Of a DNA stretch of 64,000 bases, positions 1-64,000 are shown piece by piece. Each line of letters starts with the position of its first letter. Positions within the stretch are counted from its first letter, which is position 1. The stretch lies in contig JAFSAT010000040.1 of the NCBI GenBank assembly GCA_017442185.1, positions 1 to 64,000 on the forward strand. Reading direction: 5' to 3'. The notes beneath the pieces were generated by a model, which was not told the DNA's origin, searched no databases, and worked only from the letters and a program-made list of their open reading frames with translations. The stretch is from Bacteroidaceae bacterium. Its GTDB lineage: Bacteria; Bacteroidota; Bacteroidia; Bacteroidales; Bacteroidaceae. The position numbers and the translations under genes were made by a program.

Positions 1-534
1 CAAGACATGCGCATTAAGGCAAGGTGGGAAGCATTGGACGAAGAGAACAGGGAAATACTTAAAGCCAAGATACAAGGAAGGATATATCAGCCGACAGTCT
101 TTGAAAACGGGGATACAAGAGCACAGTTGCTGGTAAGAAGCATTTATCTACTATACAAAAAGGAGAGTCTCTGGAGCAATGAGCAGAAAGAAAGGGCGAG
201 GATTCTTTTCCGTGAGTATCCGAATATCAAGAAGGCATATTATCTGGCAATGGGGCTCGGACAGGTTTATCACTGCGCTAAATCAAAAGGTATTGCATAC
301 ACAATGTTGGCAAGATGGTATAACAGGGTTGAGAGAAGTGGATTTACGGCGTTTGCAAAGGTCATGAGAACCATATATATGCACTATGAAAAGATACTTA
401 ATTTCTTTGACAAACGATCCACGAATGCGGCTTCTGAATCTTTCAATTCTAAAATCAAGGCTTTCAGAGCACAATTCAGGGGTGTGAAAGATAAAGATTT
501 TTTCCTTTTCAGACTGGCAAAATTATATGCATGA
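1..534 (+). CDS. ISL3-type transposase, C-terminal part (cut by the window edge)
   Basis: The frame is open from the first base, so the gene starts left of the window and only the last 177 codons are seen. The C-terminal stretch has the form expected around the catalytic glutamate of ISL3-family DDE transposases: N-A-A-S-E-S-F-N-S-K-I-K, then a basic segment and a D-F-F-L-F-R-L ending. The enzyme would cut and join DNA at the ends of its own element. The repeats just after the stop codon look like the right end of that element. The family call rests on motif memory, and an intact N-terminus cannot be checked here. Confidence 0.75.
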   Translation, partial: QDMRIKARWEALDEENREILKAKIQGRIYQPTVFENGDTRAQLLVRSIYLLYKKESLWSNEQKERARILFREYPNIKKAYYLAMGLGQVYHCAKSKGIAYTMLARWYNRVERSGFTAFAKVMRTIYMHYEKILNFFDKRSTNAASESFNSKIKAFRAQFRGVKDKDFFLFRLAKLYA

Positions 535-538
535 ATAC

Positions 539-615
539 AAAATCCCTCAGAATTTTACGTTGAGCCAAAATCCCTCAGAATTTTACGTTGAGCCATTTTA
601 CGTTGAGCCTGAGCC
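539..615. repeat. Stacked IS right-end repeats
   Basis: Two exact 28-bp copies of a unit ending in TTTTACGTTGAGCC lie head to tail at 539-566 and 567-594. A shortened 15-bp copy follows at 595-609, and then a bare TGAGCC at 610-615. Read inward on the other strand the unit starts GGCTCAACG, which resembles the GGCTC start of ISL3-family inverted repeats. I infer that this is the outer end of the adjacent insertion sequence, duplicated more than once. Confidence 0.65.
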
Positions 616-646
616 AGCTCACCTCCATTCACGAATATACACAAAC

Positions 647-678
647 AAAAAAGTCTTTCAGCATAACCGAAAGACTTT
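647..678 (-). terminator. Rho-independent terminator of tRNA-Asp
   Basis: Read on the minus strand directly after the tRNA, the stem AAGTCTTTC pairs with GAAAGACTT and is followed by a run of six T. Confidence 0.8.
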
Positions 679-679
679 G

Positions 680-753
680 CGGTGCGTACGGGACTCGAAC
701 CCGTGACCCCCTGCGTGACAGGCAGATATTCTAACCAACTGAACTAACGCACC
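680..753 (-). tRNA. tRNA-Asp (anticodon GTC)
   Basis: The minus strand folds into a full cloverleaf. The acceptor stem is GGTGCGT/ACGCACC with discriminator G at 680. The D arm contains AGTTCAGTTGGTTAGA, the anticodon stem-loop is CTGCCTGTCACGCAG with anticodon GTC, and the T arm is GGGTTCGAACCC. CCA is not encoded. A consensus promoter lies just upstream and a terminator just downstream, so it appears to be a single-gene unit. Confidence 0.97.
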
Positions 754-786
754 ATTATGTTTGCTATTCGTTCCCTTTAGCGAGTG

Positions 787-818
787 CAAATATACGACAG
801 TTTTTTTATACTCACAAA
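787..818 (-). promoter_or_regulatory. Promoter of tRNA-Asp
   Basis: On the minus strand TTTG (815-818), a 20-base spacer and TATATTTG (787-794) match the Bacteroidota consensus TTTG-N19-21-TAnnTTTG. The tRNA begins about 33 bases downstream. Confidence 0.75.
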
Positions 819-883
819 TATTTTTCGACTTTTTTTCAAAAAAACCTCAAATTCCTGTTTCTTCGTGCTATTTTACAAAAAAA

Positions 884-1408
884 TCAAGCAATTAGTTGAA
901 ATAGCAACACATCGCAATAGCCCTCAGGCATACGTTTCCACTCCTTGAGCAAAGCCGAGCGAACAAAACCCACTGAAGAAAATAGTGTTTCACTCTCTAC
1001 ATTCGACACCGGAATATATGCATAAAGTTGATGAATGTGCAGAAAATTCATAGCATAGTCACACAGCAACAACAGAGCCTCACGCCCTAAGCCTCGCATG
1101 CGATACTCACTCAAAAGACCTATGCACACCTCGGCACGCGAATTATGCAGATCAAAATCGGCAAGGTCAATCATCCCCACAGCGCAGCCATCAGATAATT
1201 CAATAACAAAGCGTGCTTGATGCTCACGGTAAATATCTTGCACAGACTGCTCGAGATAATTTCTAAGAGTATGCCTCGAATATGGCAGTGTGGCACTTCC
1301 CACACTCCACAGAGCTGTGTCATTCTCCATTCTATACATCAGTTCCAAATCCTCAGGCTCGGGCGAACGCAATGTGAGCATGCGGCTTCTTAACCACTCT
1401 TTTGCCAT
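884..1408 (-). CDS. GNAT family N-acetyltransferase (RimJ/RimL/SpeG-like)
   Basis: This 174-residue protein has the length and layout of single-domain GNAT acetyltransferases, which move an acetyl group from acetyl-CoA to an amine. The pyrophosphate-binding loop R-M-R-G-L-G is at residues 103-108, followed by an alpha helix, and the motif B region N-V-E-S-E-T-L-F-S-S-V-G-F is at 136-148. The substrate could be a protein N-terminus, a polyamine or a small molecule, and the sequence does not decide. It starts four bases after the stop of the upstream glycosyltransferase and is probably cotranscribed with it as the last gene of the recR-led minus-strand group. Confidence 0.85.
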   Translation of the reverse strand: MAKEWLRSRMLTLRSPEPEDLELMYRMENDTALWSVGSATLPYSRHTLRNYLEQSVQDIYREHQARFVIELSDGCAVGMIDLADFDLHNSRAEVCIGLLSEYRMRGLGREALLLLCDYAMNFLHIHQLYAYIPVSNVESETLFSSVGFVRSALLKEWKRMPEGYCDVLLFQLIA

Positions 1409-1412
1409 AATA

Positions 1413-2609
1413 TTATTCTTTTTTCAAATATACCGCTCCATCGGTTATCAACACTTTGGTCTCAGTTGAATAGGTAGCCAGACGCATGCTGTTGCCGGGA
1501 GTAAGTTGCAACAAACGTATAACCGTATCGTATGAATAGCTGTCACAATCGTATAGCACATGATCATAGCACGATAAATCGACATTCAGCGAAAGATGCC
1601 CCTGCGGCATGTTGCTTTCATCAGCCTCAACGAACAGATGTTCGCCTTTTACACCATTTGATTTTAAAATCTCACGAACCTCATTATTAGCCTTGGCACT
1701 GCCGACAACTATAAAATTACGCAACGTATCAGACTCTCGTTTATCCCAATTTCGCCCATAAATAATCGGATTAGCATGATGTATCTGAAATTTCAACAGA
1801 AAGACCACCAATTTCAAAGGAATATAGGAGAGTATATTATACAGCGGAAAATGTTTTTTAAAGAAAATTTGCAACGAATAATAAAGCCAATAACGATAAC
1901 GCAACTTACTGCTCACCGAGCTCTCTCCTTTGTAGTGAAGTATCGGATAAGGAAGATAATAGTTCTTATATCCGGCTCTCATTATGCGATACGAAAGGTC
2001 GCTATCTTCCCAATACATAAAAAACTGCTCGTCGAGAAAGCCAACCTTGTCTATTGCACTGCGTCGCAACATCATAAAAGCGCCTGAGACCATTTCAATC
2101 TCATTTACCTGCTCTTTATCAAGATAGCTCATGTAGTAGTGACCGAAAATTTTGCTGTCGGGGTATCGTTTGCACAGCCCCGTAGCCTTACACAAGCTCA
2201 CCCAAGGTGTTACAATACCACGTCTCGACTCAAGAGCAAATGAGCCGTCGCGGTTAACCATCTTCACACCTACCGCACCGGCATCCCGATTCTCATCCAT
2301 AAATTCCACACACCGCAACATTGCCTCTCGAGTAACAATCGTATCGGGATTAAGCATCAGCACATACTCGCCGGATGTATAACCGAATCCAATGTTATTG
2401 CCATGTGAAAAGCCACAGTTCACCTCCGATGCAATCCATCGCACCCAAGGAAAACGCTGCGGCAGATAATCGTTGGAGCCGTCTGTGGAGGCATTGTCTA
2501 CAACAATCACCTCGGAATCTATTCCCTCGGTTGATATTTTTACAGCACGCAGGCACTGTTCGAGGAAATATTTCACATTATAGTTTATTATTATTATTGA
2601 GAGTTTCAT
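1413..2609 (-). CDS. Glycosyltransferase family 2 (rhamnosyltransferase-like) with C-terminal extension
   Basis: This is a 398-residue GT-A fold glycosyltransferase predicted to act at the inner membrane face in surface polysaccharide synthesis. The nucleotide-sugar site starts at I-I-I-N-Y-N (residues 6-11) with V-V-D-N-A-S at 36-41. The metal-binding acid motif is N-P-D at 87-89, and W-E-D at 200-202 supplies the likely catalytic acid. Residues 1 to about 270 match rhamnosyltransferase-like GT2 enzymes. The last 110 residues are a separate alpha/beta segment (F-I-V-V-G-S-A-K...) whose role I cannot name. The gene sits between a membrane protein gene and the GNAT gene. Donor and acceptor sugars are unknown. 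Confidence 0.88.
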   Translation of the reverse strand: MKLSIIIINYNVKYFLEQCLRAVKISTEGIDSEVIVVDNASTDGSNDYLPQRFPWVRWIASEVNCGFSHGNNIGFGYTSGEYVLMLNPDTIVTREAMLRCVEFMDENRDAGAVGVKMVNRDGSFALESRRGIVTPWVSLCKATGLCKRYPDSKIFGHYYMSYLDKEQVNEIEMVSGAFMMLRRSAIDKVGFLDEQFFMYWEDSDLSYRIMRAGYKNYYLPYPILHYKGESSVSSKLRYRYWLYYSLQIFFKKHFPLYNILSYIPLKLVVFLLKFQIHHANPIIYGRNWDKRESDTLRNFIVVGSAKANNEVREILKSNGVKGEHLFVEADESNMPQGHLSLNVDLSCYDHVLYDCDSYSYDTVIRLLQLTPGNSMRLATYSTETKVLITDGAVYLKKE

Positions 2610-2650
2610 CGGTTTTTAATGTTTATCATGTGCGAGAATACACGGGTGTT

Positions 2651-3085
2651 CTACTCCTCGTAAAGTCGGACAATATGTTTTTTTGAAGGATAGGCATATA
2701 TGAAAGCCATCAAAGCTATAAGGGCAAGATACTCGGAGTTCAGCAGATTATCGGTAATAAAGAAAAACAGATTGACTGCAAACGCCGACATTGGAACAAT
2801 AAAACGTATTAAGCACGCTGTCTTATACTTTTTAATAATCATAGCTTTATCACCCTTGTCGATGTCGGCAAACAGCGTATCGCAACCCTTCACCGCCACA
2901 AACACCGATATTATCACCGTTGCAGCACACACTATCTGCATCATATATATAAGATTGGGATTATCACCCAATATTCCATGATTATAAAAATATAGTCCCG
3001 AAAGCGGTATCAAGCACATTAATACAGCTGCAACAATCCACGCTCTTTTCAGAAATCTGTTTATCTTTTGCTCAATATTCTGCAT
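2651..3085 (-). CDS. Small integral membrane protein of unknown function
   Basis: A 144-residue protein with four predicted membrane helices at about 15-34, 47-65, 91-110 and 117-133, and a charged central loop rich in Lys and Asp (70-88). I recognise no catalytic motif. It lies between recR and the GT2 gene, all on the minus strand, and is probably in the same transcription unit. Its start codon is preceded, 10 bases upstream, by a degenerate copy of the palindromic repeat arm also found next to metG and mutS. A helper role for the glycosyltransferase is only a guess from position. Confidence 0.7.
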   Translation of the reverse strand: MQNIEQKINRFLKRAWIVAAVLMCLIPLSGLYFYNHGILGDNPNLIYMMQIVCAATVIISVFVAVKGCDTLFADIDKGDKAMIIKKYKTACLIRFIVPMSAFAVNLFFFITDNLLNSEYLALIALMAFIYAYPSKKHIVRLYEE

Positions 3086-3094
3086 AATACATCA

Positions 3095-3135
3095 AGAAGC
3101 TGTTTTAATTTATAATCTTACGATTAAGTTGTTCT
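3095..3135. repeat. Degenerate copy of the AGAAGCTGTTTAAATTT palindromic element
   Basis: AAGAAGCTGTTTTAATTT at 3095-3112 differs from the arm seen at 21610, 31108 and 57529 by one T for A change. A weak inverse partner (ATTAAGTTGTTCT) follows at about 3124-3136. It lies in the leader of the 144-residue membrane protein gene. Confidence 0.5.
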
Positions 3136-3215
3136 ACATTTTTTTGCATTTTCCTATACTCAAAAACAGAGTCTTTTGTTTTGCCAAGAAACCGAACAAA
3201 AAAATAGAACTGTCA

Positions 3216-3836
3216 CTAAATTGTTTTTCCGACAAAAGGTGTCCTGTTCATAATAGAGCGGCCAAGTGTCACCTCATCGGCATATTCAAGTTCATCACCC
3301 ACAGCAATGCCACGCGCAATCACCGAGAGCTTCACTCCATAGGCCGACAATTTCCTGTATATATAAAAATTAGTAGTGTCGCCCTCCATCGTGGAACTGA
3401 GTGCAAGGATAACCTCTTTCACCTCACCCGAGGCCACACGCTCCACCAATCCGCCTATATTCAAATCCGAGGGCGAAATGCCGTCCATAGGAGATATAAC
3501 ACCGCCCAACACATGATACACGCCACGATACTGCATGGTATTCTCAACGGCCATCACATCTTGAATATTCTCAACCACACATATCGTAGAATGGTCGCGC
3601 GAGGGGTTTGCGCACACAGGGCATATATCCGTATCAGAGATACTGTGACACTCACGACAATACTTAACCTCGCGCTTAAGACGCACGATAGCATCGGCAA
3701 AGGACTCAACATCACCCTCTTGTCTGCGCAACAGATGCAGCACAAGCCTTGTTGCAGTCTTCCGTCCAACCCCCGGGAGTTTGGTAAATTCACTCACCGC
3801 CCTTTCCAAAAGCACCGATGGATATTCCTGACTCAT
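3216..3836 (-). CDS. recR: Recombination protein RecR
   Basis: RecR works with RecO and RecF to load RecA on gapped DNA. The 206 residues contain, in order, a helix-hairpin-helix (P-G-V-G-R-K-T-A, residues 21-28), a four-cysteine zinc finger (C60, C63, C72, C75), and a Toprim domain beginning I-C-V-V-E-N (85-90) with its acidic residue E89. The start chosen is M-S-Q-E-Y at 3836, which gives the normal family length and has A/G-rich sequence before it. A longer open frame runs on to 4133 but only mirrors engB. It diverges from engB across a 103-base region with paired promoter boxes. Confidence 0.95.
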
Positions 3837-3855
3837 CTCTTTTATATTTTTAGTC

Positions 3856-3917
3856 GCGAAGATAGTCAAAAAAAACGGACAAATATCCGTTTTTAGAGAA
3901 AGAAACACTATCTTCGC
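3856..3917. promoter_or_regulatory. Divergent recR/engB promoter region with inverted symmetry
   Basis: TATCTTCG lies on the plus strand at 3909-3916 (toward engB) and on the minus strand at 3857-3864 (toward recR), both fitting the TAnnTTTG/TAnnTTCG minus-7 box. The 11-mers GCGAAGATAGT (3856-3866) and ACTATCTTCGC (3907-3917) are exact inverted copies. Between them is the palindrome ACGGA-CAAATA-TCCGT (3875-3890) flanked by A and T runs. Confidence 0.6.
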
Positions 3918-3939
3918 AAGGAAAAAGCAATCCGAGCAG

Positions 3940-4545
3940 ATGAAAAATATTGAAATAAAATCGGCACGCTTCGTAATAAGCAACACCGATATATCAAAAT
4001 GCCCCATGGACGGAAAGCCGGAATATGCTTTCATAGGGCGTTCCAACGTAGGAAAATCGAGCCTTATAAACATGCTCACACGCCACAGCAAATTGGCAAT
4101 GACCTCGTCGATGCCCGGCAAGACCATGCTCATAAATCACTTTATGATAAACAGCGAGTGGTATTTGGTGGATTTGCCGGGATACGGATATGCCAAACGC
4201 AGCAAGACACAAACCCGGACGCTCGAACACATAATAACAAGCTACATATTAGACCGAGAGCAGATGACACTGCTTTTTGTACTTGTAGATGCACGCCACG
4301 AACCACAAAAAATAGACTTGGAATTTTTTGAGTGGCTCGGAGAGAACAGCGTCCCATTTGCCATCATATTCACAAAAGCCGACAAGCTCAAAAAAACAGA
4401 GCTGAAAAGCAACATAGAGGCATACAAGAACAGACTTTTGGAACAATGGGAGGAGCTGCCGCCCACATTTGTAACATCGTCCGAAACAGCCCTCGGACGC
4501 GAAGAGCTGCTGAACTATATTGTCACAATAAACGAAACAATTTAA
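3940..4545 (+). CDS. engB: Ribosome-biogenesis GTPase EngB/YsxC
   Basis: EngB (YsxC/YihA) is an essential small GTPase of the TrmE-Era group that acts in assembly of the large ribosomal subunit. The 201-residue length is typical. Visible motifs are the G1 loop G-R-S-N-V-G-K-S (33-40), G3 D-L-P-G-Y-G (78-83), G4 T-K-A-D (145-148), and a G5-like T-S-S-E near 175. The gene opens a plus-strand group with the TlpA-like, TM2 and DUF2752 genes, 16 bases before the next start. Its promoter faces that of recR. Confidence 0.96.
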
Positions 4546-4561
4546 CAGGAACAAACCAAAT

Positions 4562-5662
4562 ATGAAAAAGATTGCACTAATCGCCCTTATACTGTCAACA
4601 ATAACAGCGTGCAACACAGATGGTTATAAAATAAAAGGCAAGTACCCCGATGCACCCGACGGAACAAAGGTATATATAGCCCGTATCGACGAGAATTTCA
4701 CTTATACCGACTCGGCCATGGTAAAAGACGGCACATTTGAACTTTCCGGATGCACCGACAGCACAAATGTAAGAATGTTACTCTCGTCGATAGCCATAGA
4801 TGGCGGCCCCATAATATTGGAAAAAGGTACAATAAAAGTTCTCTTTGGCAAAAACTTTCATCGGGGAGGAACACCCCTGAACGACAATTTGGAAAAATTC
4901 TACGCACAACGTGCAAAGATGCACCACAAAGTAAAAAACATCGTCGATTTCCTCGATGAACACATAAACATAAGCAACGAGCAACGCGACAGTCTGCAAC
5001 ATGCAATGTCCGAAGCAAAAAGCGACTTTGTAAGCACCCTGCAAGAGGTTATGGGCGGCAACATGAATAACCTGCTGGGCGCCTTCCTTATCACACAATC
5101 AGAGGAGTATTTCACCCCCGAAGAGTTCTTTTCCATAATGTCGCAAGTGCCCCAACATCTGCGCGACAAACGATTCAATGCCATGTACGAAAGAGTATCG
5201 GATGTGATGGCTGTTAAAGAGCGAGCACTTGCCACTTCAATAGGCAAGAAATATATAAACTTTGAATTGCCGGACAACAACGGCAAACAGATACTATTCT
5301 CGGACATTGTAAAGAGACACAAATACACCCTGCTCGACTTTTGGGCAAGCTGGTGTCCACCCTGCCGCCAAGAGATGCCCGTTATTAATGAAATTTACAA
5401 GAAATATCGCAATAAAGGATTGGCTGTGGTAAGTTTGTCACTCGACAGCAACAACGACGAGTGGCAAGAGGGAATATCAACACTCGATATGCAGTGGACA
5501 CAGCTGTGTGAGCCAAAGTCGGGAAGTGCAGAAGTTGCATCGGCCTACGGAATAGAGAAGATACCAACCACACTTCTGATTGACTCCGAAGGAAAAATCA
5601 TTCTTCGCGGCGTGCCGGCCTATCGCATAGCCGAAAGTTTAGATAAATTATTAAACCCATAA
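4562..5662 (+). CDS. TlpA-like thiol-disulfide oxidoreductase lipoprotein (DUF4369-type N-terminus)
   Basis: A 366-residue predicted lipoprotein: a short signal peptide ends in I-T-A-C with the lipidated Cys at 17. Residues 20-110 look like the beta-rich DUF4369 domain of Bacteroidota oxidoreductases, and a helical linker fills about 110-220. Residues about 230-366 form a thioredoxin-fold AhpC/TSA-TlpA domain with the redox motif W-C-P-P-C (Cys265, Cys268) and the cis-proline region I-P-T-T near 338. It probably reduces or isomerises disulfides, or supports cytochrome maturation, in the periplasm. The partner is not known. It follows engB closely and precedes a TM2 gene by 12 bases. Confidence 0.9.
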   Translation: MKKIALIALILSTITACNTDGYKIKGKYPDAPDGTKVYIARIDENFTYTDSAMVKDGTFELSGCTDSTNVRMLLSSIAIDGGPIILEKGTIKVLFGKNFHRGGTPLNDNLEKFYAQRAKMHHKVKNIVDFLDEHINISNEQRDSLQHAMSEAKSDFVSTLQEVMGGNMNNLLGAFLITQSEEYFTPEEFFSIMSQVPQHLRDKRFNAMYERVSDVMAVKERALATSIGKKYINFELPDNNGKQILFSDIVKRHKYTLLDFWASWCPPCRQEMPVINEIYKKYRNKGLAVVSLSLDSNNDEWQEGISTLDMQWTQLCEPKSGSAEVASAYGIEKIPTTLLIDSEGKIILRGVPAYRIAESLDKLLNP

Positions 5663-5674
5663 ACAATTTTTATT

Positions 5675-6010
5675 ATGGATAGTCAGAAAGTCGACATGTT
5701 CATGATGGGCAATACTGAGAATCTGCCCGGAGAGAAAATTTATTTCATACGCGAAAGGCTTGCAAATATGCCCGACAACAGATGGGGGATGTTACTATCA
5801 ATAGAGATGAAACGCCCTATTGTAGTACTTATAATATCATTCTTGTTGGGCGAGCTTGGCATCGACCGCTTCTATTTGGGACAAACGGGTTTAGGCATTC
5901 TCAAGCTCATCACATGCGGCGGCTTTGGTATATGGTGGCTCATAGACCTGTTTCTCATAATGGATGCAACAAAAGAGGATAACATGAGACGTTTGATGAC
6001 AGTGCTATGA
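5675..6010 (+). CDS. TM2 domain-containing membrane protein
   Basis: The 111-residue protein has a polar N-terminal half and then two membrane helices (about 47-65 and 70-94) separated by a short turn containing G-I-D-R-F-Y-L-G, the signature of the TM2 domain. TM2 proteins are small two-helix membrane proteins whose biochemical role is mostly unknown. The stop codon overlaps the start of the DUF2752 gene (ATGA type), so the two are translationally coupled. They belong to the engB plus-strand group. Confidence 0.88.
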   Translation: MDSQKVDMFMMGNTENLPGEKIYFIRERLANMPDNRWGMLLSIEMKRPIVVLIISFLLGELGIDRFYLGQTGLGILKLITCGGFGIWWLIDLFLIMDATKEDNMRRLMTVL

Positions 6011-6423
6011 AGCACCCGATAACAGCCGGGAGTCATCATCTATACCTGTTATTATTCATTGTCACAGGTGTCGTTTGGTTCATTGTATCTATTATATCGG
6101 GCACGCAAGAAATTATCGTATGCCCCTCTAAATTAATTCTCCACCTCCCCTGTCCGGGATGCGGCACCACCACAGCTGCAAAAATGATTTTTGCAGGCAA
6201 TATTGCAGACGGAATGATACATAACCCAAATGCAGTGCTTCTGCCGCTGTTTGCAATCATCTACATCTGTTCTTATATGGTGGATATAAGATGTAACGAG
6301 CCTCTTGGCCGCACATTTGACACAATAGTATCGCAGCCACACATTAAAAAAATATTCCTGCCCGCATTGCTGCTTTTGGAGGCTGCAATTTGGGCAAGAA
6401 ATATCATTGTGCACTTTACCTGA
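6007..6423 (+). CDS. DUF2752 family membrane protein
   Basis: This 138-residue protein has three likely membrane helices (about 12-31, 75-93 and 115-133) and the conserved P-C-P-G-C-G motif at 48-53 that marks DUF2752. The two cysteines (49 and 52) are the most conserved feature of the family, whose function is not established. It overlaps the TM2 gene by four bases, an arrangement often seen for these two families in Bacteroidota. It ends two bases before the convergent polyferredoxin gene, with no clear hairpin between them. Confidence 0.88.
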   Translation: MKHPITAGSHHLYLLLFIVTGVVWFIVSIISGTQEIIVCPSKLILHLPCPGCGTTTAAKMIFAGNIADGMIHNPNAVLLPLFAIIYICSYMVDIRCNEPLGRTFDTIVSQPHIKKIFLPALLLLEAAIWARNIIVHFT

Positions 6424-6425
6424 AG

Positions 6426-7913
6426 TCACACTATGTGATGCTCCTCGACACCCTCGACAAAGATGGCACTGAAAGGACGTGCAGGACACACATATTCGCA
6501 AGCTCCGCATCCTACACAGCGTTCTGCATCAACCATAGGGATTTTAGCTCCGCCGGGATTATCCCTGTTCTCAATCATCGTGATTGCACCATTGGGACAG
6601 TGACGCAGACAATTTCCACAGGAGACACCATCACGCGACGCAATGCAATTATCTGCTATCCACACAGCCGTTCCCACCTTTATGGCACTCTTCATGGCTT
6701 TGTCGATAGGCTTTATTGCTCCTGTGGGACACACTTGTGAGCATATATTGCACGAAGGACGGCAATACCCCCGTTCAAACGACATTTCGGGCTGCATAAG
6801 ATGAGAAAGCCTTTGCGACGGGTGCAACACCTCATTGGGACACTTAGAGACACACAACTGACACGATGTGCAGTGCTGCGCGAAATTTGCTACGCCGAGA
6901 GAGCCTGCCGGCACAACAGGCACAGAACGCTTGGGGACACGCTTATTCTCGATGACGGCAAGACCACCATCCACTTTCTTATCCTTTTGCGCCCACAGAG
7001 ATGTTGCAGCCAACATTCCCGTAACAGCAAGAAAACTGCGACGTCCATCATCCTTGCAACAGCCTGCTGCATCGGAGGGTGCAGCACCAAATCTCACATA
7101 TTTATATCCTATTGCACCTTGTCTGCACTTGTCGATACAATTCATGCAGGCAACGCAACGACTGTAATCGACCTTATGGGCCGAAGCATCAATACACGAA
7201 GCCTTGCAGCTACGCTCGCACACCCTGCATCCGTTGCACTTTGAAGTATCTATGAAAGGTCGGAACAGCGAGTAACGCGATACGAAGCCAAGCACCGTAC
7301 CCACAGGGCACACACTGTTGCACCATGTGCGGCCGCCACGCCAAGCAAGCACCGCAATAATCACAAATGTTGCAACAGAAAGAGCAACGGCAATGCCACT
7401 GCGCATCCACACATCGACAGAGTAGAAGGCGTAACTGTCGGCACGTTCGGCAAGGTTGGCCAACAGATTGTTAACCCATAAATACAGTGGCGACAGCAAG
7501 CTGTTTACCATTCGTCCGAATGTACCATAAGGCTCTATGAGCGCAGCAACACCCGTAAATCCTGCCACAATGGCAACCACAAACAGCAGCAACATGACGT
7601 AACGCACCATTCTGTGCTCTTTCACAAAAGAGAATCTGAACTTTTTGCCCTTGCGTCTTGCCGAAAAATTCGAGATTATATCCTGCATAATACCCAAGGG
7701 GCATATTACAGAGCAATAGACTCTGCCAAAAAGATATGTCATCAGCAGCAGAAGCAGCACCACCGCCACGTTCAAAGAGAGTACGGCAGGCACAAATTGC
7801 ACTCGCGCCATCCATCCGAGCCACAGATGAAGAACACCCGAAAAGTCGAGAAACATTGCGGTTATCCCTACGAAAAAAAGTGCTGCAAACAATATTCTTA
7901 TTTTGCGTAACAT
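6426..7913 (-). CDS. NapH/NapG-like membrane polyferredoxin
   Basis: A 495-residue electron-transfer protein. The N-terminal part (1-220) has about five membrane helices and two C-x3-C-P motifs (67-72 and 198-203) typical of NapH-type quinol-linked subunits. A ferredoxin segment with two cysteine quartets follows (226-240 and 253-263). A twin-arginine segment (R291, R292, followed by F-L and a hydrophobic stretch to about 308) then precedes four more cysteine clusters in NapG-like style. It looks like a fusion of NapH-like and NapG-like modules. It probably passes electrons from membrane quinol to periplasmic iron-sulfur clusters. The upstream neighbour is a Tat-type ferredoxin-bearing aldo/keto reductase, a plausible partner. 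The substrate is unknown. Confidence 0.85.
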   Translation of the reverse strand: MLRKIRILFAALFFVGITAMFLDFSGVLHLWLGWMARVQFVPAVLSLNVAVVLLLLLMTYLFGRVYCSVICPLGIMQDIISNFSARRKGKKFRFSFVKEHRMVRYVMLLLFVVAIVAGFTGVAALIEPYGTFGRMVNSLLSPLYLWVNNLLANLAERADSYAFYSVDVWMRSGIAVALSVATFVIIAVLAWRGGRTWCNSVCPVGTVLGFVSRYSLFRPFIDTSKCNGCRVCERSCKASCIDASAHKVDYSRCVACMNCIDKCRQGAIGYKYVRFGAAPSDAAGCCKDDGRRSFLAVTGMLAATSLWAQKDKKVDGGLAVIENKRVPKRSVPVVPAGSLGVANFAQHCTSCQLCVSKCPNEVLHPSQRLSHLMQPEMSFERGYCRPSCNICSQVCPTGAIKPIDKAMKSAIKVGTAVWIADNCIASRDGVSCGNCLRHCPNGAITMIENRDNPGGAKIPMVDAERCVGCGACEYVCPARPFSAIFVEGVEEHHIV

Positions 7914-8020
7914 GATTATCTGTTTTTATAGTAGAAGATTGATTTTAAATTTTAATTGCCCGATGGCTGTTTAGTTGAATGGTTCATCTGCTTTTATTCC
8001 ACAACTTATTGCCGGCCTGT

Positions 8021-9400
8021 TCATATAAGACCGTCGCCCTTTACCATCTGCACAAACTTATCTATGCGCTGCATCTCCTTTGAGATTTTTATCCTCTGCG
8101 GACAATGAGGCTCACACTCGCGACAGCCTACACATTTATCGGCCTGACGCATACGGGGCACTGTGCGGTCAAGCCCTATCAAAAAAGCACGACGTTGTTC
8201 GCGATAGTCGGCGTCAAGCTCATTCTGCGGCATTGTCCCCTCGTTCAAGCAACGATTATAGTGTTTGAAAATCGAGGGAATATCCAACCCATAGGGACAA
8301 GGCATGCAATATTTACAATCTGTGCAATCTACATTTTGGAAGCTCATCTTGCGTTTCGCAACATCGCTCAACAGAGCAAATTCCTCATCGCTGAGCCACT
8401 GTAACGGCGAATATGTACGTATATTATCCTGAAGATGCTCCATGTATGTCATTCCGCTGAGCGCTGTGAGCACATTCTTGAAACTGCCGACAAAGCGAAA
8501 AGCCCACGACGCCACGCTCAACTGCGGCTCGCGCTCCTTGAGCATGGCCATCGCCTGATAGTTCATGGTGGCAAGCGAACCGCCCAAGAGCGGCTCCATT
8601 ATTACCACGGGAATATTCTTTTCGGTGAGACGATTATACATATATTCGGCAGTGGGATTGCCACGCTCCCAATCCACATAATTCATCTGTATTTGTATAA
8701 AATCCCATGAAACGGCAGCCTCATCGAGCATAAAATCGAAAAATTCTTTCTGTCCGTGGAACGACCAACCGAGGTTTCTTATGCGACCATTCTTTTTTTG
8801 TTCAATAAGATAGTCGAGCAATCCGTTCTCTATGAAGCGTTTGTTGTAGGCCTCCTTTGTACCCAGATTGTGCAGCAGCATATAGTCGATGTAGTCCACT
8901 TGAAGCTCTTTCAAGGAATTATTGAACATCTCTTTGCCAAATTCCAAGGTAGTGTTTCCACGCATATTGGAGAGCTTGGTGGCAATCAGATATTTATTTC
9001 GGGGGTGACGGCTCAATGCTATTCCCGTTGCCTTCTCAGAGCCGCCTCTGCAATATACGGGTGCAGTGTCAAAGTAGTTTACACCATGCTCGATGGCATA
9101 ATCCACAAGTTCATTTACGCGCTGCTGATTGATGATGTCGTTGCCGGCCTCATCCTTTGTCATAGGCAAACGCATCATTCCGTAACCCAAGAGCGACACT
9201 TTGTCGCCACAAGGGTGCATCCTATACTCCATTGCATCGGTAGGGACATCGCCTCCCACACCCTCGGCAACATATTTCACTCCTGTTTTTTTATCGGAAC
9301 AACCAAGGAGCGACGACGATGCAACCACCGCAGCACCTGCTCCTAAACGTTTCAAAAATCCTCGGCGACTAAGACCGTTTTTCTCTTTACTCTCTTCCAT
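8021..9400 (-). CDS. Tat-exported aldo/keto reductase with C-terminal 4Fe-4S clusters
   Basis: A 459-residue protein with a twin-arginine signal (S-R-R-G-F-L-K, residues 11-17), a hydrophobic core and a lipobox L-L-G-C with Cys34, so it is probably an exported lipoprotein. Residues about 55-330 form an aldo/keto reductase barrel. The catalytic tetrad is suggested by F-D-T-A-P-V-Y, A-T-K-L and L-L-H-N-L. The C-terminus has two ferredoxin motifs (C-T-D-C-K-Y-C-M-P-C-P, and C-V-G-C-R-E-C-E-P-H-C). It is the first gene of a pair with the polyferredoxin 107 bases downstream. The substrate is not known. Confidence 0.88.
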   Translation of the reverse strand: MEESKEKNGLSRRGFLKRLGAGAAVVASSSLLGCSDKKTGVKYVAEGVGGDVPTDAMEYRMHPCGDKVSLLGYGMMRLPMTKDEAGNDIINQQRVNELVDYAIEHGVNYFDTAPVYCRGGSEKATGIALSRHPRNKYLIATKLSNMRGNTTLEFGKEMFNNSLKELQVDYIDYMLLHNLGTKEAYNKRFIENGLLDYLIEQKKNGRIRNLGWSFHGQKEFFDFMLDEAAVSWDFIQIQMNYVDWERGNPTAEYMYNRLTEKNIPVVIMEPLLGGSLATMNYQAMAMLKEREPQLSVASWAFRFVGSFKNVLTALSGMTYMEHLQDNIRTYSPLQWLSDEEFALLSDVAKRKMSFQNVDCTDCKYCMPCPYGLDIPSIFKHYNRCLNEGTMPQNELDADYREQRRAFLIGLDRTVPRMRQADKCVGCRECEPHCPQRIKISKEMQRIDKFVQMVKGDGLI

Positions 9401-9426
9401 CCTATTATTTCACATTAGGGCAGTTA

Positions 9427-9457
9427 CAAAGGAAATAATTTTAACAATAAAAACAAA
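9427..9457 (-). promoter_or_regulatory. Possible promoter of the aldo/keto reductase gene
   Basis: On the minus strand TTTG (9454-9457), a 19-base spacer and TTCCTTTG (9427-9434) resemble the Bacteroidota consensus, with one mismatch in the minus-7 box (TT for TA). Confidence 0.35.
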
Positions 9458-9580
9458 AATTATCGAAAGGAATTTATTATCAGGCCGGTTTTCGAGTGGA
9501 TTATGAAATTCTATATTAAAATATTTTTGAATTTGCAGCGCACGCACACATATTATTGCGCCATTCGATAAGACTGCTTC

Positions 9581-11098
9581 TTACTCATCCAGCCATTTGC
9601 GTGCCCTTATCCTGTCGAAGTATATCAGATAAGTATCAGGATTAGGCACCCTTATTACGGGACGGAAAAATTCGGGATGGCGTTTCACGCACGGATACAT
9701 ATATTTTATTGTTGCCGGAGTACCCAATTGGTCGAGAAGCACAAAATCCACTCCCTTCATCAGAAGGTCGGCCACAAGTTCGCGGTCGTCGTCTGTTTCA
9801 AGAAAATGCTTGCCGCGCACTCCGCTGCCGACAAACAAAATCTCAGGCTTACGAGTGGCAACAATTGCAAATTTATCCCTACGATACAGGGAGCGCCCCG
9901 CTTCTATAAAATTATCGAACTGAGCAGGAAATTGCATCGCAGCTATATTGTGAAGGCCGTAAATGGTATGTTTGGTATTTTCGTTTGTCTGCACAAAGAG
10001 CGGAACCACCAACAGTGATAATATCCACGGCGATAGCCCTAAACGCCCCTTCGACAGCCACATCAGTGAAGCCTCGCCCACGCTCCATATTCCCACAAAA
10101 AGAGCGGCCGTTAGAAACGGAAGCGCTATTATTATATAGCGATACAGACTTGGTGTATTTATAATAGATACAATGGCAAGTGTACCTGCAAAAAAGAGCA
10201 ATAGCGGCCATCGCAACCGTCGCATCTTGCAAAAGCCCACGATTATAAAGAGAAGCCACAAAAGAGCAAAAGCCCACAATGTTATTGTTGGAGGCTCTAT
10301 GTAGTTTACATTCACAAACGGCACAATACTCTCGGGGACAGCCTGCACCAGAAGCATTTTTAGTGTCGAGAGTATCTTTGAAAAATCCACCTGTGTCAGA
10401 TAGCGCGATTGCTCCAACCCATGTACCGCATTGCGTATCATCCACGGCAAACAGCCCGCAACAAAGGCACACGCCACAGCAATTGCCACACGCCAACGAC
10501 GCGCAAAAAGCAGCGCGAGCACAAAAGCTCCTGCCACAACAACAGCCTGCGTGCGTATATAATATACGAAAACAAGTGCCGACAGAAAAAAATAGAAACA
10601 AGGCGAGCGCCACAAAGCCCTATCATCGGCCGGCAACGACAGATAGAGCCTGAAAATAAGCGCAATACAACAGAAACATGCCGCCTCGCTCATCATCATG
10701 GTGGAAAATTCCAGAAGGTGCGGCGTAAGCAACACCGCCACACACGCCACAAAGGAGAGACTGCGCTTGAAGCCCACCTTCACGAGTGTATCAAAAAGAA
10801 GCAGCACCCCTATGAATAAAAGAAAAAGATTCTGAATTTTCTGCGCAACAATGCTGTCTGTGATAATGCGCAGTGGCGTCATAAGCAACGGATAGCCCGG
10901 AGGGAAATTATTCGTAGGCTCACCGAACATATTTGAATAACCGTTTCCTGACGCCAGCGATGTTGCATTTATATAATAATAACAATTATCACCGTTAAGG
11001 TCGAGCTTAGGGTTGAATATGTATATAAACACCGCAAGCGCAATCACCATAAGCCCTATGCACCACGGAAGATTCAAATATCTTATATTTTTTTTCAT
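9581..11098 (-). CDS. GT39-type (ArnT/PMT-like) membrane glycosyltransferase
   Basis: A 505-residue polytopic protein with roughly ten or more membrane helices and a soluble C-terminal tail of about 110 residues. After the first helix, the loop L-D-L-N-G-D-N-C-Y-Y-Y and the later N-N-F-P-P-G-Y-P-L match the first periplasmic loop of lipid-linked sugar transferases of the GT39/ArnT type. These enzymes move a sugar from a polyprenyl phosphate donor to a protein or lipid acceptor outside the inner membrane. It is downstream of aminopeptidase P, after a GC-rich hairpin, at the end of the metG polysaccharide run. Donor and acceptor are unknown. Confidence 0.8.
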   Translation of the reverse strand: MKKNIRYLNLPWCIGLMVIALAVFIYIFNPKLDLNGDNCYYYINATSLASGNGYSNMFGEPTNNFPPGYPLLMTPLRIITDSIVAQKIQNLFLLFIGVLLLFDTLVKVGFKRSLSFVACVAVLLTPHLLEFSTMMMSEAACFCCIALIFRLYLSLPADDRALWRSPCFYFFLSALVFVYYIRTQAVVVAGAFVLALLFARRWRVAIAVACAFVAGCLPWMIRNAVHGLEQSRYLTQVDFSKILSTLKMLLVQAVPESIVPFVNVNYIEPPTITLWAFALLWLLFIIVGFCKMRRLRWPLLLFFAGTLAIVSIINTPSLYRYIIIALPFLTAALFVGIWSVGEASLMWLSKGRLGLSPWILSLLVVPLFVQTNENTKHTIYGLHNIAAMQFPAQFDNFIEAGRSLYRRDKFAIVATRKPEILFVGSGVRGKHFLETDDDRELVADLLMKGVDFVLLDQLGTPATIKYMYPCVKRHPEFFRPVIRVPNPDTYLIYFDRIRARKWLDE

Positions 11099-11126
11099 CA
11101 GACAGCTGTTTATAAATATAAAGAAC

Positions 11127-11150
11127 TTCGTCGCGCAAAAGCGCGACGAA
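11127..11150 (-). terminator. GC-rich hairpin after aminopeptidase P
   Basis: TTCGTCGCGC-AAAA-GCGCGACGAA is a perfect 10-bp stem in the 69-base gap between two minus-strand genes. The following T content is modest (GTTCTTTATATTT), so termination may be partial. Confidence 0.55.
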
Positions 11151-11167
11151 ACATTCTATTAAGGTTA

Positions 11168-12559
11168 TTACTTGTTATGCTCGGCCTCAATCTCTTCGGG
11201 CGCCATGGGCTTGTACTTGCCCAGACGGCGTGCTCCACCCTCGTACACAAGATAATCCTCTTCGTTGCGTATGCCGCCGAAATTGCGCCAGGCATCCAAT
11301 TTATCATAGCATATAAAATCGGTGAATTGCTTCTCGGCACGCCATTTATCCATAAGGTCGGGAATAAAGTATATGCCCGGTTCAACGGTAAATACAAAGC
11401 CCGGCTCAAGAGCACGCGCAAGACGCAAAGACTTCCACCCAAAGAGAGTGCTCTTGGTGCGCCCCTCCTCGTAACCTACGTTAACCTCACCAAAATTCTC
11501 CATATCATGCACATCAAGACCCATCATGTGCCCAAGACCGTGTGGCATAAACATGCAGGCAGCACCTGCAATGGCTGCTTCGGCAGGGTCGCCTTTCATA
11601 AGCCCAAGCTCCACCATACCCTCTGCAATTTTCGTGAGCACTATGCGATGAACCTCGCGATACTCCACTCCGGGGCGCAAGGCATCGAGAGCCGCAAGAT
11701 GGCCGCGACGCAATATATTACAAACCTCGCGTTGTTGTGTTGTGAAATTCTTGCCCACAGGCATTGTGGTTGTAAGGTCGCCGGCATAGTGCATGGCATT
11801 CTCGCAACCCGAATCGAGCAGGAACATTTGCCCCTCTTTGAGCGGTGTGGTTCCGTAGGCATGGTTGTGAAGCGTCTGTCCGTTTACGGTAGCTATTATG
11901 GGAAACGAAAGACCAAAATTGTGCTTTGCAGCCTCGGCCTGCACAATGGCAGCAATCTCTGCCTCTGTGGTGCCGGGACGCACTGCACGCATCGCAGCAC
12001 AGTGCATGTCTACCGATACATTAACAGCCTCTTCAATCTGCTCAATCTCTTCGGCAGTCTTATAGTTGCGCTGATTAATTACAGCCTTAACGAATTTCAT
12101 GGATACTGCTGCATCCTGAGCCGATGGGTGTATGCCCAACAGTTCTTGCAGCCACACGCGATGTTCACCGCGATAGGGGGGCAGGAAATGTATAGTCTGC
12201 CCTTTTGACTGTGCCGCTTGCAGATATTTTGCAAGGTCGTTCATGGGGCGTGTTATTTCTATGCCCACACGCTCGCTTTTCTCTTTGATGGTGGGTTGTA
12301 TGCCCGTCCAAACTATATCATCTATGGTAAGTTCATCGCCAAAGATTATCTCTTTATCTTCGTCAATATCAATCACTGCTGCAAGCCCCGAATAGTCCGA
12401 AGCAAAATAGTAGAGAAAAGTTGAATCCTGACGGAAGTGATATATATTATCAGCATAGTTCATTCCCGTCTCGGTGTTACCGAGAAAGAGTAACAATCCA
12501 CTGCCTACACTCTTCTTCAGCACACTGCGACGATTAATATAAGTCTCTTTTGCAAACAT
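11168..12559 (-). CDS. pepP: Xaa-Pro aminopeptidase (M24B, PepP)
   Basis: A 463-residue M24B peptidase that removes N-terminal residues before proline. Residues 1 to about 160 form the AMP_N domain and the rest is the pita-bread catalytic domain. Metal ligands are visible as the two Asp of L-D-S-G-C...Y-A-G-D-L-T-T-T, the His of G-L-G-H-M-M-G, the Glu of V-E-P-G-I-Y-F, and a final Glu near the C-terminus. An N-terminal stretch that looks weakly hydrophobic (S-G-L-L-L-F-L-G) is part of the fold and not a signal. It is downstream of the GT2 gene in the metG-led run and is probably a metabolic passenger there. Confidence 0.93.
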   Translation of the reverse strand: MFAKETYINRRSVLKKSVGSGLLLFLGNTETGMNYADNIYHFRQDSTFLYYFASDYSGLAAVIDIDEDKEIIFGDELTIDDIVWTGIQPTIKEKSERVGIEITRPMNDLAKYLQAAQSKGQTIHFLPPYRGEHRVWLQELLGIHPSAQDAAVSMKFVKAVINQRNYKTAEEIEQIEEAVNVSVDMHCAAMRAVRPGTTEAEIAAIVQAEAAKHNFGLSFPIIATVNGQTLHNHAYGTTPLKEGQMFLLDSGCENAMHYAGDLTTTMPVGKNFTTQQREVCNILRRGHLAALDALRPGVEYREVHRIVLTKIAEGMVELGLMKGDPAEAAIAGAACMFMPHGLGHMMGLDVHDMENFGEVNVGYEEGRTKSTLFGWKSLRLARALEPGFVFTVEPGIYFIPDLMDKWRAEKQFTDFICYDKLDAWRNFGGIRNEEDYLVYEGGARRLGKYKPMAPEEIEAEHNK

Positions 12560-12585
12560 AATTATTTTTTTTAAAGGTTAGTTTT

Positions 12586-13329
12586 TCATTTTTTTATAAC
12601 GGCACGCACCACAAACCACAGATGGTGTATTATGGCAGACAACAGGCCATAATGTTTACTCATCACCTTGAAGCGCTCTATGAGTGATGCACGATGATGT
12701 TGCAAAGATAATCCATTCTGCAAATAATCAACAACGGTAAGGTGCACATTTAGCATCTTCTCGGAACGTTTCATCACTCTGATGCACCAATCTACGTCGG
12801 ATGAGTAACGATATTCGAGATTAAAGAGCGGTGCAAGGTCGCGACGAGCATAGAAGGCTTGGTGGCACACTAACATTCCCTGTTTGAAACTGCGCCATGT
12901 GAGATTCTCGGGAGCTTGCAAACGGCGCATGCGCACAAAGTGTCGGGCGGCATCAACCTCGGCCGTCTCGCCATAAAGCACGCCGGGGAGGCTATTCTGT
13001 GAAATTGCACAAGCTGCCACCTTTTCCAATGTATCGGGAGCATGAAAAGCATCACCTGCATTCAAAAAGCACAGATAGTCGCCTGTTGCAATTTTCATAC
13101 CTTTGTTCATTGCATCGTACAATCCTTTATCGGGCTCCGACACAAGATGTGTTACCCTGACACCACTCTGTCGCACAATTGCAACAGTATTGTCGGATGA
13201 GCCTCCATCTATTAGAAGAAATTCATAGTTCGTATAAGTCTGTGCAATGATACTGCGCAATGTAGGCTCTATCACCTGCGCAGCATTATACGTTACCGTA
13301 ATTATCGAAAATTTAGGACTGCTGCTCAT
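12586..13329 (-). CDS. Glycosyltransferase family 2 (WcaA/EpsE-like)
   Basis: This 247-residue protein is a compact GT-A glycosyltransferase. The N-terminus F-S-I-I-T-V-T-Y-N (7-15) and D-G-G-S-S-D-N-T (41-48) make the nucleotide-sugar pocket. C-F-L-N-A-G-D-A-F near residue 90 contains the metal-binding acid motif of the type found in colanic acid and other exopolysaccharide enzymes. The gene overlaps the end of the YfhO gene by 17 bases, suggesting coupled translation within the polysaccharide operon. The sugar specificity cannot be read from the sequence. Confidence 0.9.
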   Translation of the reverse strand: MSSSPKFSIITVTYNAAQVIEPTLRSIIAQTYTNYEFLLIDGGSSDNTVAIVRQSGVRVTHLVSEPDKGLYDAMNKGMKIATGDYLCFLNAGDAFHAPDTLEKVAACAISQNSLPGVLYGETAEVDAARHFVRMRRLQAPENLTWRSFKQGMLVCHQAFYARRDLAPLFNLEYRYSSDVDWCIRVMKRSEKMLNVHLTVVDYLQNGLSLQHHRASLIERFKVMSKHYGLLSAIIHHLWFVVRAVIKK

Positions 13330-15775
13330 TCTTGCGTCTTCTATAAATTATCGCACCCACAATAAACAGCATCGCTGCGCCCACGAGTATCGAGCCATAG
13401 AGCGACATTTTTGCAGTGCTTATCATCAATTCGTCTACACAGCGGAATTCTATCTTATGTTCACCGGGAGGTATGGGCAGCGCACGTAATATATAATTTG
13501 CACGCACAGGTGTCACCTCTTTGCCATCAATGAAGGCTTTCCACGTCTTATAATACACCTCGGAGAATACAGCGAGCTGTGCCTCGGGTGAGTTGCTCTC
13601 ATAGAAAATGTTTCCTGGATTGCGATACTCACTCATGCGTATATAGGCAGTGCTGTCTGCCACGTTGTTGCAGCCATGAGGATTTTCAAATGCACTCTGC
13701 CACATTTTATCGACGAAGGCAACCTCGCGGGGATTGAATTCGGCAATGGCGGCAATCTCTGCGTCGGGACTGTCAACCCACTCCACTCTATCAACAAACC
13801 AGCAGTTACCCATTGCCGAGGAATTATACTGCACCTGTGTACCACTCTCTTCGGACGGAACTATCACGTAGCGCACATTCAGCATATTTATAATTCCCAT
13901 ATTGAGATTTCCGCTGAAATAGTGGTCTATGATATCTTGATAGCGGCGCAACTTTGCAGGGCTGTATCCGCCCACCGACTTGTGGAAATATGAGGTGTAC
14001 GACTCGTTAAATGTGTTTGAAGCGAGGTTAAGCACACGATAGTTAGGGTCTTTATCCTGTAAAATTTGTCGGTCGGCTGCCGTAGGGAGTATTTCGGTGC
14101 TTTTTTTCTTGGGCATAAAGTCGTCGTAGTCGAGGAAGCGCCTGTCTACTACCCATAAGTCGACAAGGAAAAGTACGGCGAGCGCCATTGCCGCATGGCC
14201 GGCCTTAATGTTCATACGCAGATAGGCAAACAAGAGAACAAAGGCTGCTGCAATGAACATAAAAGAACGCCAGGCATCGGAGGTGAGCATATCTGCACGA
14301 TCGACAATGAGAGCATCTACAAAAACAGGATGCAAACGAGAGTCATTAACACCGGCAAAGTCGAACATTCCGCCACCAAAGAGTGCAAGCAGCAATGTAA
14401 CTCCGCCTGTGACTCCAAATGCCACATACAGCGATTTCAGATATTTGACTTTCTCGGCCTCATCATTCTGTTTTTTTATCTCAAAGAGCCTTTTAACTGC
14501 TAAAATACCCAACGTTACCATTGTCAGCGAGGCTATCACCAACGCCATAGATGGTGCACGAAATTTGCTATACAGTGGCAGATTGTAGAATAGAAATTCG
14601 TTTACAGCCGGGAAGAATCGCCCCCATGCCATCACAATCGACAAGATGGTAGCAGCCAACAACCACCACTTTTCGCGTCCGCGAACAACTAAAAGTCCAA
14701 GAACGAACAGAAAGCACACAATAGCACCCACATACACCGGACCCGATGTAAAAGGTTGGTCGCCCCAATAGGTTGGTGCAGACGCACAGAATTGCTCGGC
14801 CTGCTTACGACCTATCTTATCGCTCAACGAACGATAGAGCTCCGAGTCGGTTCCAAGGTCGTAGTGCGAGCTTGCACCATACATGTTAGGAATAAGCAAT
14901 GTCATAGTTTCACCAATGCCATAGCTCCATTGATAAGCATAGTCAATATCAAGGCCCGCGCTCTCCTTGCCATCTTGTTTGAGCACAGAGCCGCCGCGCA
15001 TAGTATCCTTGGCATAATCGGCCGAGGGGATAAGCTGTCCCAATGCCGGCAACAGCGCCAGCACAGCCACTATTATAAGCACTCCCGTAGCCTTAAGATA
15101 GAGATTGAGCCACTTTTCGCGCACTGCATACACAAGATAAACAATCGCAAGAACAATAAGCACAAGCAACAGATAATAGCTAATCTGCTGATGTCCCCAA
15201 TAGATATTAAGTCCTGAAAAGAGAAGTGTTATAAATGCTCCCCATAATAGTTTGCCACGGTAGCACAATATTACTCCACCTATCACCGGCGCCATGGTTG
15301 CCATTACAAGACTTTTACTCATGTGGCCGGCGCCTATGATAATGAAGTTATATGAGCACAGCGTATAGGCTATCGAGCCGGCAACACTGAGCCACGAGCG
15401 GCAACCAATAGAAAGCAGAAAAATATAAAAACAGATAAAGGTGAGAAATATTGCACCTACGTGACGACGCGACACGCCGAACATGTTCAATGTAAGCACC
15501 TTATCGGCAAGTTCAAATATATTCACCGGCTGTGGTGCAAAAGTATAGTTTGACGGCATTCCCGCAAACATGGAATTAGACCAATAGGCATAATCACCCG
15601 TAGCCTCGTGATAGTCTTTTGCATCCTTTCCCCACGCCTGTGAGCTTATTGCATCGCCCTGCATGAGATCCTTTCCCTGAAATACAGGAGCAAAATATAC
15701 GGCTGTAAGCACAAAGAAGATGAGCACCGCAATCACATGCGGAAGCCACTGTTTCGTTTCATTCTTTTTCATCAT
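13313..15775 (-). CDS. YfhO family membrane protein
   Basis: An 820-residue protein with about a dozen membrane helices in the first 480 residues, further helices to about 560, a large soluble domain (about 570-780) and a last helix near 790-812. The long helix-rich N-terminus resembles GT-C enzymes. The YfhO family has been linked to glycosylation of cell-wall polymers such as lipoteichoic acid in Firmicutes, but its role in Bacteroidota is not settled. The start overlaps the upstream glycosyltransferase stop by four bases and its end overlaps the next GT2 gene, so it is firmly inside the polysaccharide operon. Confidence 0.85.
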   Translation of the reverse strand: MMKKNETKQWLPHVIAVLIFFVLTAVYFAPVFQGKDLMQGDAISSQAWGKDAKDYHEATGDYAYWSNSMFAGMPSNYTFAPQPVNIFELADKVLTLNMFGVSRRHVGAIFLTFICFYIFLLSIGCRSWLSVAGSIAYTLCSYNFIIIGAGHMSKSLVMATMAPVIGGVILCYRGKLLWGAFITLLFSGLNIYWGHQQISYYLLLVLIVLAIVYLVYAVREKWLNLYLKATGVLIIVAVLALLPALGQLIPSADYAKDTMRGGSVLKQDGKESAGLDIDYAYQWSYGIGETMTLLIPNMYGASSHYDLGTDSELYRSLSDKIGRKQAEQFCASAPTYWGDQPFTSGPVYVGAIVCFLFVLGLLVVRGREKWWLLAATILSIVMAWGRFFPAVNEFLFYNLPLYSKFRAPSMALVIASLTMVTLGILAVKRLFEIKKQNDEAEKVKYLKSLYVAFGVTGGVTLLLALFGGGMFDFAGVNDSRLHPVFVDALIVDRADMLTSDAWRSFMFIAAAFVLLFAYLRMNIKAGHAAMALAVLFLVDLWVVDRRFLDYDDFMPKKKSTEILPTAADRQILQDKDPNYRVLNLASNTFNESYTSYFHKSVGGYSPAKLRRYQDIIDHYFSGNLNMGIINMLNVRYVIVPSEESGTQVQYNSSAMGNCWFVDRVEWVDSPDAEIAAIAEFNPREVAFVDKMWQSAFENPHGCNNVADSTAYIRMSEYRNPGNIFYESNSPEAQLAVFSEVYYKTWKAFIDGKEVTPVRANYILRALPIPPGEHKIEFRCVDELMISTAKMSLYGSILVGAAMLFIVGAIIYRRRKNEQQS

Positions 15776-16989
15776 CGTTTCTTATTCACTATTTTTTCTA
15801 TTATGTCATACATTCGCAGGGCATATTGTTCAAGGGTATAATTCTCGTTCACCAAATGATGAACGGCATACGCTCTGCGTTCAAATTCTTTATCGGAGAT
15901 TTCGTCGGCCTCTCTGAGCGCCGAAGAAAAATTCTCGTATGTCACACTCGGAACCTCTATGCCATAATCTTCTAAGTCGAGACCTGTTCCTTTGCTATAA
16001 ACGGGAAGCATCGGACTGTTGCCCAACACATTCAACACAGCAGCAGCTCCGGCCTCATTTATAGATGGATTAAGCAATATTGCACATTCGTTGAGTATGC
16101 TTACAAAAATTTTCTCCTCAATATCCACAAACCCGTGATATATGATATTCTCATGCGAGTCTATTATAGGTTTGTAATATTTCCAAAATTCCCTTTCGGC
16201 ACTGCTGCCACCACATATATGGAGCGTAAATTGCGGATTCTCGCAAACAAAATCAATGGCAATGTCAAGACCTTTGTGCAACATCCCGGCACTTCCGAAC
16301 CAGAGAATATTGCGACGCTTAGCCGAAAAATCTTTCTCGGCGGCGGAGCCGTTGCATGGGAAGAAGAATGCCGGCAGCGAATGGAATTTTGCATTGTTGC
16401 CACACTCTCTCACATACTGCTCTTTCACAAAATCGTTTCCCAAACATATAACATCGTCGGCCAAATGATAAGCATAATAGTTAAGAGCGCTGCCATGCAG
16501 ATAGCGATAGGACGATAAAGCCCGCCTGCCGTGACGATTATAGAAATGCTGCATATTATGCACTGTGGTGGAGAGACTGTAAAACAGTTGCGCCCCGACA
16601 GTGTAGAATATATGCAACTGATTCTTTCCCATACATCCGTCGAAAGAACCCATAAAAGCCTCGCCGTTTATACCGAATATTATGTCGTAACCGCTATAAT
16701 CTATGCCCTGCATTGCACGCGATGCGCAATCGACACTGTAACCCAATTTGTGGAAACATTGCGCCACAGTGTAACACTCTGTGTAGTTTGTATGATATTT
16801 TGGCAACGTTCCGTCGAAAGCCTCGGGAAGATGACACATGAGCACCCGCTTCTCTTGTTGTGTGCCGAAAATGTCGCGCACCAACTTATCCGAAGAAAAG
16901 AGCCTGCCCAATCGGGAGAGCAAAGCTGCCCCCAAGCGACGTCGTGCAATGGGAAGCAAACGCTTTATTTTTTTTATTACTGCTCCCAT
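15772..16989 (-). CDS. Glycosyltransferase, GT4-like (GT-B fold)
   Basis: A protein of about 405 residues with a GT-B layout. The second domain has the phosphate-binding run I-L-W-F-G-S-A-G-M-L-H-K-G-L and, later, A-I-L-L-N-P-S-I-N-E-A-G-A-A-A, the position of the donor-binding E-x7-E motif of GT4 enzymes. I chose the start M-G-A-V-I-K-K at 16989. It lies 8 bases after the stop of the upstream gene, whereas longer starts (17019, 17046) would overlap that gene. Its end overlaps YfhO by four bases. The N-terminal half is divergent and the acceptor is unknown. Confidence 0.82.
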   Translation of the reverse strand: MGAVIKKIKRLLPIARRRLGAALLSRLGRLFSSDKLVRDIFGTQQEKRVLMCHLPEAFDGTLPKYHTNYTECYTVAQCFHKLGYSVDCASRAMQGIDYSGYDIIFGINGEAFMGSFDGCMGKNQLHIFYTVGAQLFYSLSTTVHNMQHFYNRHGRRALSSYRYLHGSALNYYAYHLADDVICLGNDFVKEQYVRECGNNAKFHSLPAFFFPCNGSAAEKDFSAKRRNILWFGSAGMLHKGLDIAIDFVCENPQFTLHICGGSSAEREFWKYYKPIIDSHENIIYHGFVDIEEKIFVSILNECAILLNPSINEAGAAAVLNVLGNSPMLPVYSKGTGLDLEDYGIEVPSVTYENFSSALREADEISDKEFERRAYAVHHLVNENYTLEQYALRMYDIIEKIVNKKR

Positions 16990-16996
16990 AGCCTCA

Positions 16997-18088
16997 TCAT
17001 ATAAGTTTTCTGTAAACATCGCAAGTATTGCGCACCATACGCTCAAGAGAAAAGTCGCGCACTCTCTCCATCCCCTTTGCGCTCAGTTCGTTGCGCAGAG
17101 TATTATTATAAATAACCTCGCTCAGCGAATCTTGCATCGATTGTGCATCATTGGGGTTGAAGAATATAGCGGCATCCCCTGCAACCTCGGGAAAACAGCT
17201 TGCATTGCTAAGACAAACCGGACAGCCGTTGCTGAATGCCTCGAGTATTGGTATTCCGAACCCCTCGTAGTGCGATGGAAACACAAAGCATAGAGCGTGG
17301 CGGTAGAGCGAGGCCATCTGAGCATCATCGGCCGAGATGTGTTGCAAGCGGTCGGCAATTCCCCATTTGCGGAAAAACTTATTCTCAGAAGCAGAGAATG
17401 TATTGCCTGTGCACACAATCTTCAATGCCGGATCTTTCATCAGCAACGGCCGCACAGCCGAGAGCCACGGAAAGAAGTTCTTGTAACCCTTACGCTCGCC
17501 CACATACAGCACATAATGCTCAAAAAGCTGTGATGCAGCCTCTGCCACAGGACGGTAGCCGTGATGTACCACGCTTATTTTCGACGGGTCTGTACCCAGA
17601 AGCTCCACAATATCCCGTTTGGTATTTTCGCTTACCGCGATAATGTGGTCGGCCTCGGCTATCAGACGTTTCTTGTGAGGAATTGTACGGTCGTATATAA
17701 GCACATCCTGCGGATAACGTTCAAACGTCATATCGTGTATTGTAAGAACAAAAGGTTTTCCGCGCTGTTTCAATGTGTCCAAAAAGTATGGATTATAATA
17801 TGTCGGATGAAAGAGGTCGTATTTTCCGTGACGCAGTGCCGCCCAAGAATATTGGCTGTTGGCTATCTGATACAAGCGTCTGCGCCATCGGTAATTGCGA
17901 GGGAACGACAATTTGTGATACTTGCGCCCGTAGGTAACGGTTACATAGTGATTTTCGCAGAATTTCATAGGCATAGAGAAGCGAAATTCTCCCGCCGGAA
18001 GATTATACATCAAATCAGCAAAATAGCGTGTCACTCCACCGAATCGCTGGAATGTGAACATCTGATTGTCGTAAAGTATTTTCTTCAT
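16997..18088 (-). CDS. Glycosyltransferase family 4
   Basis: A 363-residue GT-B glycosyltransferase. The acceptor-side domain starts with F-G-G-V-T-R-Y (16-22), matching the glycine-rich loop of GT4 mannosyl- or glucosyltransferases. The donor domain contains V-L-Y-V-G-E-R-K-G-Y-K-N and the conserved P-S-H-Y-E-G-F-G-I-P-I-L-E-A, which supplies the E-x7-E residues for nucleotide-sugar binding. It overlaps the flippase gene by four bases and precedes another glycosyltransferase in the same operon. It should add a hexose to a lipid-linked glycan on the cytoplasmic face, and the exact sugar is unknown. Confidence 0.92.
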   Translation of the reverse strand: MKKILYDNQMFTFQRFGGVTRYFADLMYNLPAGEFRFSMPMKFCENHYVTVTYGRKYHKLSFPRNYRWRRRLYQIANSQYSWAALRHGKYDLFHPTYYNPYFLDTLKQRGKPFVLTIHDMTFERYPQDVLIYDRTIPHKKRLIAEADHIIAVSENTKRDIVELLGTDPSKISVVHHGYRPVAEAASQLFEHYVLYVGERKGYKNFFPWLSAVRPLLMKDPALKIVCTGNTFSASENKFFRKWGIADRLQHISADDAQMASLYRHALCFVFPSHYEGFGIPILEAFSNGCPVCLSNASCFPEVAGDAAIFFNPNDAQSMQDSLSEVIYNNTLRNELSAKGMERVRDFSLERMVRNTCDVYRKLI

Positions 18089-19551
18089 AGTCGTTGATTT
18101 TCGTTTTTATGCAACAAAAAGCGGGCTGCTTCATATAATTCTTTGCACCTGAACAGAGCAAGCAAAAGAATATATAGCAGTGCCGCAATTGCTATTCGTG
18201 CAAACAGAAGCATGTATATATTGTCGATGGAAACAGTTAACCAATATGCCGAGAACATAACCACTGCCGAGAGTGAAGCAAAGGGCAACAGGTCGCGCAG
18301 AAACATTGTCAACGTAAGCGACACCTCTTTGCCTGCATAATACCTCCACACAAAAAGCCACAGCACATTGAATATGACATAGGCAGCGAGCATGGTATTT
18401 ATACCCAATGGAGCTAAACCGACAAGCAGCATCAACACCAACAGACCTTGCACTATCGTACCCCACATGAACACAACAGAGCGCCCTCGACTTATAAGCA
18501 GATTTGTGAACATAGACTGTATAGGCATAAAAGCTCCCCACACAGCAAGTATACGTAACATATACGCACTCTCAAGCCATTTATCGGTGATTGCTATCAC
18601 TATAATCTCGGGGGCCACAAGAGACAGCCCCAGAAGCAATGGAAATGAGACAAAAGCCGTAAAGCGGAGCATTTTTCTAAAAATATGCAATTGCCGGCCA
18701 TCATCATCTGCCACACGGGCAAATACAGGCTGCGCTATTCCATTCACCATTCCGTTAACCACTTCGCTACCCATTGACATCCACTCGGCCGCTTTAGTAT
18801 AATTACCAACGTCGGTGGCGCTGTAACTTCTGTTACCACCCAATATAACCGAGAATATATTCCAATTGACGCGAAGGAATATGTTTGTAACCAACAGTCT
18901 GTAACTGAATGCAAAAAGATAGCGCAATGGGGCAAAAGTGACACGGAATGATGGTCGCCAAGGGGTGAACCACCAATAGACGGCACTGCGCACCAATACA
19001 TACAGAATGCTTTGCGTGGCTATTCCCCAATAGGAATAACCGTTCATGGCAAGAGCTATACCCACCGTCCCCGACACTATTATCGACAATATTGTGGCAA
19101 CAGACCTCTCCTTAACTTTTAGTTCGCGGAAAAGGTAGGCCGACGGTGCAATGCCGAAGCCGGCAACCACAAAGCCTATAAAAATATAACGAGACAGCCA
19201 CAGCAACGATGGCTCATTAAAAAAATCGACCAATAGCGGTGCCGAGGCAAACAGTATCACATACATTGCAACAGATATCAGCACATTAAACCAGAATACA
19301 GCATTGTAATCTTTATGCGTTACCTCTTTGCGATTGGCAAGTGCTGCCACAAAACCACTATCTTGCAACGAACCTGCAATGGCCGAAAAAATGGCCAACA
19401 TTCCGACAGGCCCATAGTCGTCGGGCCCCAGAATGCGTGCCAGATATATTCCTAAAAAAAGATTCAGCAGCTGGCAGAGAGCATTACTCATGCCGCCCCA
19501 AAGAAAACCTTTGGCGACAGCACTTTTGAGATTACCACCCGGGCTGCTCAT
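18085..19551 (-). CDS. Polysaccharide flippase (MOP/PST family, Wzx-like)
   Basis: A 488-residue protein with about 12-14 membrane helices and no large soluble domain. The N-terminus F-L-W-G-G-M-S-N-A and the first loop Y-L-A-R-I-L-G-P-D-D-Y-G (35-46) are typical of the polysaccharide transporter branch that includes Wzx and WzxC/TuaB. It would flip undecaprenyl-linked oligosaccharide to the periplasmic side. It starts 12 bases downstream of the metG stop and overlaps the next glycosyltransferase gene, so it is the first envelope gene of the metG-led operon. Confidence 0.93.
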   Translation of the reverse strand: MSSPGGNLKSAVAKGFLWGGMSNALCQLLNLFLGIYLARILGPDDYGPVGMLAIFSAIAGSLQDSGFVAALANRKEVTHKDYNAVFWFNVLISVAMYVILFASAPLLVDFFNEPSLLWLSRYIFIGFVVAGFGIAPSAYLFRELKVKERSVATILSIIVSGTVGIALAMNGYSYWGIATQSILYVLVRSAVYWWFTPWRPSFRVTFAPLRYLFAFSYRLLVTNIFLRVNWNIFSVILGGNRSYSATDVGNYTKAAEWMSMGSEVVNGMVNGIAQPVFARVADDDGRQLHIFRKMLRFTAFVSFPLLLGLSLVAPEIIVIAITDKWLESAYMLRILAVWGAFMPIQSMFTNLLISRGRSVVFMWGTIVQGLLVLMLLVGLAPLGINTMLAAYVIFNVLWLFVWRYYAGKEVSLTLTMFLRDLLPFASLSAVVMFSAYWLTVSIDNIYMLLFARIAIAALLYILLLALFRCKELYEAARFLLHKNENQRL

Positions 19552-19563
19552 ATACTATGATAA

Positions 19564-21603
19564 TTATTTAATCTCACTGCCGGGCTTTGCCGCAGGCTCT
19601 ACTGTGAGCAAAGAGAGATTTCCTTCATTATCTTCGGCACTCAGTATCATGCCTTCGCTCACTATGCCGCGCATGGTACGCGGTGGCAGATTGGCTATAA
19701 AACACACCTGCTTGCCAACAAGCTCTTCGGGTTTAAAATGCTTTGCAATACCCGAGAGTATTGTACGTGTGGAGATACCGTCATCAATTTTAAATTGCAG
19801 CAGTTTGTCGGCTTTGGGCACCTTTGCACACTCAAGCACCGTTCCCACACGCATATCGAGCTTCAGAAAATCGTCGAAGCTGCACTCCTTGCGAATGGGG
19901 TTGGCCTTGTATGCAGCCGCTTCGTTCTCCTTTTTGATGCGTGCCAGACGGTCGAGCTGTGCCTGTATAGCATCGTCCTCTATCTTTTCAAAGAGAAGAG
20001 CAACCTCGCCCAACGTGTGTCCCTCGGGCAGAAGGTCGATACGTCCGAGGTTGTCCCATTTAAAGTTGTCGTATTGCAGCATTTCGCGCAACTTTTTGCT
20101 GCTGAAGGGGAGGAATGGTTCAAATGCAATTGACAGGTTGGCCACAAGTTGCAATGAGAGGTTCAGGATTGTTGCCACTCGGTCGAGGTCGCTCTTGGCA
20201 ATCTTCCAAGGCTCTGTTTCGGCAAGATAGCGGTTACCTATGCGAGCAAGATTCATCGCCTCTTTTTGTGCTTCGCGGAATTTAAACCTATCGAGAAGCT
20301 GCTCAACCTGCTCTTTTACCCCCATAAATTCGTCGATGATTCCCTTGTCGTAGTCGTTAAGACTGCCGCAGGCGGGCACTTTTCCTCCAAAGTATTTTTT
20401 TGTGAGCACAAGAGCACGGTTTACGAAATTGCCATACACTGCCACCAATTCGTTATTGTTGCGTGCCTGAAAATCTTTCCATGTGAAATTGTTATCCTTT
20501 GTCTCGGGAGCATTTGCCGTCAGCACATAGCGCAGCACATCCTGCTTGCCGGGAAAATCCACCAGATACTCGTTGAGCCACACAGCCCAATTGCGCGAGG
20601 TGGAGATTTTGTCATCCTCGAGGTTAAGAAATTCGTTGCTCGGGACATTATCGGGCAGCACGTAGTCGCCGTGAGCCTTAAGCATAGAGGGGAATACTAT
20701 ACAGTGGAACACTATATTATCCTTACCTATGAAATGCACAAGGCGTGTATCGTTGCTTTTCCACCATGTCTCCCATGTGTCGGGCAGAAGTTCTTTGGTG
20801 TTACTTATATAACCTATGGGAGCGTCGAACCACACGTAAAGCACTTTACCCTCAGCTCCTTCAACGGGCACCGGTATTCCCCAATTGAGGTCGCGTGTGA
20901 CGGCACGAGGTTTAAGCCCTGCATCGAGCCAGCTTTTGCATTGTCCATAGACATTGCCGCGCCACTCTTTATGCTCGTTTAGTATCCACTCTTCGAGCCA
21001 AGGCTGATAATGGTCGAGCGGCAGATACCAATGGCTTGTCTTGCGTTTCACAAGAACATTACCCGAATCGGCATTATAGGGATTTATAAGTTCGTCGGGC
21101 GAGAGTGTTGCTCCACATTTCTCGCATTGGTCGCCATAGGCCTCGGGAGCGTGGCAACGCGGACATTCGCCGCGAATATTGCGGTCGGTGAGAAATTGCT
21201 GCTCACCCTCGTCGTAATACTGTTCGCTCTCCATCTGCAGGAATTTGCCCTCGTCGTAGAGTTTCTTAAAGAAATCCGAAGCCAATTCCCGGTGCGTGTC
21301 CGAGGTTGTACGCGAATATACATCGAACGATATGCCGAACCCCTCGAAAGACTCCTTTATTATTTTGTGGTAACGGTCTACTACATCCTGCGGGGTGATA
21401 CCCTCTTTCTTGGCGCGTATTGTAACGGGCACACCATGCTCGTCGCTACCACCGATAAAGAGCACATCCTCGCCTTTCAGACGCAGGTAACGTACATAAA
21501 TATCGGCAGGAACATATACGCCGGCAAGGTGGCCGATGTGAACAGGGCCGTTGGCATAGGGAAGTGCCGATGTAACCAAAGTTCTTTTAAATTTCTTCTC
21601 CAT
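19564..21603 (-). CDS. metG: Methionyl-tRNA synthetase
   Basis: MetG charges tRNA-Met with methionine. At 679 residues it has the full bacterial architecture. The class I signature is H-I-G-H (22-25), and the zinc knuckle pairs are C-P-R-C and C-E-K-C near residues 145-165. The KMSKS loop appears as [10 protein letters not shown]-terminal EMAP-type tRNA-binding domain (about 575-679) contains D-M-R-V-G-T-V and P-R-T-M-R-G. The minus-7 box lies about 195 bases upstream, giving a long leader that contains a palindromic repeat ending six bases before the start. It heads the polysaccharide operon. Confidence 0.97.
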
Positions 21604-21609
21604 AAGATT

Positions 21610-21717
21610 AGAAGCTGTTTAAATTTCTAATAAATGTTTTCTTAATAGAAACTGTATTGTTTGTTTCGCCATTTTTGCTCTAAAAAATATTTGACGATAT
21701 AAATTTAAACAGTTTCT
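21610..21717. repeat. Palindromic dispersed element upstream of metG
   Basis: Arm AGAAGCTGTTTAAATTT at 21610-21626 and inverse arm AAATTTAAACAGTTTCT (one mismatch) at 21701-21717 enclose 74 bases. Read on the minus strand the interior matches the right part of the copy at 31108-31247 over about 45 bases with roughly four differences, so the two are copies of one element in opposite orientation. It lies in the metG leader. The rest of the gap 21604-22059 holds the metG minus-7 box, a single arm at 22032 and a terminator. Confidence 0.8.
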
Positions 21718-21798
21718 TATTTTATTTACTTTTTTACTCACACAAAATGTTGCAACACTCCGAGACGGCAAAAAGCCTCAGTTGCCACTTTCAAACTG

Positions 21799-21806
21799 CG
21801 AAGATA
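21799..21806 (-). promoter_or_regulatory. Minus-7 box of metG
   Basis: TATCTTCG on the minus strand, the same octamer as in the recR, engB and mutS promoters. No good minus-33 box is seen at the usual distance. Confidence 0.5.
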
Positions 21807-21979
21807 ACAATTTTTTAAATAAGATGCTTCATTATAAAAGACTTATTGTATAATCAGCATTTTCGGCAGAGGCTGTTTTTGATGTTAACTTATTGATTTT
21901 AAAAGAATAACAGTCAAAGAGAAGCCGTATCGGTGTTCGGGCTGCCGCTGCGCACCCCCTAAAAGCCCACACTGCCTGC

Positions 21980-22012
21980 AAAAAACCGGGCAGGCTTTAT
22001 GAGCCTGCCCGG
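21980..22012 (-). terminator. Terminator of the BspA-like gene
   Basis: CCGGGCAGGCT and AGCCTGCCCGG form a perfect 11-bp stem with a five-base loop (21986-22012). On the minus strand it is followed by six T (21985-21980). Confidence 0.88.
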
Positions 22013-22031
22013 AAATTATCATTAAGAGATA

Positions 22032-22048
22032 AGAAGCTGTTTAAATTT
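22032..22048. repeat. Single arm of the palindromic element
   Basis: Exact AGAAGCTGTTTAAATTT, without a recognisable inverse arm, lies between the stop codon of the BspA-like gene and its terminator. Confidence 0.7.
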
Positions 22049-22059
22049 TATTTCGGCAA

Positions 22060-24195
22060 TTATTTTACAAAAACCTTTTTGCCGCCGAGGATATAAATTC
22101 CGCGAGTGGGATTCTCCACTCGACGACCACTGAGGTCGTAATAAACAGCCTCGCCCTGCTCAATAGCGATGCTCTCAATGTCGGTTGTGCCGCTAAAGTC
22201 GAAGCGGTAGCCTGTGCCAAGCTGTGCCCCGGGAACGTTTGTGTCGAGGATGTCATCACCCATGGCCATGGTGTGCAGGAGCATATAAACCCTGTTTGCG
22301 TTATTTTTGAATTCGCCCTCGGAATTCAGTTTTGCGCGATACATTCCTACAACGCCACCTACCTGTGAAAGCACGTAGGCGATGGAGCCTTCGGCAGGCG
22401 CAATGTATGTGTCATCCACTGTACCGGCAAGCAGATTGTTTGCTACTGCCTCGGGGGTTGCATCGCTTTCGGCAAAGAAATATGTACCCTCGTCGGCACG
22501 AATAATTACTCCGGTGTTTGCAGGAATAATGCCCTCGACAAGTTGCATTTTAAGATACTCGCCCTCGATGCGGTTGGCAGTATAAGCCTCGATGCCCGCG
22601 GGAATCTCCACCGCATAGTCGAGGAACATTGTGGCATAGCCTGCCGACGAAACATTGAGAGTATATCCTGCGGGAGATGTTTCAACTATATTTGCAAAAT
22701 CTTTCCAACCATCGGTTGCGGCGTATGTATCCACTGCGCCTGCGGGTACGTAAAGGGTGCAATTTTCGTTATCGACTCCGTAGAAAACTTGTATGCCGGG
22801 GACAAAAAGTTTATCGGCCGGGATAAGAGAGGTGATGCTTGCAAGATTGAAGCATTCAGCAAACGCATAGTCACCGATGCTTGTTACTCCCTCGGAAATT
22901 TCGATGCTTGTAAGACTGTTACAGCCAGCAAACGCATAGTTACCGATACTTGTTACCCCCTCGGGAATATTGATGCTTGCAAGACTAGTGCAACTACCAA
23001 ACGCATTCTCACCGATGCTTGTTACCCCCTCGGGAATATTGACGCTTGCAGGGCTGGTGCAATAGAACGCATAGTCACCGATGCTTGTTACCCCCTCAGG
23101 AATCTTGATGCTTGTAAGGCTGGTGCAATAAGCAAACGTCCCGTAACCAATACTTGTTACCCCCTCGGGAATATTGATGCTTGCAAGGCTGTTGCATTCT
23201 ATGAACGCAGTCTGACCAATGCTTGTTACCCCCTCGGGAATATTGATGCTTGTAAGGCTGATACAATAAGCAAACGCCCCGTCACCGATGCTTGTTACCG
23301 CCTCAGGAATCTTGATGCTTGTAAGGCCGGTGCATTCAGCAAACGCATATTCACTAATGCTTGTTACTCCCTCGGGAATATTGACGCTTGCAAGACTGTG
23401 GCAACCTCTAAACGCAGATTGACCAATACTTGTTACCCCCTCGGGAATATTGACGCTTGCAAGGCCGGTGCAACCTCTAAACGCAGATTCACCAATACTT
23501 GTTACCCCCTCGGGGATATTGATGCTTGCAAGGCCGGTGCAATTATAGAACGCATAGTTACCGATGCTTGTTACCCCCTCGGGAATCTTGATGCTTGTAA
23601 GGCTGGTACAATCATAAAACACACTATAACCAATACTTGTTACCCCCTCGGGAATATTGACGCTTGCAAGGCTGTTACAAGCTCTAAACGCCTCGTCACC
23701 GATGCTTGTTACCCCCTCGGGAATCTTGATGCTTGTAAGGCTGGTGCAACCGCTAAACGTAGATTTACCGATACTTGTTATCCCCTCGGGAATATTGATG
23801 CTTGCAAGGCTGGTGCAACCATAAAACACATAGTCACCGATACTTGTTACACTCTTGGGAATATTGATGCTTGTAAGGCTGTTACAAAAAGCAAACACAG
23901 ATACACCAATGCTTGTTACTCCCTCGGAAATATTGATGCTTGCAAGGCTGGTGCAATTATAGAACGCATAGTTATCGATGCTTTTCACACTGTATACTTC
24001 TCCATTATAATTTACAATCGCAGGGATTGTTACCGCGCCGGTGTATTCGCCACCGGCTGTTACCCTAACAGTTTTTTCCTCCTCTGATAAAATGTCGTAA
24101 CAAATTCCATCAACCTCAAATATTTGAGCATTTGCCACTGTGCAGCATAGCAACAACAGTGCCGTCATTAGTTTCTTTAAGTAATTTTGTCTCAT
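22060..24195 (-). CDS. BspA-like leucine-rich repeat surface protein with T9SS-like C-terminal domain
   Basis: A 711-residue exported protein. Residues 1-24 are a signal peptide ending A-N-A-Q. A short beta domain follows, then 17 LRR_5/BspA-type repeats (71-457), each about 23 residues with the pattern T-S-I-G-x-x-A-F-x-x-C-x-S-L. The fourteenth repeat is one residue short. Residues 458-711 carry a beta-rich region ending Y-D-L-S-G-R-R-V and G-I-Y-I-L-G-G-K-K-V, which resembles the sorting domains of type IX secreted proteins. BspA relatives bind host or matrix proteins, but the ligand here is unknown. It is a monocistronic gene with its own terminator. Confidence 0.9.
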   Translation of the reverse strand: MRQNYLKKLMTALLLLCCTVANAQIFEVDGICYDILSEEEKTVRVTAGGEYTGAVTIPAIVNYNGEVYSVKSIDNYAFYNCTSLASINISEGVTSIGVSVFAFCNSLTSINIPKSVTSIGDYVFYGCTSLASINIPEGITSIGKSTFSGCTSLTSIKIPEGVTSIGDEAFRACNSLASVNIPEGVTSIGYSVFYDCTSLTSIKIPEGVTSIGNYAFYNCTGLASINIPEGVTSIGESAFRGCTGLASVNIPEGVTSIGQSAFRGCHSLASVNIPEGVTSISEYAFAECTGLTSIKIPEAVTSIGDGAFAYCISLTSINIPEGVTSIGQTAFIECNSLASINIPEGVTSIGYGTFAYCTSLTSIKIPEGVTSIGDYAFYCTSPASVNIPEGVTSIGENAFGSCTSLASINIPEGVTSIGNYAFAGCNSLTSIEISEGVTSIGDYAFAECFNLASITSLIPADKLFVPGIQVFYGVDNENCTLYVPAGAVDTYAATDGWKDFANIVETSPAGYTLNVSSAGYATMFLDYAVEIPAGIEAYTANRIEGEYLKMQLVEGIIPANTGVIIRADEGTYFFAESDATPEAVANNLLAGTVDDTYIAPAEGSIAYVLSQVGGVVGMYRAKLNSEGEFKNNANRVYMLLHTMAMGDDILDTNVPGAQLGTGYRFDFSGTTDIESIAIEQGEAVYYDLSGRRVENPTRGIYILGGKKVFVK
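22825..23985 (-). repeat. Seventeen tandem 69-bp coding repeats of the BspA-like gene
   Basis: The repeats encode 23-residue LRR units. Blocks such as ATGCTTGTTACCCCCTCGGG recur almost unchanged, so the array is similar at DNA level as well as protein level. Unit 14 (23023-23088) is 66 bp, with one codon missing. Confidence 0.9.
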
Positions 24196-24249
24196 AATTT
24201 TAATTTATTAATTATTATTAGTTTTTATTCATATATTTATTAATCATAC

Positions 24250-24318
24250 ACAAAACCGACTGCACCGCAGGGTGTAGCCGGTTTTGTTGGACAACATTGT
24301 GCAACAAAATTGCACAAT
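24250..24318. other. Two successive hairpins in the gap before the BspA-like gene
   Basis: Hairpin A (24250-24287) has the outer stem ACAAAACCG/CGGTTTTGT and an inner stem CTGCACC/GGTGTAG with one G-T wobble on the plus strand. Hairpin B (24296-24318) is ATTGTGCAA-CAAAA-TTGCACAAT. The gap 24196-24584 otherwise holds minus-7 boxes for the two divergent genes and a weak 71-codon open frame that I do not accept as a gene. Confidence 0.5.
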
Positions 24319-24482
24319 TTGCTTATTTTCAAACCTTTCGTACAAAAAACAGGGGGAGGAGGATGATTTATGGCACCGACACGCAGCAACGCAACACTGA
24401 ACGTGATATTTGCGTTCAACGATAAAGAGCTGTTATTTTGTGTCGGCATAAGCATAAAACAGGTAAAAATCCATCAACAACG

Positions 24483-24490
24483 CAAATATA
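24483..24490 (-). promoter_or_regulatory. Possible minus-7 box of the BspA-like gene
   Basis: TATATTTG on the minus strand, 288 bases before the start codon. It would give a long leader containing both hairpins at 24250-24318. No clear minus-33 box is seen. Confidence 0.35.
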
Positions 24491-24554
24491 ACATTAATTT
24501 TTATAAATATAAAAATAGAACAAAAGAATAAGAAAATAATTCTAAATAAATCGC

Positions 24555-24562
24555 TAACTTCG
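24555..24562 (+). promoter_or_regulatory. Minus-7 box of dapB
   Basis: TAACTTCG, fitting TAnnTTCG, 22 bases before the dapB start codon. Confidence 0.45.
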
Positions 24563-24584
24563 CACCGTAATAAAAAGTAATTAT

Positions 24585-25340
24585 ATGAAAATAGCGCTTA
24601 TAGGATACGGAAAGATGGGCAAAACCATTGAGAAGATTGCCATTGACAGAGGGCACGAGATTGTATCAATAATAGATATTGACAACAGAGAGGAGATTAT
24701 GAGCAAAGAATTTGCATCGGCCGACGTTGCAATAGAATTTACAGCCCCCTCTGTTGCATACGACAACTGCATAAAGGCCATGAACGCAGGAGTGAAGGTT
24801 GTAAGCGGCAGCACCGGATGGATACACAAACATCAGGAGCAGATGCAGCGCTTGTGCAACGAAGAGGGAAAGACCCTCTTTTGGTCGAGCAATTTCAGTC
24901 TCGGGGTGGCAATATTCTCGGCCGTTAATCGTTATTTGGCAAAGATAATGAACCGCTTCCCCGGCTACGATGTGGAGATGGAGGAGACACATCATATACA
25001 CAAGCTCGACGCTCCCAGCGGCACAGCCATCACACTGAGCGAGGGAATAACAGAAAACATTGAACGCAAAAGCGAGTGGATTATGGGCAACCTGACAAAC
25101 CCCGATGGCAGCGTAACAACCGGAGCCGAAGCAACACCCGACAAACTGCGCATAAACGCCATACGACGCGACGAAGTACCGGGAATACACACAATCACCT
25201 ACACTTCCGAAGCCGACACCATACGCATTACCCACGATGCAAAAAACCGCAGCGGTTTTGCCCTGGGTGCAGTGCTTGCCGCCGAATATGTGAAAGAGCA
25301 CAATGGCTTTCTGGGAATGAAAGATTTGTTTGATTTTTAA
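24585..25340 (+). CDS. dapB: 4-hydroxy-tetrahydrodipicolinate reductase
   Basis: DapB reduces hydroxy-tetrahydrodipicolinate with NAD(P)H in the lysine and diaminopimelate pathway, which also feeds peptidoglycan. The 251 residues start with a Rossmann loop G-Y-G-K-M-G-K (8-14). The substrate and catalytic region appears as E-E-T-H-H-I-H-K-L-D-A-P-S-G-T (His and Lys of the H-H-x3-K-x-D-x-P-S-G-T signature). The family's usual length is slightly greater (about 265-270), and the Bacteroidota form is shorter. It is followed 22 bases later by lepB and then a WbqC-family gene, all on the plus strand. Confidence 0.95.
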   Translation: MKIALIGYGKMGKTIEKIAIDRGHEIVSIIDIDNREEIMSKEFASADVAIEFTAPSVAYDNCIKAMNAGVKVVSGSTGWIHKHQEQMQRLCNEEGKTLFWSSNFSLGVAIFSAVNRYLAKIMNRFPGYDVEMEETHHIHKLDAPSGTAITLSEGITENIERKSEWIMGNLTNPDGSVTTGAEATPDKLRINAIRRDEVPGIHTITYTSEADTIRITHDAKNRSGFALGAVLAAEYVKEHNGFLGMKDLFDF

Positions 25341-25362
25341 GACCTCTATTTAGCAAAAAAAG

Positions 25363-26784
25363 ATGAGAAAACCAACAAAAAAAGATATTGTAAAACTATC
25401 AATAGCGCTCACACTGTATCTGCTGTTCCTATTATGGGTAAGGAGCTGGTGGGGGCTCATTCTCATACCCTTCATAGTAGACAACTACATTACGAAGTTT
25501 ATCCCTTGGGGCTGGTGGAAAAATTCAAAAAACAGCGCTCTGCGCGGTATCATGAGCTGGGTGGATGCAATTGTATTTGCACTTGTAGCCGTATACTTTG
25601 TCAACCTATATCTGTTTCAAAATTATGTAATCCCCACATCGTCGCTCGAAAAATCGTTGCTCGTGGGCGATTATCTGTTTGTGAGCAAAGCCAACTACGG
25701 CCCTCGAAAGCCGCAAACACCCTTGAGCATGCCTCTCACTCAACACACCATGCCTTTGACCGGAGGAAAAAGCTATATAGATGCCATACAGTGGGACTAT
25801 GAGCGTGTGCCCGGCATCGAAGATATAAAGCTCAACGACATTGTGGTGTTCAACTATCCGGCAGGTGACACAGCAACAACCAACCCACAGGTAATAGACT
25901 ACTATGCCGACTGTTACGCCATAGGAGCGCAACGCTATCCCAATAACCCGAACATGGACAGCCTCAGCCCCGAGCGCCGTCGGGCCATATATGACCTTTA
26001 CTATGCCGCAGGACGCGAATATATCGAGCAGAATCCGCAGATTTTCGGCAAAAAGCTGTGGCGACCGGTTGACCGCCGCGAGAATTATGTGAAACGTTGC
26101 GTAGGAATGCCCGGCGATATTCTCGAAATAAAAGACAAACAGATATACCTGAACGGCAAGCCAAACAAACAACCCACAAACGTGCAACACAACTATTGGG
26201 TAACATTCAAAAGCCCTCTGCCCGAGCGCCTGCGACGTGAGCTTCAAATAAGCAAAGAAGACCTGCAACGCTCCTATGGCGGCAGGCATCTGCTCCCACT
26301 CACCGAGACGGCATACAAAAAGCTTTCAACATACACAAAGACTGTATCTTCAATAGAGCCGTTCCAAAGCAACACCACCGAGGAGATATACCCACTTAAC
26401 GGTTACACAAAATGGACCGCCGACAATTACGGCCCTCTGTGGATTCCCAAGCGCGGCGAGAGCATAGAGCTGACACTCGAGAATCTGCCTGTTTATGAGC
26501 GCCCCATTGCCGTTTATGAGGGCAACGACCTGATGGTAAAAGATGGCAAGATATATATAAACGGCAAAGAGTCTTCGAGCTACACATTCAAGATGGACTA
26601 CTATTGGATGATGGGCGACAATCGCCACAACAGTGCCGACTCGCGCTATTGGGGCTTTGTTCCCGAAGACCATATCGTGGGCAAGCCTCTGTTCATTTGG
26701 CTATCCTTAGACAAAGACCGCGGCTGGTTCGACGGTAAGATACGTTGGAACCGCCTGTTCCGCAGTGTAGACAGTTTCAAATGA
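25363..26784 (+). CDS. lepB: Signal peptidase I
   Basis: LepB cleaves signal peptides at the outer face of the inner membrane. The protein is 473 residues, much longer than the E. coli type, as is usual in Bacteroidota. Two membrane segments lie at about 14-48 and 63-85. The catalytic serine is in the stretch I-P-T-S-S-L-E near residue 93, the general-base lysine in Y-V-K-R-C-V-G-M-P-G-D, and box E reads G-D-N-R-H-N-S-A-D-S-R. Large insertions before and after the lysine box account for the extra length. The stop codon overlaps the start of the WbqC gene. Confidence 0.95.
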   Translation: MRKPTKKDIVKLSIALTLYLLFLLWVRSWWGLILIPFIVDNYITKFIPWGWWKNSKNSALRGIMSWVDAIVFALVAVYFVNLYLFQNYVIPTSSLEKSLLVGDYLFVSKANYGPRKPQTPLSMPLTQHTMPLTGGKSYIDAIQWDYERVPGIEDIKLNDIVVFNYPAGDTATTNPQVIDYYADCYAIGAQRYPNNPNMDSLSPERRRAIYDLYYAAGREYIEQNPQIFGKKLWRPVDRRENYVKRCVGMPGDILEIKDKQIYLNGKPNKQPTNVQHNYWVTFKSPLPERLRRELQISKEDLQRSYGGRHLLPLTETAYKKLSTYTKTVSSIEPFQSNTTEEIYPLNGYTKWTADNYGPLWIPKRGESIELTLENLPVYERPIAVYEGNDLMVKDGKIYINGKESSSYTFKMDYYWMMGDNRHNSADSRYWGFVPEDHIVGKPLFIWLSLDKDRGWFDGKIRWNRLFRSVDSFK

Positions 26785-27422
26785 TAATCACACATCCACT
26801 ATACATAGCTCCCATACCTCTTTATGTGCATCTGTATGCACATAAAGAGGTGTTTATTGACGGCGACTCTTCATTTGTGAAGCAAACTTTCAGAAACCGC
26901 GCCACAATAGCCACAGAGAATGGAACACAGACTCTGACGATTCCTGTTATTCACGATGGCCGACAGCCGATGCGCGATGTACGCATCAGCGAGCATGGTA
27001 ATTGGCGCCACCTGCATTGGAATGCCTTGGCAAGTGCTTATCGCAAAAGCCCGTTCTTCGACTATTATGCCGACGACTTTGCGCATTTCTACGAAGAGCG
27101 TAACGGCTTTCTCATGGACTTTAACCTGCGCCTGCACCACATGGTTTGCGAGCTTATGAATCTTGAGCACACATGCTCCATTCTTGATAAAAGTGCGATG
27201 GAAAGGGAGAAAAACAATATAACCGACCTTCGCTGTTTGGCTGAACCAAAGTGCATCGCCGACGCTCCTCAGCCACACACAGCCCCTTATTATCAGGTGT
27301 TTGCCTTGCGCAATGGCTTTATAAAGAATATGAGCATTGTGGATTTGCTTTTTAACATGGGCCCGGAGGCGCTTCTGGTGCTTAGAGACACATGTAACAA
27401 CGCAAAGACTGCACTGTTATAA
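26781..27422 (+). CDS. WbqC-like family protein
   Basis: A protein of 213 residues matching the WbqC-like family, found next to polysaccharide or envelope genes and thought to take part in glycan modification, although its chemistry is not established. Its beta/alpha N-terminus M-I-I-T-H-P-L-Y-I-A-P-I and the block R-N-R-A-T-I are characteristic. I use the ATG at 26781, which overlaps the lepB stop (ATGA), instead of an in-frame upstream non-ATG start inside lepB. The C-terminus includes L-F-N-M-G-P-E-A, seen in Bacteroidota members. It ends at a strong bidirectional terminator facing sdhB. Confidence 0.85.
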   Translation: MIITHPLYIAPIPLYVHLYAHKEVFIDGDSSFVKQTFRNRATIATENGTQTLTIPVIHDGRQPMRDVRISEHGNWRHLHWNALASAYRKSPFFDYYADDFAHFYEERNGFLMDFNLRLHHMVCELMNLEHTCSILDKSAMEREKNNITDLRCLAEPKCIADAPQPHTAPYYQVFALRNGFIKNMSIVDLLFNMGPEALLVLRDTCNNAKTALL

Positions 27423-27443
27423 ACAGGTGGTTGTCACCAAACT

Positions 27444-27491
27444 ATCAACAAAAGAAATCCTCCGGTTTGCCGGAGGATTTCTTTTGTTGAT
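27444..27491. terminator. Bidirectional terminator between wbqC-like gene and sdhB
   Basis: A perfect 22-bp inverted repeat (27444-27465 and 27470-27491) with loop TTTG. Its core is CCTCCGG/CCGGAGG, and the outer A and T runs supply U tracts in both directions for the convergent genes. Confidence 0.9.
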
Positions 27492-27511
27492 TATGCAAAT
27501 TGTGAAATTTA

Positions 27512-28267
27512 TCAATCGCTCAATTTTGCTTTGATAAATTCACGATTCAAACGGGCAATATTGCTGATGGAGATACATTTGGGGCACTCTGCTTCGCAAG
27601 CACGTGTGTTGGTGCAGTTACCGAATCCAAGCTCGTCCATCTTGGCCACCATGGATTTTGCACGACGGGCAGCCTCAACCTGTCCTTGGGGAAGCAGGGC
27701 AAATTGGCTTACCTTGGCCGATACAAAAAGCATTGCCGAACCGTTCTTACATGCAGCCACACATGCACCGCAACCAATGCAGGCTGCTGCATCCATAGCC
27801 TCTTCGGCAATATCCTTGCCAATGGGTATTGCGTTGGCATCGGGAATACCGCCGGTGTTGATGGACACGTAGCCGCCGGCCTGCTGTATCTTGTCAAATG
27901 CCGAACGGTCGATCATAAGGTCGCGAATAACGGGGAACGCTGCCGAGCGCCAAGGCTCAACGGTTATAGTGTCGCCATCGTTGAAGCGACGCATATAGAG
28001 CTGGCATGTGGTTGCTCCTGTTGCGGGGCCGTGGGGATGACCGTTTACGTAGAGCGAGCACATTCCGCATATTCCCTCGCGGCAATCGTGGTCGAATACT
28101 ATGGGTTCTTCACCCTTATTTACGAGCTCTTCGTTAAGGATGTCGAGCATCTCAAGAAACGAAGTATCACCCGGAATATCTTTCATCGGATAGGTCACAA
28201 ACTTACCTTGCTCTTTGGGACCTCTCTGACGCCATACTTTCAAATTAAAACTGATATTCTTGTCCAT
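27512..28267 (-). CDS. sdhB: Succinate dehydrogenase/fumarate reductase iron-sulfur subunit
   Basis: The 251-residue electron-transfer subunit carries a plant-type 2Fe-2S site (C-R-E-G-I-C-G-M-C, with the last Cys in T-T-C-Q-L-Y) and two bacterial ferredoxin clusters ([11 protein letters not shown], and C-T-N...E-C-P-K-C). It links the SdhA flavin to the SdhC haems. In Bacteroidota this complex mainly works as a menaquinol:fumarate reductase in anaerobic succinate formation. It is the last gene of the sdhC-sdhA-sdhB operon, 19 bases after sdhA, and ends at the shared terminator. Confidence 0.95.
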
Positions 28268-28286
28268 TGTTACAATCTTTTTTCAA

Positions 28287-30245
28287 TTAGTTCTTGTAGT
28301 TACGTGTCTGTACCTTGATATATTGGTAGTTGAGATCCTCCTTGAGAAGTTCAGGCTCGTTGCCTTCGCCGGTGTACTTCCAGCATGCAACGTATGAAAA
28401 ATCGGCGTCGTTGCGCTTTGCCTCGCCCTCTTCGGTTTGATGTTCTTCGCGGAAGTGACCGCCGCAAGACTCTTCGCGGTTCAATCCGTCGTAAGCCATC
28501 AACTTGCCTATCTCAATGAAGTCGAGCAGACGGAGTGCCTTTTCAAGCTCTATGTTCAGCGAATTTGCCTCACCGGGGATGCGCAGGTCGCTCCAGAATG
28601 TCTTTTCAACCTCTTTGAGCTTCTCGATGGCGGTCTTGAGTGACTTTTCGGTACGTGCCATACCCACATACTCCCACATCACGTGGCCAAGCTCTTTGTG
28701 GATGGAGTCTACACTACGTTTACCCTTTATGGCCATCAACTTGGCAATCTTGTCGGTTACAGCCTTTTCAGCTGCCACAAATTCGGGGGCGTCGGTGCTG
28801 AAACGGGGTACTTGAATCTGGTCGCTCAGATAGTTCTGCATTGTGTAGGGAAGCACGAAATAACCATCGGCGAGACCTTGCATGAGGGCCGATGCTCCAA
28901 GGCGGTTGGCACCATGGTCGCTGAAGTTTGCCTCTCCGATTGCAAAAAGACCGGGTATTGAGGTCTGAAGCTCGTAGTCGACCCATATACCACCCATTGT
29001 ATAGTGGATGGCGGGATATATCATCATTGGCTCTTCGTAGGGGCTTACGTCGGTAATCTCCTCGTACATGTCAAAGAGGTTTCCGTAGCGCTGTTTAACA
29101 ACCTCTTTACCCAAACGTTGTATGGCATATTTAAAGTCAAGGAATACGGCAAGACCGGTGTTGTTTACACCGAATCCCTTGTCGCAACGCTCTTTTGCTG
29201 CACGTGATGCAACGTCGCGGGGAACAAGGTTACCGAACGCGGGATAACGACGCTCAAGATAGAAGTCGCGATCTTCGTCGGGTATGTCGCTTGCTTTCTT
29301 TTTGCCCTCTTGAAGTGCCTTTGCATCCTCTATTTTCTTGGGAACCCATATACGTCCGTCGTTACGAAGAGACTCTGACATAAGTGTCAACTTAGACTGT
29401 TTGTCACCGTGAACGGGGATACATGTGGGGTGAATCTGTGCAAAGCAGGGGTTGGCAAAGTAGGCTCCCTTGCGGTAGCACTGAAGGGCTGCCGAACCGT
29501 TGCTTCCCATTGCATTTGTAGAGAGGAAGAATGTGTTTCCGTAACCACCAGTTGCAATAACCACTGCGTGTGCTGCAAAACGCTCTATTTTACCTGTAAC
29601 AAGGTTACGCGCGATGATACCGCGTGCACGACCGTCAATAATAACAACATCGAGCATTTCGTAACGAGTATACAGCTTAACCTTGCCCAAGTTCACTTGA
29701 TAGTTCAATGCCGAGTAAGCACCAAGAAGGAGCTGCTGACCGGTCTGTCCGCGAGCATAGAATGTACGGGATACCTGTGCTCCACCGAACGAACGGTTTG
29801 CAAGCAGACCGCCATATTCGCGTGCAAAGGGAACACCTTGTGCCACGCATTGGTCGATGATGGCACCCGACACCTCGGCCAAACGATGAACGTTTGCTTC
29901 GCGTGCACGATAGTCGCCACCCTTTATTGTATCGTAGAAAAGACGGTAAACAGAGTCGCCATCATTCTGATAGTTCTTTGCAGCGTTTATACCACCCTGG
30001 GCTGCAATCGAGTGCGCACGACGAGGTGAGTCCTGTATACAGAAGTTGAGCACGTTGAAACCCATGGCACCCAACGATGCGGCTGCCGATGCTCCGGCAA
30101 GACCTGTACCCACAACTATAATATCGAGGTTACGCTTGTTAGCAGGGTTCACCAACTTTTGGTGTGCCTTATAGTTGGTCCACTTCTCAGCCAACGGACC
30201 CTCAGGAATTTTTGAATTCAGTTTTTCTGAACTAATCTTAGCCAT
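28287..30245 (-). CDS. sdhA: Succinate dehydrogenase/fumarate reductase flavoprotein subunit
   Basis: A 652-residue catalytic subunit that interconverts fumarate and succinate. The FAD-binding start is [11 protein letters not shown] (46-56). The region of covalent flavin attachment appears as [12 protein letters not shown]. Later blocks H-P-T-C-I-P (substrate side), M-G-G-I-W-V-D and [10 protein letters not shown] (FAD and active-site end) are intact. The C-terminal helical domain is complete. It lies 39 bases downstream of sdhC and 19 before sdhB. The length and the single-haem-subunit operon fit type B SQR/QFR of Bacteroidota. Confidence 0.96.
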
Positions 30246-30284
30246 AATATATATGTTTTATTATTCTACATTATTAATAAATGC

Positions 30285-30965
30285 TTAGCAGCAGGGGCAG
30301 ATGGCTGAAACCACAACTACGGCTGCAAAACCGAGGATGATGAGAGTGGTAACAATGTTACCGATGCAACGCCAACGACCGAACCAAACTTTATTGTTCC
30401 AACCCAATGTCTGAAGAGCGCTCCAGAAACCATGTGTAAGGTGGAACCACAGAGCTGCAAGCCAAACTATGTATGCTGCAACATAAACAGGGTTGGCAAA
30501 AGTTGAAGCAATGTGATATGCACCATCTGCCGCATACGTTACATCAACATTGGCGCCTACCATGTGCATAACCTCAACAAGCTGCATCTTAGCCCAGAAG
30601 TTGAAAAGGTGCAGGCCTAAGCCCAAAAGAACAATAATTCCGAGAGCAAACATATTTTGCGATGCCCACTCTACCTCTTTAGGTCGCTTCTTGTCGGCAT
30701 AATCCTGAGTGCCGCGAGCCTTCTTATTCTGAATTGTAAGAATGAAAGCATATACAAAATGCACAACTACAAGAGCGGCAAGGCCCGCTGTTGCAACCAA
30801 TGCATACCAGTTTGCTCCCAAGAACTCACAAATCATGTTGTAGGCCTCGCCACTGACAAGCGCAACCAAGTTCATTGACATGTGGAAAAGCAGAAAGAGA
30901 ATGAGGGCAAGACCCGACACACTCATAATTACCTTCTTTCCCACAGAAGAATTAAGTAACCACAT
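30285..30965 (-). CDS. sdhC: Succinate dehydrogenase/fumarate reductase cytochrome b subunit (type B)
   Basis: A 226-residue membrane anchor with five predicted helices (about 13-35, 54-78, 100-118, 150-172 and 198-220). Conserved histidines in F-H-M-S-M-N, V-V-H-F-V-Y and F-H-L-T-H-G-F-W are the likely axial ligands of two b haems. It connects the complex to menaquinol. It is the first gene of sdhCAB, and a minus-7 box at 31037-31044 gives a leader of about 65 bases. Cytochromes of this type belong to the Bacteroides/Wolinella class that has one large haem subunit. Confidence 0.93.
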   Translation of the reverse strand: MWLLNSSVGKKVIMSVSGLALILFLLFHMSMNLVALVSGEAYNMICEFLGANWYALVATAGLAALVVVHFVYAFILTIQNKKARGTQDYADKKRPKEVEWASQNMFALGIIVLLGLGLHLFNFWAKMQLVEVMHMVGANVDVTYAADGAYHIASTFANPVYVAAYIVWLAALWFHLTHGFWSALQTLGWNNKVWFGRWRCIGNIVTTLIILGFAAVVVVSAICPCC

Positions 30966-31036
30966 AATAAATTGATATTAAATTATTTAATGAATAAAAT
31001 GATTAAAATTCAAACTTATACACCTTTTACAATTAG

Positions 31037-31068
31037 CAAAAATAAAGTTTTTTTATGAAAATAACCAA
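31037..31068 (-). promoter_or_regulatory. Promoter of sdhCAB
   Basis: On the minus strand TTGG (31065-31068), a 20-base spacer and TATTTTTG (31037-31044) fit the consensus with one change in the minus-33 box. Confidence 0.5.
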
Positions 31069-31107
31069 TTGTGACGAAAAAAATGTTTAATATTTAGTAA
31101 CGGTTTA

Positions 31108-31247
31108 AGAAGCTGTTTAAATTTATATCGCTAAATTTTCAAATAGAGCGAAAAAGAGATAAACAGACATTTTGTATATAAAAAATAGCAAAACGAACAA
31201 TACAGTTTCTCTTAAGAAAATATTTTTAAGAAATTTAAACAACTTCT
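31108..31247. repeat. Palindromic dispersed element between sdhC and the SEL1-protein gene
   Basis: Exact arm AGAAGCTGTTTAAATTT at 31108-31124 and inverse arm AAATTTAAACAACTTCT (one mismatch) at 31231-31247. It is 140 bp long. Its right part is homologous to the reverse complement of the element at 21610-21717, and it has about 30 extra bases in the middle. The gap 30966-31383 otherwise holds only the two divergent promoters. Confidence 0.8.
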
Positions 31248-31274
31248 AATACTTCACATTTTATAATAGGAGAC

Positions 31275-31306
31275 TTTGTTTATATCGTTTCTTTTGTTTA
31301 ATTTTG
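31275..31306 (+). promoter_or_regulatory. Promoter of the four-gene exported cluster
   Basis: TTTG (31275-31278), a 20-base spacer and TAATTTTG (31299-31306) give a full consensus match, pointing at the SEL1-protein gene. Confidence 0.65.
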
Positions 31307-31383
31307 CACAATAATATATAAAAATCATAAATACAGCCATTTCTTATATGGCAAAAAGGATGTCGCTCACTAAAAAACAAAGC

Positions 31384-33648
31384 ATGAAAATCATAATATC
31401 AACATTGATTGCTCTGCTATGTTGCACACAAGTTACAGCTCAGCAGGGCATTACTCGCGACAAATTGCTGAGAATGTACTATAAGGCAAACACAGCAATG
31501 GAGAACGGGCAGGATAGCATTGCCGAGGCAACCTTAAAGGAGATTATAAAAGAGGTACCCTACTATTCGGCTCCCTATCTGAAACTTGCACAATTATACG
31601 ACGGCAAAAGAGCCGACAGCCTATATCTGCAAGCCTCGATACTCATGTACCGTAAATTTGTTGATATAGAACTAAATAACGAAAAGCGCAACGAAGCTCT
31701 TGCCCGCCTTTACGAACTTGAGGAACAGATTGGAGCACCACATTTCGCCGAATATTCCGAAACAGCGGAATACACCCCCGACAACAGCAACATGATACCC
31801 GGGAGCGAAGAGGAGATTGAACAAATCATAGAATTCAAAGGCGAAGAGATACAATTTACCATAGAAATACCCGAAGAGCAGGAAAAGCAGCCTGAGACAA
31901 ACAGTCAGGCAAAACAAGACGAGGTTATCATAGAGCAAGTACCAATGGAAATAGAGATAAACATACCATTGGGAGAGGGAGTGACTGATACCCCATCGGA
32001 AAACCAAGAGCCTGTTGCAGAGCCGGAACCAACAGCAGAAACAAAAGAACCTCAACCCGATGCGACAACCCCCATGCCGGAGCACATGCTCATACCCGTA
32101 ATACCTGAAAACACATACAAAAAAGCAATAACAGCCTCCACAATGGAGAGCAGTAAAATTATCGGACGATGGGTTTCAGGCAGCAGAATGCCCAACGGAC
32201 GCGAGACGTGGATACTCGATATTACACAAATAGACGACATGCTGCGTATCACACTCAACAACAATTCCGGAGTATTCTTAGCACCCGAATTAGAGGAGAC
32301 AATAAAGCAGAAAGCTGAAAATATGTTCAATTTCCGCGGCTACAAGTTGCACAACCTCACATACAGCAACCACATAAGCTACGCGATGGACGAATACTAC
32401 GGCAGCGACATCAGTAGCGAGACAATGGAACTCTTTGCGGCAAGCCTTGAGCAGCAAACCGTACAAGGAGCCATAAAGAACAACCGTCTGCAATACACCT
32501 ACAAGATAAGCGAATCCTATACCCCCGACGATACAAAATACGAAAAAGAGAAAAACATCTGGCAAAAACTATCATCGGGGCTCGGGCATCTGTTAGGAGC
32601 AAGATTCGGAGCACTGATAGCAAGCACAAGCTCCGACATAATGACATACAAACGAGAAAACGACAAATTCATAAAGATTGAAGGCACACTAACCTTCAGC
32701 ATGGCAATGGCCAACTGCGGAATGCGCGGACGCTGCTACGAAACTATCACACACGTCAACAGCGAAGGCATAAAACGTGAAAAACAGAATAACATATTCA
32801 ACTGCTCATTCTACAAAGTCCCCGAAGGTTATGCAGGCAGCGACACATACATGAGCTCAAAAGATGCACAGCAAATAGAAAGAGAAAAAGCACTGTTGAA
32901 AGAGAGCGAGAAAAAATATCGTGATAACCCCGGCACACTGCACTACCTGAGAGGAATTGCCGAAACCTACGGAATAGGCGAGGCCGATTCAGGAATAACC
33001 CCCAACTACATAAACGGACTGAAAAACTTTGTAAGAGCAGCTGAACATGGCAACAAAGATGCACTCGCCTTAGTGGCTTCGCTCTACTACGACCTATCCA
33101 TGAATCAGCAATACAGCAACAGCCAGAGACGCAACTACCAAACACTTGCCGAAAAATGGAGCAACAAGCTGAAAGATTCGGATAAATGCCAATACAACAT
33201 GATAATGGCAAGCTACCATCTTATATACCACAAATTCAATAAATACAACGAAGCGATAAGACTTTACAAAGAAGCCATCGACACATACGACAGCAACGAA
33301 GCGCGTCTGACACTTGCCGATATATACCTATCAGGCTCGCCCATGCAAAAGAAAGAGGGCCTGCTGCTCCTTGAAAAAGCAATAGAGGCCAACTACACTC
33401 CGGCCATATTGAGAATGGCACAATACCACAAAGAGAACAATCCCGAGATGTTTATATCACTGTGCGAAAAAGCCCTCACACTTGGCGACAACAACGCCAA
33501 TAACATGCTTGCACTTGCCTATCTTCAGGGCATAGGCGTAGAGCAAGACTACATAAAATCAAACGAGCTGCACAACACATACAAAGCCGGCTCAAAACAG
33601 CCTTGGATTGAAATATTCGACTCTAACGGATTGACATACCACGAATAA
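31384..33648 (+). CDS. Exported SEL1/TPR repeat protein of unknown function
   Basis: A protein of about 754 residues. The start at 31384 (M-K-I-I-I-S-T-L-I-A-L-L) gives a standard signal peptide ending V-T-A-Q; an upstream in-frame ATG at 31348 would add 12 residues. TPR-like helices cover about 25-110, and a Glu/Pro-rich linker spans about 120-235. A central domain of about 200 residues has no name I recognise. The C-terminal third (about 520-750) has SEL1-like helical repeats such as A-L-A-Y-L-Q-G-I-G-V. It is probably a periplasmic or outer-membrane scaffold. It leads a four-gene cluster of exported proteins ending at the TIR gene. Confidence 0.8.
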   Translation: MKIIISTLIALLCCTQVTAQQGITRDKLLRMYYKANTAMENGQDSIAEATLKEIIKEVPYYSAPYLKLAQLYDGKRADSLYLQASILMYRKFVDIELNNEKRNEALARLYELEEQIGAPHFAEYSETAEYTPDNSNMIPGSEEEIEQIIEFKGEEIQFTIEIPEEQEKQPETNSQAKQDEVIIEQVPMEIEINIPLGEGVTDTPSENQEPVAEPEPTAETKEPQPDATTPMPEHMLIPVIPENTYKKAITASTMESSKIIGRWVSGSRMPNGRETWILDITQIDDMLRITLNNNSGVFLAPELEETIKQKAENMFNFRGYKLHNLTYSNHISYAMDEYYGSDISSETMELFAASLEQQTVQGAIKNNRLQYTYKISESYTPDDTKYEKEKNIWQKLSSGLGHLLGARFGALIASTSSDIMTYKRENDKFIKIEGTLTFSMAMANCGMRGRCYETITHVNSEGIKREKQNNIFNCSFYKVPEGYAGSDTYMSSKDAQQIEREKALLKESEKKYRDNPGTLHYLRGIAETYGIGEADSGITPNYINGLKNFVRAAEHGNKDALALVASLYYDLSMNQQYSNSQRRNYQTLAEKWSNKLKDSDKCQYNMIMASYHLIYHKFNKYNEAIRLYKEAIDTYDSNEARLTLADIYLSGSPMQKKEGLLLLEKAIEANYTPAILRMAQYHKENNPEMFISLCEKALTLGDNNANNMLALAYLQGIGVEQDYIKSNELHNTYKAGSKQPWIEIFDSNGLTYHE

Positions 33649-33664
33649 AAAGCACAAGAACGCG

Positions 33665-34741
33665 ATGAAAAGAATTGCAACATTAGCAATAATATCAATA
33701 ACCCTGATTATCACAGCAAACGCACAAAGCAAGATACAAGCCGAGATAATAGAGGCTCTCGGATTGCCGGCAAGTGAATATCGGGAAGAAACACTCAACG
33801 CACCCTCCATAAAAAAAGAGATAACCGTTGAGTATGACAAAAACGGCGAACTTTTGCACATAGGCGTAAACATATTCGGAAAAAGAATGAAGCAACAATA
33901 TGCCACCCCTATATGCAATTTCATAGAACGACTGTTGCTCGAACTATGTATAAAAGAGAAAGAGACACAAGCAGCGTCGCACCTGAACGCCAAAAGAATT
34001 GAAATATTATACAATGGAATCCCCTATGGAAAGAGCGGTTTCAGAAACATAAACAGTATGCTCGGGCAGATGACCGACATCACCACATTCACATCCTCGC
34101 ACAATGGAAAGATGTACCATGCTCACATGGAATATGGTGCCAACAGCATAGATTTCAGTTTTCCGGCATCAAGAGAACTGATTCAAGGAACAGACAAAAA
34201 AGAGGCCGACGAAGCCATAGCACGCCTGCTTCGCGGCAACTTAGAGCCACGCAAATACACAAAATCATACGAAGCACAAAAAAAGAGTGGAGCACTATAC
34301 ATAAGTTATAGCAAACATTTCATGCTCGACTCAATAAACAACCAAATATTTTTAGAGAAAAAAAACAGCTCTTACACACCCGTGTATAACAAAAAGTACA
34401 CAATGGAGAGCATAAAAAACACATTCACTGGCGCCTGCCCCACAAACCTGAAACTGAATGTCAGCCACAAGGTGTTCAACAAAAACTTAAAATACACAAT
34501 ACCCTTAGAGAAAATATTCTCGGCATTTGAGAAAGATTACGAATGTTTCACAGCCGTCAGCGAAACGGGCAAAGGACAAATTGAGGTAATGACCATATTC
34601 CTGAATAACGACTGCAACTATATACACATGCTTATAACAAAAATCTCCAAAGAGAATTTTTGGAAACATGGCATCACTGCTGAAGCCATTTTGCACAGCA
34701 ACATACCACAACACAACATAAAAGACCTGTTGAAAAAATAA
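33665..34741 (+). CDS. Exported protein of unknown function
   Basis: A 358-residue protein with a clear signal peptide (M-K-R-I-A-T-L-A-I-I..., cleavage after T-A-N-A near 20). The mature part is rich in Lys, Glu and Asn, with mixed alpha/beta character and no cysteine pair, lipobox or enzyme motif that I recognise. It starts 16 bases after the SEL1-protein gene and ends 16 bases before the next gene, so it is cotranscribed in the exported cluster. I give no function. A fold prediction would be the first useful test. Confidence 0.75.
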   Translation: MKRIATLAIISITLIITANAQSKIQAEIIEALGLPASEYREETLNAPSIKKEITVEYDKNGELLHIGVNIFGKRMKQQYATPICNFIERLLLELCIKEKETQAASHLNAKRIEILYNGIPYGKSGFRNINSMLGQMTDITTFTSSHNGKMYHAHMEYGANSIDFSFPASRELIQGTDKKEADEAIARLLRGNLEPRKYTKSYEAQKKSGALYISYSKHFMLDSINNQIFLEKKNSSYTPVYNKKYTMESIKNTFTGACPTNLKLNVSHKVFNKNLKYTIPLEKIFSAFEKDYECFTAVSETGKGQIEVMTIFLNNDCNYIHMLITKISKENFWKHGITAEAILHSNIPQHNIKDLLKK

Positions 34742-34757
34742 TAAAACAACATAAATC

Positions 34758-35738
34758 ATGAGAAAGAAAGGATTATTACTAATTGCAACCATGCTGCTAT
34801 CAATGACAGCACATGCACAGCTCGACCTTGTGACAGTCGAGATAACCGACGGCATTAGCGACACAACCCTTAAAGAGACCATCGAAAGCAATGCCACAAT
34901 TTTGATAAGCGAGTTTAATCGCACCATTATGGAAGGCGGCAAGCCCAAGCTGCCAAAAAGCATTTGCAGCAAAGAGACAACAGAAGATATTCTGAAAATG
35001 TGGAAGTCGAGCCCAATGTCGTGCCCCGTTTCAAGCATAAAGGAGAAACTGCTGTCAAGCCCCGGAGGTTACCAAATTCGTAATATCCCCATCACTTTGA
35101 TGAATGCCCCCGACGACAAAGCCGACCAAGACCTTGTAATAAACTTCACCAACACCGGCGAGATTGACAACGTGATGATAGCCATCGACGAGAACCGCTA
35201 CCTCGACGTGATAAGCGCCAACATATCGGTAAACGACCTGTCGCGCCGTCAGATAATTGTAGACTTCGTAGAGAACTTCAGAACAGCATACAACAGAAAA
35301 GATATCAATTTTCTTAACTCGGTATTCAGCGACAACGCCCTCATAATCACCGGAAAAGTAATAAAAGTAAAGAAAAATTCAGATATGGCCGGCAGTCTGA
35401 TGAGCCAAGAAAAAGTGATATATCAGAAACAGAGCAAGGCGCAATATCTCGAAAATCTAAAACGTTGTTTCAAAAGAAACAAATATATCGACATAACTTT
35501 CGACAGCCTCGAAGTGCTCAGACATCCACGCTACGATGACATCTACGGAGTAAATCTAAAGCAATATTGGAATTCCAGCACATATAGCGACATTGGCTAT
35601 GTATTCCTGCTCATCGACTTCAAGGATGACGCACAGCCCTGCATACAGGTGCGCACATGGCAACCCGAAAAATACAACGGCAAACAGATAAACCGAAACG
35701 AGATATTCACACTAAGTTCATTCAATATAAAACGATAA
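34758..35738 (+). CDS. Exported protein with possible NTF2-like C-terminal domain
   Basis: A 326-residue protein with a signal peptide ending A-H-A-Q at 21. Residues about 25-165 are an unnamed alpha/beta region. The C-terminal half begins with a helix and the run F-R-T-A-Y-N-R-K-D-I-N-F-L-N-S-V-F-S (about 180-197), followed by D-N-A-L-I-I-T-G and several beta strands. That order resembles the cone-shaped NTF2/SnoaL fold, but this is inferred from the pattern alone. It lies in the four-gene exported cluster, five bases before the next gene. Confidence 0.72.
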   Translation: MRKKGLLLIATMLLSMTAHAQLDLVTVEITDGISDTTLKETIESNATILISEFNRTIMEGGKPKLPKSICSKETTEDILKMWKSSPMSCPVSSIKEKLLSSPGGYQIRNIPITLMNAPDDKADQDLVINFTNTGEIDNVMIAIDENRYLDVISANISVNDLSRRQIIVDFVENFRTAYNRKDINFLNSVFSDNALIITGKVIKVKKNSDMAGSLMSQEKVIYQKQSKAQYLENLKRCFKRNKYIDITFDSLEVLRHPRYDDIYGVNLKQYWNSSTYSDIGYVFLLIDFKDDAQPCIQVRTWQPEKYNGKQINRNEIFTLSSFNIKR

Positions 35739-35742
35739 AAAC

Positions 35743-37062
35743 ATGAAAAAGATTTTATTACTCTTTTTAACAATGATGCCCCTGTGCACATGGGCACAGA
35801 TGAAATTAGAAGTAACAGACATCAGCGATCCCACCGGCGTTTACTCCTGCGAGGATAGAAACGAGATGAAAGTAATCTTCTACTGCGACTCGTCACTGAC
35901 CCTTAAGTTCCGTTCGAGCTACAACGATGTAATATCGGCAAAAAAGAGCCTCGAAGGCACAACCACATCCTACGAGATAATACTCCCCACAAATGCACGA
36001 GGAACATCCTACGACGGCCGTATATTCGAGGTATATGCCGACGGATTCGACCCCACAGAATTTGTTCAGTTCAACCATCCCAAAAGCACACTGCTCGAAT
36101 ACAAAGTAACCAACCAATATATTAAAGCAAAAAATCCCTACTACAAGTGCATTTACACTGCCGAAGAGCACTTTAAGAACTACAAGTACGAGGATGCCAA
36201 AAATCAATATCTGATGTCTAAAGAGTATCCCGAATATGAAGGATACAAAGAATCAGTTGACGATAAAATAACACAAATAGACTCTATCATACGCTGGCGC
36301 AACGAGGCCAACGACTTGCTGACAGATGCAAAATACATCGAAGCATATAACACATACAAAAAAATCATCATGCTTAATCCCAACGATAAATTCGTTGAGA
36401 TAAAAATGAACGATTGCAGCGTGCGTTACAAGAGCGATTGCAACATCTATTTCTCAAGAGCCGAAGACCTATACTACAACAAAAAATACAAAGAGGCTCT
36501 CGACTTGTACCAAAAGGTTCTGGATATGGACTGCTCACAATCTACGTCGGCAAATGAGAGAATCATATTCATACAAAACGAAATTCAATCCAAGAAAGAT
36601 AAGAACAGCATTCTTCTTTATGAGTGGTCGGAGGAGATGGTATTCGGACTTACCATTGGAAAGTGTAAAGATAACAAATGGGGCGGATACTTCAGCCTTC
36701 ACTTGAACGAAGATATTTTTGAATTCCCCAAGAGCAAAAAGGACCCCAGCAAATTTGGCGAGGCAAGTGCATCGTTCGGTTGGACAAAAAAGATTGTAAA
36801 ACCTGTGTGGCTGCACTTCGGTATCGGATATGCCGGCGGTGGTTACTTTGAACTTGACGAAGAGAATAATTACTACGACGAAGAGGAGGAGGATTATACT
36901 CTCAATTGGTACAACAGCATTGCACCCGAAGTTGGAGCTATCGTGAAATTCTGGCATGTCACTCTTAAGTATACATTTCAATACAGATATTGTATCAACG
37001 AAGAGGACGAAGAGGCTTTGGGAACACAGCGTCACTTCATAGGAGTGGGATTCTGCTGGTAA
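35743..37062 (+). CDS. Exported TPR protein with beta-rich C-terminus
   Basis: A 439-residue protein with a signal peptide ending T-W-A-Q near 19. Residues about 20-125 are a beta domain and about 130-280 hold TPR-like helix pairs (A-E-E-H-F-K-N-Y-K-Y-E-D-A and Y-N-K-K-Y-K-E-A-L-D-L-Y). The last 140 residues alternate polar and aromatic residues in short strands and end in G-V-G-F-C-W, reminiscent of an outer-membrane strand with a terminal aromatic residue. It may anchor at the outer membrane. It is the last gene of the exported cluster, before a 23-bp terminator stem. Confidence 0.75.
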   Translation: MKKILLLFLTMMPLCTWAQMKLEVTDISDPTGVYSCEDRNEMKVIFYCDSSLTLKFRSSYNDVISAKKSLEGTTTSYEIILPTNARGTSYDGRIFEVYADGFDPTEFVQFNHPKSTLLEYKVTNQYIKAKNPYYKCIYTAEEHFKNYKYEDAKNQYLMSKEYPEYEGYKESVDDKITQIDSIIRWRNEANDLLTDAKYIEAYNTYKKIIMLNPNDKFVEIKMNDCSVRYKSDCNIYFSRAEDLYYNKKYKEALDLYQKVLDMDCSQSTSANERIIFIQNEIQSKKDKNSILLYEWSEEMVFGLTIGKCKDNKWGGYFSLHLNEDIFEFPKSKKDPSKFGEASASFGWTKKIVKPVWLHFGIGYAGGGYFELDEENNYYDEEEEDYTLNWYNSIAPEVGAIVKFWHVTLKYTFQYRYCINEEDEEALGTQRHFIGVGFCW

Positions 37063-37087
37063 AAAAAAGACAATAAGGTATTTATAT

Positions 37088-37138
37088 AAAATTATCAGAG
37101 CGTCAAAAAAGTTGTTTTTTTGACGCTCTGATAATTTT
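37088..37138. terminator. Bidirectional terminator between the exported cluster and the TIR gene
   Basis: A perfect 23-bp inverted repeat (37088-37110 and 37116-37138) with core CAGAGCGTC/GACGCTCTG and a five-base loop. A and T runs on both sides serve the two convergent units. Confidence 0.92.
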
Positions 37139-37165
37139 ATCTGTTTAAGTAAGCTACACAAGGAG

Positions 37166-38461
37166 TCATTCCACATACACCGGACGTATCGCAAAGCCGA
37201 CAGCTTTCAGCTCTTCGGCAACATTTTGCACAGTATCGTCAAAACCTATTCTGAATGCTTTTGTAACAACTTTATCGGCAGTTCCGGTCCAATAATATCC
37301 GTGCATTCCCACGTGGAACACAACACTCCCCTGACGAAGCCCCGATGCCGGCAAGAAGATGGCGTTACCGTTAGGCCCTACAACCTTATATCCGTGCATT
37401 CCGTTATATGTACTCCACTGCCACTGACATTTTTGCAACAGCTCCTCGACCTCGTGTTTATCGGGCAGTCGCCACCCACTGCCCCACTCGGCCGTTGCCG
37501 CGTCGTAATCGGTTGCGCTTATATCGCCTACATCCTTACATTCAGCCTCGTCTCCATGCGAATATGTCTCCCAATTGTAGGTGTTTTTATGCGTTGTCTC
37601 ACCCCACGCATAGTAGTGTCCGCATCCCTCGGGATATGTCGCACCCAGATTATATCCTGCCCAAGATACGGAAAGTCCAAGGTCTACTATTTGGTCGACA
37701 GAAACGGGAACAGCTTGCAATTCCTCGGCTGTTAATCGGCCTGCTTGATTGTCGGTGACCGACAAATCTTGTTCATCACCCCCCTCTTTTGTCACCATAT
37801 TCGGAATTAAAATTATTGCCAAAAGCGCAAGAAGAATCAATGAAACAACCATCAAGATACTCTTTTTACTGCCACGCGAATCTACGGGCCGGAGCCTCTC
37901 TTTAGCTGATGAAACGGTTTCAGATGTTTCGACAGGCGTTTGTTTGGGGAAATATTCTTGCGGCTCTATTTTATGAACAAGCTGCTCCGGCTCTGAGTGC
38001 TCCCCGTCATGCTCCGGCTCTACGGGTGGGGTATCGTTTGCAACAACAGGCTGCACAAGCTCACGCCCCAACAGACGCCCGACATTATCGCGCAATTCAT
38101 CAAACCCCTGCTCAATGTCGGGAAAGGCATCTATCCAATTTATATTCTTAAGGTAGTACTTTTTTGCTCCTTGAAACTCAACGTCGGCAATTCGGCATGT
38201 TAAAATGGGTTTACCATCTTCGCTTGCAATCTCAATCTCGCGGTCGACCTGTCGCGAACGATTGAAATTGTCCGAAAAAACCACAAGCATCATGCTGCTG
38301 TTGTCGAGCGCCGAAATAATCTCTTCGGCCCACACCTTTCCTTTGGGTATATCACGAAAAGCAACAAAGCAACGCACATCGCACTCCTCGAGATGCCTGC
38401 AAATGCTTTGAACCGCATCTTTATCTTTGCTGGAATAACTTATAAAAACATCGTATCTCAT
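37166..38461 (-). CDS. TIR domain - transmembrane - FISUMP domain protein
   Basis: A 431-residue protein with three parts. Residues 1 to about 132 form a TIR domain: Y-D-V-F-I-S-Y-S-S-K-D at 3-13, a BB-loop-like R-D-I-P-K-G at 36-41, and S-R-Q-V-D-R-E at 69-75, whose Glu75 is at the place of the NAD-cleaving glutamate of enzymatic TIRs. An acidic/proline linker follows, then a basic patch and one membrane helix (about 202-220). Residues about 258-431 match the FISUMP-type domain (Y-Y-A-W-G-E, W-R-L-P, I-F-L-P-A-S-G, Y-W-T-G, I-R-P-V). By the positive-inside rule the TIR is cytoplasmic and the FISUMP part faces the periplasm. Its role is unknown; a receptor is my inference. Confidence 0.85.
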   Translation of the reverse strand: MRYDVFISYSSKDKDAVQSICRHLEECDVRCFVAFRDIPKGKVWAEEIISALDNSSMMLVVFSDNFNRSRQVDREIEIASEDGKPILTCRIADVEFQGAKKYYLKNINWIDAFPDIEQGFDELRDNVGRLLGRELVQPVVANDTPPVEPEHDGEHSEPEQLVHKIEPQEYFPKQTPVETSETVSSAKERLRPVDSRGSKKSILMVVSLILLALLAIILIPNMVTKEGGDEQDLSVTDNQAGRLTAEELQAVPVSVDQIVDLGLSVSWAGYNLGATYPEGCGHYYAWGETTHKNTYNWETYSHGDEAECKDVGDISATDYDAATAEWGSGWRLPDKHEVEELLQKCQWQWSTYNGMHGYKVVGPNGNAIFLPASGLRQGSVVFHVGMHGYYWTGTADKVVTKAFRIGFDDTVQNVAEELKAVGFAIRPVYVE

Positions 38462-38486
38462 AGCATAGTGTCTTGTCTACAAAAAG

Positions 38487-38494
38487 CAAATATA
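38487..38494 (-). promoter_or_regulatory. Minus-7 box of the TIR gene, inside repeat unit 1
   Basis: TATATTTG on the minus strand, 25 bases before the start codon. The same octamer recurs in each repeat unit (38572, 38657) and in the partial fourth (38742). The nearest minus-33 candidate is imperfect (CTTG, 22-base spacer). Confidence 0.5.
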
Positions 38495-38749
38495 TAAACA
38501 AACGAGCAAGAAATATCAAGCTTGCTTGAATATTTTTCACAGCGAGTGAAGAATATATTCGAGGTTTACCTCAAATATATAAACAAACGAGCGAGAAATA
38601 TCAAGCTTGATTGAATATTTTTCACAGCGAGAGAAGAAAATATTCGAAGTTTACTTCAAATATATAAACAAACGAGCAAGAAATATCAAGCTTGCTTGAA
38701 TATTTTTCACAGCGAGTGAAGAAAGTATTCGAAGTTTACTTCAAATATA
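38487..38749. repeat. Three 85-bp tandem repeats upstream of the TIR gene
   Basis: Units at 38487-38571, 38572-38656 and 38657-38741, with eight bases of a fourth (CAAATATA, 38742-38749). Units differ at a few positions, six between units 1 and 2. Each unit can form three hairpins: AAATATCAAGC-TT-GCTTGAATATTT, TTCAC-AGCGA-GTGAA, and GAGG-TTTA-CCTC inside an AT stem. The gap 38462-38864 holds these repeats, the TIR promoter and the mnmG promoter. Confidence 0.92.
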
Positions 38750-38787
38750 GCAAAAAAGAGCTATATTAACCCTTATTAAGCCGCAAA

Positions 38788-38819
38788 TTTCGCTGTTCAA
38801 ATAAAATACATTACTTTTG
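38788..38819 (+). promoter_or_regulatory. Promoter of mnmG
   Basis: TTTC (38788-38791), a 20-base spacer and TACTTTTG (38812-38819): a full minus-7 box and one mismatch in the minus-33 box. Confidence 0.6.
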
Positions 38820-38864
38820 CACATGGTGGCAAACAACGCCGGATGATGTAAAAAATATATACAG

Positions 38865-40736
38865 GTGACATTCAATTACGATATTTTGATTATAGGTGCA
38901 GGGCATGCGGGATGCGAAGCCGCTGCAGCTGCAGCCAATTTGGGTGCAAAAACATGTCTCATCACCATGGACATGAACAAGATTGCGCAAATGAGTTGCA
39001 ACCCGGCCGTAGGCGGAATAGCAAAAGGACAGATTGTGAGAGAGATTGATGCACTCGGAGGATATATGGGTATTGTAACCGACAGAGCTTCGATACAGTT
39101 TCGCATGCTGAACCGCTCGAAAGGCCCGGCCATGTGGAGTCCGCGTGCGCAGTGCGACAGAGTAAAGTTCAGCATCCTATGGCGAGAAATCCTCGAGAAT
39201 ATACCGAACCTTCACATGTGGCAGGATTGCGCCGTAGAACTCATTGTAGAGGACGGAAAGGCCGTTGGTGTATACACACAGCAGGGAGCAGAATTTCGTG
39301 CCCACAGCGTCATTATAACAGCCGGAACGTTTCTTAACGGACTCATGCACATAGGACGTGTAAAGATAGAAGGCGGACGAATTGCAGAACCTGCGGCAAA
39401 AGGCCTTACCGAGAGTATCGTAAAACACGGAATAAACATGGGGAGAATGAAAACCGGTACTCCTGTTCGCTTAGACAAACGCAGCATAAAGACAGAACTA
39501 CTTGATATTCAACATGGTGACAACGATTTTCATCATTTTTCGTACAACAATGTTACGCGCAATTTAGAGCAAAAAACGTGTTGGGCCTGCTACACAAACC
39601 CCGAAGTTCACGAAACACTGCGTAACGGGTTGGATGAATCGCCTCTATACAACGGACAGATACAAAGCATTGGCCCGCGATACTGCCCCAGCATAGAGAC
39701 AAAGATTGTGACCTTTCCTGAACGCGACCGTCACCTGCTGTTTTTAGAACCCGAGGGAGAGACAACGCAAGAGATTTACGTAAACGGATTCTCTTCTTCA
39801 CTCCCAATGGATATACAACTTACGGCACTTAGAAAAATCCCGGCACTCAAAGATGCAGTGGCCTACCGACCGGGATACGCAATAGAATATGACTACTTCG
39901 ACCCAACACAGTTGCGCCACACATTGGAGTCAAAGGTTGTAGAGAATCTGTTTTTTGCAGGACAGGTGAACGGAACCACAGGATACGAAGAGGCTGCCGG
40001 ACAAGGCATAATAGCCGGCATAAACGCAGCACTCAAAATACAAGGGAGAGAGGAATTTATTCTGCACCGCGACGAAGCATATATCGGTGTACTTATCGAC
40101 GACCTTGTAACAAAAGGAGTAGACGAACCATACAGAATGTTCACTTCGCGTGCCGAATATCGCATACTTTTACGCAGCGATAATGCCGACATCCGTCTAA
40201 CCGAACGAGCCTATAAAATAGGTCTTGCTACAAAAGAGCGCTACACCCGTCTTTTAGAGAAGCGAAAAAAAATTGCAGAATTAACAGAATTTATCGCAAA
40301 TTTCTCTGTAAAAGCCGAACTTATAAATAAAGGTTTGGAAGCGTTAGGCACCACCCCATTAAACAGAGGATGCAAATTGTGGGCAATCATTGAACGACCA
40401 CAGATAACCATAGAAAGCATTGCAGAATATATCGCACCGTTAAAATCAAGGCTGCAAAAATTGGGAGACGACCGCGAAGAGATTGTAGAAGCAACCGAGA
40501 TAGAGATTAAATACAGTGGTTATATTCTGAGAGAGAGAGAGCTGGCACAGAAGATGCAACGCCTCGAAAATATCCGCATAAAAGGACGATTCAACTACAA
40601 CACCATAGAATCGCTTTCGACCGAGGCCCGTCAAAAACTAACATCAATACAACCCGAGACTTTAGCACAAGCAAGCCGCATTCCGGGAGTATCACCAAGC
40701 GACATAAACGTGCTTCTCGTTCTTGCGCATAAATAA
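38865..40736 (+). CDS. mnmG: tRNA uridine-5-carboxymethylaminomethyl synthase MnmG (GidA)
   Basis: MnmG with MnmE adds the carboxymethylaminomethyl group to uridine 34 of several tRNAs. The protein is 623 residues, the normal length. The FAD-binding loop is I-G-A-G-H-A-G-C-E-A (11-20), and the family blocks C-N-P-A-V-G-G, R-M-L-N-R-S-K-G-P-A and G-T-F-L-N-G are intact, as is the C-terminal helical MnmE-binding region. The start is GTG at 38865; the only nearby ATGs upstream (38843 and 38846) are followed at once by a stop or are out of frame. It opens the mnmG-apt-uvrC-dtd-mazG-deoC group, and a parS-type palindrome begins two bases after its stop. Confidence 0.96.
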   Translation: MTFNYDILIIGAGHAGCEAAAAAANLGAKTCLITMDMNKIAQMSCNPAVGGIAKGQIVREIDALGGYMGIVTDRASIQFRMLNRSKGPAMWSPRAQCDRVKFSILWREILENIPNLHMWQDCAVELIVEDGKAVGVYTQQGAEFRAHSVIITAGTFLNGLMHIGRVKIEGGRIAEPAAKGLTESIVKHGINMGRMKTGTPVRLDKRSIKTELLDIQHGDNDFHHFSYNNVTRNLEQKTCWACYTNPEVHETLRNGLDESPLYNGQIQSIGPRYCPSIETKIVTFPERDRHLLFLEPEGETTQEIYVNGFSSSLPMDIQLTALRKIPALKDAVAYRPGYAIEYDYFDPTQLRHTLESKVVENLFFAGQVNGTTGYEEAAGQGIIAGINAALKIQGREEFILHRDEAYIGVLIDDLVTKGVDEPYRMFTSRAEYRILLRSDNADIRLTERAYKIGLATKERYTRLLEKRKKIAELTEFIANFSVKAELINKGLEALGTTPLNRGCKLWAIIERPQITIESIAEYIAPLKSRLQKLGDDREEIVEATEIEIKYSGYILRERELAQKMQRLENIRIKGRFNYNTIESLSTEARQKLTSIQPETLAQASRIPGVSPSDINVLLVLAHK

Positions 40737-40737
40737 A

Positions 40738-40753
40738 TGTTCCACGTGGAACA
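40738..40753. promoter_or_regulatory. parS: parS-type ParB-binding site
   Basis: TGTTCCACGTGGAACA is a perfect 16-bp palindrome and fits the bacterial parS consensus tGTTnCACGTGnAACa at every position. It lies directly after the mnmG stop codon and before apt. Confidence 0.85.
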
Positions 40754-40823
40754 CGCTATAAAAAAAACAGACACACGCACAGATAGATATAATATAAAAA
40801 GAACTTATAAAAGAGCAAAAGAG

Positions 40824-41360
40824 ATGAACAAAGACCTATTACTTTCAAACCTAAGAAACATACCCGACTTTCCTATTCCCGGAATACAGTTTAAGGATGT
40901 AACATCACTCTTCAAAAACCCCGCATGTATGAGAGAGATGGACAAGACACTATACGAAATGTATAAAGATTGTGGAATAACTAAAATTGTGGGAATTGAA
41001 TCGCGAGGATTTGTGATGGCCTCGGCGCTGGCAGTAAAACTTAACGCAGGCTTTGTACCCATACGCAAGCCGGGCAAACTACCTGCCGAAACAATCAGCG
41101 AAAGCTACACAAAAGAGTATGGAACCGACACAATAGAGATACACAAAGATGCCATCGACACAAACGATGTTGTGCTCATACACGACGACCTTCTTGCTAC
41201 GGGCGGAACAATGCTGGCCGCCTATAATCTGATAAAAAAGATGAACGCAAAGAAAATATACATTAACTTCATAATAGAACTGGAAGGATTAGGCGGACGC
41301 TCGATATTTCCTGCCGAAGCAGACATAAGAGCACTGCTAAACGTAGAGGTGAACGAATAA
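40824..41360 (+). CDS. apt: Adenine phosphoribosyltransferase
   Basis: Apt makes AMP from adenine and PRPP (purine salvage). From the start M-N-K-D-L at 40824 the protein has 178 residues, as expected. The PRPP loop is V-L-I-H-D-D-L-L-A-T-G-G-T (about 119-131), I-E-S-R-G-F lies near residue 62, and the N-terminal I-P-D-F-P-I-P-G-I-Q-F is typical. An open frame extends 29 codons upstream through the parS palindrome (reading M-F-H-V-E-H) but is not expected to be coding. The stop overlaps the uvrC start by one base. Confidence 0.95.
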   Translation: MNKDLLLSNLRNIPDFPIPGIQFKDVTSLFKNPACMREMDKTLYEMYKDCGITKIVGIESRGFVMASALAVKLNAGFVPIRKPGKLPAETISESYTKEYGTDTIEIHKDAIDTNDVVLIHDDLLATGGTMLAAYNLIKKMNAKKIYINFIIELEGLGGRSIFPAEADIRALLNVEVNE

Positions 41361-43180
41361 TGAAGAAAGAAGAGCGCGACCAAAGAGAACAACATCTTTT
41401 AGGTATAGTTAGCAATCTGCCCGACTCACCGGGTTGCTATCAATACCTGAACGAGGATGGTGTTATCATATATGTTGGAAAGGCAAAAAACCTGAAACGT
41501 CGCGTATCGTCGTACTTCAACAAAGAGCAGATAACACTTAAGACACGACTGCTCGTCAGCAAAATTTGCGATATAAAGTACATTGTTGTAAACAGCGAGG
41601 CCGACGCCCTGCTTCTTGAGAACAACCTCATCAAACAGCATAAGCCTCGCTACAACATTCTTCTGAAAGACGACAAAACCTATCCGTCTATATGTGTCAG
41701 CAACGACTACTTTCCAAAGCTCTTTAAGACACGAAAAATAATACGAGGCGCAGGCAAATACTATGGGCCATACAGCAATATCGGCGCCTTAAACACACTG
41801 CTCAATCTGATAAAAGAGATATATCCACTGCGCACATGCAATCTGAAGATTACACCAGAAACTGTGCGCGAAGGCAAGCTGAAAGCCTGCCTCGAGTATC
41901 AAATAAAAAACTGCTGCGCACCCTGCATAGGATGTATATCGCACGATGAATACAGAAAATATATCGAAGAGATAACATCAATACTAAAAGGGGATATAAG
42001 AAAATTGCAAGAAAAACTACTCACAGAAATAAATATTCTTGCATCGGAAATGAAGTTTGAAGAGGCACAGGTACTTAAAGAACGGTACGACTTAATCGAG
42101 AATTTCCGCACGCGAAGCGAGGTTGTAAACTCATCACTCACCAATCTTGATGTATTCAACATCGAAAGTGATGAGAAAAGCGCATATATAAACTTTCTAC
42201 ACATTACAAACGGCTGCATAAACCAAGCATTCACCATCGAATATAAGAAAAAGCTCGATGAAAGCGACGAAGAAATATTACTGATGGGTATCATAGAAAT
42301 GCGCGAACGATTCGCCAGCAACGCCAAAGAGATAATAACACCATTTCCGATAAATATTCCTCTGGAGGGTATTACCGTCACCAATCCGCAAAAAGGCGAA
42401 AAAGCACGACTCCTCTCACTCTCGCGGCTCAACGTCAAACAATACAAAGCCGACAGGATGAAGCAAGAAGAGAAACTGAATCCCGAACAAAAAAACACTC
42501 GTTTGATGAAAGAGATACAGCAAGAACTACACATGGACAAACTACCCATCATAATAGAATGTTTCGATAATTCAAACATACAGGGCACCGATGCAGTAGC
42601 AGCATGTGTAGTGTTCAACAAGTTGAAACCATCAAAAAAAGAGTATAGAAAATACAACATAAAAACCGTAGAGGGAGCCGACGACTACGCATCAATGCGC
42701 GAAGTGACACGCAGACGCTACACACGCGCAATAGCAGAAAACGCCCCACTACCCCACCTTATAATTGCCGATGGCGGCAAAGGACAGATGGAAGCAATCA
42801 GAAAAGTGGTGGAAGATGAACTAAACCTCGACATAACGATTGCCGGACTTGTGAAAGACAGCAAACACAGAACAACTGAACTTATTGTAGGACGTGAACA
42901 CAAAAGCATAGGACTGAAACAGCAAAGTGCACTCTTTCGCCTGATGACACACATACAGGACGAGGTGCACCGATTCGCCATAAAATTTCACAGAGAAAAA
43001 CGCAGCAAACGACAAACAGCATCGGAACTTGACAACATAAAAGGAATAGGCGAAAAAAGCAAAACCACACTGCTGAAACACTTTAAGAGCCTTAAAAGAA
43101 TAAGAGAAGCAAGTATCGAAGAAATTACAGCAATAGTAGGAAAATCCAAAGCAGAAATTATAAAAGAAAGTTTGAAATAA
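41360..43180 (+). CDS. uvrC: UvrABC nuclease subunit C
   Basis: UvrC makes both incisions in nucleotide excision repair. The 606 residues hold a GIY-YIG nuclease domain (G-C-Y-Q-Y-L and I-Y-V-G-K-A-K-N-L-K-R-R, about 19-45) and a UVR/UvrB-contact motif (F-E-E-A-Q-V-L-K-E-R-Y). The RNase H-like second nuclease is marked by E-C-F-D-N-S-N-I-Q-G and A-D-G-G-K-G-Q. C-terminal helix-hairpin-helix motifs start at L-D-N-I-K-G-I-G-E-K. It is in the mnmG-apt-uvrC group and overlaps the apt stop codon. Confidence 0.96.
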   Translation: MKKEERDQREQHLLGIVSNLPDSPGCYQYLNEDGVIIYVGKAKNLKRRVSSYFNKEQITLKTRLLVSKICDIKYIVVNSEADALLLENNLIKQHKPRYNILLKDDKTYPSICVSNDYFPKLFKTRKIIRGAGKYYGPYSNIGALNTLLNLIKEIYPLRTCNLKITPETVREGKLKACLEYQIKNCCAPCIGCISHDEYRKYIEEITSILKGDIRKLQEKLLTEINILASEMKFEEAQVLKERYDLIENFRTRSEVVNSSLTNLDVFNIESDEKSAYINFLHITNGCINQAFTIEYKKKLDESDEEILLMGIIEMRERFASNAKEIITPFPINIPLEGITVTNPQKGEKARLLSLSRLNVKQYKADRMKQEEKLNPEQKNTRLMKEIQQELHMDKLPIIIECFDNSNIQGTDAVAACVVFNKLKPSKKEYRKYNIKTVEGADDYASMREVTRRRYTRAIAENAPLPHLIIADGGKGQMEAIRKVVEDELNLDITIAGLVKDSKHRTTELIVGREHKSIGLKQQSALFRLMTHIQDEVHRFAIKFHREKRSKRQTASELDNIKGIGEKSKTTLLKHFKSLKRIREASIEEITAIVGKSKAEIIKESLK

Positions 43181-43288
43181 CCGAGCACAATTCATAACTT
43201 TGCAATAATACGGGATAAAGAAGAGAAAAGCAGAAACCACACCTCCTATTTGCTTGACAAACAAACAATTAAGCAAAAAAACAGCAAA

Positions 43289-43741
43289 ATGAGAGTACTA
43301 ATTCAAAGAGTAAAAAAAGCTTCAGTGAGCATTGATGGGCACACAAAATCAATGATTGACAAAGGGTTACTTGTTTTTGTGGGAATATGCGACGAAGATT
43401 GCGACGAAGATATACAGTGGCTCACTAAAAAGATAACAAATATACGCCTGTTCGACGACGAAAACGGCGTGATGAATAAATCGGTAACAGAGATCGACGG
43501 CGAACTGCTCGCTGTGAGTCAGTTCACACTCATGGCTTCAACAAAAAAGGGCAACCGCCCATCATATATAAAAGCAGCACGTCCCGAAATATCTGTGCCG
43601 CTATACGAGAAATTTTGCAAAGAGCTTGAAGCAAACATAAACAAACCGATAAAAACAGGTGTTTTTGGTGCAGACATGAAAGTTGAACTTATAAACGACG
43701 GTCCTGTAACAATATACATTGACTCTAAAAACAGAGAATAA
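43289..43741 (+). CDS. dtd: D-aminoacyl-tRNA deacylase
   Basis: Dtd removes D-amino acids (and glycine from tRNA-Ala) from mischarged tRNAs. From M-R-V-L-I-Q-R-V at 43289 the product is 150 residues, the family norm. The two signatures S-Q-F-T-L (about 78-82) and the C-terminal N-D-G-P-V-T (about 138-143, in place of the common N-x-G-P-V-T) are both present. A longer frame from 43250 uses a TTG and adds 13 residues without family similarity. It is 12 bases before the MazG-like gene. Confidence 0.95.
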   Translation: MRVLIQRVKKASVSIDGHTKSMIDKGLLVFVGICDEDCDEDIQWLTKKITNIRLFDDENGVMNKSVTEIDGELLAVSQFTLMASTKKGNRPSYIKAARPEISVPLYEKFCKELEANINKPIKTGVFGADMKVELINDGPVTIYIDSKNRE

Positions 43742-43753
43742 AAACAGTAGAAC

Positions 43754-44077
43754 ATGACAATAAAGGAGCTGCAAGAAAGCGTAGACAAATGGATAAAAGA
43801 GTATGGTGTGCGCTACTTCGACGAAATGACAAACATGGCGATTCTGACCGAAGAGGTGGGAGAAGTAGCACGAATCATGGCACGCAAATATGGCGAACAA
43901 TCGTTCAAAAACGGCGAAGATGAAAACCTTGGCGATGAACTTGCCGATGTAATATGGGTTGTGACATGTATTGCCAACCAAACAGGTACGGACCTTACGG
44001 CAGCACTTAAAAAAAATATGGATAAGAAAACAAAAAGAGACAATAAAAGACACAAAGAAAACCACAAACTAGCATAA
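43754..44077 (+). CDS. MazG-like nucleotide pyrophosphohydrolase
   Basis: This 107-residue single-domain all-alpha NTP pyrophosphohydrolase releases pyrophosphate from (possibly damaged) nucleotides. The metal-binding acid motifs are visible as L-T-E-E-V-G-E-V (28-35, the E-x-x-E motif) and L-G-D-E-L-A-D-V (57-64, the E-x-x-D motif). A basic tail rich in Lys and Arg (90-107) follows. It sits between dtd and deoC, consistent with nucleotide housekeeping. The exact substrate is unknown. Confidence 0.9.
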   Translation: MTIKELQESVDKWIKEYGVRYFDEMTNMAILTEEVGEVARIMARKYGEQSFKNGEDENLGDELADVIWVVTCIANQTGTDLTAALKKNMDKKTKRDNKRHKENHKLA

Positions 44078-44143
44078 ACAACTGTTAAAATAACATTACT
44101 TATACATTTTTAAAGTCAAAAAAACAATAAAAACAAAAATATC

Positions 44144-45085
44144 ATGAGCGAACATTGCAACTGTGGCTGCGGCGAGCACCACCATCATCACAACATCGAA
44201 GAGCAAAGCAAGTATGACTACATATTAGGAGAGTACAACACCGCTATCGACGATGCTGAAGTGGCAGAAAAGGTAAAAAGAATTATTGAAAATGGAGTAT
44301 CGGAAAACAACACCGAAGATGTAAAAAAATTCCTTTTCAACTGCATAGACCTTACCACCCTTAAATGCACCGACAGCGAAGAAAGCGTACTCAGATTCAC
44401 AGAGAAAGTAAACGAATTTGATGATAAATACCCCCATCTGAAGAACGTTGCCGCAATTTGCGTATACCCCAATTTTGCAAAAATAGTGAGCGAATCGCTC
44501 GAAGTCGAAGGAGTGGGTATTGCATGCGTATCGGGCGGCTTTCCCTCTTCACAAACATTTCAAGAGGTTAAAGTGGCCGAGACAGCAATGGCTGTGCACG
44601 ACGGTGCCACAGAAATAGATATAGTGCTGAGTGTAGGAAAATTCATGAGTGGCGACTATGAGGGTGTTTGCGATGAGATAAGCGAACTTAAGAGCATTTG
44701 CGGAGAAAAACATCTGAAAGTGATACTTGAAACAGGTGCACTTAAAAGCGCCGAAAATATTAAAAAAGCCTCGATTCTCTCGATATATTCGGGTGCCGAC
44801 TTTATAAAAACAAGTACCGGAAAAGAGAGTCCGGCAGCAACACCCGAGGCTGCATACACCATGTGCAACACCATAAAAGAGTATTACGAAAAAACCGGTA
44901 ATAAAATAGGTTTCAAACCCGCAGGCGGAATAAACAGTGTGCAGGATGCACTTGTGTATTACAGCATAGTAAAAGAGGTGCTTGGTGAAGAATGGCTCAC
45001 GAACAAGCTCTTCAGATTGGGTACAAGCCGGCTCGCAAATCTCCTGCTAAGCGAGATTCTGGGAGAAGAGACAAAGTTTTTCTAA
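44144..45085 (+). CDS. deoC: Deoxyribose-phosphate aldolase with Cys/His-rich N-terminus
   Basis: DeoC splits deoxyribose 5-phosphate into acetaldehyde and glyceraldehyde 3-phosphate. The 313-residue barrel has the Schiff-base lysine in K-V-I-L-E-T-G region/F-I-K-T-S-T-G-K and the acid in T-E-I-D-I-V-L-S. Blocks C-I-D-L-T-T-L and G-F-K-P-A-G-G-I are intact. Residues 1-17 are unusual: three cysteines and a run of five histidines (C-N-C-G-C-G-E-H-H-H-H-H), which looks like a metal-binding tag in front of an otherwise normal enzyme. It ends the mnmG-led group, before a hairpin. Confidence 0.93.
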   Translation: MSEHCNCGCGEHHHHHNIEEQSKYDYILGEYNTAIDDAEVAEKVKRIIENGVSENNTEDVKKFLFNCIDLTTLKCTDSEESVLRFTEKVNEFDDKYPHLKNVAAICVYPNFAKIVSESLEVEGVGIACVSGGFPSSQTFQEVKVAETAMAVHDGATEIDIVLSVGKFMSGDYEGVCDEISELKSICGEKHLKVILETGALKSAENIKKASILSIYSGADFIKTSTGKESPAATPEAAYTMCNTIKEYYEKTGNKIGFKPAGGINSVQDALVYYSIVKEVLGEEWLTNKLFRLGTSRLANLLLSEILGEETKFF

Positions 45086-45097
45086 CAAAAAAAGTAA

Positions 45098-45127
45098 CGA
45101 TGGAATCATATTTTAGTGATTCCATCG
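45098..45127. terminator. Terminator between deoC and the polyprenyl synthase gene
   Basis: CGATGGAATCA and TGATTCCATCG form a perfect 11-bp stem with an eight-base loop. On the minus strand it is followed by a seven-T run, and on the plus strand by a looser T-rich stretch. Confidence 0.8.
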
Positions 45128-45152
45128 CTCTTTATATATTAATTACTGCCTA

Positions 45153-46127
45153 TTACTTTTCTCGCAATATAACATAATCGAGGTAGGCCAAAAGGGCATT
45201 TCGACAATCAACGGGAATATCGTCTGTCAACAGTGCACACGCCTCTTCTTTGTATTTATATAGTGTTTTTAGCGCATATTCTATACCTCCTTCATTCTTA
45301 GCCGATTCTATAAGAAGAGATATTTCATCCTCGGAAAGTTCACCACCTACTTTTATTTTTGCTGCGAGGGCCTGCACAGAAGCATCGGAAGAGTGTGCAA
45401 GAACGTAGAGTGCCGGAAGGGTTATCTTTCCCTCGCGCATATCACTGCCGGTGGGCTTTCCAACATCGTTGTTTGAATAGTCGAATATATCGTCTTTAAT
45501 TTGAAAGCAAATTCCGAGAAGTTCACCAAATTGCTCAAAGCGAGCAGCGGCATCGCTTGCTGCACCCACCGATAGGGCACCGAAACGTGCACAGCAGGCA
45601 AAGAGAGAGGCGGTCTTACGACGAATCACTTCGAGATACATTTCTTCGCTGAAACCTCCGTTTTTTTGAAGTTCAAGTTGCAACATCTCACCGCTCGAAA
45701 GAGTGCGACCCAACTGTGATAAACCCTCAATTATCTCGTTATTTTTTGTCAATGCCGAGTTATATAGCGATGAGGAGAAAAGATAATCACCTGTGAGTAT
45801 GGCAATGCGATTAGAATAAAGGGCGTTCAGAGAGGGAACACCGCGACGCATATTACTCTCGTCAACTACATCATCGTGCAAAAGGCTCGCCGTATGCAAT
45901 AGTTCGAGCGAGGCGGCTGCATAAAAAGAGGTATTGTTAATTTCACCCACACTCTTGGCTGCAAGCAACACAAGCATGGGGCGCATCATCTTGCCCACAG
46001 AGCCTTCGACATACGTAAGAGCACTGTCGAGCAGAGGTATTTCGCTGCTGAACTGCTCTGAATAGTAACGCTTGAAAGCATTAAATTCCTGCCTGATAGG
46101 CAATATTATTGTTTCTTTAATATCCAT
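45153..46127 (-). CDS. ispB: Polyprenyl diphosphate synthase (octaprenyl-type)
   Basis: A trans-isoprenyl diphosphate synthase of 324 residues, probably making the side chain of menaquinone. The two Asp-rich motifs are intact: L-L-H-D-D-V-V-D (about 82-89) and K-D-D-I-F-D-Y (about 207-213). G-K-M-M-R-P precedes the first. Chain length cannot be read with confidence, and ispB is the label usually used for this Bacteroidota protein. The gene is transcribed opposite to polA and converges with deoC at a terminator. Confidence 0.9.
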   Translation of the reverse strand: MDIKETIILPIRQEFNAFKRYYSEQFSSEIPLLDSALTYVEGSVGKMMRPMLVLLAAKSVGEINNTSFYAAASLELLHTASLLHDDVVDESNMRRGVPSLNALYSNRIAILTGDYLFSSSLYNSALTKNNEIIEGLSQLGRTLSSGEMLQLELQKNGGFSEEMYLEVIRRKTASLFACCARFGALSVGAASDAAARFEQFGELLGICFQIKDDIFDYSNNDVGKPTGSDMREGKITLPALYVLAHSSDASVQALAAKIKVGGELSEDEISLLIESAKNEGGIEYALKTLYKYKEEACALLTDDIPVDCRNALLAYLDYVILREK

Positions 46128-46156
46128 GTCTGTGGGATTTGCTCTTTATTAAAGTG

Positions 46157-46164
46157 CAAAAGTA
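46157..46164 (-). promoter_or_regulatory. Minus-7 box of the polyprenyl synthase gene
   Basis: TACTTTTG on the minus strand, 29 bases before the start codon. A TTTG lies 23 bases further upstream, slightly too far for the consensus. Confidence 0.5.
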
Positions 46165-46227
46165 ATAAAAAAGAATAGGCTTGGAAGCAAATTTTGTGTA
46201 TTTTTACGTTCTATAATAATCATAAAT

Positions 46228-49086
46228 ATGGAAAAGCTATTTCTGTTAGATGCTTACGCGCTGATATATCGCGCATATTATGCTATGATAAGAAGCCCAA
46301 GGATAAACTCCAAAGGTTTTAATACATCGGCCATCCTTGGGTTCGTGAACACTCTTGAGGATGTTATAAAAAAGGAAAATCCCACACACATCGGCGTTGC
46401 TTTCGACCCTAAAGGAAAGACTTTTCGTCATGAGGCATACGAAGCATACAAAGCACAACGCGAAGAGACGCCTGAGGTGATAAGAGAATCGGTGCCGGTG
46501 ATAAAAGATATAATAAAGGCATATAACATACCCATACTCGAAGTGCCCGGCTATGAGGCTGATGATGTTATAGGCACATTGGCAAAAAAAGCGGAAAAAA
46601 GGGGCATTTTAACATATATGATGACTCCGGACAAAGATTACGGACAATTGGTATCGGAGACCTCACTCATTTATCGACCGAAATATGGCGACAAAGAATT
46701 TGAGATAATGGGTATTGAAAAGGTCAAAGAGAAGTTCGGATTACAAAGTACTGCACAGATAATAGACTTATTGGGTCTCATGGGAGACAGCAGCGACAAT
46801 ATACCCGGCTGCCCCGGAGTTGGTGAGAAGACTGCACAGAAACTTCTTGAACAATTCGGCAATATCGAGAATATGCTTGAGAATACCGAGCAAATAAAAG
46901 GTGCACTTAGAAAAAAGGTCGAAGAAAACAGAGAAAATATTATCTTCAGCAAATTTCTCGCTACCATAAAAACCGATGTACCGATAGAGTTAGACATGGA
47001 GTCGCTCAAACGCAAACCGGTGAATGAAGAGGAACTGACAAATTTGCTCGACATGTATGAACTCCGCTCTCTCAAAGAGCGTGTGAGCAAACGAACATCT
47101 CAAGAGAGGTTTGTGGAAAAAACAGACACTCATGGGCACTCCCCCACTCTCTTTGATGTGGCAGAAATCGCAATCTCACCAAGCAACGAAAAAAAGGAGA
47201 AAAATGATAATTTCAAAGGCACTCTCTTTGAAATTTTCGCGGCCGATGATACAGTCGAAGAAAAAAATTCAAGCCATTTGAGCTTAAAAGATGTCAAACA
47301 TACATACAAACTTATTGATACAGAAGAGGATATATTACGTTTGGTGTGTGATATAAAAAAGAACAAATCTGTGTGCTTCGACACAGAGACCACAGGCATA
47401 AACGCAATTTCGGCCGAACTTGTAGGCATAAGCCTTGCAATGAACGAAGGAGAAGCATTCTACATTCCCATTGCAGCCGAAAGAGAAGAAGCCATGAATC
47501 GGCTGAATCTGCTGCGCGAGATTTTTGAAAGTGATGAGATAGAAAAAACAGGACAAAACATCAAATATGACCTTAGCGTGCTTGCCAACTATGGAATAGA
47601 ACTGCGCGGAAGACTTTTTGATACCATGATAGCCCATTATATTCTTCAACCCGAACTTTATCACGGGTTAGATTATCTTGCCGAAATATATCTTAACTAT
47701 AACACTATAAAAATAGAAGAGCTTATAGGCGAAAAAGGGAGGAATCAAAAAAATATGCGCGACCTTTTGCCCGAACAAATATGCGACTATGCCTGTGAAG
47801 ACGCCGATGTAACACTACGCCTTAGAAATATCCTCGAAAAGGATTTGCTGAAGGAGAGGGTGGAAAAACTTTTCTACGAAATTGAGATGCCGTTGGTGCC
47901 TGTGCTTGCATATATGGAGCGTAACGGCGCACGCATAGACACCGTAGCGCTTGCCGAGACTTCGGCTCTGCTCAGCAAACGCATGCACGAAATAGAAAAA
48001 GAGATATACGATCAAGCCGGAGAACCATTTAATATCTCATCACCTCGTCAAGTGGGAGAAATACTATTTGGCAAACTGAGAATTATTGAAAAGCCCAAAA
48101 AAACAAAAACCGGGCAATTCGTAACATCGGAAGAGGTGCTTATACAAATACAGAACCGCCACCCCATAGTAAAAAACATTCTTCAATATCGAGGTCTGAA
48201 GAAACTACTGAGCACTTATGTTGACGCACTGCCGACCCTTGTAAATCATCAAACAGAAAAAATACACACATCGTACAACCAAACGGTAACTGCAACAGGA
48301 CGTTTAAGCTCCAGCAACCCCAATCTTCAGAATATACCTATACGAGACGACGACGGAAAAGAGGTACGCAAGGCTTTCATCCCCGAACCTGGATGTCTGT
48401 TCCTCTCGGCCGACTATTCACAGATTGAATTGCGTATAATGGCACATCTGAGCGGCGACAAAAATATGATTGAGGACTTCAAAAGCGGATACGACATACA
48501 TGCAGCCACAGCCGCAAAAATATATCGCAAGCCGATAGAGGAGGTCACAAAAGAGGAGCGCAGCAAAGCAAAAACCGCAAACTTCGGCATAATATACGGA
48601 ATTTCGGTGTTTGGACTTGCCGAGCGAATGAATGTAGACCGCCGCGAAGCAAAAGAACTCATAGATAACTATTTTGAGACATACAGCGGTGTGCGCAACT
48701 ATATCGAACAATGTAAAGAGGTTGCCAAAGAAAAGGGATATGTGGAGACAATATTCAATCGCAAACGCTTCTTGCCGGATATTAATTCACACAACGCCAC
48801 AGTGCGAGGTTACGCTGAACGCAATGCCGTAAATGCCCCGATACAAGGCAGCGCTGCCGATATAATAAAGGTTGCAATGATTAATATATATCGTCGCATG
48901 AAAGCCGAAAATATGCACTCTACAATGATACTGCAAGTGCACGACGAACTTAATTTCAGCGTAGTGCCCGAAGAGAAAGAGACGATGGAGCGCCTTGTGG
49001 TCGAGGAGATGCAAAATGCCTTTACCATGAGCGTTCCTCTGATTGCCGACCATGGCTGGGGCAAAAACTGGCTCGAAGCTCACTGA
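46228..49086 (+). CDS. polA: DNA polymerase I
   Basis: PolA removes RNA primers and fills gaps. The 952 residues comprise a 5' nuclease domain (1 to about 290, with L-L-D-A-Y-A and Y-E-A-D-D-V) and a proofreading exonuclease domain (about 375-560) with its acid pair in C-F-D-T-E-T-T. The polymerase domain follows: motif A D-Y-S-Q-I-E-L-R, motif B R-S-K-A-K-T-A-N-F-G-I-I-Y-G and motif C Q-V-H-D-E-L. All three activities look intact. A charged linker of about 70 residues joins the first two domains. It is followed 21 bases later by an acyltransferase gene. Confidence 0.97.
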   Translation: MEKLFLLDAYALIYRAYYAMIRSPRINSKGFNTSAILGFVNTLEDVIKKENPTHIGVAFDPKGKTFRHEAYEAYKAQREETPEVIRESVPVIKDIIKAYNIPILEVPGYEADDVIGTLAKKAEKRGILTYMMTPDKDYGQLVSETSLIYRPKYGDKEFEIMGIEKVKEKFGLQSTAQIIDLLGLMGDSSDNIPGCPGVGEKTAQKLLEQFGNIENMLENTEQIKGALRKKVEENRENIIFSKFLATIKTDVPIELDMESLKRKPVNEEELTNLLDMYELRSLKERVSKRTSQERFVEKTDTHGHSPTLFDVAEIAISPSNEKKEKNDNFKGTLFEIFAADDTVEEKNSSHLSLKDVKHTYKLIDTEEDILRLVCDIKKNKSVCFDTETTGINAISAELVGISLAMNEGEAFYIPIAAEREEAMNRLNLLREIFESDEIEKTGQNIKYDLSVLANYGIELRGRLFDTMIAHYILQPELYHGLDYLAEIYLNYNTIKIEELIGEKGRNQKNMRDLLPEQICDYACEDADVTLRLRNILEKDLLKERVEKLFYEIEMPLVPVLAYMERNGARIDTVALAETSALLSKRMHEIEKEIYDQAGEPFNISSPRQVGEILFGKLRIIEKPKKTKTGQFVTSEEVLIQIQNRHPIVKNILQYRGLKKLLSTYVDALPTLVNHQTEKIHTSYNQTVTATGRLSSSNPNLQNIPIRDDDGKEVRKAFIPEPGCLFLSADYSQIELRIMAHLSGDKNMIEDFKSGYDIHAATAAKIYRKPIEEVTKEERSKAKTANFGIIYGISVFGLAERMNVDRREAKELIDNYFETYSGVRNYIEQCKEVAKEKGYVETIFNRKRFLPDINSHNATVRGYAERNAVNAPIQGSAADIIKVAMINIYRRMKAENMHSTMILQVHDELNFSVVPEEKETMERLVVEEMQNAFTMSVPLIADHGWGKNWLEAH

Positions 49087-49107
49087 TAAAAAAACTTTCA
49101 CACAAAC

Positions 49108-50151
49108 ATGAGTACAACTAAAAGGATAGAATACATAGATGCTTTACGTGGTTTTACAATGATTCTGGTTGTTGTTTACCACATGTCGGCAACAATGTTC
49201 AATGTAACGGAAGAGACAACATCGTACAGTAACTACCTGTTTCAATTCAGAATGCCACTCTTCTTTTTCATAAGCGGCTTTGTGTTTTTCAAAAAAGAGC
49301 GAATATGGGATTTTGCAAACACCTGTTCATTCATAATGAAAAAGTTTAAGGTACAAATATTGTCTACGGCAATATTCTTTATACTTTTATTGCATATTGA
49401 GGATATATCACTTACAGAGGGTCTATTCAGCCGATACAAAAACGGTTATTGGTTCACTGTGACGCTGTTTGAATTCTTTTTGCTGCATATAGCATTGGAA
49501 CAAGGATGTAAACTGTTGAAATTAAAAAATATAGCAACAGATATTATAATATTTATCATAGGAATTGTATTCTTCAAGATACACAAGATTATGCTTATGC
49601 TTGGAGTAAGCGACAATATAATGGGACTGATAGGAATACCTCAATGGGAATTTTTCTCATATTTCATATTCGGTGTGCTTGCTCACAAATATTATACTAC
49701 ATTTGAACACATTCTCGATAATGGCATATTAGTTACACTGTCTATCTTGGCTTACTTCCTATTAAACATTTACCAAGACGCATATATACCTGCATCACTT
49801 CACAAAAACCTATGTATGATAATATACGGATATACAGGAATTATCATAGTATTTGCCATATTCCGAAAATACAGAGATAGATTTAAAAAGGAGAATACCT
49901 TAGGGAAATCATTACAATTTATAGGCAGAAGAACACTCGATATATATCTGCTGCACTTTTTCTTTATGCCCAAGGAGAGAATGCAAATTTTGCCAATACT
50001 TGATGAGATAAACATGCCGCTCATAGAATTTGGGTGCTCGATGCTGTTGGCTGCAATGGTTATATCAGGCTGCCTCATTGTAAGTTCGGCAATAAGGCTC
50101 AGTCCGCAGTTGGCACACTATCTGTTCGGAGCCAAAAAAGAGTACAAATAA
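49108..50151 (+). CDS. Acyltransferase 3 family membrane protein
   Basis: A 347-residue protein with about ten membrane helices. It starts I-E-Y-I-D-A-L-R-G-F-T-M, where the D-A-L-R-G block is the hallmark of the acyltransferase 3 family, and V-V-Y-H near residue 23 has the catalytic-type histidine. F-F-F-I-S-G-F-V follows in helix 2. These enzymes transfer acetyl or other acyl groups to surface sugars. No polysaccharide genes are adjacent (polA and ychF flank it), so the acceptor is unknown. Confidence 0.9.
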   Translation: MSTTKRIEYIDALRGFTMILVVVYHMSATMFNVTEETTSYSNYLFQFRMPLFFFISGFVFFKKERIWDFANTCSFIMKKFKVQILSTAIFFILLLHIEDISLTEGLFSRYKNGYWFTVTLFEFFLLHIALEQGCKLLKLKNIATDIIIFIIGIVFFKIHKIMLMLGVSDNIMGLIGIPQWEFFSYFIFGVLAHKYYTTFEHILDNGILVTLSILAYFLLNIYQDAYIPASLHKNLCMIIYGYTGIIIVFAIFRKYRDRFKKENTLGKSLQFIGRRTLDIYLLHFFFMPKERMQILPILDEINMPLIEFGCSMLLAAMVISGCLIVSSAIRLSPQLAHYLFGAKKEYK

Positions 50152-50207
50152 GAGGTTACTTGAAGCAAAAATAAAAGAAAAAACAAAAAAGTGTGCTCAT
50201 TATGAAT

Positions 50208-50278
50208 AAGAAGCTGTGTAAATTAAGCATAAAATTTAACCCATTCCAAATCCTAAATAAAATCAAAACAACTTCTTA
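50208..50278. repeat. Diverged short copy of the palindromic element upstream of ychF
   Basis: AAGAAGCTGTGTAAATT at 50208-50224 and AAAACAACTTCTTA at 50265-50278 resemble the two arms of the elements at 21610, 31108 and 57529 with several changes and a shorter interior. It lies just upstream of the ychF minus-7 box. Confidence 0.5.
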
Positions 50279-50301
50279 AACAGTCTCTGAAAATATTTGA
50301 G

Positions 50302-50309
50302 TATCTTTG
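50302..50309 (+). promoter_or_regulatory. Minus-7 box of ychF
   Basis: TATCTTTG matches TAnnTTTG exactly, 55 bases before the start codon. Confidence 0.5.
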
Positions 50310-50363
50310 CAACGTCGCCCGTTGCAGGTGATATAATTTTTAACTAAAAACAATATACAATAT

Positions 50364-51467
50364 ATGGCTCTGAAAGCAGGAATTGTTGGCTTGCCCAACG
50401 TAGGAAAATCAACACTTTTCAACTGTCTGTCGAGTGCCAAGGCACAGGCAGCTAATTTCCCTTTTTGCACCATCGACGCGCAAATGGGACAGATTACGGT
50501 ACCCGATGAGCGCCTCAATAAACTAGCCGAACTTGTTCACCCCGGACGCATAGTCCCTGCCACTTGTGACATAGTGGATATTGCCGGTCTTGTGAAGGGA
50601 GCAAGCAAAGGAGAAGGCTTGGGCAATCAATTTCTTGGTAACATACGCGAGACAGATGCTATTATCCATGTTCTGCGTTGCTTCGACAATGATAATATTG
50701 TGCACGTGGATGGTTCGGTTGACCCTGTTCGTGACAAAGAGATTATAGACATGGAGCTTCAACTGAAAGACCTTGAAACAGTGGAGAACCGCATAAAGCG
50801 TGTTGAGAAACAGGCACGTGTTGGTGGCGACAAACAGGCTAAGCTCGAATATGACGTACTCATGCAATATAAAGAGGCGCTGGAAGCCGGAAAATCGGCA
50901 CGTACAGTAACATTCGACACAGAGGATGAGCAACATATTGCAAAGAATCTTTTCTTGCTCACCACAAAGCCTGTGCTTTATGTATGCAATGTCGACGACA
51001 CCTCGGCTGCCGGCGGCAATAAATATGTGGAAGCTGTGCGCGAAGCCATAAAGGAGGAGAATGCCGAACTTATAATAATATCTGCACAAACAGAGGCCGA
51101 CATTGCCGAACTTGAAAGCTACGAAGAGAAACAGATGTTCCTTGAAGATATGGGACTCACCGAATCGGGTTGCGACAGATTGATAAAGGCCATCTACAGC
51201 CTGCTTAACCTTCAAACATTCATCACTGCCGGCGAGATGGAGGTAAAGGCCTGGACTTTCCGCAAAGGTTGGAAAGCACCTCAATGTGCAGGTGTCATAC
51301 ACACCGATTTTGAGAAAGGCTTCATACGTGCACAAGTAATAAAATATGAAGATTACATTGCGTTTGGCTCCGAAGCAGCTGTGCGCGAGGCAGGCAAAAT
51401 GGGTGTCGAGGGTAAAGAATACGTGGTGCAGGATGGCGACATTATGCACTTCTTATTTAACGTTTAA
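50364..51467 (+). CDS. ychF: Redox-regulated ATPase YchF (Ola1)
   Basis: YchF is a universally conserved Obg-family P-loop protein that prefers ATP and binds ribosomes. In its 367 residues the P loop is G-L-P-N-V-G-K-S-T (8-16) and G3 is D-I-A-G-L-V (71-76). G-E-G-L-G-N-Q-F-L follows, and the base-recognition motif is altered to C-N-V-D-D as usual for the family. A C-terminal TGS domain ends in V-Q-D-G-D-I-M-H-F-L-F. It is 12 bases upstream of lgt and is probably cotranscribed with it. Confidence 0.96.
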   Translation: MALKAGIVGLPNVGKSTLFNCLSSAKAQAANFPFCTIDAQMGQITVPDERLNKLAELVHPGRIVPATCDIVDIAGLVKGASKGEGLGNQFLGNIRETDAIIHVLRCFDNDNIVHVDGSVDPVRDKEIIDMELQLKDLETVENRIKRVEKQARVGGDKQAKLEYDVLMQYKEALEAGKSARTVTFDTEDEQHIAKNLFLLTTKPVLYVCNVDDTSAAGGNKYVEAVREAIKEENAELIIISAQTEADIAELESYEEKQMFLEDMGLTESGCDRLIKAIYSLLNLQTFITAGEMEVKAWTFRKGWKAPQCAGVIHTDFEKGFIRAQVIKYEDYIAFGSEAAVREAGKMGVEGKEYVVQDGDIMHFLFNV

Positions 51468-51479
51468 AAATCATAAAAG

Positions 51480-52316
51480 ATGACAGTACTACCCTGCCAT
51501 TTAATTTGGAATCCCGAAATGAGTCCTTTCTCATTTTTAGGGTTTGAGATTCGATATTATTCACTATGCTGGATGATAGGTCTTGCATTGGGTTATTTCA
51601 TAATGCAATGGCTCTATAAACAGCAAAAAGTAAATGAAAAGCTGTTTGAACTGCTTTTTATATATTGCTTTATAGGAATTTTGGTGGGTGCACGTTTGGG
51701 GCATTGCATTTTTTATGAGCCGCAACAATATCTGACAAGCGTAAAAGGATTTCTGGAGATGCTTTTGCCGCTGCATTTTGCACCCGACTCATGGGAGTGG
51801 CGATTCACAGGCTATCAAGGGCTTGCGAGCCACGGAGGTACAATAGGTCTTTTTACAGCATTATGGCTTTATTGCCGCAAAACCAAACTAAGTTTCGCGT
51901 GGGTGCTCGATAATATTGCCATCACCACACCCATTGTGGCAGCCATGATACGATTGGGAAATTTCATGAACAGCGAGATTTTAGGACGCGCCACAGAAAG
52001 CCCTTTAGGCATTATATTTGCACAGGTGGACAATATACCACGCCACCCCGCACAGCTATACGAAGCAATAGCCTATCTGATATTTTTTATTGGAGGATGG
52101 ATTTTATACAAAAAATTTCCCAAAAAAGTTGGTTCACTTTTTTATTTCGGCTACTGCCTTACAACAATCTTCACGTTCCGCTTTTTTGTAGAATTTATAA
52201 AAGAGGTGCAGGTGGAATTTGAACAAAATATGGCTCTGGATATGGGACAATGGCTTAGTATTCCATTCGTGATAATAGGAATAGCCTGCATGATTATCAG
52301 CAGGAAAAAGGGTTAA
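51480..52316 (+). CDS. lgt: Prolipoprotein diacylglyceryl transferase
   Basis: Lgt adds diacylglycerol to the lipobox cysteine of prolipoproteins, the first step of lipoprotein maturation. The protein has 278 residues and about seven membrane helices. The family motifs are visible: A-R-L-G-H-C near residue 75, S-H-G-G-T-I-G near 118, R-L-G-N-F-M-N-S-E-I-L-G near 159, and H-P-A-Q-L-Y-E near 189. It follows ychF closely and ends before a hairpin shared with the convergent permease gene. Several lipoproteins encoded in this window are likely substrates. Confidence 0.96.
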   Translation: MTVLPCHLIWNPEMSPFSFLGFEIRYYSLCWMIGLALGYFIMQWLYKQQKVNEKLFELLFIYCFIGILVGARLGHCIFYEPQQYLTSVKGFLEMLLPLHFAPDSWEWRFTGYQGLASHGGTIGLFTALWLYCRKTKLSFAWVLDNIAITTPIVAAMIRLGNFMNSEILGRATESPLGIIFAQVDNIPRHPAQLYEAIAYLIFFIGGWILYKKFPKKVGSLFYFGYCLTTIFTFRFFVEFIKEVQVEFEQNMALDMGQWLSIPFVIIGIACMIISRKKG

Positions 52317-52380
52317 AGAACTGTTTTTGACAGAGCAAAGTGCAGTATGCAAAAAAATTAAAAAAGAGATATATACTTAA

Positions 52381-52415
52381 AAAAAATCATCGTGAGCAAT
52401 TCACGATGATTTTTT
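52381..52415. terminator. Bidirectional terminator between lgt and the permease gene
   Basis: AAAAAATCATCGTGA and TCACGATGATTTTTT form a perfect 15-bp stem with loop GCAAT, with U tracts in both directions. Confidence 0.88.
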
Positions 52416-52417
52416 TA

Positions 52418-54724
52418 CTACCCCTTGCTTATTATATCTGAAGGATTCTCGTTAACCACCTTCCAAGCACTTGCAACAACTACTGAAAAAGTCAGCAGCG
52501 ACACTGCAAAAAAAGCAAAAATAAAAATCCACGGTGATAATGATTTTGCCAATGCAACATCAAAGCGAATTAACACTACGGCAATTGGCAAGGCAAACAA
52601 ATAGCAGATGGATATTATTTTAAAATATCGCACCATAAACATACGCAGAATATCATCACGTGTAGCACCATTCACTCTGCGTATGGCAATCTCTTTGCGA
52701 CGATACTGAGTTTCAAAAAACACTATCCCGAAGACTCCCAAAAGCGCTATCGTCAACGCAACCATTGCAAACATAGCAAATATGTGAGCCGAAACTATCA
52801 GGCTCTCGTGCACCTGCCTGAATATATTGTCAAAAGATTCTATTTCGCTTCTCTTTTGCTTAGAGGCAGAATAATACTGCCCTATTTCATCAATGTGCGA
52901 CACAACATCTGAGACAGTATATCCATCAGCAAGTCTGAAGAGGACATAATGTAACACTTCGTGATTTTTTTTGTAGCATAAAATGGAGGGTACAATACCC
53001 TCGTAAGCGTCTGCAAAATCGCTGCACACCCCCACCACCTCGGCATAATGAGTGCCATTGTGAGAAAGGAAGTCGCCAACCTCGATGCCTGATTCTCTTT
53101 TCACAGATTCTGTTATTATATACTTATCTCCATCCTCATTATCTGTAAAAGCACGTCCTTCTATAATATCAATTCCCATGAATTGCGTATAATTACACCC
53201 CACCGAGCGACAGTTGAGGTTGATTTTTTTATCTAAACTCATAGAATGAAATTCTACAGCAAAATCATTTGTCAGGGGCTTCATAAAAGTAAAAGTAACA
53301 TCTTTTACAGCCTTACATTTTTTAAGCTCCGCCGCATATTTGTCACAATCGTGGCTGTAAGTGGAATATTGATAAGCATAAAAATCCTCATCAAATCCAA
53401 AATCACTGTTTTTCAAAGATATAAATTGATAATACATCGTAAACGATATAATTATAAAAAGGAATGAGGCAACATATTGCACAGCAAGCAAAGTATTACG
53501 AACAGCCTTGCCCGAAGTTCCCGTTACGAAACTTCCTTTCAATATAAATGCCGGAGAAAATGATGATACGTACCACGCAGGATAAGCAGCTGTTGCAACA
53601 GCTGCAATTATAGATATAGATGCAAGCATCGCAAAAGAGTGAAAACTGTCGGAAACTGATATTTCATTACCTAAAATCTCTTTCGGAAACATATTTATCA
53701 ACAGTTGCGACAATGCAAGCGCCACAGAAACAAGTAATACGCTCTCCAAGAGTAATTCAAGATAAATACTCAAACGCTGCGCTCCCATCACTTTGCGTAT
53801 GTTAATATTGCGCATGCGACGCGGAACTGATGCAACGAAAAAATTAAAATAGTTGATAAAAGCCACAGCCAAGATAACTATGGCAACAAGCCAAAATAAT
53901 ATATTGTTACCACTCTCGACATAACCTGCATAGGCCGAAAGGTCTTTCGTGTATTTACAATAATCAATACGTGTGAGACGAATATGCTCATCTATATCAG
54001 CCGCATATTCATCGCCACCCATGCTTGCAATTATTGAAGCAGCTGTTCTTATAAAATCCTTACAATCGTCGGCGCTGCGCAGTTTAACATATAAAATACC
54101 ATTCGTTTCACCGTTTTTGGAGAGCGTATTATTATCTATGCTCATTATCAACCTTATTTGTCTGAAATCACTGTTATGGGGAAAATCCTCGAAAAAGGCT
54201 TCTACCGTACAGGTATGCTTGTTGCCAACTACAACCTCGTCACCAAGCTGAATACCATTTCTATGGGCATAACCCTCAGCAAGCGCAATTCCATTGCCAC
54301 CGACAATCTTATCGAAACTGCCCACCGTTAATTTTACACCCAAAGTAATAAGGTTGCAACTGTCGGCTCTCATGGCAAACAGAGAACCGGATTGTTCCGC
54401 GTTATTACTCTTTTTAAATTCAATTATCGTAAATGACTTATGGCGATCGTATATAAAATATCCCTCTAAAAGCGGAGAGTGCGTCAACAACTTATCCTGA
54501 AAATCCTTATCCGTAAAAGCTGTCCAACTATCTGCACCCATTCTTATATCTACACGAAATATTCTCTCATAATCATCTATTCCCCTATTCCATAGAGTAT
54601 AAAAATAGTATTGCGACAGGATAAGATAGGTGACAGAGAGAGCTGCCACCAGCCCGATGCTATTAAGTATAGCTGATAATTTTTGTTGTTTGAGAGACGA
54701 TAATATACTCATGAACATATTCAT
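52418..54724 (-). CDS. FtsX-type ABC transporter permease (MacB-like), without adjacent ATPase
   Basis: A 768-residue permease with the double-FtsX layout: a membrane helix at about 17-37, a large periplasmic domain (about 40-275), three helices around 280-395, a shorter second helix and periplasmic domain (about 410-640), and three helices to the end. The block Y-R-R-K-E-I-A-I-R-R-V-N-G-A near 680 is the FtsX-family coupling region. Relatives in Bacteroidota are annotated as antimicrobial peptide or lipoprotein exporters. No ATPase gene lies beside it, so it must pair with one elsewhere or act alone. Confidence 0.88.
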   Translation of the reverse strand: MNMFMSILSSLKQQKLSAILNSIGLVAALSVTYLILSQYYFYTLWNRGIDDYERIFRVDIRMGADSWTAFTDKDFQDKLLTHSPLLEGYFIYDRHKSFTIIEFKKSNNAEQSGSLFAMRADSCNLITLGVKLTVGSFDKIVGGNGIALAEGYAHRNGIQLGDEVVVGNKHTCTVEAFFEDFPHNSDFRQIRLIMSIDNNTLSKNGETNGILYVKLRSADDCKDFIRTAASIIASMGGDEYAADIDEHIRLTRIDYCKYTKDLSAYAGYVESGNNILFWLVAIVILAVAFINYFNFFVASVPRRMRNINIRKVMGAQRLSIYLELLLESVLLVSVALALSQLLINMFPKEILGNEISVSDSFHSFAMLASISIIAAVATAAYPAWYVSSFSPAFILKGSFVTGTSGKAVRNTLLAVQYVASFLFIIISFTMYYQFISLKNSDFGFDEDFYAYQYSTYSHDCDKYAAELKKCKAVKDVTFTFMKPLTNDFAVEFHSMSLDKKINLNCRSVGCNYTQFMGIDIIEGRAFTDNEDGDKYIITESVKRESGIEVGDFLSHNGTHYAEVVGVCSDFADAYEGIVPSILCYKKNHEVLHYVLFRLADGYTVSDVVSHIDEIGQYYSASKQKRSEIESFDNIFRQVHESLIVSAHIFAMFAMVALTIALLGVFGIVFFETQYRRKEIAIRRVNGATRDDILRMFMVRYFKIISICYLFALPIAVVLIRFDVALAKSLSPWIFIFAFFAVSLLTFSVVVASAWKVVNENPSDIISKG

Positions 54725-54804
54725 AGCGGATTATTTTTTCCACTAAGTTAGATGTTGCAAAGAATACCTGTCAATAAAAAATTGTTAAAACAGAGATTTT
54801 TCCC

Positions 54805-54833
54805 ATAAAGTGTGCAAAAATTGCACACTTTAT
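54805..54833 (-). terminator. Hairpin between mutS and the permease gene
   Basis: ATAAAGTGTGCAA and TTGCACACTTTAT form a perfect 13-bp stem with loop AAA, 63 bases after the mutS stop. The T run that follows on the minus strand is poor, so its role as a terminator is tentative. Confidence 0.5.
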
Positions 54834-54895
54834 AAAATTACAGCAGTAAAAAACATCGACTACTAATTTTAAATCAGATTACCGCCTTATGTTTT

Positions 54896-57523
54896 TCATT
54901 TTCCGCGTACTATACGTTTTATATCATTTAACTTGTTAAGTGCCTCCAATGGGGTGAGATTGTTGACATCTATACCAAGAATCTCGTCACGCACTTGTGA
55001 TAGTACAGGGTCATCAAGCTGGAAGAAACTGAGTTGCACTCCCTCTCGTGTATCGGAAATTTCGGATGTTGGAGCACTCTTCATCTCGCCACGATTACCC
55101 GAAGCTTCTAATTTTGCAAGAATCTGCTCGGAACGTCTGACTATACTCTTTGGCATTCCTGCCAATTTAGCCACATGAATACCGAAAGAGTGCTCACTAC
55201 CTCCGGGCATCAATTTACGCAGAAAAATAACTCGTCCGTCAATTTCTTTTACCGATACATTGAAATTTTTTATGCGTGGGAAACTATTCTCCATTTCGTT
55301 CAGTTCGTGATAGTGTGTGGCAAAGAGTGTACGTGCCCTACCCTTCTGTGATTCATGGATATGTTCCACTATGGCCCATGCAATAGACATTCCGTCGTAT
55401 GTGGATGTTCCGCGCCCAAGCTCATCGAACAACACAAGACTGTGTGCCGACAGATTGTTAAGAATATTCGCAGCCTCAGTCATCTCTACCATAAAGGTTG
55501 ATTCACCGGCCGAAATATTATCGCTTGCTCCAACGCGAGTAAAAATCTTATCGACAAGACCTATTGTGGCACTGTCGGCAGGTACAAAGCAACCTATCTG
55601 TGCAAGAAGAGTGATAAGTGCTGTCTGACGCAGAAGAGCCGATTTTCCGGCCATATTGGGACCTGTAACAATTATTATTTGCTGACGCTCGCTGTCAAGA
55701 TAAAGGTCGTTGGGAATATAACTTTCGCCTACCCCCATCTGACGCTCTATTACAGGATGACGCCCTTGCTTAATGTCTAACACATCACTCTCGGATATTA
55801 TCGGACGGATATATTTATATGCACGCGAAACATTGGCAAATGAGAGTAATACATCGAGACGTGCAAGATGCGCTGCGTCCATCTGAATAGAGGGAATATA
55901 ATCTACTATGGCTGTTATAAGTTCACTGTATATGCGACTTTCAAGGGACTGAATTTTCTCTTCGGCTCCAAGAATTTTTTCTTCATATTCCTTAAGCTCT
56001 TGCGTGATATAGCGCTCGGCATTCACAAGTGTCTGTTTGCGTATCCATTCATTTGGAACATTATCCTTGTAGGTATTACGCACCTCGATGTAATATCCAA
56101 AGACGTTATTGAATGATATTTTCAGACTTGGAATTCCTGTGCGCTCACTTTCACGCTGTTGGAGTTTCATCAGATAATCCTTGCCGTTATAGGCGATGGC
56201 ACGCAATTCGTCTAATTGCTCATCTACTCCATCGGCCACTACCCCACCTTTGTTTAAAAGAATAGGAGGCTCGGGAACAATCTCACGAGCTATTCTGTCA
56301 CGAATATCTGCACAACAATCGAGCTGTGCACCTATCTGCTTTAAAATAGCATTAGATGAAGCCTCACAGGCTTTTTTAACAGGCTCCACAGCCTGAAGCG
56401 CCACTTTCAACTGCACAAGTTCACGAGGAGAGACACGACCGGCTGCCACCTTTGATATAATACGCTCAAGGTCGCCCACCATGCGAAGTTGTTCCTCTAT
56501 TGTATCACTGAAATCCGGCTCACGGAAATAATACTCCACTATATCGAGACGCTCTTCAATTGGTTTTTTGTCTTTGAGAGGAAAAACCATCCAACGCTTG
56601 AGCAGGCGGGCACCCATTGCAGTTGTGGTACGGTCTATTACCGAGAGAAGCGATGTCCCCCCCTCATGCATGCTGCCAAGAAGTTCCAAACTTCTTATGG
56701 TAAATTTATCGAGACGTACATAGCGCTCTTCTTCGATGCGCGATATACTTCTTATGTGTGATATTTGCGAGTGCAACGTTACATTCAGATAGTGTAAAAC
56801 TGCTCCGGCAGCCACTACTCCACCGCGAAGATGCGAAATTCCGAAGCCTTTCAGATTCTTTGTCTCGAAGTGCTTTGTTAATTTTTCGTGCGCAAATTCC
56901 TCGGTAAAAACCCAGTCATCAAGTTCAAATACAAGATACTTATTACCGAAGCAATCCTCGAATCTACTCCTCATTCCACGCTCGAAAAGCACCTCCTTAG
57001 GACGAAAATTAATAAGTAATTTATCAATATAATCGAAAGTACCCTCGGCAACAAGAAATTCTCCGGTGGAAATATCCAAAAAAGATACTCCGCACATAGG
57101 TTTCCCAAAATGCACGGCAGCCAAAAAATTATTCTCTTTATAGTCAAGTACATTGTCGTTGATAGAGACACCGGGAGTAACAAGTTCTGTTATTCCGCGT
57201 TTCACTAATTTCTTAGTCAGTTTAGGGTCTTCGAGCTGGTCACAAATGGCTACACGCTTTCCTGCGCGTATTAATTTTGGCAGATAAGTGTCAAGTGCAT
57301 GAAAAGGAAAACCGGCCATTTCTATTACTGTGTTTGCCGCACCCTTACCGTTTGAACGTTTGGTAAGTGTGATACCTAATATTTCTGACGCCAATATAGC
57401 GTCGGCACAATAAGTCTCGTAAAAATCTCCGCAACGAAACAACATTATAGCATCGGGATGCTTGGCCTTCAGGTCGTAAAATTGTTTCATCATAGGAGTG
57501 AGAACCATATCTTTTTCTGCCAT
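54896..57523 (-). CDS. mutS: DNA mismatch repair protein MutS
   Basis: MutS recognises mismatches and starts methyl-independent or MutL-directed repair. The 875 residues contain the mismatch-reading F-Y-E motif in [10 protein letters not shown] (about 28-37) and the connector, lever and clamp domains. The ATPase has Walker A G-P-N-M-A-G-K-S, Walker [11 protein letters not shown] and the A-T-H-Y-H-E-L sensor. The C-terminal tail ends in a short helical region. Its leader contains the palindromic element at 57529, whose arm ends five bases before the start codon, and a minus-7 box lies beyond that. Confidence 0.97.
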
Positions 57524-57528
57524 ATATC

Positions 57529-57643
57529 AGAAGCTGTTTAAATTTCCGTCAATTATTTTACTTTTAAATTAAGAAGTTGCCTAATTTTTACTTTTATTTT
57601 AATTACCGCCTATTTTGATAGAGCATAAATTTAAACAGCTTCT
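57529..57643. repeat. Palindromic dispersed element upstream of mutS
   Basis: The arms AGAAGCTGTTTAAATTT (57529-57545) and AAATTTAAACAGCTTCT (57627-57643) are perfect inverted copies around 81 bases. The interior does not resemble those of the copies at 21610 and 31108. The gap 57524-57820 otherwise contains only the mutS and leuS minus-7 boxes. Confidence 0.85.
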
Positions 57644-57675
57644 ACTTGTGTAATTCTCTATTATGTTTAATGACG

Positions 57676-57683
57676 CGAAGATA
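57676..57683 (-). promoter_or_regulatory. Minus-7 box of mutS
   Basis: TATCTTCG on the minus strand, about 150 bases before the mutS start, so the palindromic element would lie inside the transcribed leader. Confidence 0.5.
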
Positions 57684-57750
57684 CACTATTTTTTTGAATT
57701 TTTCTCCAATAAATAAAAGCTGTAATACTCTCCAATTTACTTTTTTTATA

Positions 57751-57758
57751 TACTTTTG
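57751..57758 (+). promoter_or_regulatory. Minus-7 box of leuS
   Basis: TACTTTTG matches TAnnTTTG, 62 bases before the leuS start. No good minus-33 box is seen. Confidence 0.5.
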
Positions 57759-57820
57759 CAGACTCTTATACGAAGTATAAGCAACCTAACACTGATGAAA
57801 ATAAAAAAACAATAAATATT

Positions 57821-60652
57821 ATGGGCTATAACTTTAACGAAATTGAAAAAAAATGGCAACAGCGATGGAAAGATAACAACACCTATCGCGTTACAGAAGA
57901 CAGCGAAAAAAAGAAATTCTATGTACTTAATATGTTCCCCTATCCCTCAGGAGCAGGACTTCATGTAGGACACCCTCTGGGATATATAGCATCGGACATA
58001 TACGCACGCTATAAAAGACTTAACGGTTATAATGTGCTCAATCCAATGGGATATGACGCCTACGGTCTGCCTGCCGAACAATATGCCATACAGACAGGAC
58101 AGCACCCGGCAATAACCACTGACCGCAATATAAAAAGATATCGCGAACAGCTCGACAAAATAGGTTTTTGCTTCGATTGGAACCGCGAAATACGCACCTG
58201 CAATCCCGAATACTATCATTGGACACAGTGGGCATTCATAAAAATGTTCAACAGCTATTACGACAATGACAGCAACTGCTGCAAACCTATTGAAGAACTT
58301 GAAGATAAACTATCCAAAGAGGGTACGGCAGGAATAAACGCAGCATGCACACAAGAGATAAACATCAGTGCAACCGAATGGAACAGATTGGAAAAAAAAG
58401 AGCAGCAAGAACTTCTGATGAATTGGCGCATAGCATTCCTAAACGAAACTATGGTAAACTGGTGCCCCGAATTAGGTACAGTGCTGGCTAATGACGAAGT
58501 AGTGGATGGAGTATCAGAGCGCGGAGGATTCCCTGTAGTACAAAAGAAGATGAAACAGTGGTGTCTGCGCGTGTCGGCATATGCACAAAGAATGCTCGAC
58601 GGTCTTGAAAATATAGATTGGACAGAATCACTGAAAGAGACACAACGCAACTGGATAGGACGCAGCGAAGGCACCGAGATGCAGTTCAACGTAAAAGATA
58701 GCGATGTAAAATTCACAATATTCACAACACGCGCCGACACCATATTCGGAGTAACATTCATGGTGCTTGCTCCCGAGAGTGAACTTGTGCCAATACTTAC
58801 CACCGATGCACAACGCAACGCCGTTAACGAATATATAGACCGAACAAAAAAACGTACCGAACGCGAACGCATAATAGACCGCAACGTAACAGGAGTATTC
58901 ACCGGTTCATACGCCATAAACCCAATAACAGGCGAAGAGATTCCCGTATGGATAAGCGACTATGTACTGTCGGGCTACGGAACAGGAGCTATAATGGCAG
59001 TTCCCGCACACGACAGTCGCGACTATGCCTTTGCCAAACACTTTGGCATAGAAATACGCCCGTTGATAGAGGGATGTGATGTAAGTGAAGAAAGTTTTGA
59101 TGCAAAAGAGGGTATAATGACAAATTCACCCACAACTGCATTTGCCGATTGCAAACTCAATCTCAATGGATTAACGGTAAAAGAAGCTATTGCAACCACT
59201 AAAAAATTTGTAACAGAAAATAAATTAGGGCGCGTAAAAGTAAACTACCGTTTGCGCGATGCAATCTTCAGTCGTCAACGCTATTGGGGCGAACCTTTCC
59301 CCATTTATTACAATAACGGAATACCCTGCACAATACCCGAAGAGTGCCTTCCGCTCGAACTTCCCGAAGTTGAAAAGTTTCTTCCGACAGAGAGCGGCGA
59401 ACCCCCTCTTGGACATGCTAAAATGTGGGCTTGGGACAGCATAAATAATTGTGTAACGGATAAATCAAAAATAGACGATAAGACAATATTCCCTCTCGAA
59501 CTTAATACCATGCCCGGATTTGCAGGCTCAAGCGCCTACTATCTGCGCTACATGGACCCACATAATAACAATGCACTCGTATCAAAAGAGGCCGACAGCT
59601 ACTGGCAAAATGTAGACCTGTATGTTGGAGGAACAGAACATGCAACAGGACACCTTATATACTCGCGCTTCTGGAATATGTTCCTCTACGACCTTGGTGT
59701 AAGCATAAAAGAAGAACCATTCCAAAAACTTGTAAATCAAGGAATGATACAAGGACGAAGCAACTTTGTGTATCGCATAAAAGATACAAATACCTTTGTA
59801 TCTCTGAACCTTGCAAATGAGTATGACGTTACACCTCTGCACGTGGATGTGAATATAGTATCCAACGACATACTTGATATAGAGGCTTTCCGCTCATGGC
59901 GACCGGAATATGCCGATGCCGAATTTATCCTCGAAGATGGAAAATATATCTGCGGATGGGCAGTTGAAAAGATGAGTAAATCTATGTTCAACGTAGTAAA
60001 TCCCGACACAATAATAGAGAAATATGGTGCCGATACACTGCGTCTCTATGAAATGTTCCTCGGCCCCGTAGAGCAGTCAAAGCCATGGGACACCAACGGA
60101 ATAGATGGTTGCCACCGATTCTTACGTAAACTGTGGAACCTCTTCTACGATAAAGAAGATAAACTTGCGCTGAGCAATGATGAACCCACAAAAGAGGAGT
60201 GGAAATCCATACATAAACTTATTAAAAAAACCACAGAAGATATACCGGTATTCTCATACAATACCACTGTGAGTGCATTCATGATATGTATAAACGAACT
60301 AAGTTCACTCAAATGCAACAAACGTGCCATACTCGAAAATTTTGTGGTATTGCTGGCACCTTTCGCACCACACATCTGCGAAGAAATATGGGAAGCCTTA
60401 GGTCATACAACATCTGTATGCGATGCAGAGTGGCCTGCCTATAACGAAGATTATCTTAAAGAAGATACTATAAAATATACAATCTCATTCAACGGAAAAG
60501 CCAGATTCACAATGGAATTTTCAGCATCAGCCGATAAAAATGAGATAGAGAATGTTGTATTGGCCAATGACAACACAAAAAAATATATTGAAGATAAACA
60601 GGTTAAAAAAATTATTATCGTACCTAAGAAAATAGTGAATATAGTATTTTAA
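57821..60652 (+). CDS. leuS: Leucyl-tRNA synthetase
   Basis: LeuS charges tRNA-Leu and edits mischarged products. The 943 residues carry the class I signature H-V-G-H in [10 protein letters not shown] (46-55). A CP1 editing domain (about 240-440) includes the [10 protein letters not shown] block with the threonine-rich editing pocket, and the KMSKS loop is [10 protein letters not shown]. The anticodon-binding and C-terminal domains end in [11 protein letters not shown] lineage-type insertion lies near 160-200. It is probably first in an operon with the YitT-type gene, rdgB and the porZ-like gene. Confidence 0.97.
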
Positions 60653-60670
60653 TTTTTTTATAGTTAATAA

Positions 60671-60707
60671 TTAAGAAACTGTCTTATTATTAAAAAAAGA
60701 TAGTCTC
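60671..60707. repeat. Imperfect inverted repeat between leuS and the YitT gene
   Basis: TAAGAAACTGTCTT and AAGATAGTCTCTTA form a stem with two mismatches. The left side resembles a diverged arm of the AGAAGCTGTTTAAATTT element. It may be a weak attenuator or a degenerate copy. Confidence 0.4.
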
Positions 60708-60739
60708 TTAAAGACAAACAACAATTAAAATTTTGTCTT

Positions 60740-61705
60740 ATGCCTAAACTTTTCATTCCAAAAACAAATTTCACAAGCGAACTGAAGAATTATATAATGA
60801 TAACCATCGGACTTGCATTATATGCAATTGCATGGAATTTCTTCATGAGTCCTTTTAAATTTCTTGTAGGCGGTGTATCGGGTATAGGTGCCATTGTGCA
60901 GTACACAAGCGGACTTCCCATGCAATATACCTATTTCTTCATAAACATATTTCTAATACTTATAGCAATAAAAATATTAGGATTAAAATTCTGTCTTAAG
61001 ACAATATATGCGATATTTACACTTACGGCCTTTCTTAGCCTTTTTCAAGAGATTTTCAGCGAACAAAATGCACTTACCATCTTAGGTCCCGAGAAACAGT
61101 TGGAGGCGTGTCTTGTAGGCTCCATTTTCATAGGAATAGGTATTGCAATGTGTTTCTTAAACAATGGAAGTACGGGAGGAGTGGATATTATAGCAGCCAT
61201 TGTGAATAAATATAAGGATGTAAGTTTCGGAAGAGCAATGCTATATGTAGATGCCTGCATTATAACAAGTGGTTTTTTCATAATTCCAACCGCCGACATC
61301 TCCGAAAGTCTGACAAAAGTATTCTACGGATATATAAACCTTGTAATAGTGAATGTTTCACTCGATTATATGGTAAACAGCAACCGTCAATTGGTACAAT
61401 TCTTTATATTCTCGAATAAATATGAAGATATTGCATATTACATAACCCGTTCGATGCGTCGCGGTGTGACACTCCTCGATTCCGTAGGATTCTATTCCAA
61501 ACAACCGGGTAAAGTAATAACCACATTAACACGCGCAAATCAGGCACACGAACTTTTCAATATCGTGCAACAAATAGACCCTAACGCCATTGTATCGCAA
61601 ACAAAAGTAGTGGATGTTTACGGAAAAGGATTCAATAAAATTAAAACAAAAAGTAAAAAATTAAAAAGTACCGAAGAACTTGAAACCAATCACGTTAAAT
61701 TATGA
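60740..61705 (+). CDS. YitT family membrane protein (DUF161/DUF2179)
   Basis: The 321-residue protein has five or six membrane helices in residues 15-210 and a soluble C-terminal domain of about 100 residues. The repeated glycine-rich block G-G-V-S-G-I-G-A (about 43-50) and [12 protein letters not shown] (about 146-157) are the YitT-family marks. The C-terminal part with [12 protein letters not shown] is the DUF2179 (DUF161 tail) domain. The transported substrate is not established for this family. Its stop overlaps the rdgB start by four bases. Confidence 0.9.
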
Positions 61706-62280
61706 AATTCGTATTTGCTACAAACAACAAACACAAACTGCAAGAGGTGCGCGATATAATGGGAAGTAAAGCAGAGATACTCTCCATGAATGACATAGGA
61801 TGCAACGACGATATACCCGAAACAGCCGATACACTTGAGGGTAATGCTCTTATAAAAGCACGCTATATATATGATAAATACAAAATAAACTGCTTTGCCG
61901 ATGATACAGGATTAGAAGTAGAAGCCCTGAATGGAGAACCGGGAATATATTCGGCACGCTACGCAGGTAATTCCCACGACTCTGAAGCAAATATGAGAAA
62001 ACTTTTGCACAATTTAACAGGAGAAAAGAATCGCAATGCACAATTTCGTACAGTTATTGCGTTAATAATAAATGGAGAAGAAATTCTTTTCAATGGAATT
62101 GTAAAAGGAACAATAACAGAAGAGAAGATGGGTGGCAGCGGATTTGGTTATGACCCTATATTCATACCTGAAGGATATTCCGAAAGTTTTGCACAAATGA
62201 GCAACGATGAGAAAAACAGAATAAGCCACCGCTTTCGTGCAACCAAACAACTATGTGAATATTTAGAAACCCTACAATGA
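61702..62280 (+). CDS. rdgB: Non-canonical purine NTP pyrophosphatase (RdgB/HAM1)
   Basis: RdgB hydrolyses dITP, ITP and XTP to keep deaminated purines out of DNA. The 192-residue protein begins [13 protein letters not shown], the family's nucleotide-binding start. [19 protein letters not shown] and G-F-G-Y-D-P-I-F follow, and the end S-H-R-F-R-A matches the family's S-H-R motif. It overlaps the YitT gene at its start and the porZ-like gene at its stop (ATGA), so the three are translationally coupled. Confidence 0.96.
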
Positions 62281-64000
62281 TAAAAAAAATATTTCTGTCA
62301 ATTGCGATAATCATATCCTGTTTAGAAATAAAAGCTCAAATAGGAGAGTGGGAGCTTCATCCATCATATCATAATGCCACAAAGTGCGAAATAATGGATG
62401 GAAAAATATATGTGCTTGCATCGGGAGCACTATTCTCCTACCAAAAAGAAGATGGAGAGATTCGCACATATAATAAAATAAATACACTCAGCGACATAAA
62501 TATATCTTTTATCACATACAGCAAACATATTAACGCCATTATAATAGTATATGAAAATGCAAATATAGATATTCTGTATAGCAACGACGATATATATAAT
62601 ATATCCGACTTCAAAGAAAAAATAATGCCCGACAAAATAATAAACGGAATTGATGTATGTGGAAATAAAGCATACCTTTCGACAAATTTCGGAATAGTGG
62701 AACTTGACCTTGACAAAAAAGAATTCAGTAACACATATACGCTAAACAAAAAAGTATACAGCACATATCTGTGCTCAGATAAGATATATACCGCAACATC
62801 CGATGGATTATACTATGGAAAAACAGACAGTAATCTATTGGATAACAGTAATTGGAAACTATTCAATACAAGTCAGGCCAATTCATTTGCCGAATTTAAC
62901 GATAAGTTATATTGCATAATATGGAATACAACAGTATACAGCATTAATCCGCAAAATAATAATCTCAAGGCAATAACAACAAAAGATGAAAATAATTACA
63001 GATATCTATATAACGATGGAAAAAATCTTATTGCCGGCTCTGAAAAAAAAATACATATAATAGACGAAAAAGAGAATGTAACCTCCTATAAAATAGAGAA
63101 TACAAGCAATTTCATAAAGACCGATGGAAACACCATTTGGAATTGCATATCCGACAAAGGAATTACCGAAAGTATAATTTCAGACAATACTATAAAAAAC
63201 AAAGGCAACAGCATAATACCTGAAAGCCCCATCAGAAATTACTGCGAATATATGAAATTCACAGGCAACAGACTGCTGGTGGCAGGTGGAAACATAAACT
63301 ATTTAGACACTAAATTCTATGCAGGCACCATAATGGAATATGACTGCGAGAATGAAAGTTGGACAAATTATCCCGAAGAAATAATAAAGAATACCACCGG
63401 CATACAATATCGCAATATATGTACCCTCGATGAAAATCCCAATCAAGAGAACCATATTTTTGCAGGTTCATTCGGTCATGGACTATATGAATTTAAAGAC
63501 GGAGAATTTATAAAACATTACACACACGGTAATTCTCCACTTGAAAGCGTAAACCCAAATATTCCCGCAATTATACACAATTATGTGCGAATACCAAAAG
63601 TAAAATTTGATAAGGATGGAAATTTATGGGTAATAAACACAGGAACAAAAGATATTATAAAAGTGCTTAAGAGCGACGGCAATTGGCAAAGTATAAACTA
63701 CAAACAGATAGAATACATGCCCACCATATCCGACATACACTTCGATTCAAGAGGATGGATATGGTTAGTATCACTGCAAGCAGATGCCGGAATTATATGT
63801 ATAAAACCCAATGGTACACCATTAGACACAAGCGATGATGAAATAAAAGTTTGGCAAACAAATTTCACAAATCTCGACGGTACAAGCTATACAGTATATC
63901 AAATATACGGCTTTGCCGAAGATAAAGAAGGAAAAATATGGGTAGGAACAAATATAGGACTTTTTCTTATAGACAATCCACAAAAATTTTACAACGACGG
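62277..64000 (+). CDS. PorZ-like two-propeller exported protein, N-terminal part (cut by window edge)
   Basis: The frame opens with ATG at 62277, overlapping the rdgB stop, and stays open to the window end (574 codons seen). Residues 1-21 are a signal peptide ending E-I-K-A-Q. The mature N-terminus runs [13 protein letters not shown] and then [12 protein letters not shown], matching the first beta-propeller of PorZ and the wider two-component regulator propeller group. Later blocks with W-I-W-L-V-S and [10 protein letters not shown] are propeller blades. In Porphyromonas PorZ takes part in the type IX secretion attachment complex at the outer surface. That role here is inferred. Confidence 0.85.

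Follow-up and report, generated by a model that had tools for sequence, protein, structure and literature searches.

Among bacterial TIR proteins, the best known are soluble effectors that act in phage defense. A 64,000-nucleotide stretch of a Bacteroidaceae genome (assembly GCA_017442185.1, contig JAFSAT010000040.1, positions 1–64,000; hereafter the window) carries a gene that a preliminary description, made from the sequence alone, had read as a receptor-like protein in which a membrane helix joins a TIR domain to an extracytoplasmic FISUMP-like domain. This raises the question of whether such a protein could link events outside the cytoplasm to a TIR, and of what accompanies it in its genome (2.36 Mb, 94% complete). 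The arrangement we find suggests an envelope-watching signaling or defense device.

Anatomy and topology of the TIR–FISUMP protein

The reading frame opens with ATG, encodes 431 amino acids, and has exactly the coordinates given in the preliminary description (Table 1). Residues 5–123 match Pfam TIR_2 along profile positions 1–121 of 122, scoring 79.7 bits (cutoff 28; E = 3.3e-22), and nearly all of the best 50 Foldseek matches to this fold are TIRs (probability 1.00). The solved structures nearest to it by sequence are the TIRs of Hydra TRR-2 and MyD88, and we know of no report of either as an NADase. Structure prediction, which had been proposed for both domains, is confident for each: in a full-length AlphaFold2 (AF2) model built from 43 rows, pLDDT is ~94 for the TIR and ~97 for the FISUMP part, with disordered linkers at residues 153–198 and 220–255 on either side of the helix. 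The layout of TIR, helix, and FISUMP-like domain is borne out by Pfam TIR_2, hydropathy, AF2, and family homology, and is not due to chance.

Table 1. Coordinates of the features discussed, in positions of the window
Feature	Positions	Strand	Basis
Insertion between sdhC and mnmG, approximate extent	31090..38785		homology breaks vs 13 congeners
Operon gene 1, secreted TPR/SEL1 protein	31348..33648	+	Pfam; conserved in operon copies
Operon gene 2, secreted protein, family unassigned	33665..34741	+	conserved in operon copies
Operon gene 3, secreted, NTF2-like (Cds6_C, sub-threshold) region	34758..35738	+	Pfam
Operon gene 4, TPR and probable outer-membrane barrel	35743..37062	+	convergent with TIR gene
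Perfect hairpin between convergent operon gene 4 and TIR gene	37083..37143		25-bp stem, -32.4 kcal/mol
TIR–transmembrane–FISUMP-like protein, 431 aa	37166..38461	-	intact ORF and domains
FISUMP/Lcl_C-like domain, residues 257–430	37172..37693	-	AF2 model, Lcl-CTD fold match
Transmembrane helix, residues 200–222	37796..37864	-	hydropathy and AF2
Basic patch RGSKK, residues 196–200, cytoplasmic side of helix (predicted)	37862..37876	-	charge counts
TIR domain, residues 1–131	38069..38461	-	Pfam TIR_2, AF2, Foldseek
Glu75 codon, aligned with catalytic Glu of NAD-cleaving TIRs	38237..38239	-	alignment
Tandem 85-bp repeat (3.1 copies), 5' of TIR gene	38487..38749		repeat analysis

The only strongly hydrophobic segment comprises residues 201–219 (SILMVVSLILLALLAIILI; Kyte–Doolittle 3.23), within the AF2 helix, and no signal peptide was seen by eye at the N-terminus. 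Charges flanking the helix are 6 K/R vs 3 D/E before it and 1 K/R vs 5 D/E after it; the related proteins of L016 and L214 clearly share this inside bias, and those of L113, L193, L208, and L009 show it more weakly. This bias supports the membrane tether with the TIR inside and the FISUMP part outside the cytoplasm, i.e. a predicted N-in, C-out, single-span protein with a cytoplasmic TIR and a periplasmic FISUMP-like part. The basic patch reported earlier is real, but it was wrongly labeled a stop-transfer sequence: because RGSKK precedes the helix, the segment would be an uncleaved N-in signal anchor (type II). The term "surface" sensor is likewise not supported, since an anchor in the inner membrane of a Gram-negative would leave the FISUMP domain in the periplasm.

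The C-terminal domain shares 39–52% identity with FISUMP-type domains found within this bacterial family, and the full-length query finds matches in at least 250 of 399 family genomes, mostly to this part. TIGR02145 scores 16 bits on it, below the curated cutoff of 41.65 (of 30 close relatives, 14 match the model with E no higher than 0.1), and the best Pfam match, Lcl_C/DUF1566 (PF07603), reaches 24.3 bits, below its cutoff of 34.9, while a PF09603 search of the 431-residue protein reported no match. As curated cutoffs are missed and family homology is present, "FISUMP-like" is the accurate wording. The fold search with the whole model was topped only by TIR-type matches, and the domain was therefore folded alone (pLDDT 93.6); its best fold match is the Lcl C-terminal domain (8q4e) at a probability of 0.75 and a nonsignificant E of 0.4, and the venom C-type-lectin-like chains 1c3a, 3gpr, and 1v4l are weak matches. 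The C-terminal domain of Legionella Lcl is C-type-lectin-like and trimeric, and binds sulfated glycans (PMC11162425). Other FISUMP-type domains in the same genome, 39–49% identical, lie in tandem on contig C6 and singly on C13 (L002–L006). Prevotella Lak phages of ~540 kb (MK250015–MK250019, MK250029) also carry a FISUMP-like domain, 28.5% identical to that of the window.

Glu75 and the case for NAD cleavage

Residue 75 is, as described, a glutamate of the catalytic type. It is invariant in an alignment of the eleven nearest TIRs and retained by all 60 ungapped members of a broader set of Bacteroidales TIRs, in which residues elsewhere vary (Q71 in 14 and R36 in 21 of 62). Such invariance amid drifting positions argues for constraint. 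A Glu of this type occurs in more than 70% of all TIRs and alone does not predict NADase activity (PMC7075850). Less weight thus falls on Glu75 as an NADase sign than the preliminary description had laid on it, and NADase activity of the protein is plausible.

Membrane forms recur in a modular TIR family

The named relatives are metagenome-assembled Bacteroidales genomes (Bacteroidales, Rikenellaceae, Lentimicrobiaceae, Marinilabiliaceae, and Alistipes). Within the TIR clade of the window protein, whose members are mostly 57–67% identical, the TIR is carried on several C-terminal modules: FISUMP without a helix in the two closest homologs (L008 and L010), helix and Lcl_C in L009, Lcl_C without a helix in L013, and SEL1 repeats in L011, L014, and L017. 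By eye, none of eight SEL1-type relatives has a helix after the TIR. In the same clade, a single 765-residue chain (L016:4936-7233) combines a kinase, TIR, zinc ribbons, one helix, and FISUMP. Other TIR classes also form TIR–TM–FISUMP (G070, L113/L133; G186, L146) or TIR–FISUMP without a helix (G334, L149; G207, L021); TIR–(TM)–FGE proteins were also seen by eye among further TIR classes.

On the maximum-likelihood tree the TIR–TM–FISUMP label changes four times, with at least three changes forced by well-supported branches. TIR–TM–FISUMP thus arose at least three times, each time from another TIR branch, and the family is a modular one in which the membrane version is an option invented repeatedly. 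In the same tree, the TIRs of L208 and L214, which are linked to the operon, sit on very long branches, and their kinship to the others is tentative. A survey of TIR–FISUMP fusions, as had been suggested, cuts both ways: the membrane form recurs, but the helix-less proteins of L008, L010, L021, and L149 weaken a pure receptor reading.

The neighborhoods of these homologs show further features. Tandem TIR genes with differing C-terminal domains are frequent (L015, L193, L195, L196). Neighbors of the 765-residue chain are a secreted FGE-sulfatase protein and a kinase–SH3 protein, and a large gene with no Pfam match lies directly downstream of TIR–FISUMP in both closest homologs (L008:5671-8559 and L010:7213-9816; 63% identical). 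Contig C24 of the window's own genome encodes a 478-residue protein with a C-terminal TIR and, by eye, a SIR2-type-looking N-terminal part, adjoined by an ATPase-like gene (L047).

An insertion between sdhC and mnmG

The gene lies in an island of ~7.7 kb between sdhC (30285–30965, minus strand) and mnmG (from 38865, plus strand), which are divergent neighbors in at least 13 congeners; homology to 13 congeners ends at 31006–31090 and restarts at 38785–38871. Four genes for secreted proteins occupy its plus strand, and the TIR gene faces the fourth of these in convergent orientation. The preliminary description had overlooked both the island and its envelope operon. A full-length search found no TIR in sampled congeners among the matches listed, and none of the sampled congeners has the fourth operon gene.

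The hairpin between the convergent genes is, judging by its sequence, a probable bidirectional terminator. Rfam matches to eukaryotic miRNAs at this site fall far below gathering scores, reflect the perfect hairpin alone, and are rejected. Each copy of the 85-bp repeat bears a promoter-like TAnnTTTG box on the strand of the TIR gene. This repeat has 38 matches genome-wide (74–99% identical) and folds into hairpins.

An envelope operon with exchangeable partners

The fourth operon gene recurs, with operon order kept, in 22 of 399 family genomes, the window's own among them; at the level of the order, the count for the third is 39 of 354 genomes (35 of 200 genera). The probable barrel of the fourth gene is assigned because its positional counterpart in L201 encodes PEGA and OMP_b-brl_2. 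TIR–TM genes abut this operon in four independent loci. Besides the window, G070 has a different TIR–TM–FISUMP (26% identical) in the same convergent position, directly 3' of the last operon gene, next to operon proteins with 22–51% identity to those of the window. In G420 (L208) and G453 (L214), the TIR–TM gene is the first operon gene and overlaps the next.

Beyond the helix, the L208 and L214 proteins carry a MORN-like domain homologous to the tails of zinc-ribbon–TM proteins (L201, L203, L206, L210, and L211) and of a kinase–TM protein (L212). The zinc-ribbon–TM proteins occupy the same place in the operon, with a Tubulin_2 protein alongside. In L212 a Ser/Thr kinase–TM–MORN-like protein (3987–5537) adjoins homologs of the operon genes, the tail being kept and the cytoplasmic module swapped. 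The window's own genome has both operon types, the TIR type in the window and the Tubulin_2 type on contig C36 (L201), where the Tubulin_2 protein, of ~1030 residues, stands beside a zinc-ribbon–TM–MORN-like protein. Tubulin_2 is also present in L213.

Across the 34 other operon copies, ~0.14 TIR neighbors are expected vs 3 seen, a rough estimate on a small, post hoc sample that assumes ~4 TIR genes per genome, ~2000 genes, and two flanking genes per operon copy; 31 of the 35 copies surveyed have no adjacent TIR gene. These neighborhoods point to swappable cytoplasmic signaling modules on a common envelope system. An undescribed envelope-spanning system of Bacteroidales, in which a secreted and outer-membrane set works with an inner-membrane protein bearing an exchangeable cytoplasmic part (TIR, Ser/Thr kinase, or a zinc ribbon paired with a Tubulin_2 GTPase), is a tentative and somewhat doubtful extension. 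If it holds, such a system would answer events in the periplasm through NAD, phosphorylation, or the cytoskeleton.

Proposed mechanism and alternatives

Sequence and models provide a TIR, a single helix, a FISUMP/Lcl-like domain, Glu75, and repeated operon linkage, from which we infer a periplasmic location, a ligand, clustering, and NAD cleavage. We propose, with a probability of roughly 0.4, that the protein is bitopic in the inner membrane and acts as a counterpart of Toll-like receptors with the domain order inverted, an envelope ligand clustering the TIRs and NAD being cleaved via Glu75. Specifically, the periplasmic domain would bind an envelope-derived ligand or a neighboring operon protein; ligand binding, or trimer-like clustering, would let the cytoplasmic TIRs meet across flexible linkers; and the clustered TIRs would cleave NAD, giving NAD loss or a cyclic ADP-ribose signal when the envelope is damaged or a phage enters. 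In favor are the anatomy and orientation, the conservation of Glu75 (60/60), at least three TIR–TM–FISUMP assemblies, the repeated operon neighborhood, and the tendency of TIRs in these clades to join modules of ligand-binding type (FISUMP, Lcl_C, FGE, and SEL1). Against it stand the helix-less TIR–FISUMP proteins, the 31/35 operon copies without a TIR, the failure of Glu75 alone to predict an NADase, nearest TIR structures from Hydra TRR-2 and MyD88, and scores that fall short of every PADLOC and NCBIfam system model.

The insertion is sporadic and missing from sampled congeners, as would fit a stand-alone sensor of abortive infection whose lectin-like part sees a phage or foreign ligand and whose TIR kills by NAD loss, the operon being a mere co-traveler. 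FISUMP-like domains in Prevotella Lak phages, and the proposal that TIRs with a C-type-lectin fold are antigen sensors in conflict systems (PMC10907252, PMC7159879), also favor it. However, three further independent loci also have TIR–TM genes next to this operon, no reverse transcriptase and hence no diversity-generating element is present in the 94%-complete genome, and no known PADLOC system was found; we consider this reading unlikely. Rather unlikely, too, is a signaling scaffold making nonenzymatic contacts with other TIR proteins, with Glu75 kept for fold or contacts. The frequency of Glu at this position in the TIRs of TLR1/2/6/10 (PMC7075850) speaks for it, as do the tandem TIR genes common around homologs and the TLR/MyD88-type TIRs among the best sequence and structure matches. 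It fits poorly with a Glu75 that is wholly invariant while the remainder of its helix drifts. In addition, most characterized bacterial TIRs act on NAD. Finally, the free shuffling of C-terminal modules on these TIRs and the extreme commonness of FISUMP-type domains (at least 250/399 genomes) could mean that the architecture is incidental, with no special operon link and a FISUMP part for adhesion or oligomerization only; the recurrent, independent assembly of TIR–TM–FISUMP and the repeated operon adjacency (3 seen vs ~0.14 expected, as a rough estimate) make this quite improbable.

Comparison with known systems

Each domain is already known, as is the idea of a TIR with a C-type-lectin-type sensor; new here is a TIR–TM–FISUMP gene in an insertion, beside a four-gene secreted/outer-membrane operon. 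In the open-license literature we found no description of a recurrent membrane TIR–FISUMP and envelope operon with exchangeable partners, and no papers on TIR with FISUMP or FGE-sulfatase with TIR in those words.

The protein shares its TIR domain with PADLOC TIR-TM and Thoeris ThsB, and TIR-TM also implies a membrane-linked TIR, but these matches are weak (E = 0.008 and 4e-9) and cover TIR residues only, and neither a CD-NTase nor a ThsA partner is seen in the neighborhood. Thoeris, CBASS, or another known PADLOC system is rejected, with no PADLOC or NCBIfam model near cutoff and envelope proteins as neighbors. Known phage or plasmid cargo is likewise rejected: phages, plasmids, and viral contigs gave no full-length match, only separate FISUMP or TIR pieces. 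Legionella Lcl offers the best Pfam and fold match of the C-terminal domain; by contrast, the match is below cutoff, its fold E is 0.4, and Lcl, a collagen-like adhesin that is secreted, has no TIR.

Bacterial conflict systems have been proposed to use TIRs with C-type-lectin-fold modules, cytoplasmic or periplasmic, as sensors (PMC10907252, PMC7159879). The window protein would likewise couple a TIR effector to a putative C-type-lectin-type module. Unlike these TIR/CLec/FGE proteins, it has a FISUMP/Lcl-like C-terminal domain, and no STAND, MoxR, or vWA partners are seen beside its gene. They are also often targets of diversity-generating retroelements, a status that we reject here: the 94%-complete genome has no RVT_1 and no reverse transcriptase or template repeat, and its other FISUMP genes, none a template-like copy, show only 69–78% DNA similarity over short stretches.

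Animal Toll-like receptors offer a further parallel, with a single span, a cytoplasmic TIR, and an extracytoplasmic sensor-like domain (here predicted). The window protein is not homologous to them as a whole and is not a family member: its TIR is N-terminal and its ectodomain C-terminal, it has a predicted N-in signal anchor in a bacterial inner membrane, and it carries a FISUMP/Lcl-like domain where they have LRRs. The locus gives testable proteins, partner genes, and a Glu75 mutant, and if the proposal is true, it would show how bacteria might couple TIR signaling to what happens beyond the inner membrane, as animals do with Toll-like receptors.

Follow-up and report, generated by a model that had tools for sequence, protein, structure and literature searches.

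The closest described relatives of the repeat reported here are the IS5-type MITEs of P. gingivalis (BrickBuilt, MITEPgRS/464, MITE239 and MITE700), which come from the same bacterial order, are non-autonomous and lie in intergenic DNA (PMC4596501). Both sets have terminal repeats that match IS5-family elements, and the ISPg4 terminal inverted repeat (TIR), GAGACTGTTGCA, resembles our GAAGCTGTTTAAATTT; however, the P. gingivalis interiors are different and the copies number about 10 to 20, compared to well over 100 here, and BrickBuilt has features of its own, namely a minisatellite, irregular duplications and reported promoter activity (PMC4596501). MITECca01 of Cardinium, comparable to our repeat in spread, is likewise a Bacteroidota MITE, ~240 bp long, with 169 mostly intergenic copies from a lineage-specific burst, but it arose from an IS982-family element and its ends are unrelated (PMC9769881). 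The Bacteroidales IS5-family insertion sequences (NF033580; L145-L149) match our repeat both in their ends and in their TAA/TTA flanks; they are autonomous elements of ~900 bp that encode a transposase of about 255 to 290 aa, whereas the MITEs keep the ends only. Correia elements and RUP, also short mobile repeats found close to genes, can become part of leaders and alter expression, but they use TA targets and other transposase families.

The window, as we call the whole 64,000-nucleotide stretch of Bacteroidaceae DNA analyzed here, has the 17-mer AAATTTAAACAGCTTCT upstream of three genes on the minus strand: exactly at 57529-57545 and 21610-21626, and with one mismatch at 3095-3111. The distances to the ATG are 5 bases for mutS (ATG at 57521-57523), 6 for metG (21601-21603) and 9 for a 144-residue ORF (3083-3085). 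A sequence-only reading of the same DNA had pointed to this repeated arm near all three start codons, rightly, with distances that hold for mutS and metG and are one base too long (10) for the 144-residue ORF; it took the repeated placement as a sign of targeting or of selection for a control function. In our analysis the arm is very probably (probability about 0.92) one terminus of a small transposon, non-autonomous and present at high copy number: an IS5-derived MITE that settles between genes. It is a new family of a known kind, and on this reading a seemingly designed control element turns out to be a transposon family. Its copies in the window, with the neighboring genes and promoter boxes, are listed in Table 1.

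Table 1. Copies of the MITE and its arms in the window, with associated genes and promoter boxes
Feature	Position	Strand	Remarks
Solo arm, one mismatch	3096..3111	-	no partner; 10 bp upstream of the 144-aa ORF
metG, 679 aa	19564..21603	-	
MITE copy, 106 bp, short class	21611..21716	.	metG leader; TTA duplicated either side (21608-21610 and 21717-21719)
TATCTTCG box of metG	21799..21806	-	beyond the element
Solo arm, exact, no partner	22033..22048	-	near the 3' end of a 711-aa ORF
MITE copy, 138 bp	31109..31246	.	TAA duplicated either side; 143 bp and 101 bp to the neighboring start codons
Degenerate short copy, 66 bp	50210..50275	.	downstream of ORF 49108-50151
mutS, 875 aa	54896..57523	-	
Arm 5 bases before the mutS ATG	57529..57545	-	exact 17-mer
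MITE copy, 113 bp	57530..57642	.	mutS leader; perfect 16-bp terminal inverted repeats (17 with flanking A/T); flanking triplets not identical
Partner arm of the mutS copy	57627..57643	+	exact inverted copy
TATCTTCG box of mutS	57676..57683	-	beyond the element; conserved in element-free orthologues

The arm is far more abundant than chance would allow. Ten matches to the 17-mer with up to three mismatches occur in the window, against 0.46 expected by shuffling, and the 2.36-Mb Bacteroidales genome (50 contigs) holds 146 + 173 = 319 arm matches with up to two mismatches, compared to 0 + 2 for a reversed control pattern. Arms pair head-in, GAAGCTGTTTAAATTT...AAATTTAAACAGCTTC, as a terminal inverted repeat, and those before mutS and metG are one end each of such a pair. 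A recognizable partner was looked for at the arm at 3096 and none was found, so it is a solo arm; the copies starting at 22033, 31109 and 50210 lie away from start codons. Solo arms are common in this genome (223 strong arms versus 83 pairs; L031-L070, L093-L112 and L162-L181), implying that one end has often decayed or been deleted.

The 83 paired elements, found in 1.58 Mb of this genome sampled as stretches, range in length from 41 to about 440 bp (442) and include classes of ~104 bp and 186 to 195 bp, along with shorter, decayed forms. Interiors can be aligned among members of one class or subfamily. In relatives of the same genus the lengths are tight (185 to 190 and 259 to 264 bp), several contigs start or stop at element ends, and the copies look younger than those of the window's genome. 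TNA flanks both ends in every one of the 17 pairs inspected in relatives, and the two triplets are identical in 12, where independence of the sides would give 7.2; in the window's genome they are identical in 24 of the 38 elements that are flanked by TNA at both ends (chance expectation, 18.5), a weaker duplication in copies that look older. Between arms lying 0.5 to 3 kb apart in the sampled DNA there was no transposase, and the elements themselves are too short to contain its gene. Arm copy number runs from 0 to 222 per genome across the genus and is 0 to 2 in other families of the order. Short length between TIRs, target-site duplication, high copy number, lineage-specific spread and the lack of an internal transposase gene are the marks of a MITE. 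The IS5, IS1031-type group is defined by a 3-bp TNA duplication, which is the duplication seen here. Rfam searches returned only a tRNA in the window and, for a long-class copy, nothing near the gathering score; a plasmid collection had no DNA match to the element.

The link to an IS5 parent is seen in a relative. Matches to PF13340 (DUF4096, transposase of IS4/5 families) are present in only two genomes of the genus. At L085 (G020:C110) the arrangement TTA-GAAGCTGTTTAAATTT, with an exact 16-bp TIR, lies ~115 bp before a transposase gene that is truncated after ~155 residues and whose protein matches PF13340 (2.6e-25), PF01609 (3.7e-10) and the NCBIfam IS5 family model NF033580 (132.6 bits; cut-off, 110). 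No transposase other than this truncated one was linked to the exact TIR; around the other PF01609 matches in the genus no matching pair of ends was found, and a PF13586 search found nothing. With the L085 protein as the query against 295 genomes of the order, we recovered complete IS5 elements of ~900 bp with related ends elsewhere in Bacteroidales, including L149 (TAA-GAGGCTGTTTAAATTT...AAATTTAAACAGCCTC-TTA) and L145 (TAA-GAAGCTGTTTTG...CAAAACAGTTTC-TAA), and a Bacteroides fragilis plasmid carries a transposase that is 68% identical and annotated as IS5 family. Ends held in common with IS5-family elements, exactly in L085 and similarly in L149 and others, identify the MITE as IS5-derived. 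An intact parental element was not found in the window's genome, where the single DDE_Tnp_1 match lacks these ends, so that the active source there is absent, lost or unassembled. We infer that an IS5-family transposase acting in trans would recognize the GAAGCTGTTTAAATTT ends and mobilize the MITE and that insertion would occur at TNA with duplication of those 3 bp. The copies survive almost exclusively in intergenic DNA.

The mutS and metG leaders can be compared with their orthologues. A TATCTTCG-type box is present in the mutS leader of 24 genomes of the genus, 28 to 64 bp before the ATG where the leader is element-free. No element lies between box and ATG in 22 of these leaders; it is present only in G000 and G007, whose copies (113 and 186 bp) have unlike interiors with little in common beyond the terminal repeats and are therefore separate insertions or replacements. 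The 186-bp copy of G007 (L185) sits between this conserved promoter box and the mutS ATG, stopping 7 bp short of the ATG. Computational removal of the element from the mutS leader returns the box-to-ATG spacing to the normal range. In G005 there is a weak arm upstream of the mutS boxes. For metG, one leader in 25 has the element, downstream of the box, and the other 24 have none. The conservation at orthologous leaders that marks a cis-regulatory RNA leader is thus not seen (2/24 for mutS, 1/25 for metG), and both copies are lineage-specific insertions. Together, mutS and metG in about 25 sister species provide a natural set of matched leaders, some with the element and most lacking it, for studying the tolerance of Bacteroidales for structured 5' leaders in the absence of Shine-Dalgarno assistance.

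The sequence-only reading had placed the promoters of mutS and metG beyond the element, and the box conserved in orthologues bears this out; since that box lies beyond the element, the mRNA leader of both genes should contain the hairpin. Insertion would have spared the promoter while extending the leader to an estimated 146 to 189 nt, and the 3' arm of the long hairpin in it would end 6 to 7 nt before the AUG. The mutS leader with its element is predicted to form a long hairpin of -32.1 kcal/mol (z, -2.3), and the metG fold is less exceptional (z, -1.4). The AUG region has a predicted openness of 0.46 in mutS and 0.40 in metG, lower than the value of about 0.6 to 0.9 in most element-free orthologues. 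In both leaders, folding predicts that the element's 3' arm pairs near the AUG. The 144-residue gene has just a solo arm. In Prevotella bryantii, protein fell about five-fold when a structure of -5.2 kcal/mol lay in the start-proximal region, whereas a hairpin 20 bp upstream was not inhibitory (PMC3155529). Because start-proximal structure lowers translation in that species, the element may plausibly dampen translation of mutS and metG, as a side effect of having inserted there.

If the element carried outward promoters, transcripts would start inside it and the arm would be promoter-proximal leader; TAnnTTYG boxes are somewhat more numerous in the elements than in shuffles (45 versus 28.7; shuffle maximum, 44), and the P. 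gingivalis MITE BrickBuilt carries promoters (PMC4596501). However, a TTG-plus-TAnnTTYG pair at plausible spacing is found in just 7 of 83 elements, and those before mutS and metG have no sense TAnnTTYG box, with the boxes beyond them intact, which makes such promoters very unlikely.

It is very unlikely that the leader hairpin has been retained to regulate translation of mutS, metG and other genes. The promoters beyond the element, the stable mutS fold, the reduced AUG openness of both leaders and the P. bryantii precedent (PMC3155529) would all suit a selected control element, but the passive cost of an insertion predicts the same folding. Moreover, almost no orthologous leader has the element, the metG z-score is just -1.4, there is no excess of placement near starts (see below), and the affected genes have no common function. 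A special case, in which the MITE in the mutS leader naturally and reversibly turns mismatch repair down in two species with unlike copies, perhaps with structure added by an interior hairpin of the long class that host or transposase recognizes, we regard as similarly improbable. If it were true, a hairpin 6 to 7 nt before the AUG would lower MutS and raise the mutation rate in those lineages.

Placement was assessed in the 1.58-Mb sample, in which a home-made hexamer model called 1148 genes (88.7% coding; start positions carry error). As the null, each gap was rebuilt without its element and the position was re-drawn uniformly over the TNA sites of that gap. No called gene contains any of the 83 paired elements. 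Among 71 start-adjacent elements, 9 fall 6 to 12 bp from the start compared to 6.9 expected (P=0.20), 6 at 13 to 22 bp compared to 8.1, and 9 at 23 to 40 bp compared to 10.9, and the other bins fit too. Elements per gap type (5'3'/3'5'/5'5'/3'3') number 27/23/21/8, for a TNA supply of 0.30/0.31/0.28/0.12. A depletion 23 to 40 bp from starts (P=0.036) in the first part of the sample vanished in the larger one.

That a transposase or host factor steers the element to start-proximal sites is highly improbable on these figures. Three window copies within 10 bp of an ATG, the slight surplus in the 6- to 12-bp bin and the unlike copy 7 bp before mutS in a second species (G007) are what targeting would predict, but that surplus matches random TNA sites in the same gaps, the next bin is under expectation, gap-type usage follows TNA supply, and the stop-codon side clusters at least as much (10 versus 5.9, P about 0.05). 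The sequence-only reading had named the lack of a genome-wide preference for start-proximal positions as an outcome that would refute its proposal, and within the power of 71 elements no significant preference is seen. Since placement fits the TNA null, the start-proximal pattern is the expected outcome of gap-restricted random insertion, at a resolution of about twofold enrichment with 71 elements, and in a compact AT-rich genome closeness to start codons needs no targeting. Bacteroidales leaders are short and AT-rich (about 30 to 70 nt from promoter box to ATG), and some copies will necessarily end up just a few bases from a start codon.

Finally, a host regulatory operator, an inverted-repeat binding site rather than a transposon, would explain inverted arms close to starts but is almost certainly wrong, given arm spacings of 41 to about 440 bp, length classes with common interiors, TNA flanks, an IS5 transposase gene next to an identical terminal repeat, and 0 to 222 copies depending on the species.

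At the other end of genes, an apparent clustering at 3' ends (18 versus 4.3) came largely from a null that omitted the stop codon; with the stop codon included it falls to the 10 of 54 versus 5.9 noted above. Some elements sit on stop codons (e.g., L035:19524 and L046:2633). A TTA/TAA target that overlaps the stop regenerates it, either as TA plus G, from a target-site duplication ending in TA and the element's first G, or as an intact TAA, and the protein is therefore spared.

In the long class an interior hairpin, CATAG-CCCG-CTATG, is conserved and in most copies lies ~92 bp from one end (e.g., L040:3070-3259, L118:1501-1686 and L032:18500-18687). It is present in most 185- to 195-bp copies and most longer forms and is common to subfamilies whose interiors otherwise differ. 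Its stem shows paired changes from one subfamily to another (CGTAG/CTACG and AATAG/CTATT); pairing at four stem positions exceeds all 1000 column shuffles, although the independent events are few. The hairpin has no Rfam match and is perhaps a binding site for transposase or host. A role as a terminator was judged unlikely by inspection, with T runs before the stem and A runs after it. Longer forms of 259 to 264 and 410 bp in relatives (L114, L120, L128, L134 and L140) have the same ends, and their hairpin mostly lies at an unchanged distance from one of them, apparently reflecting insertions within one half of the element.
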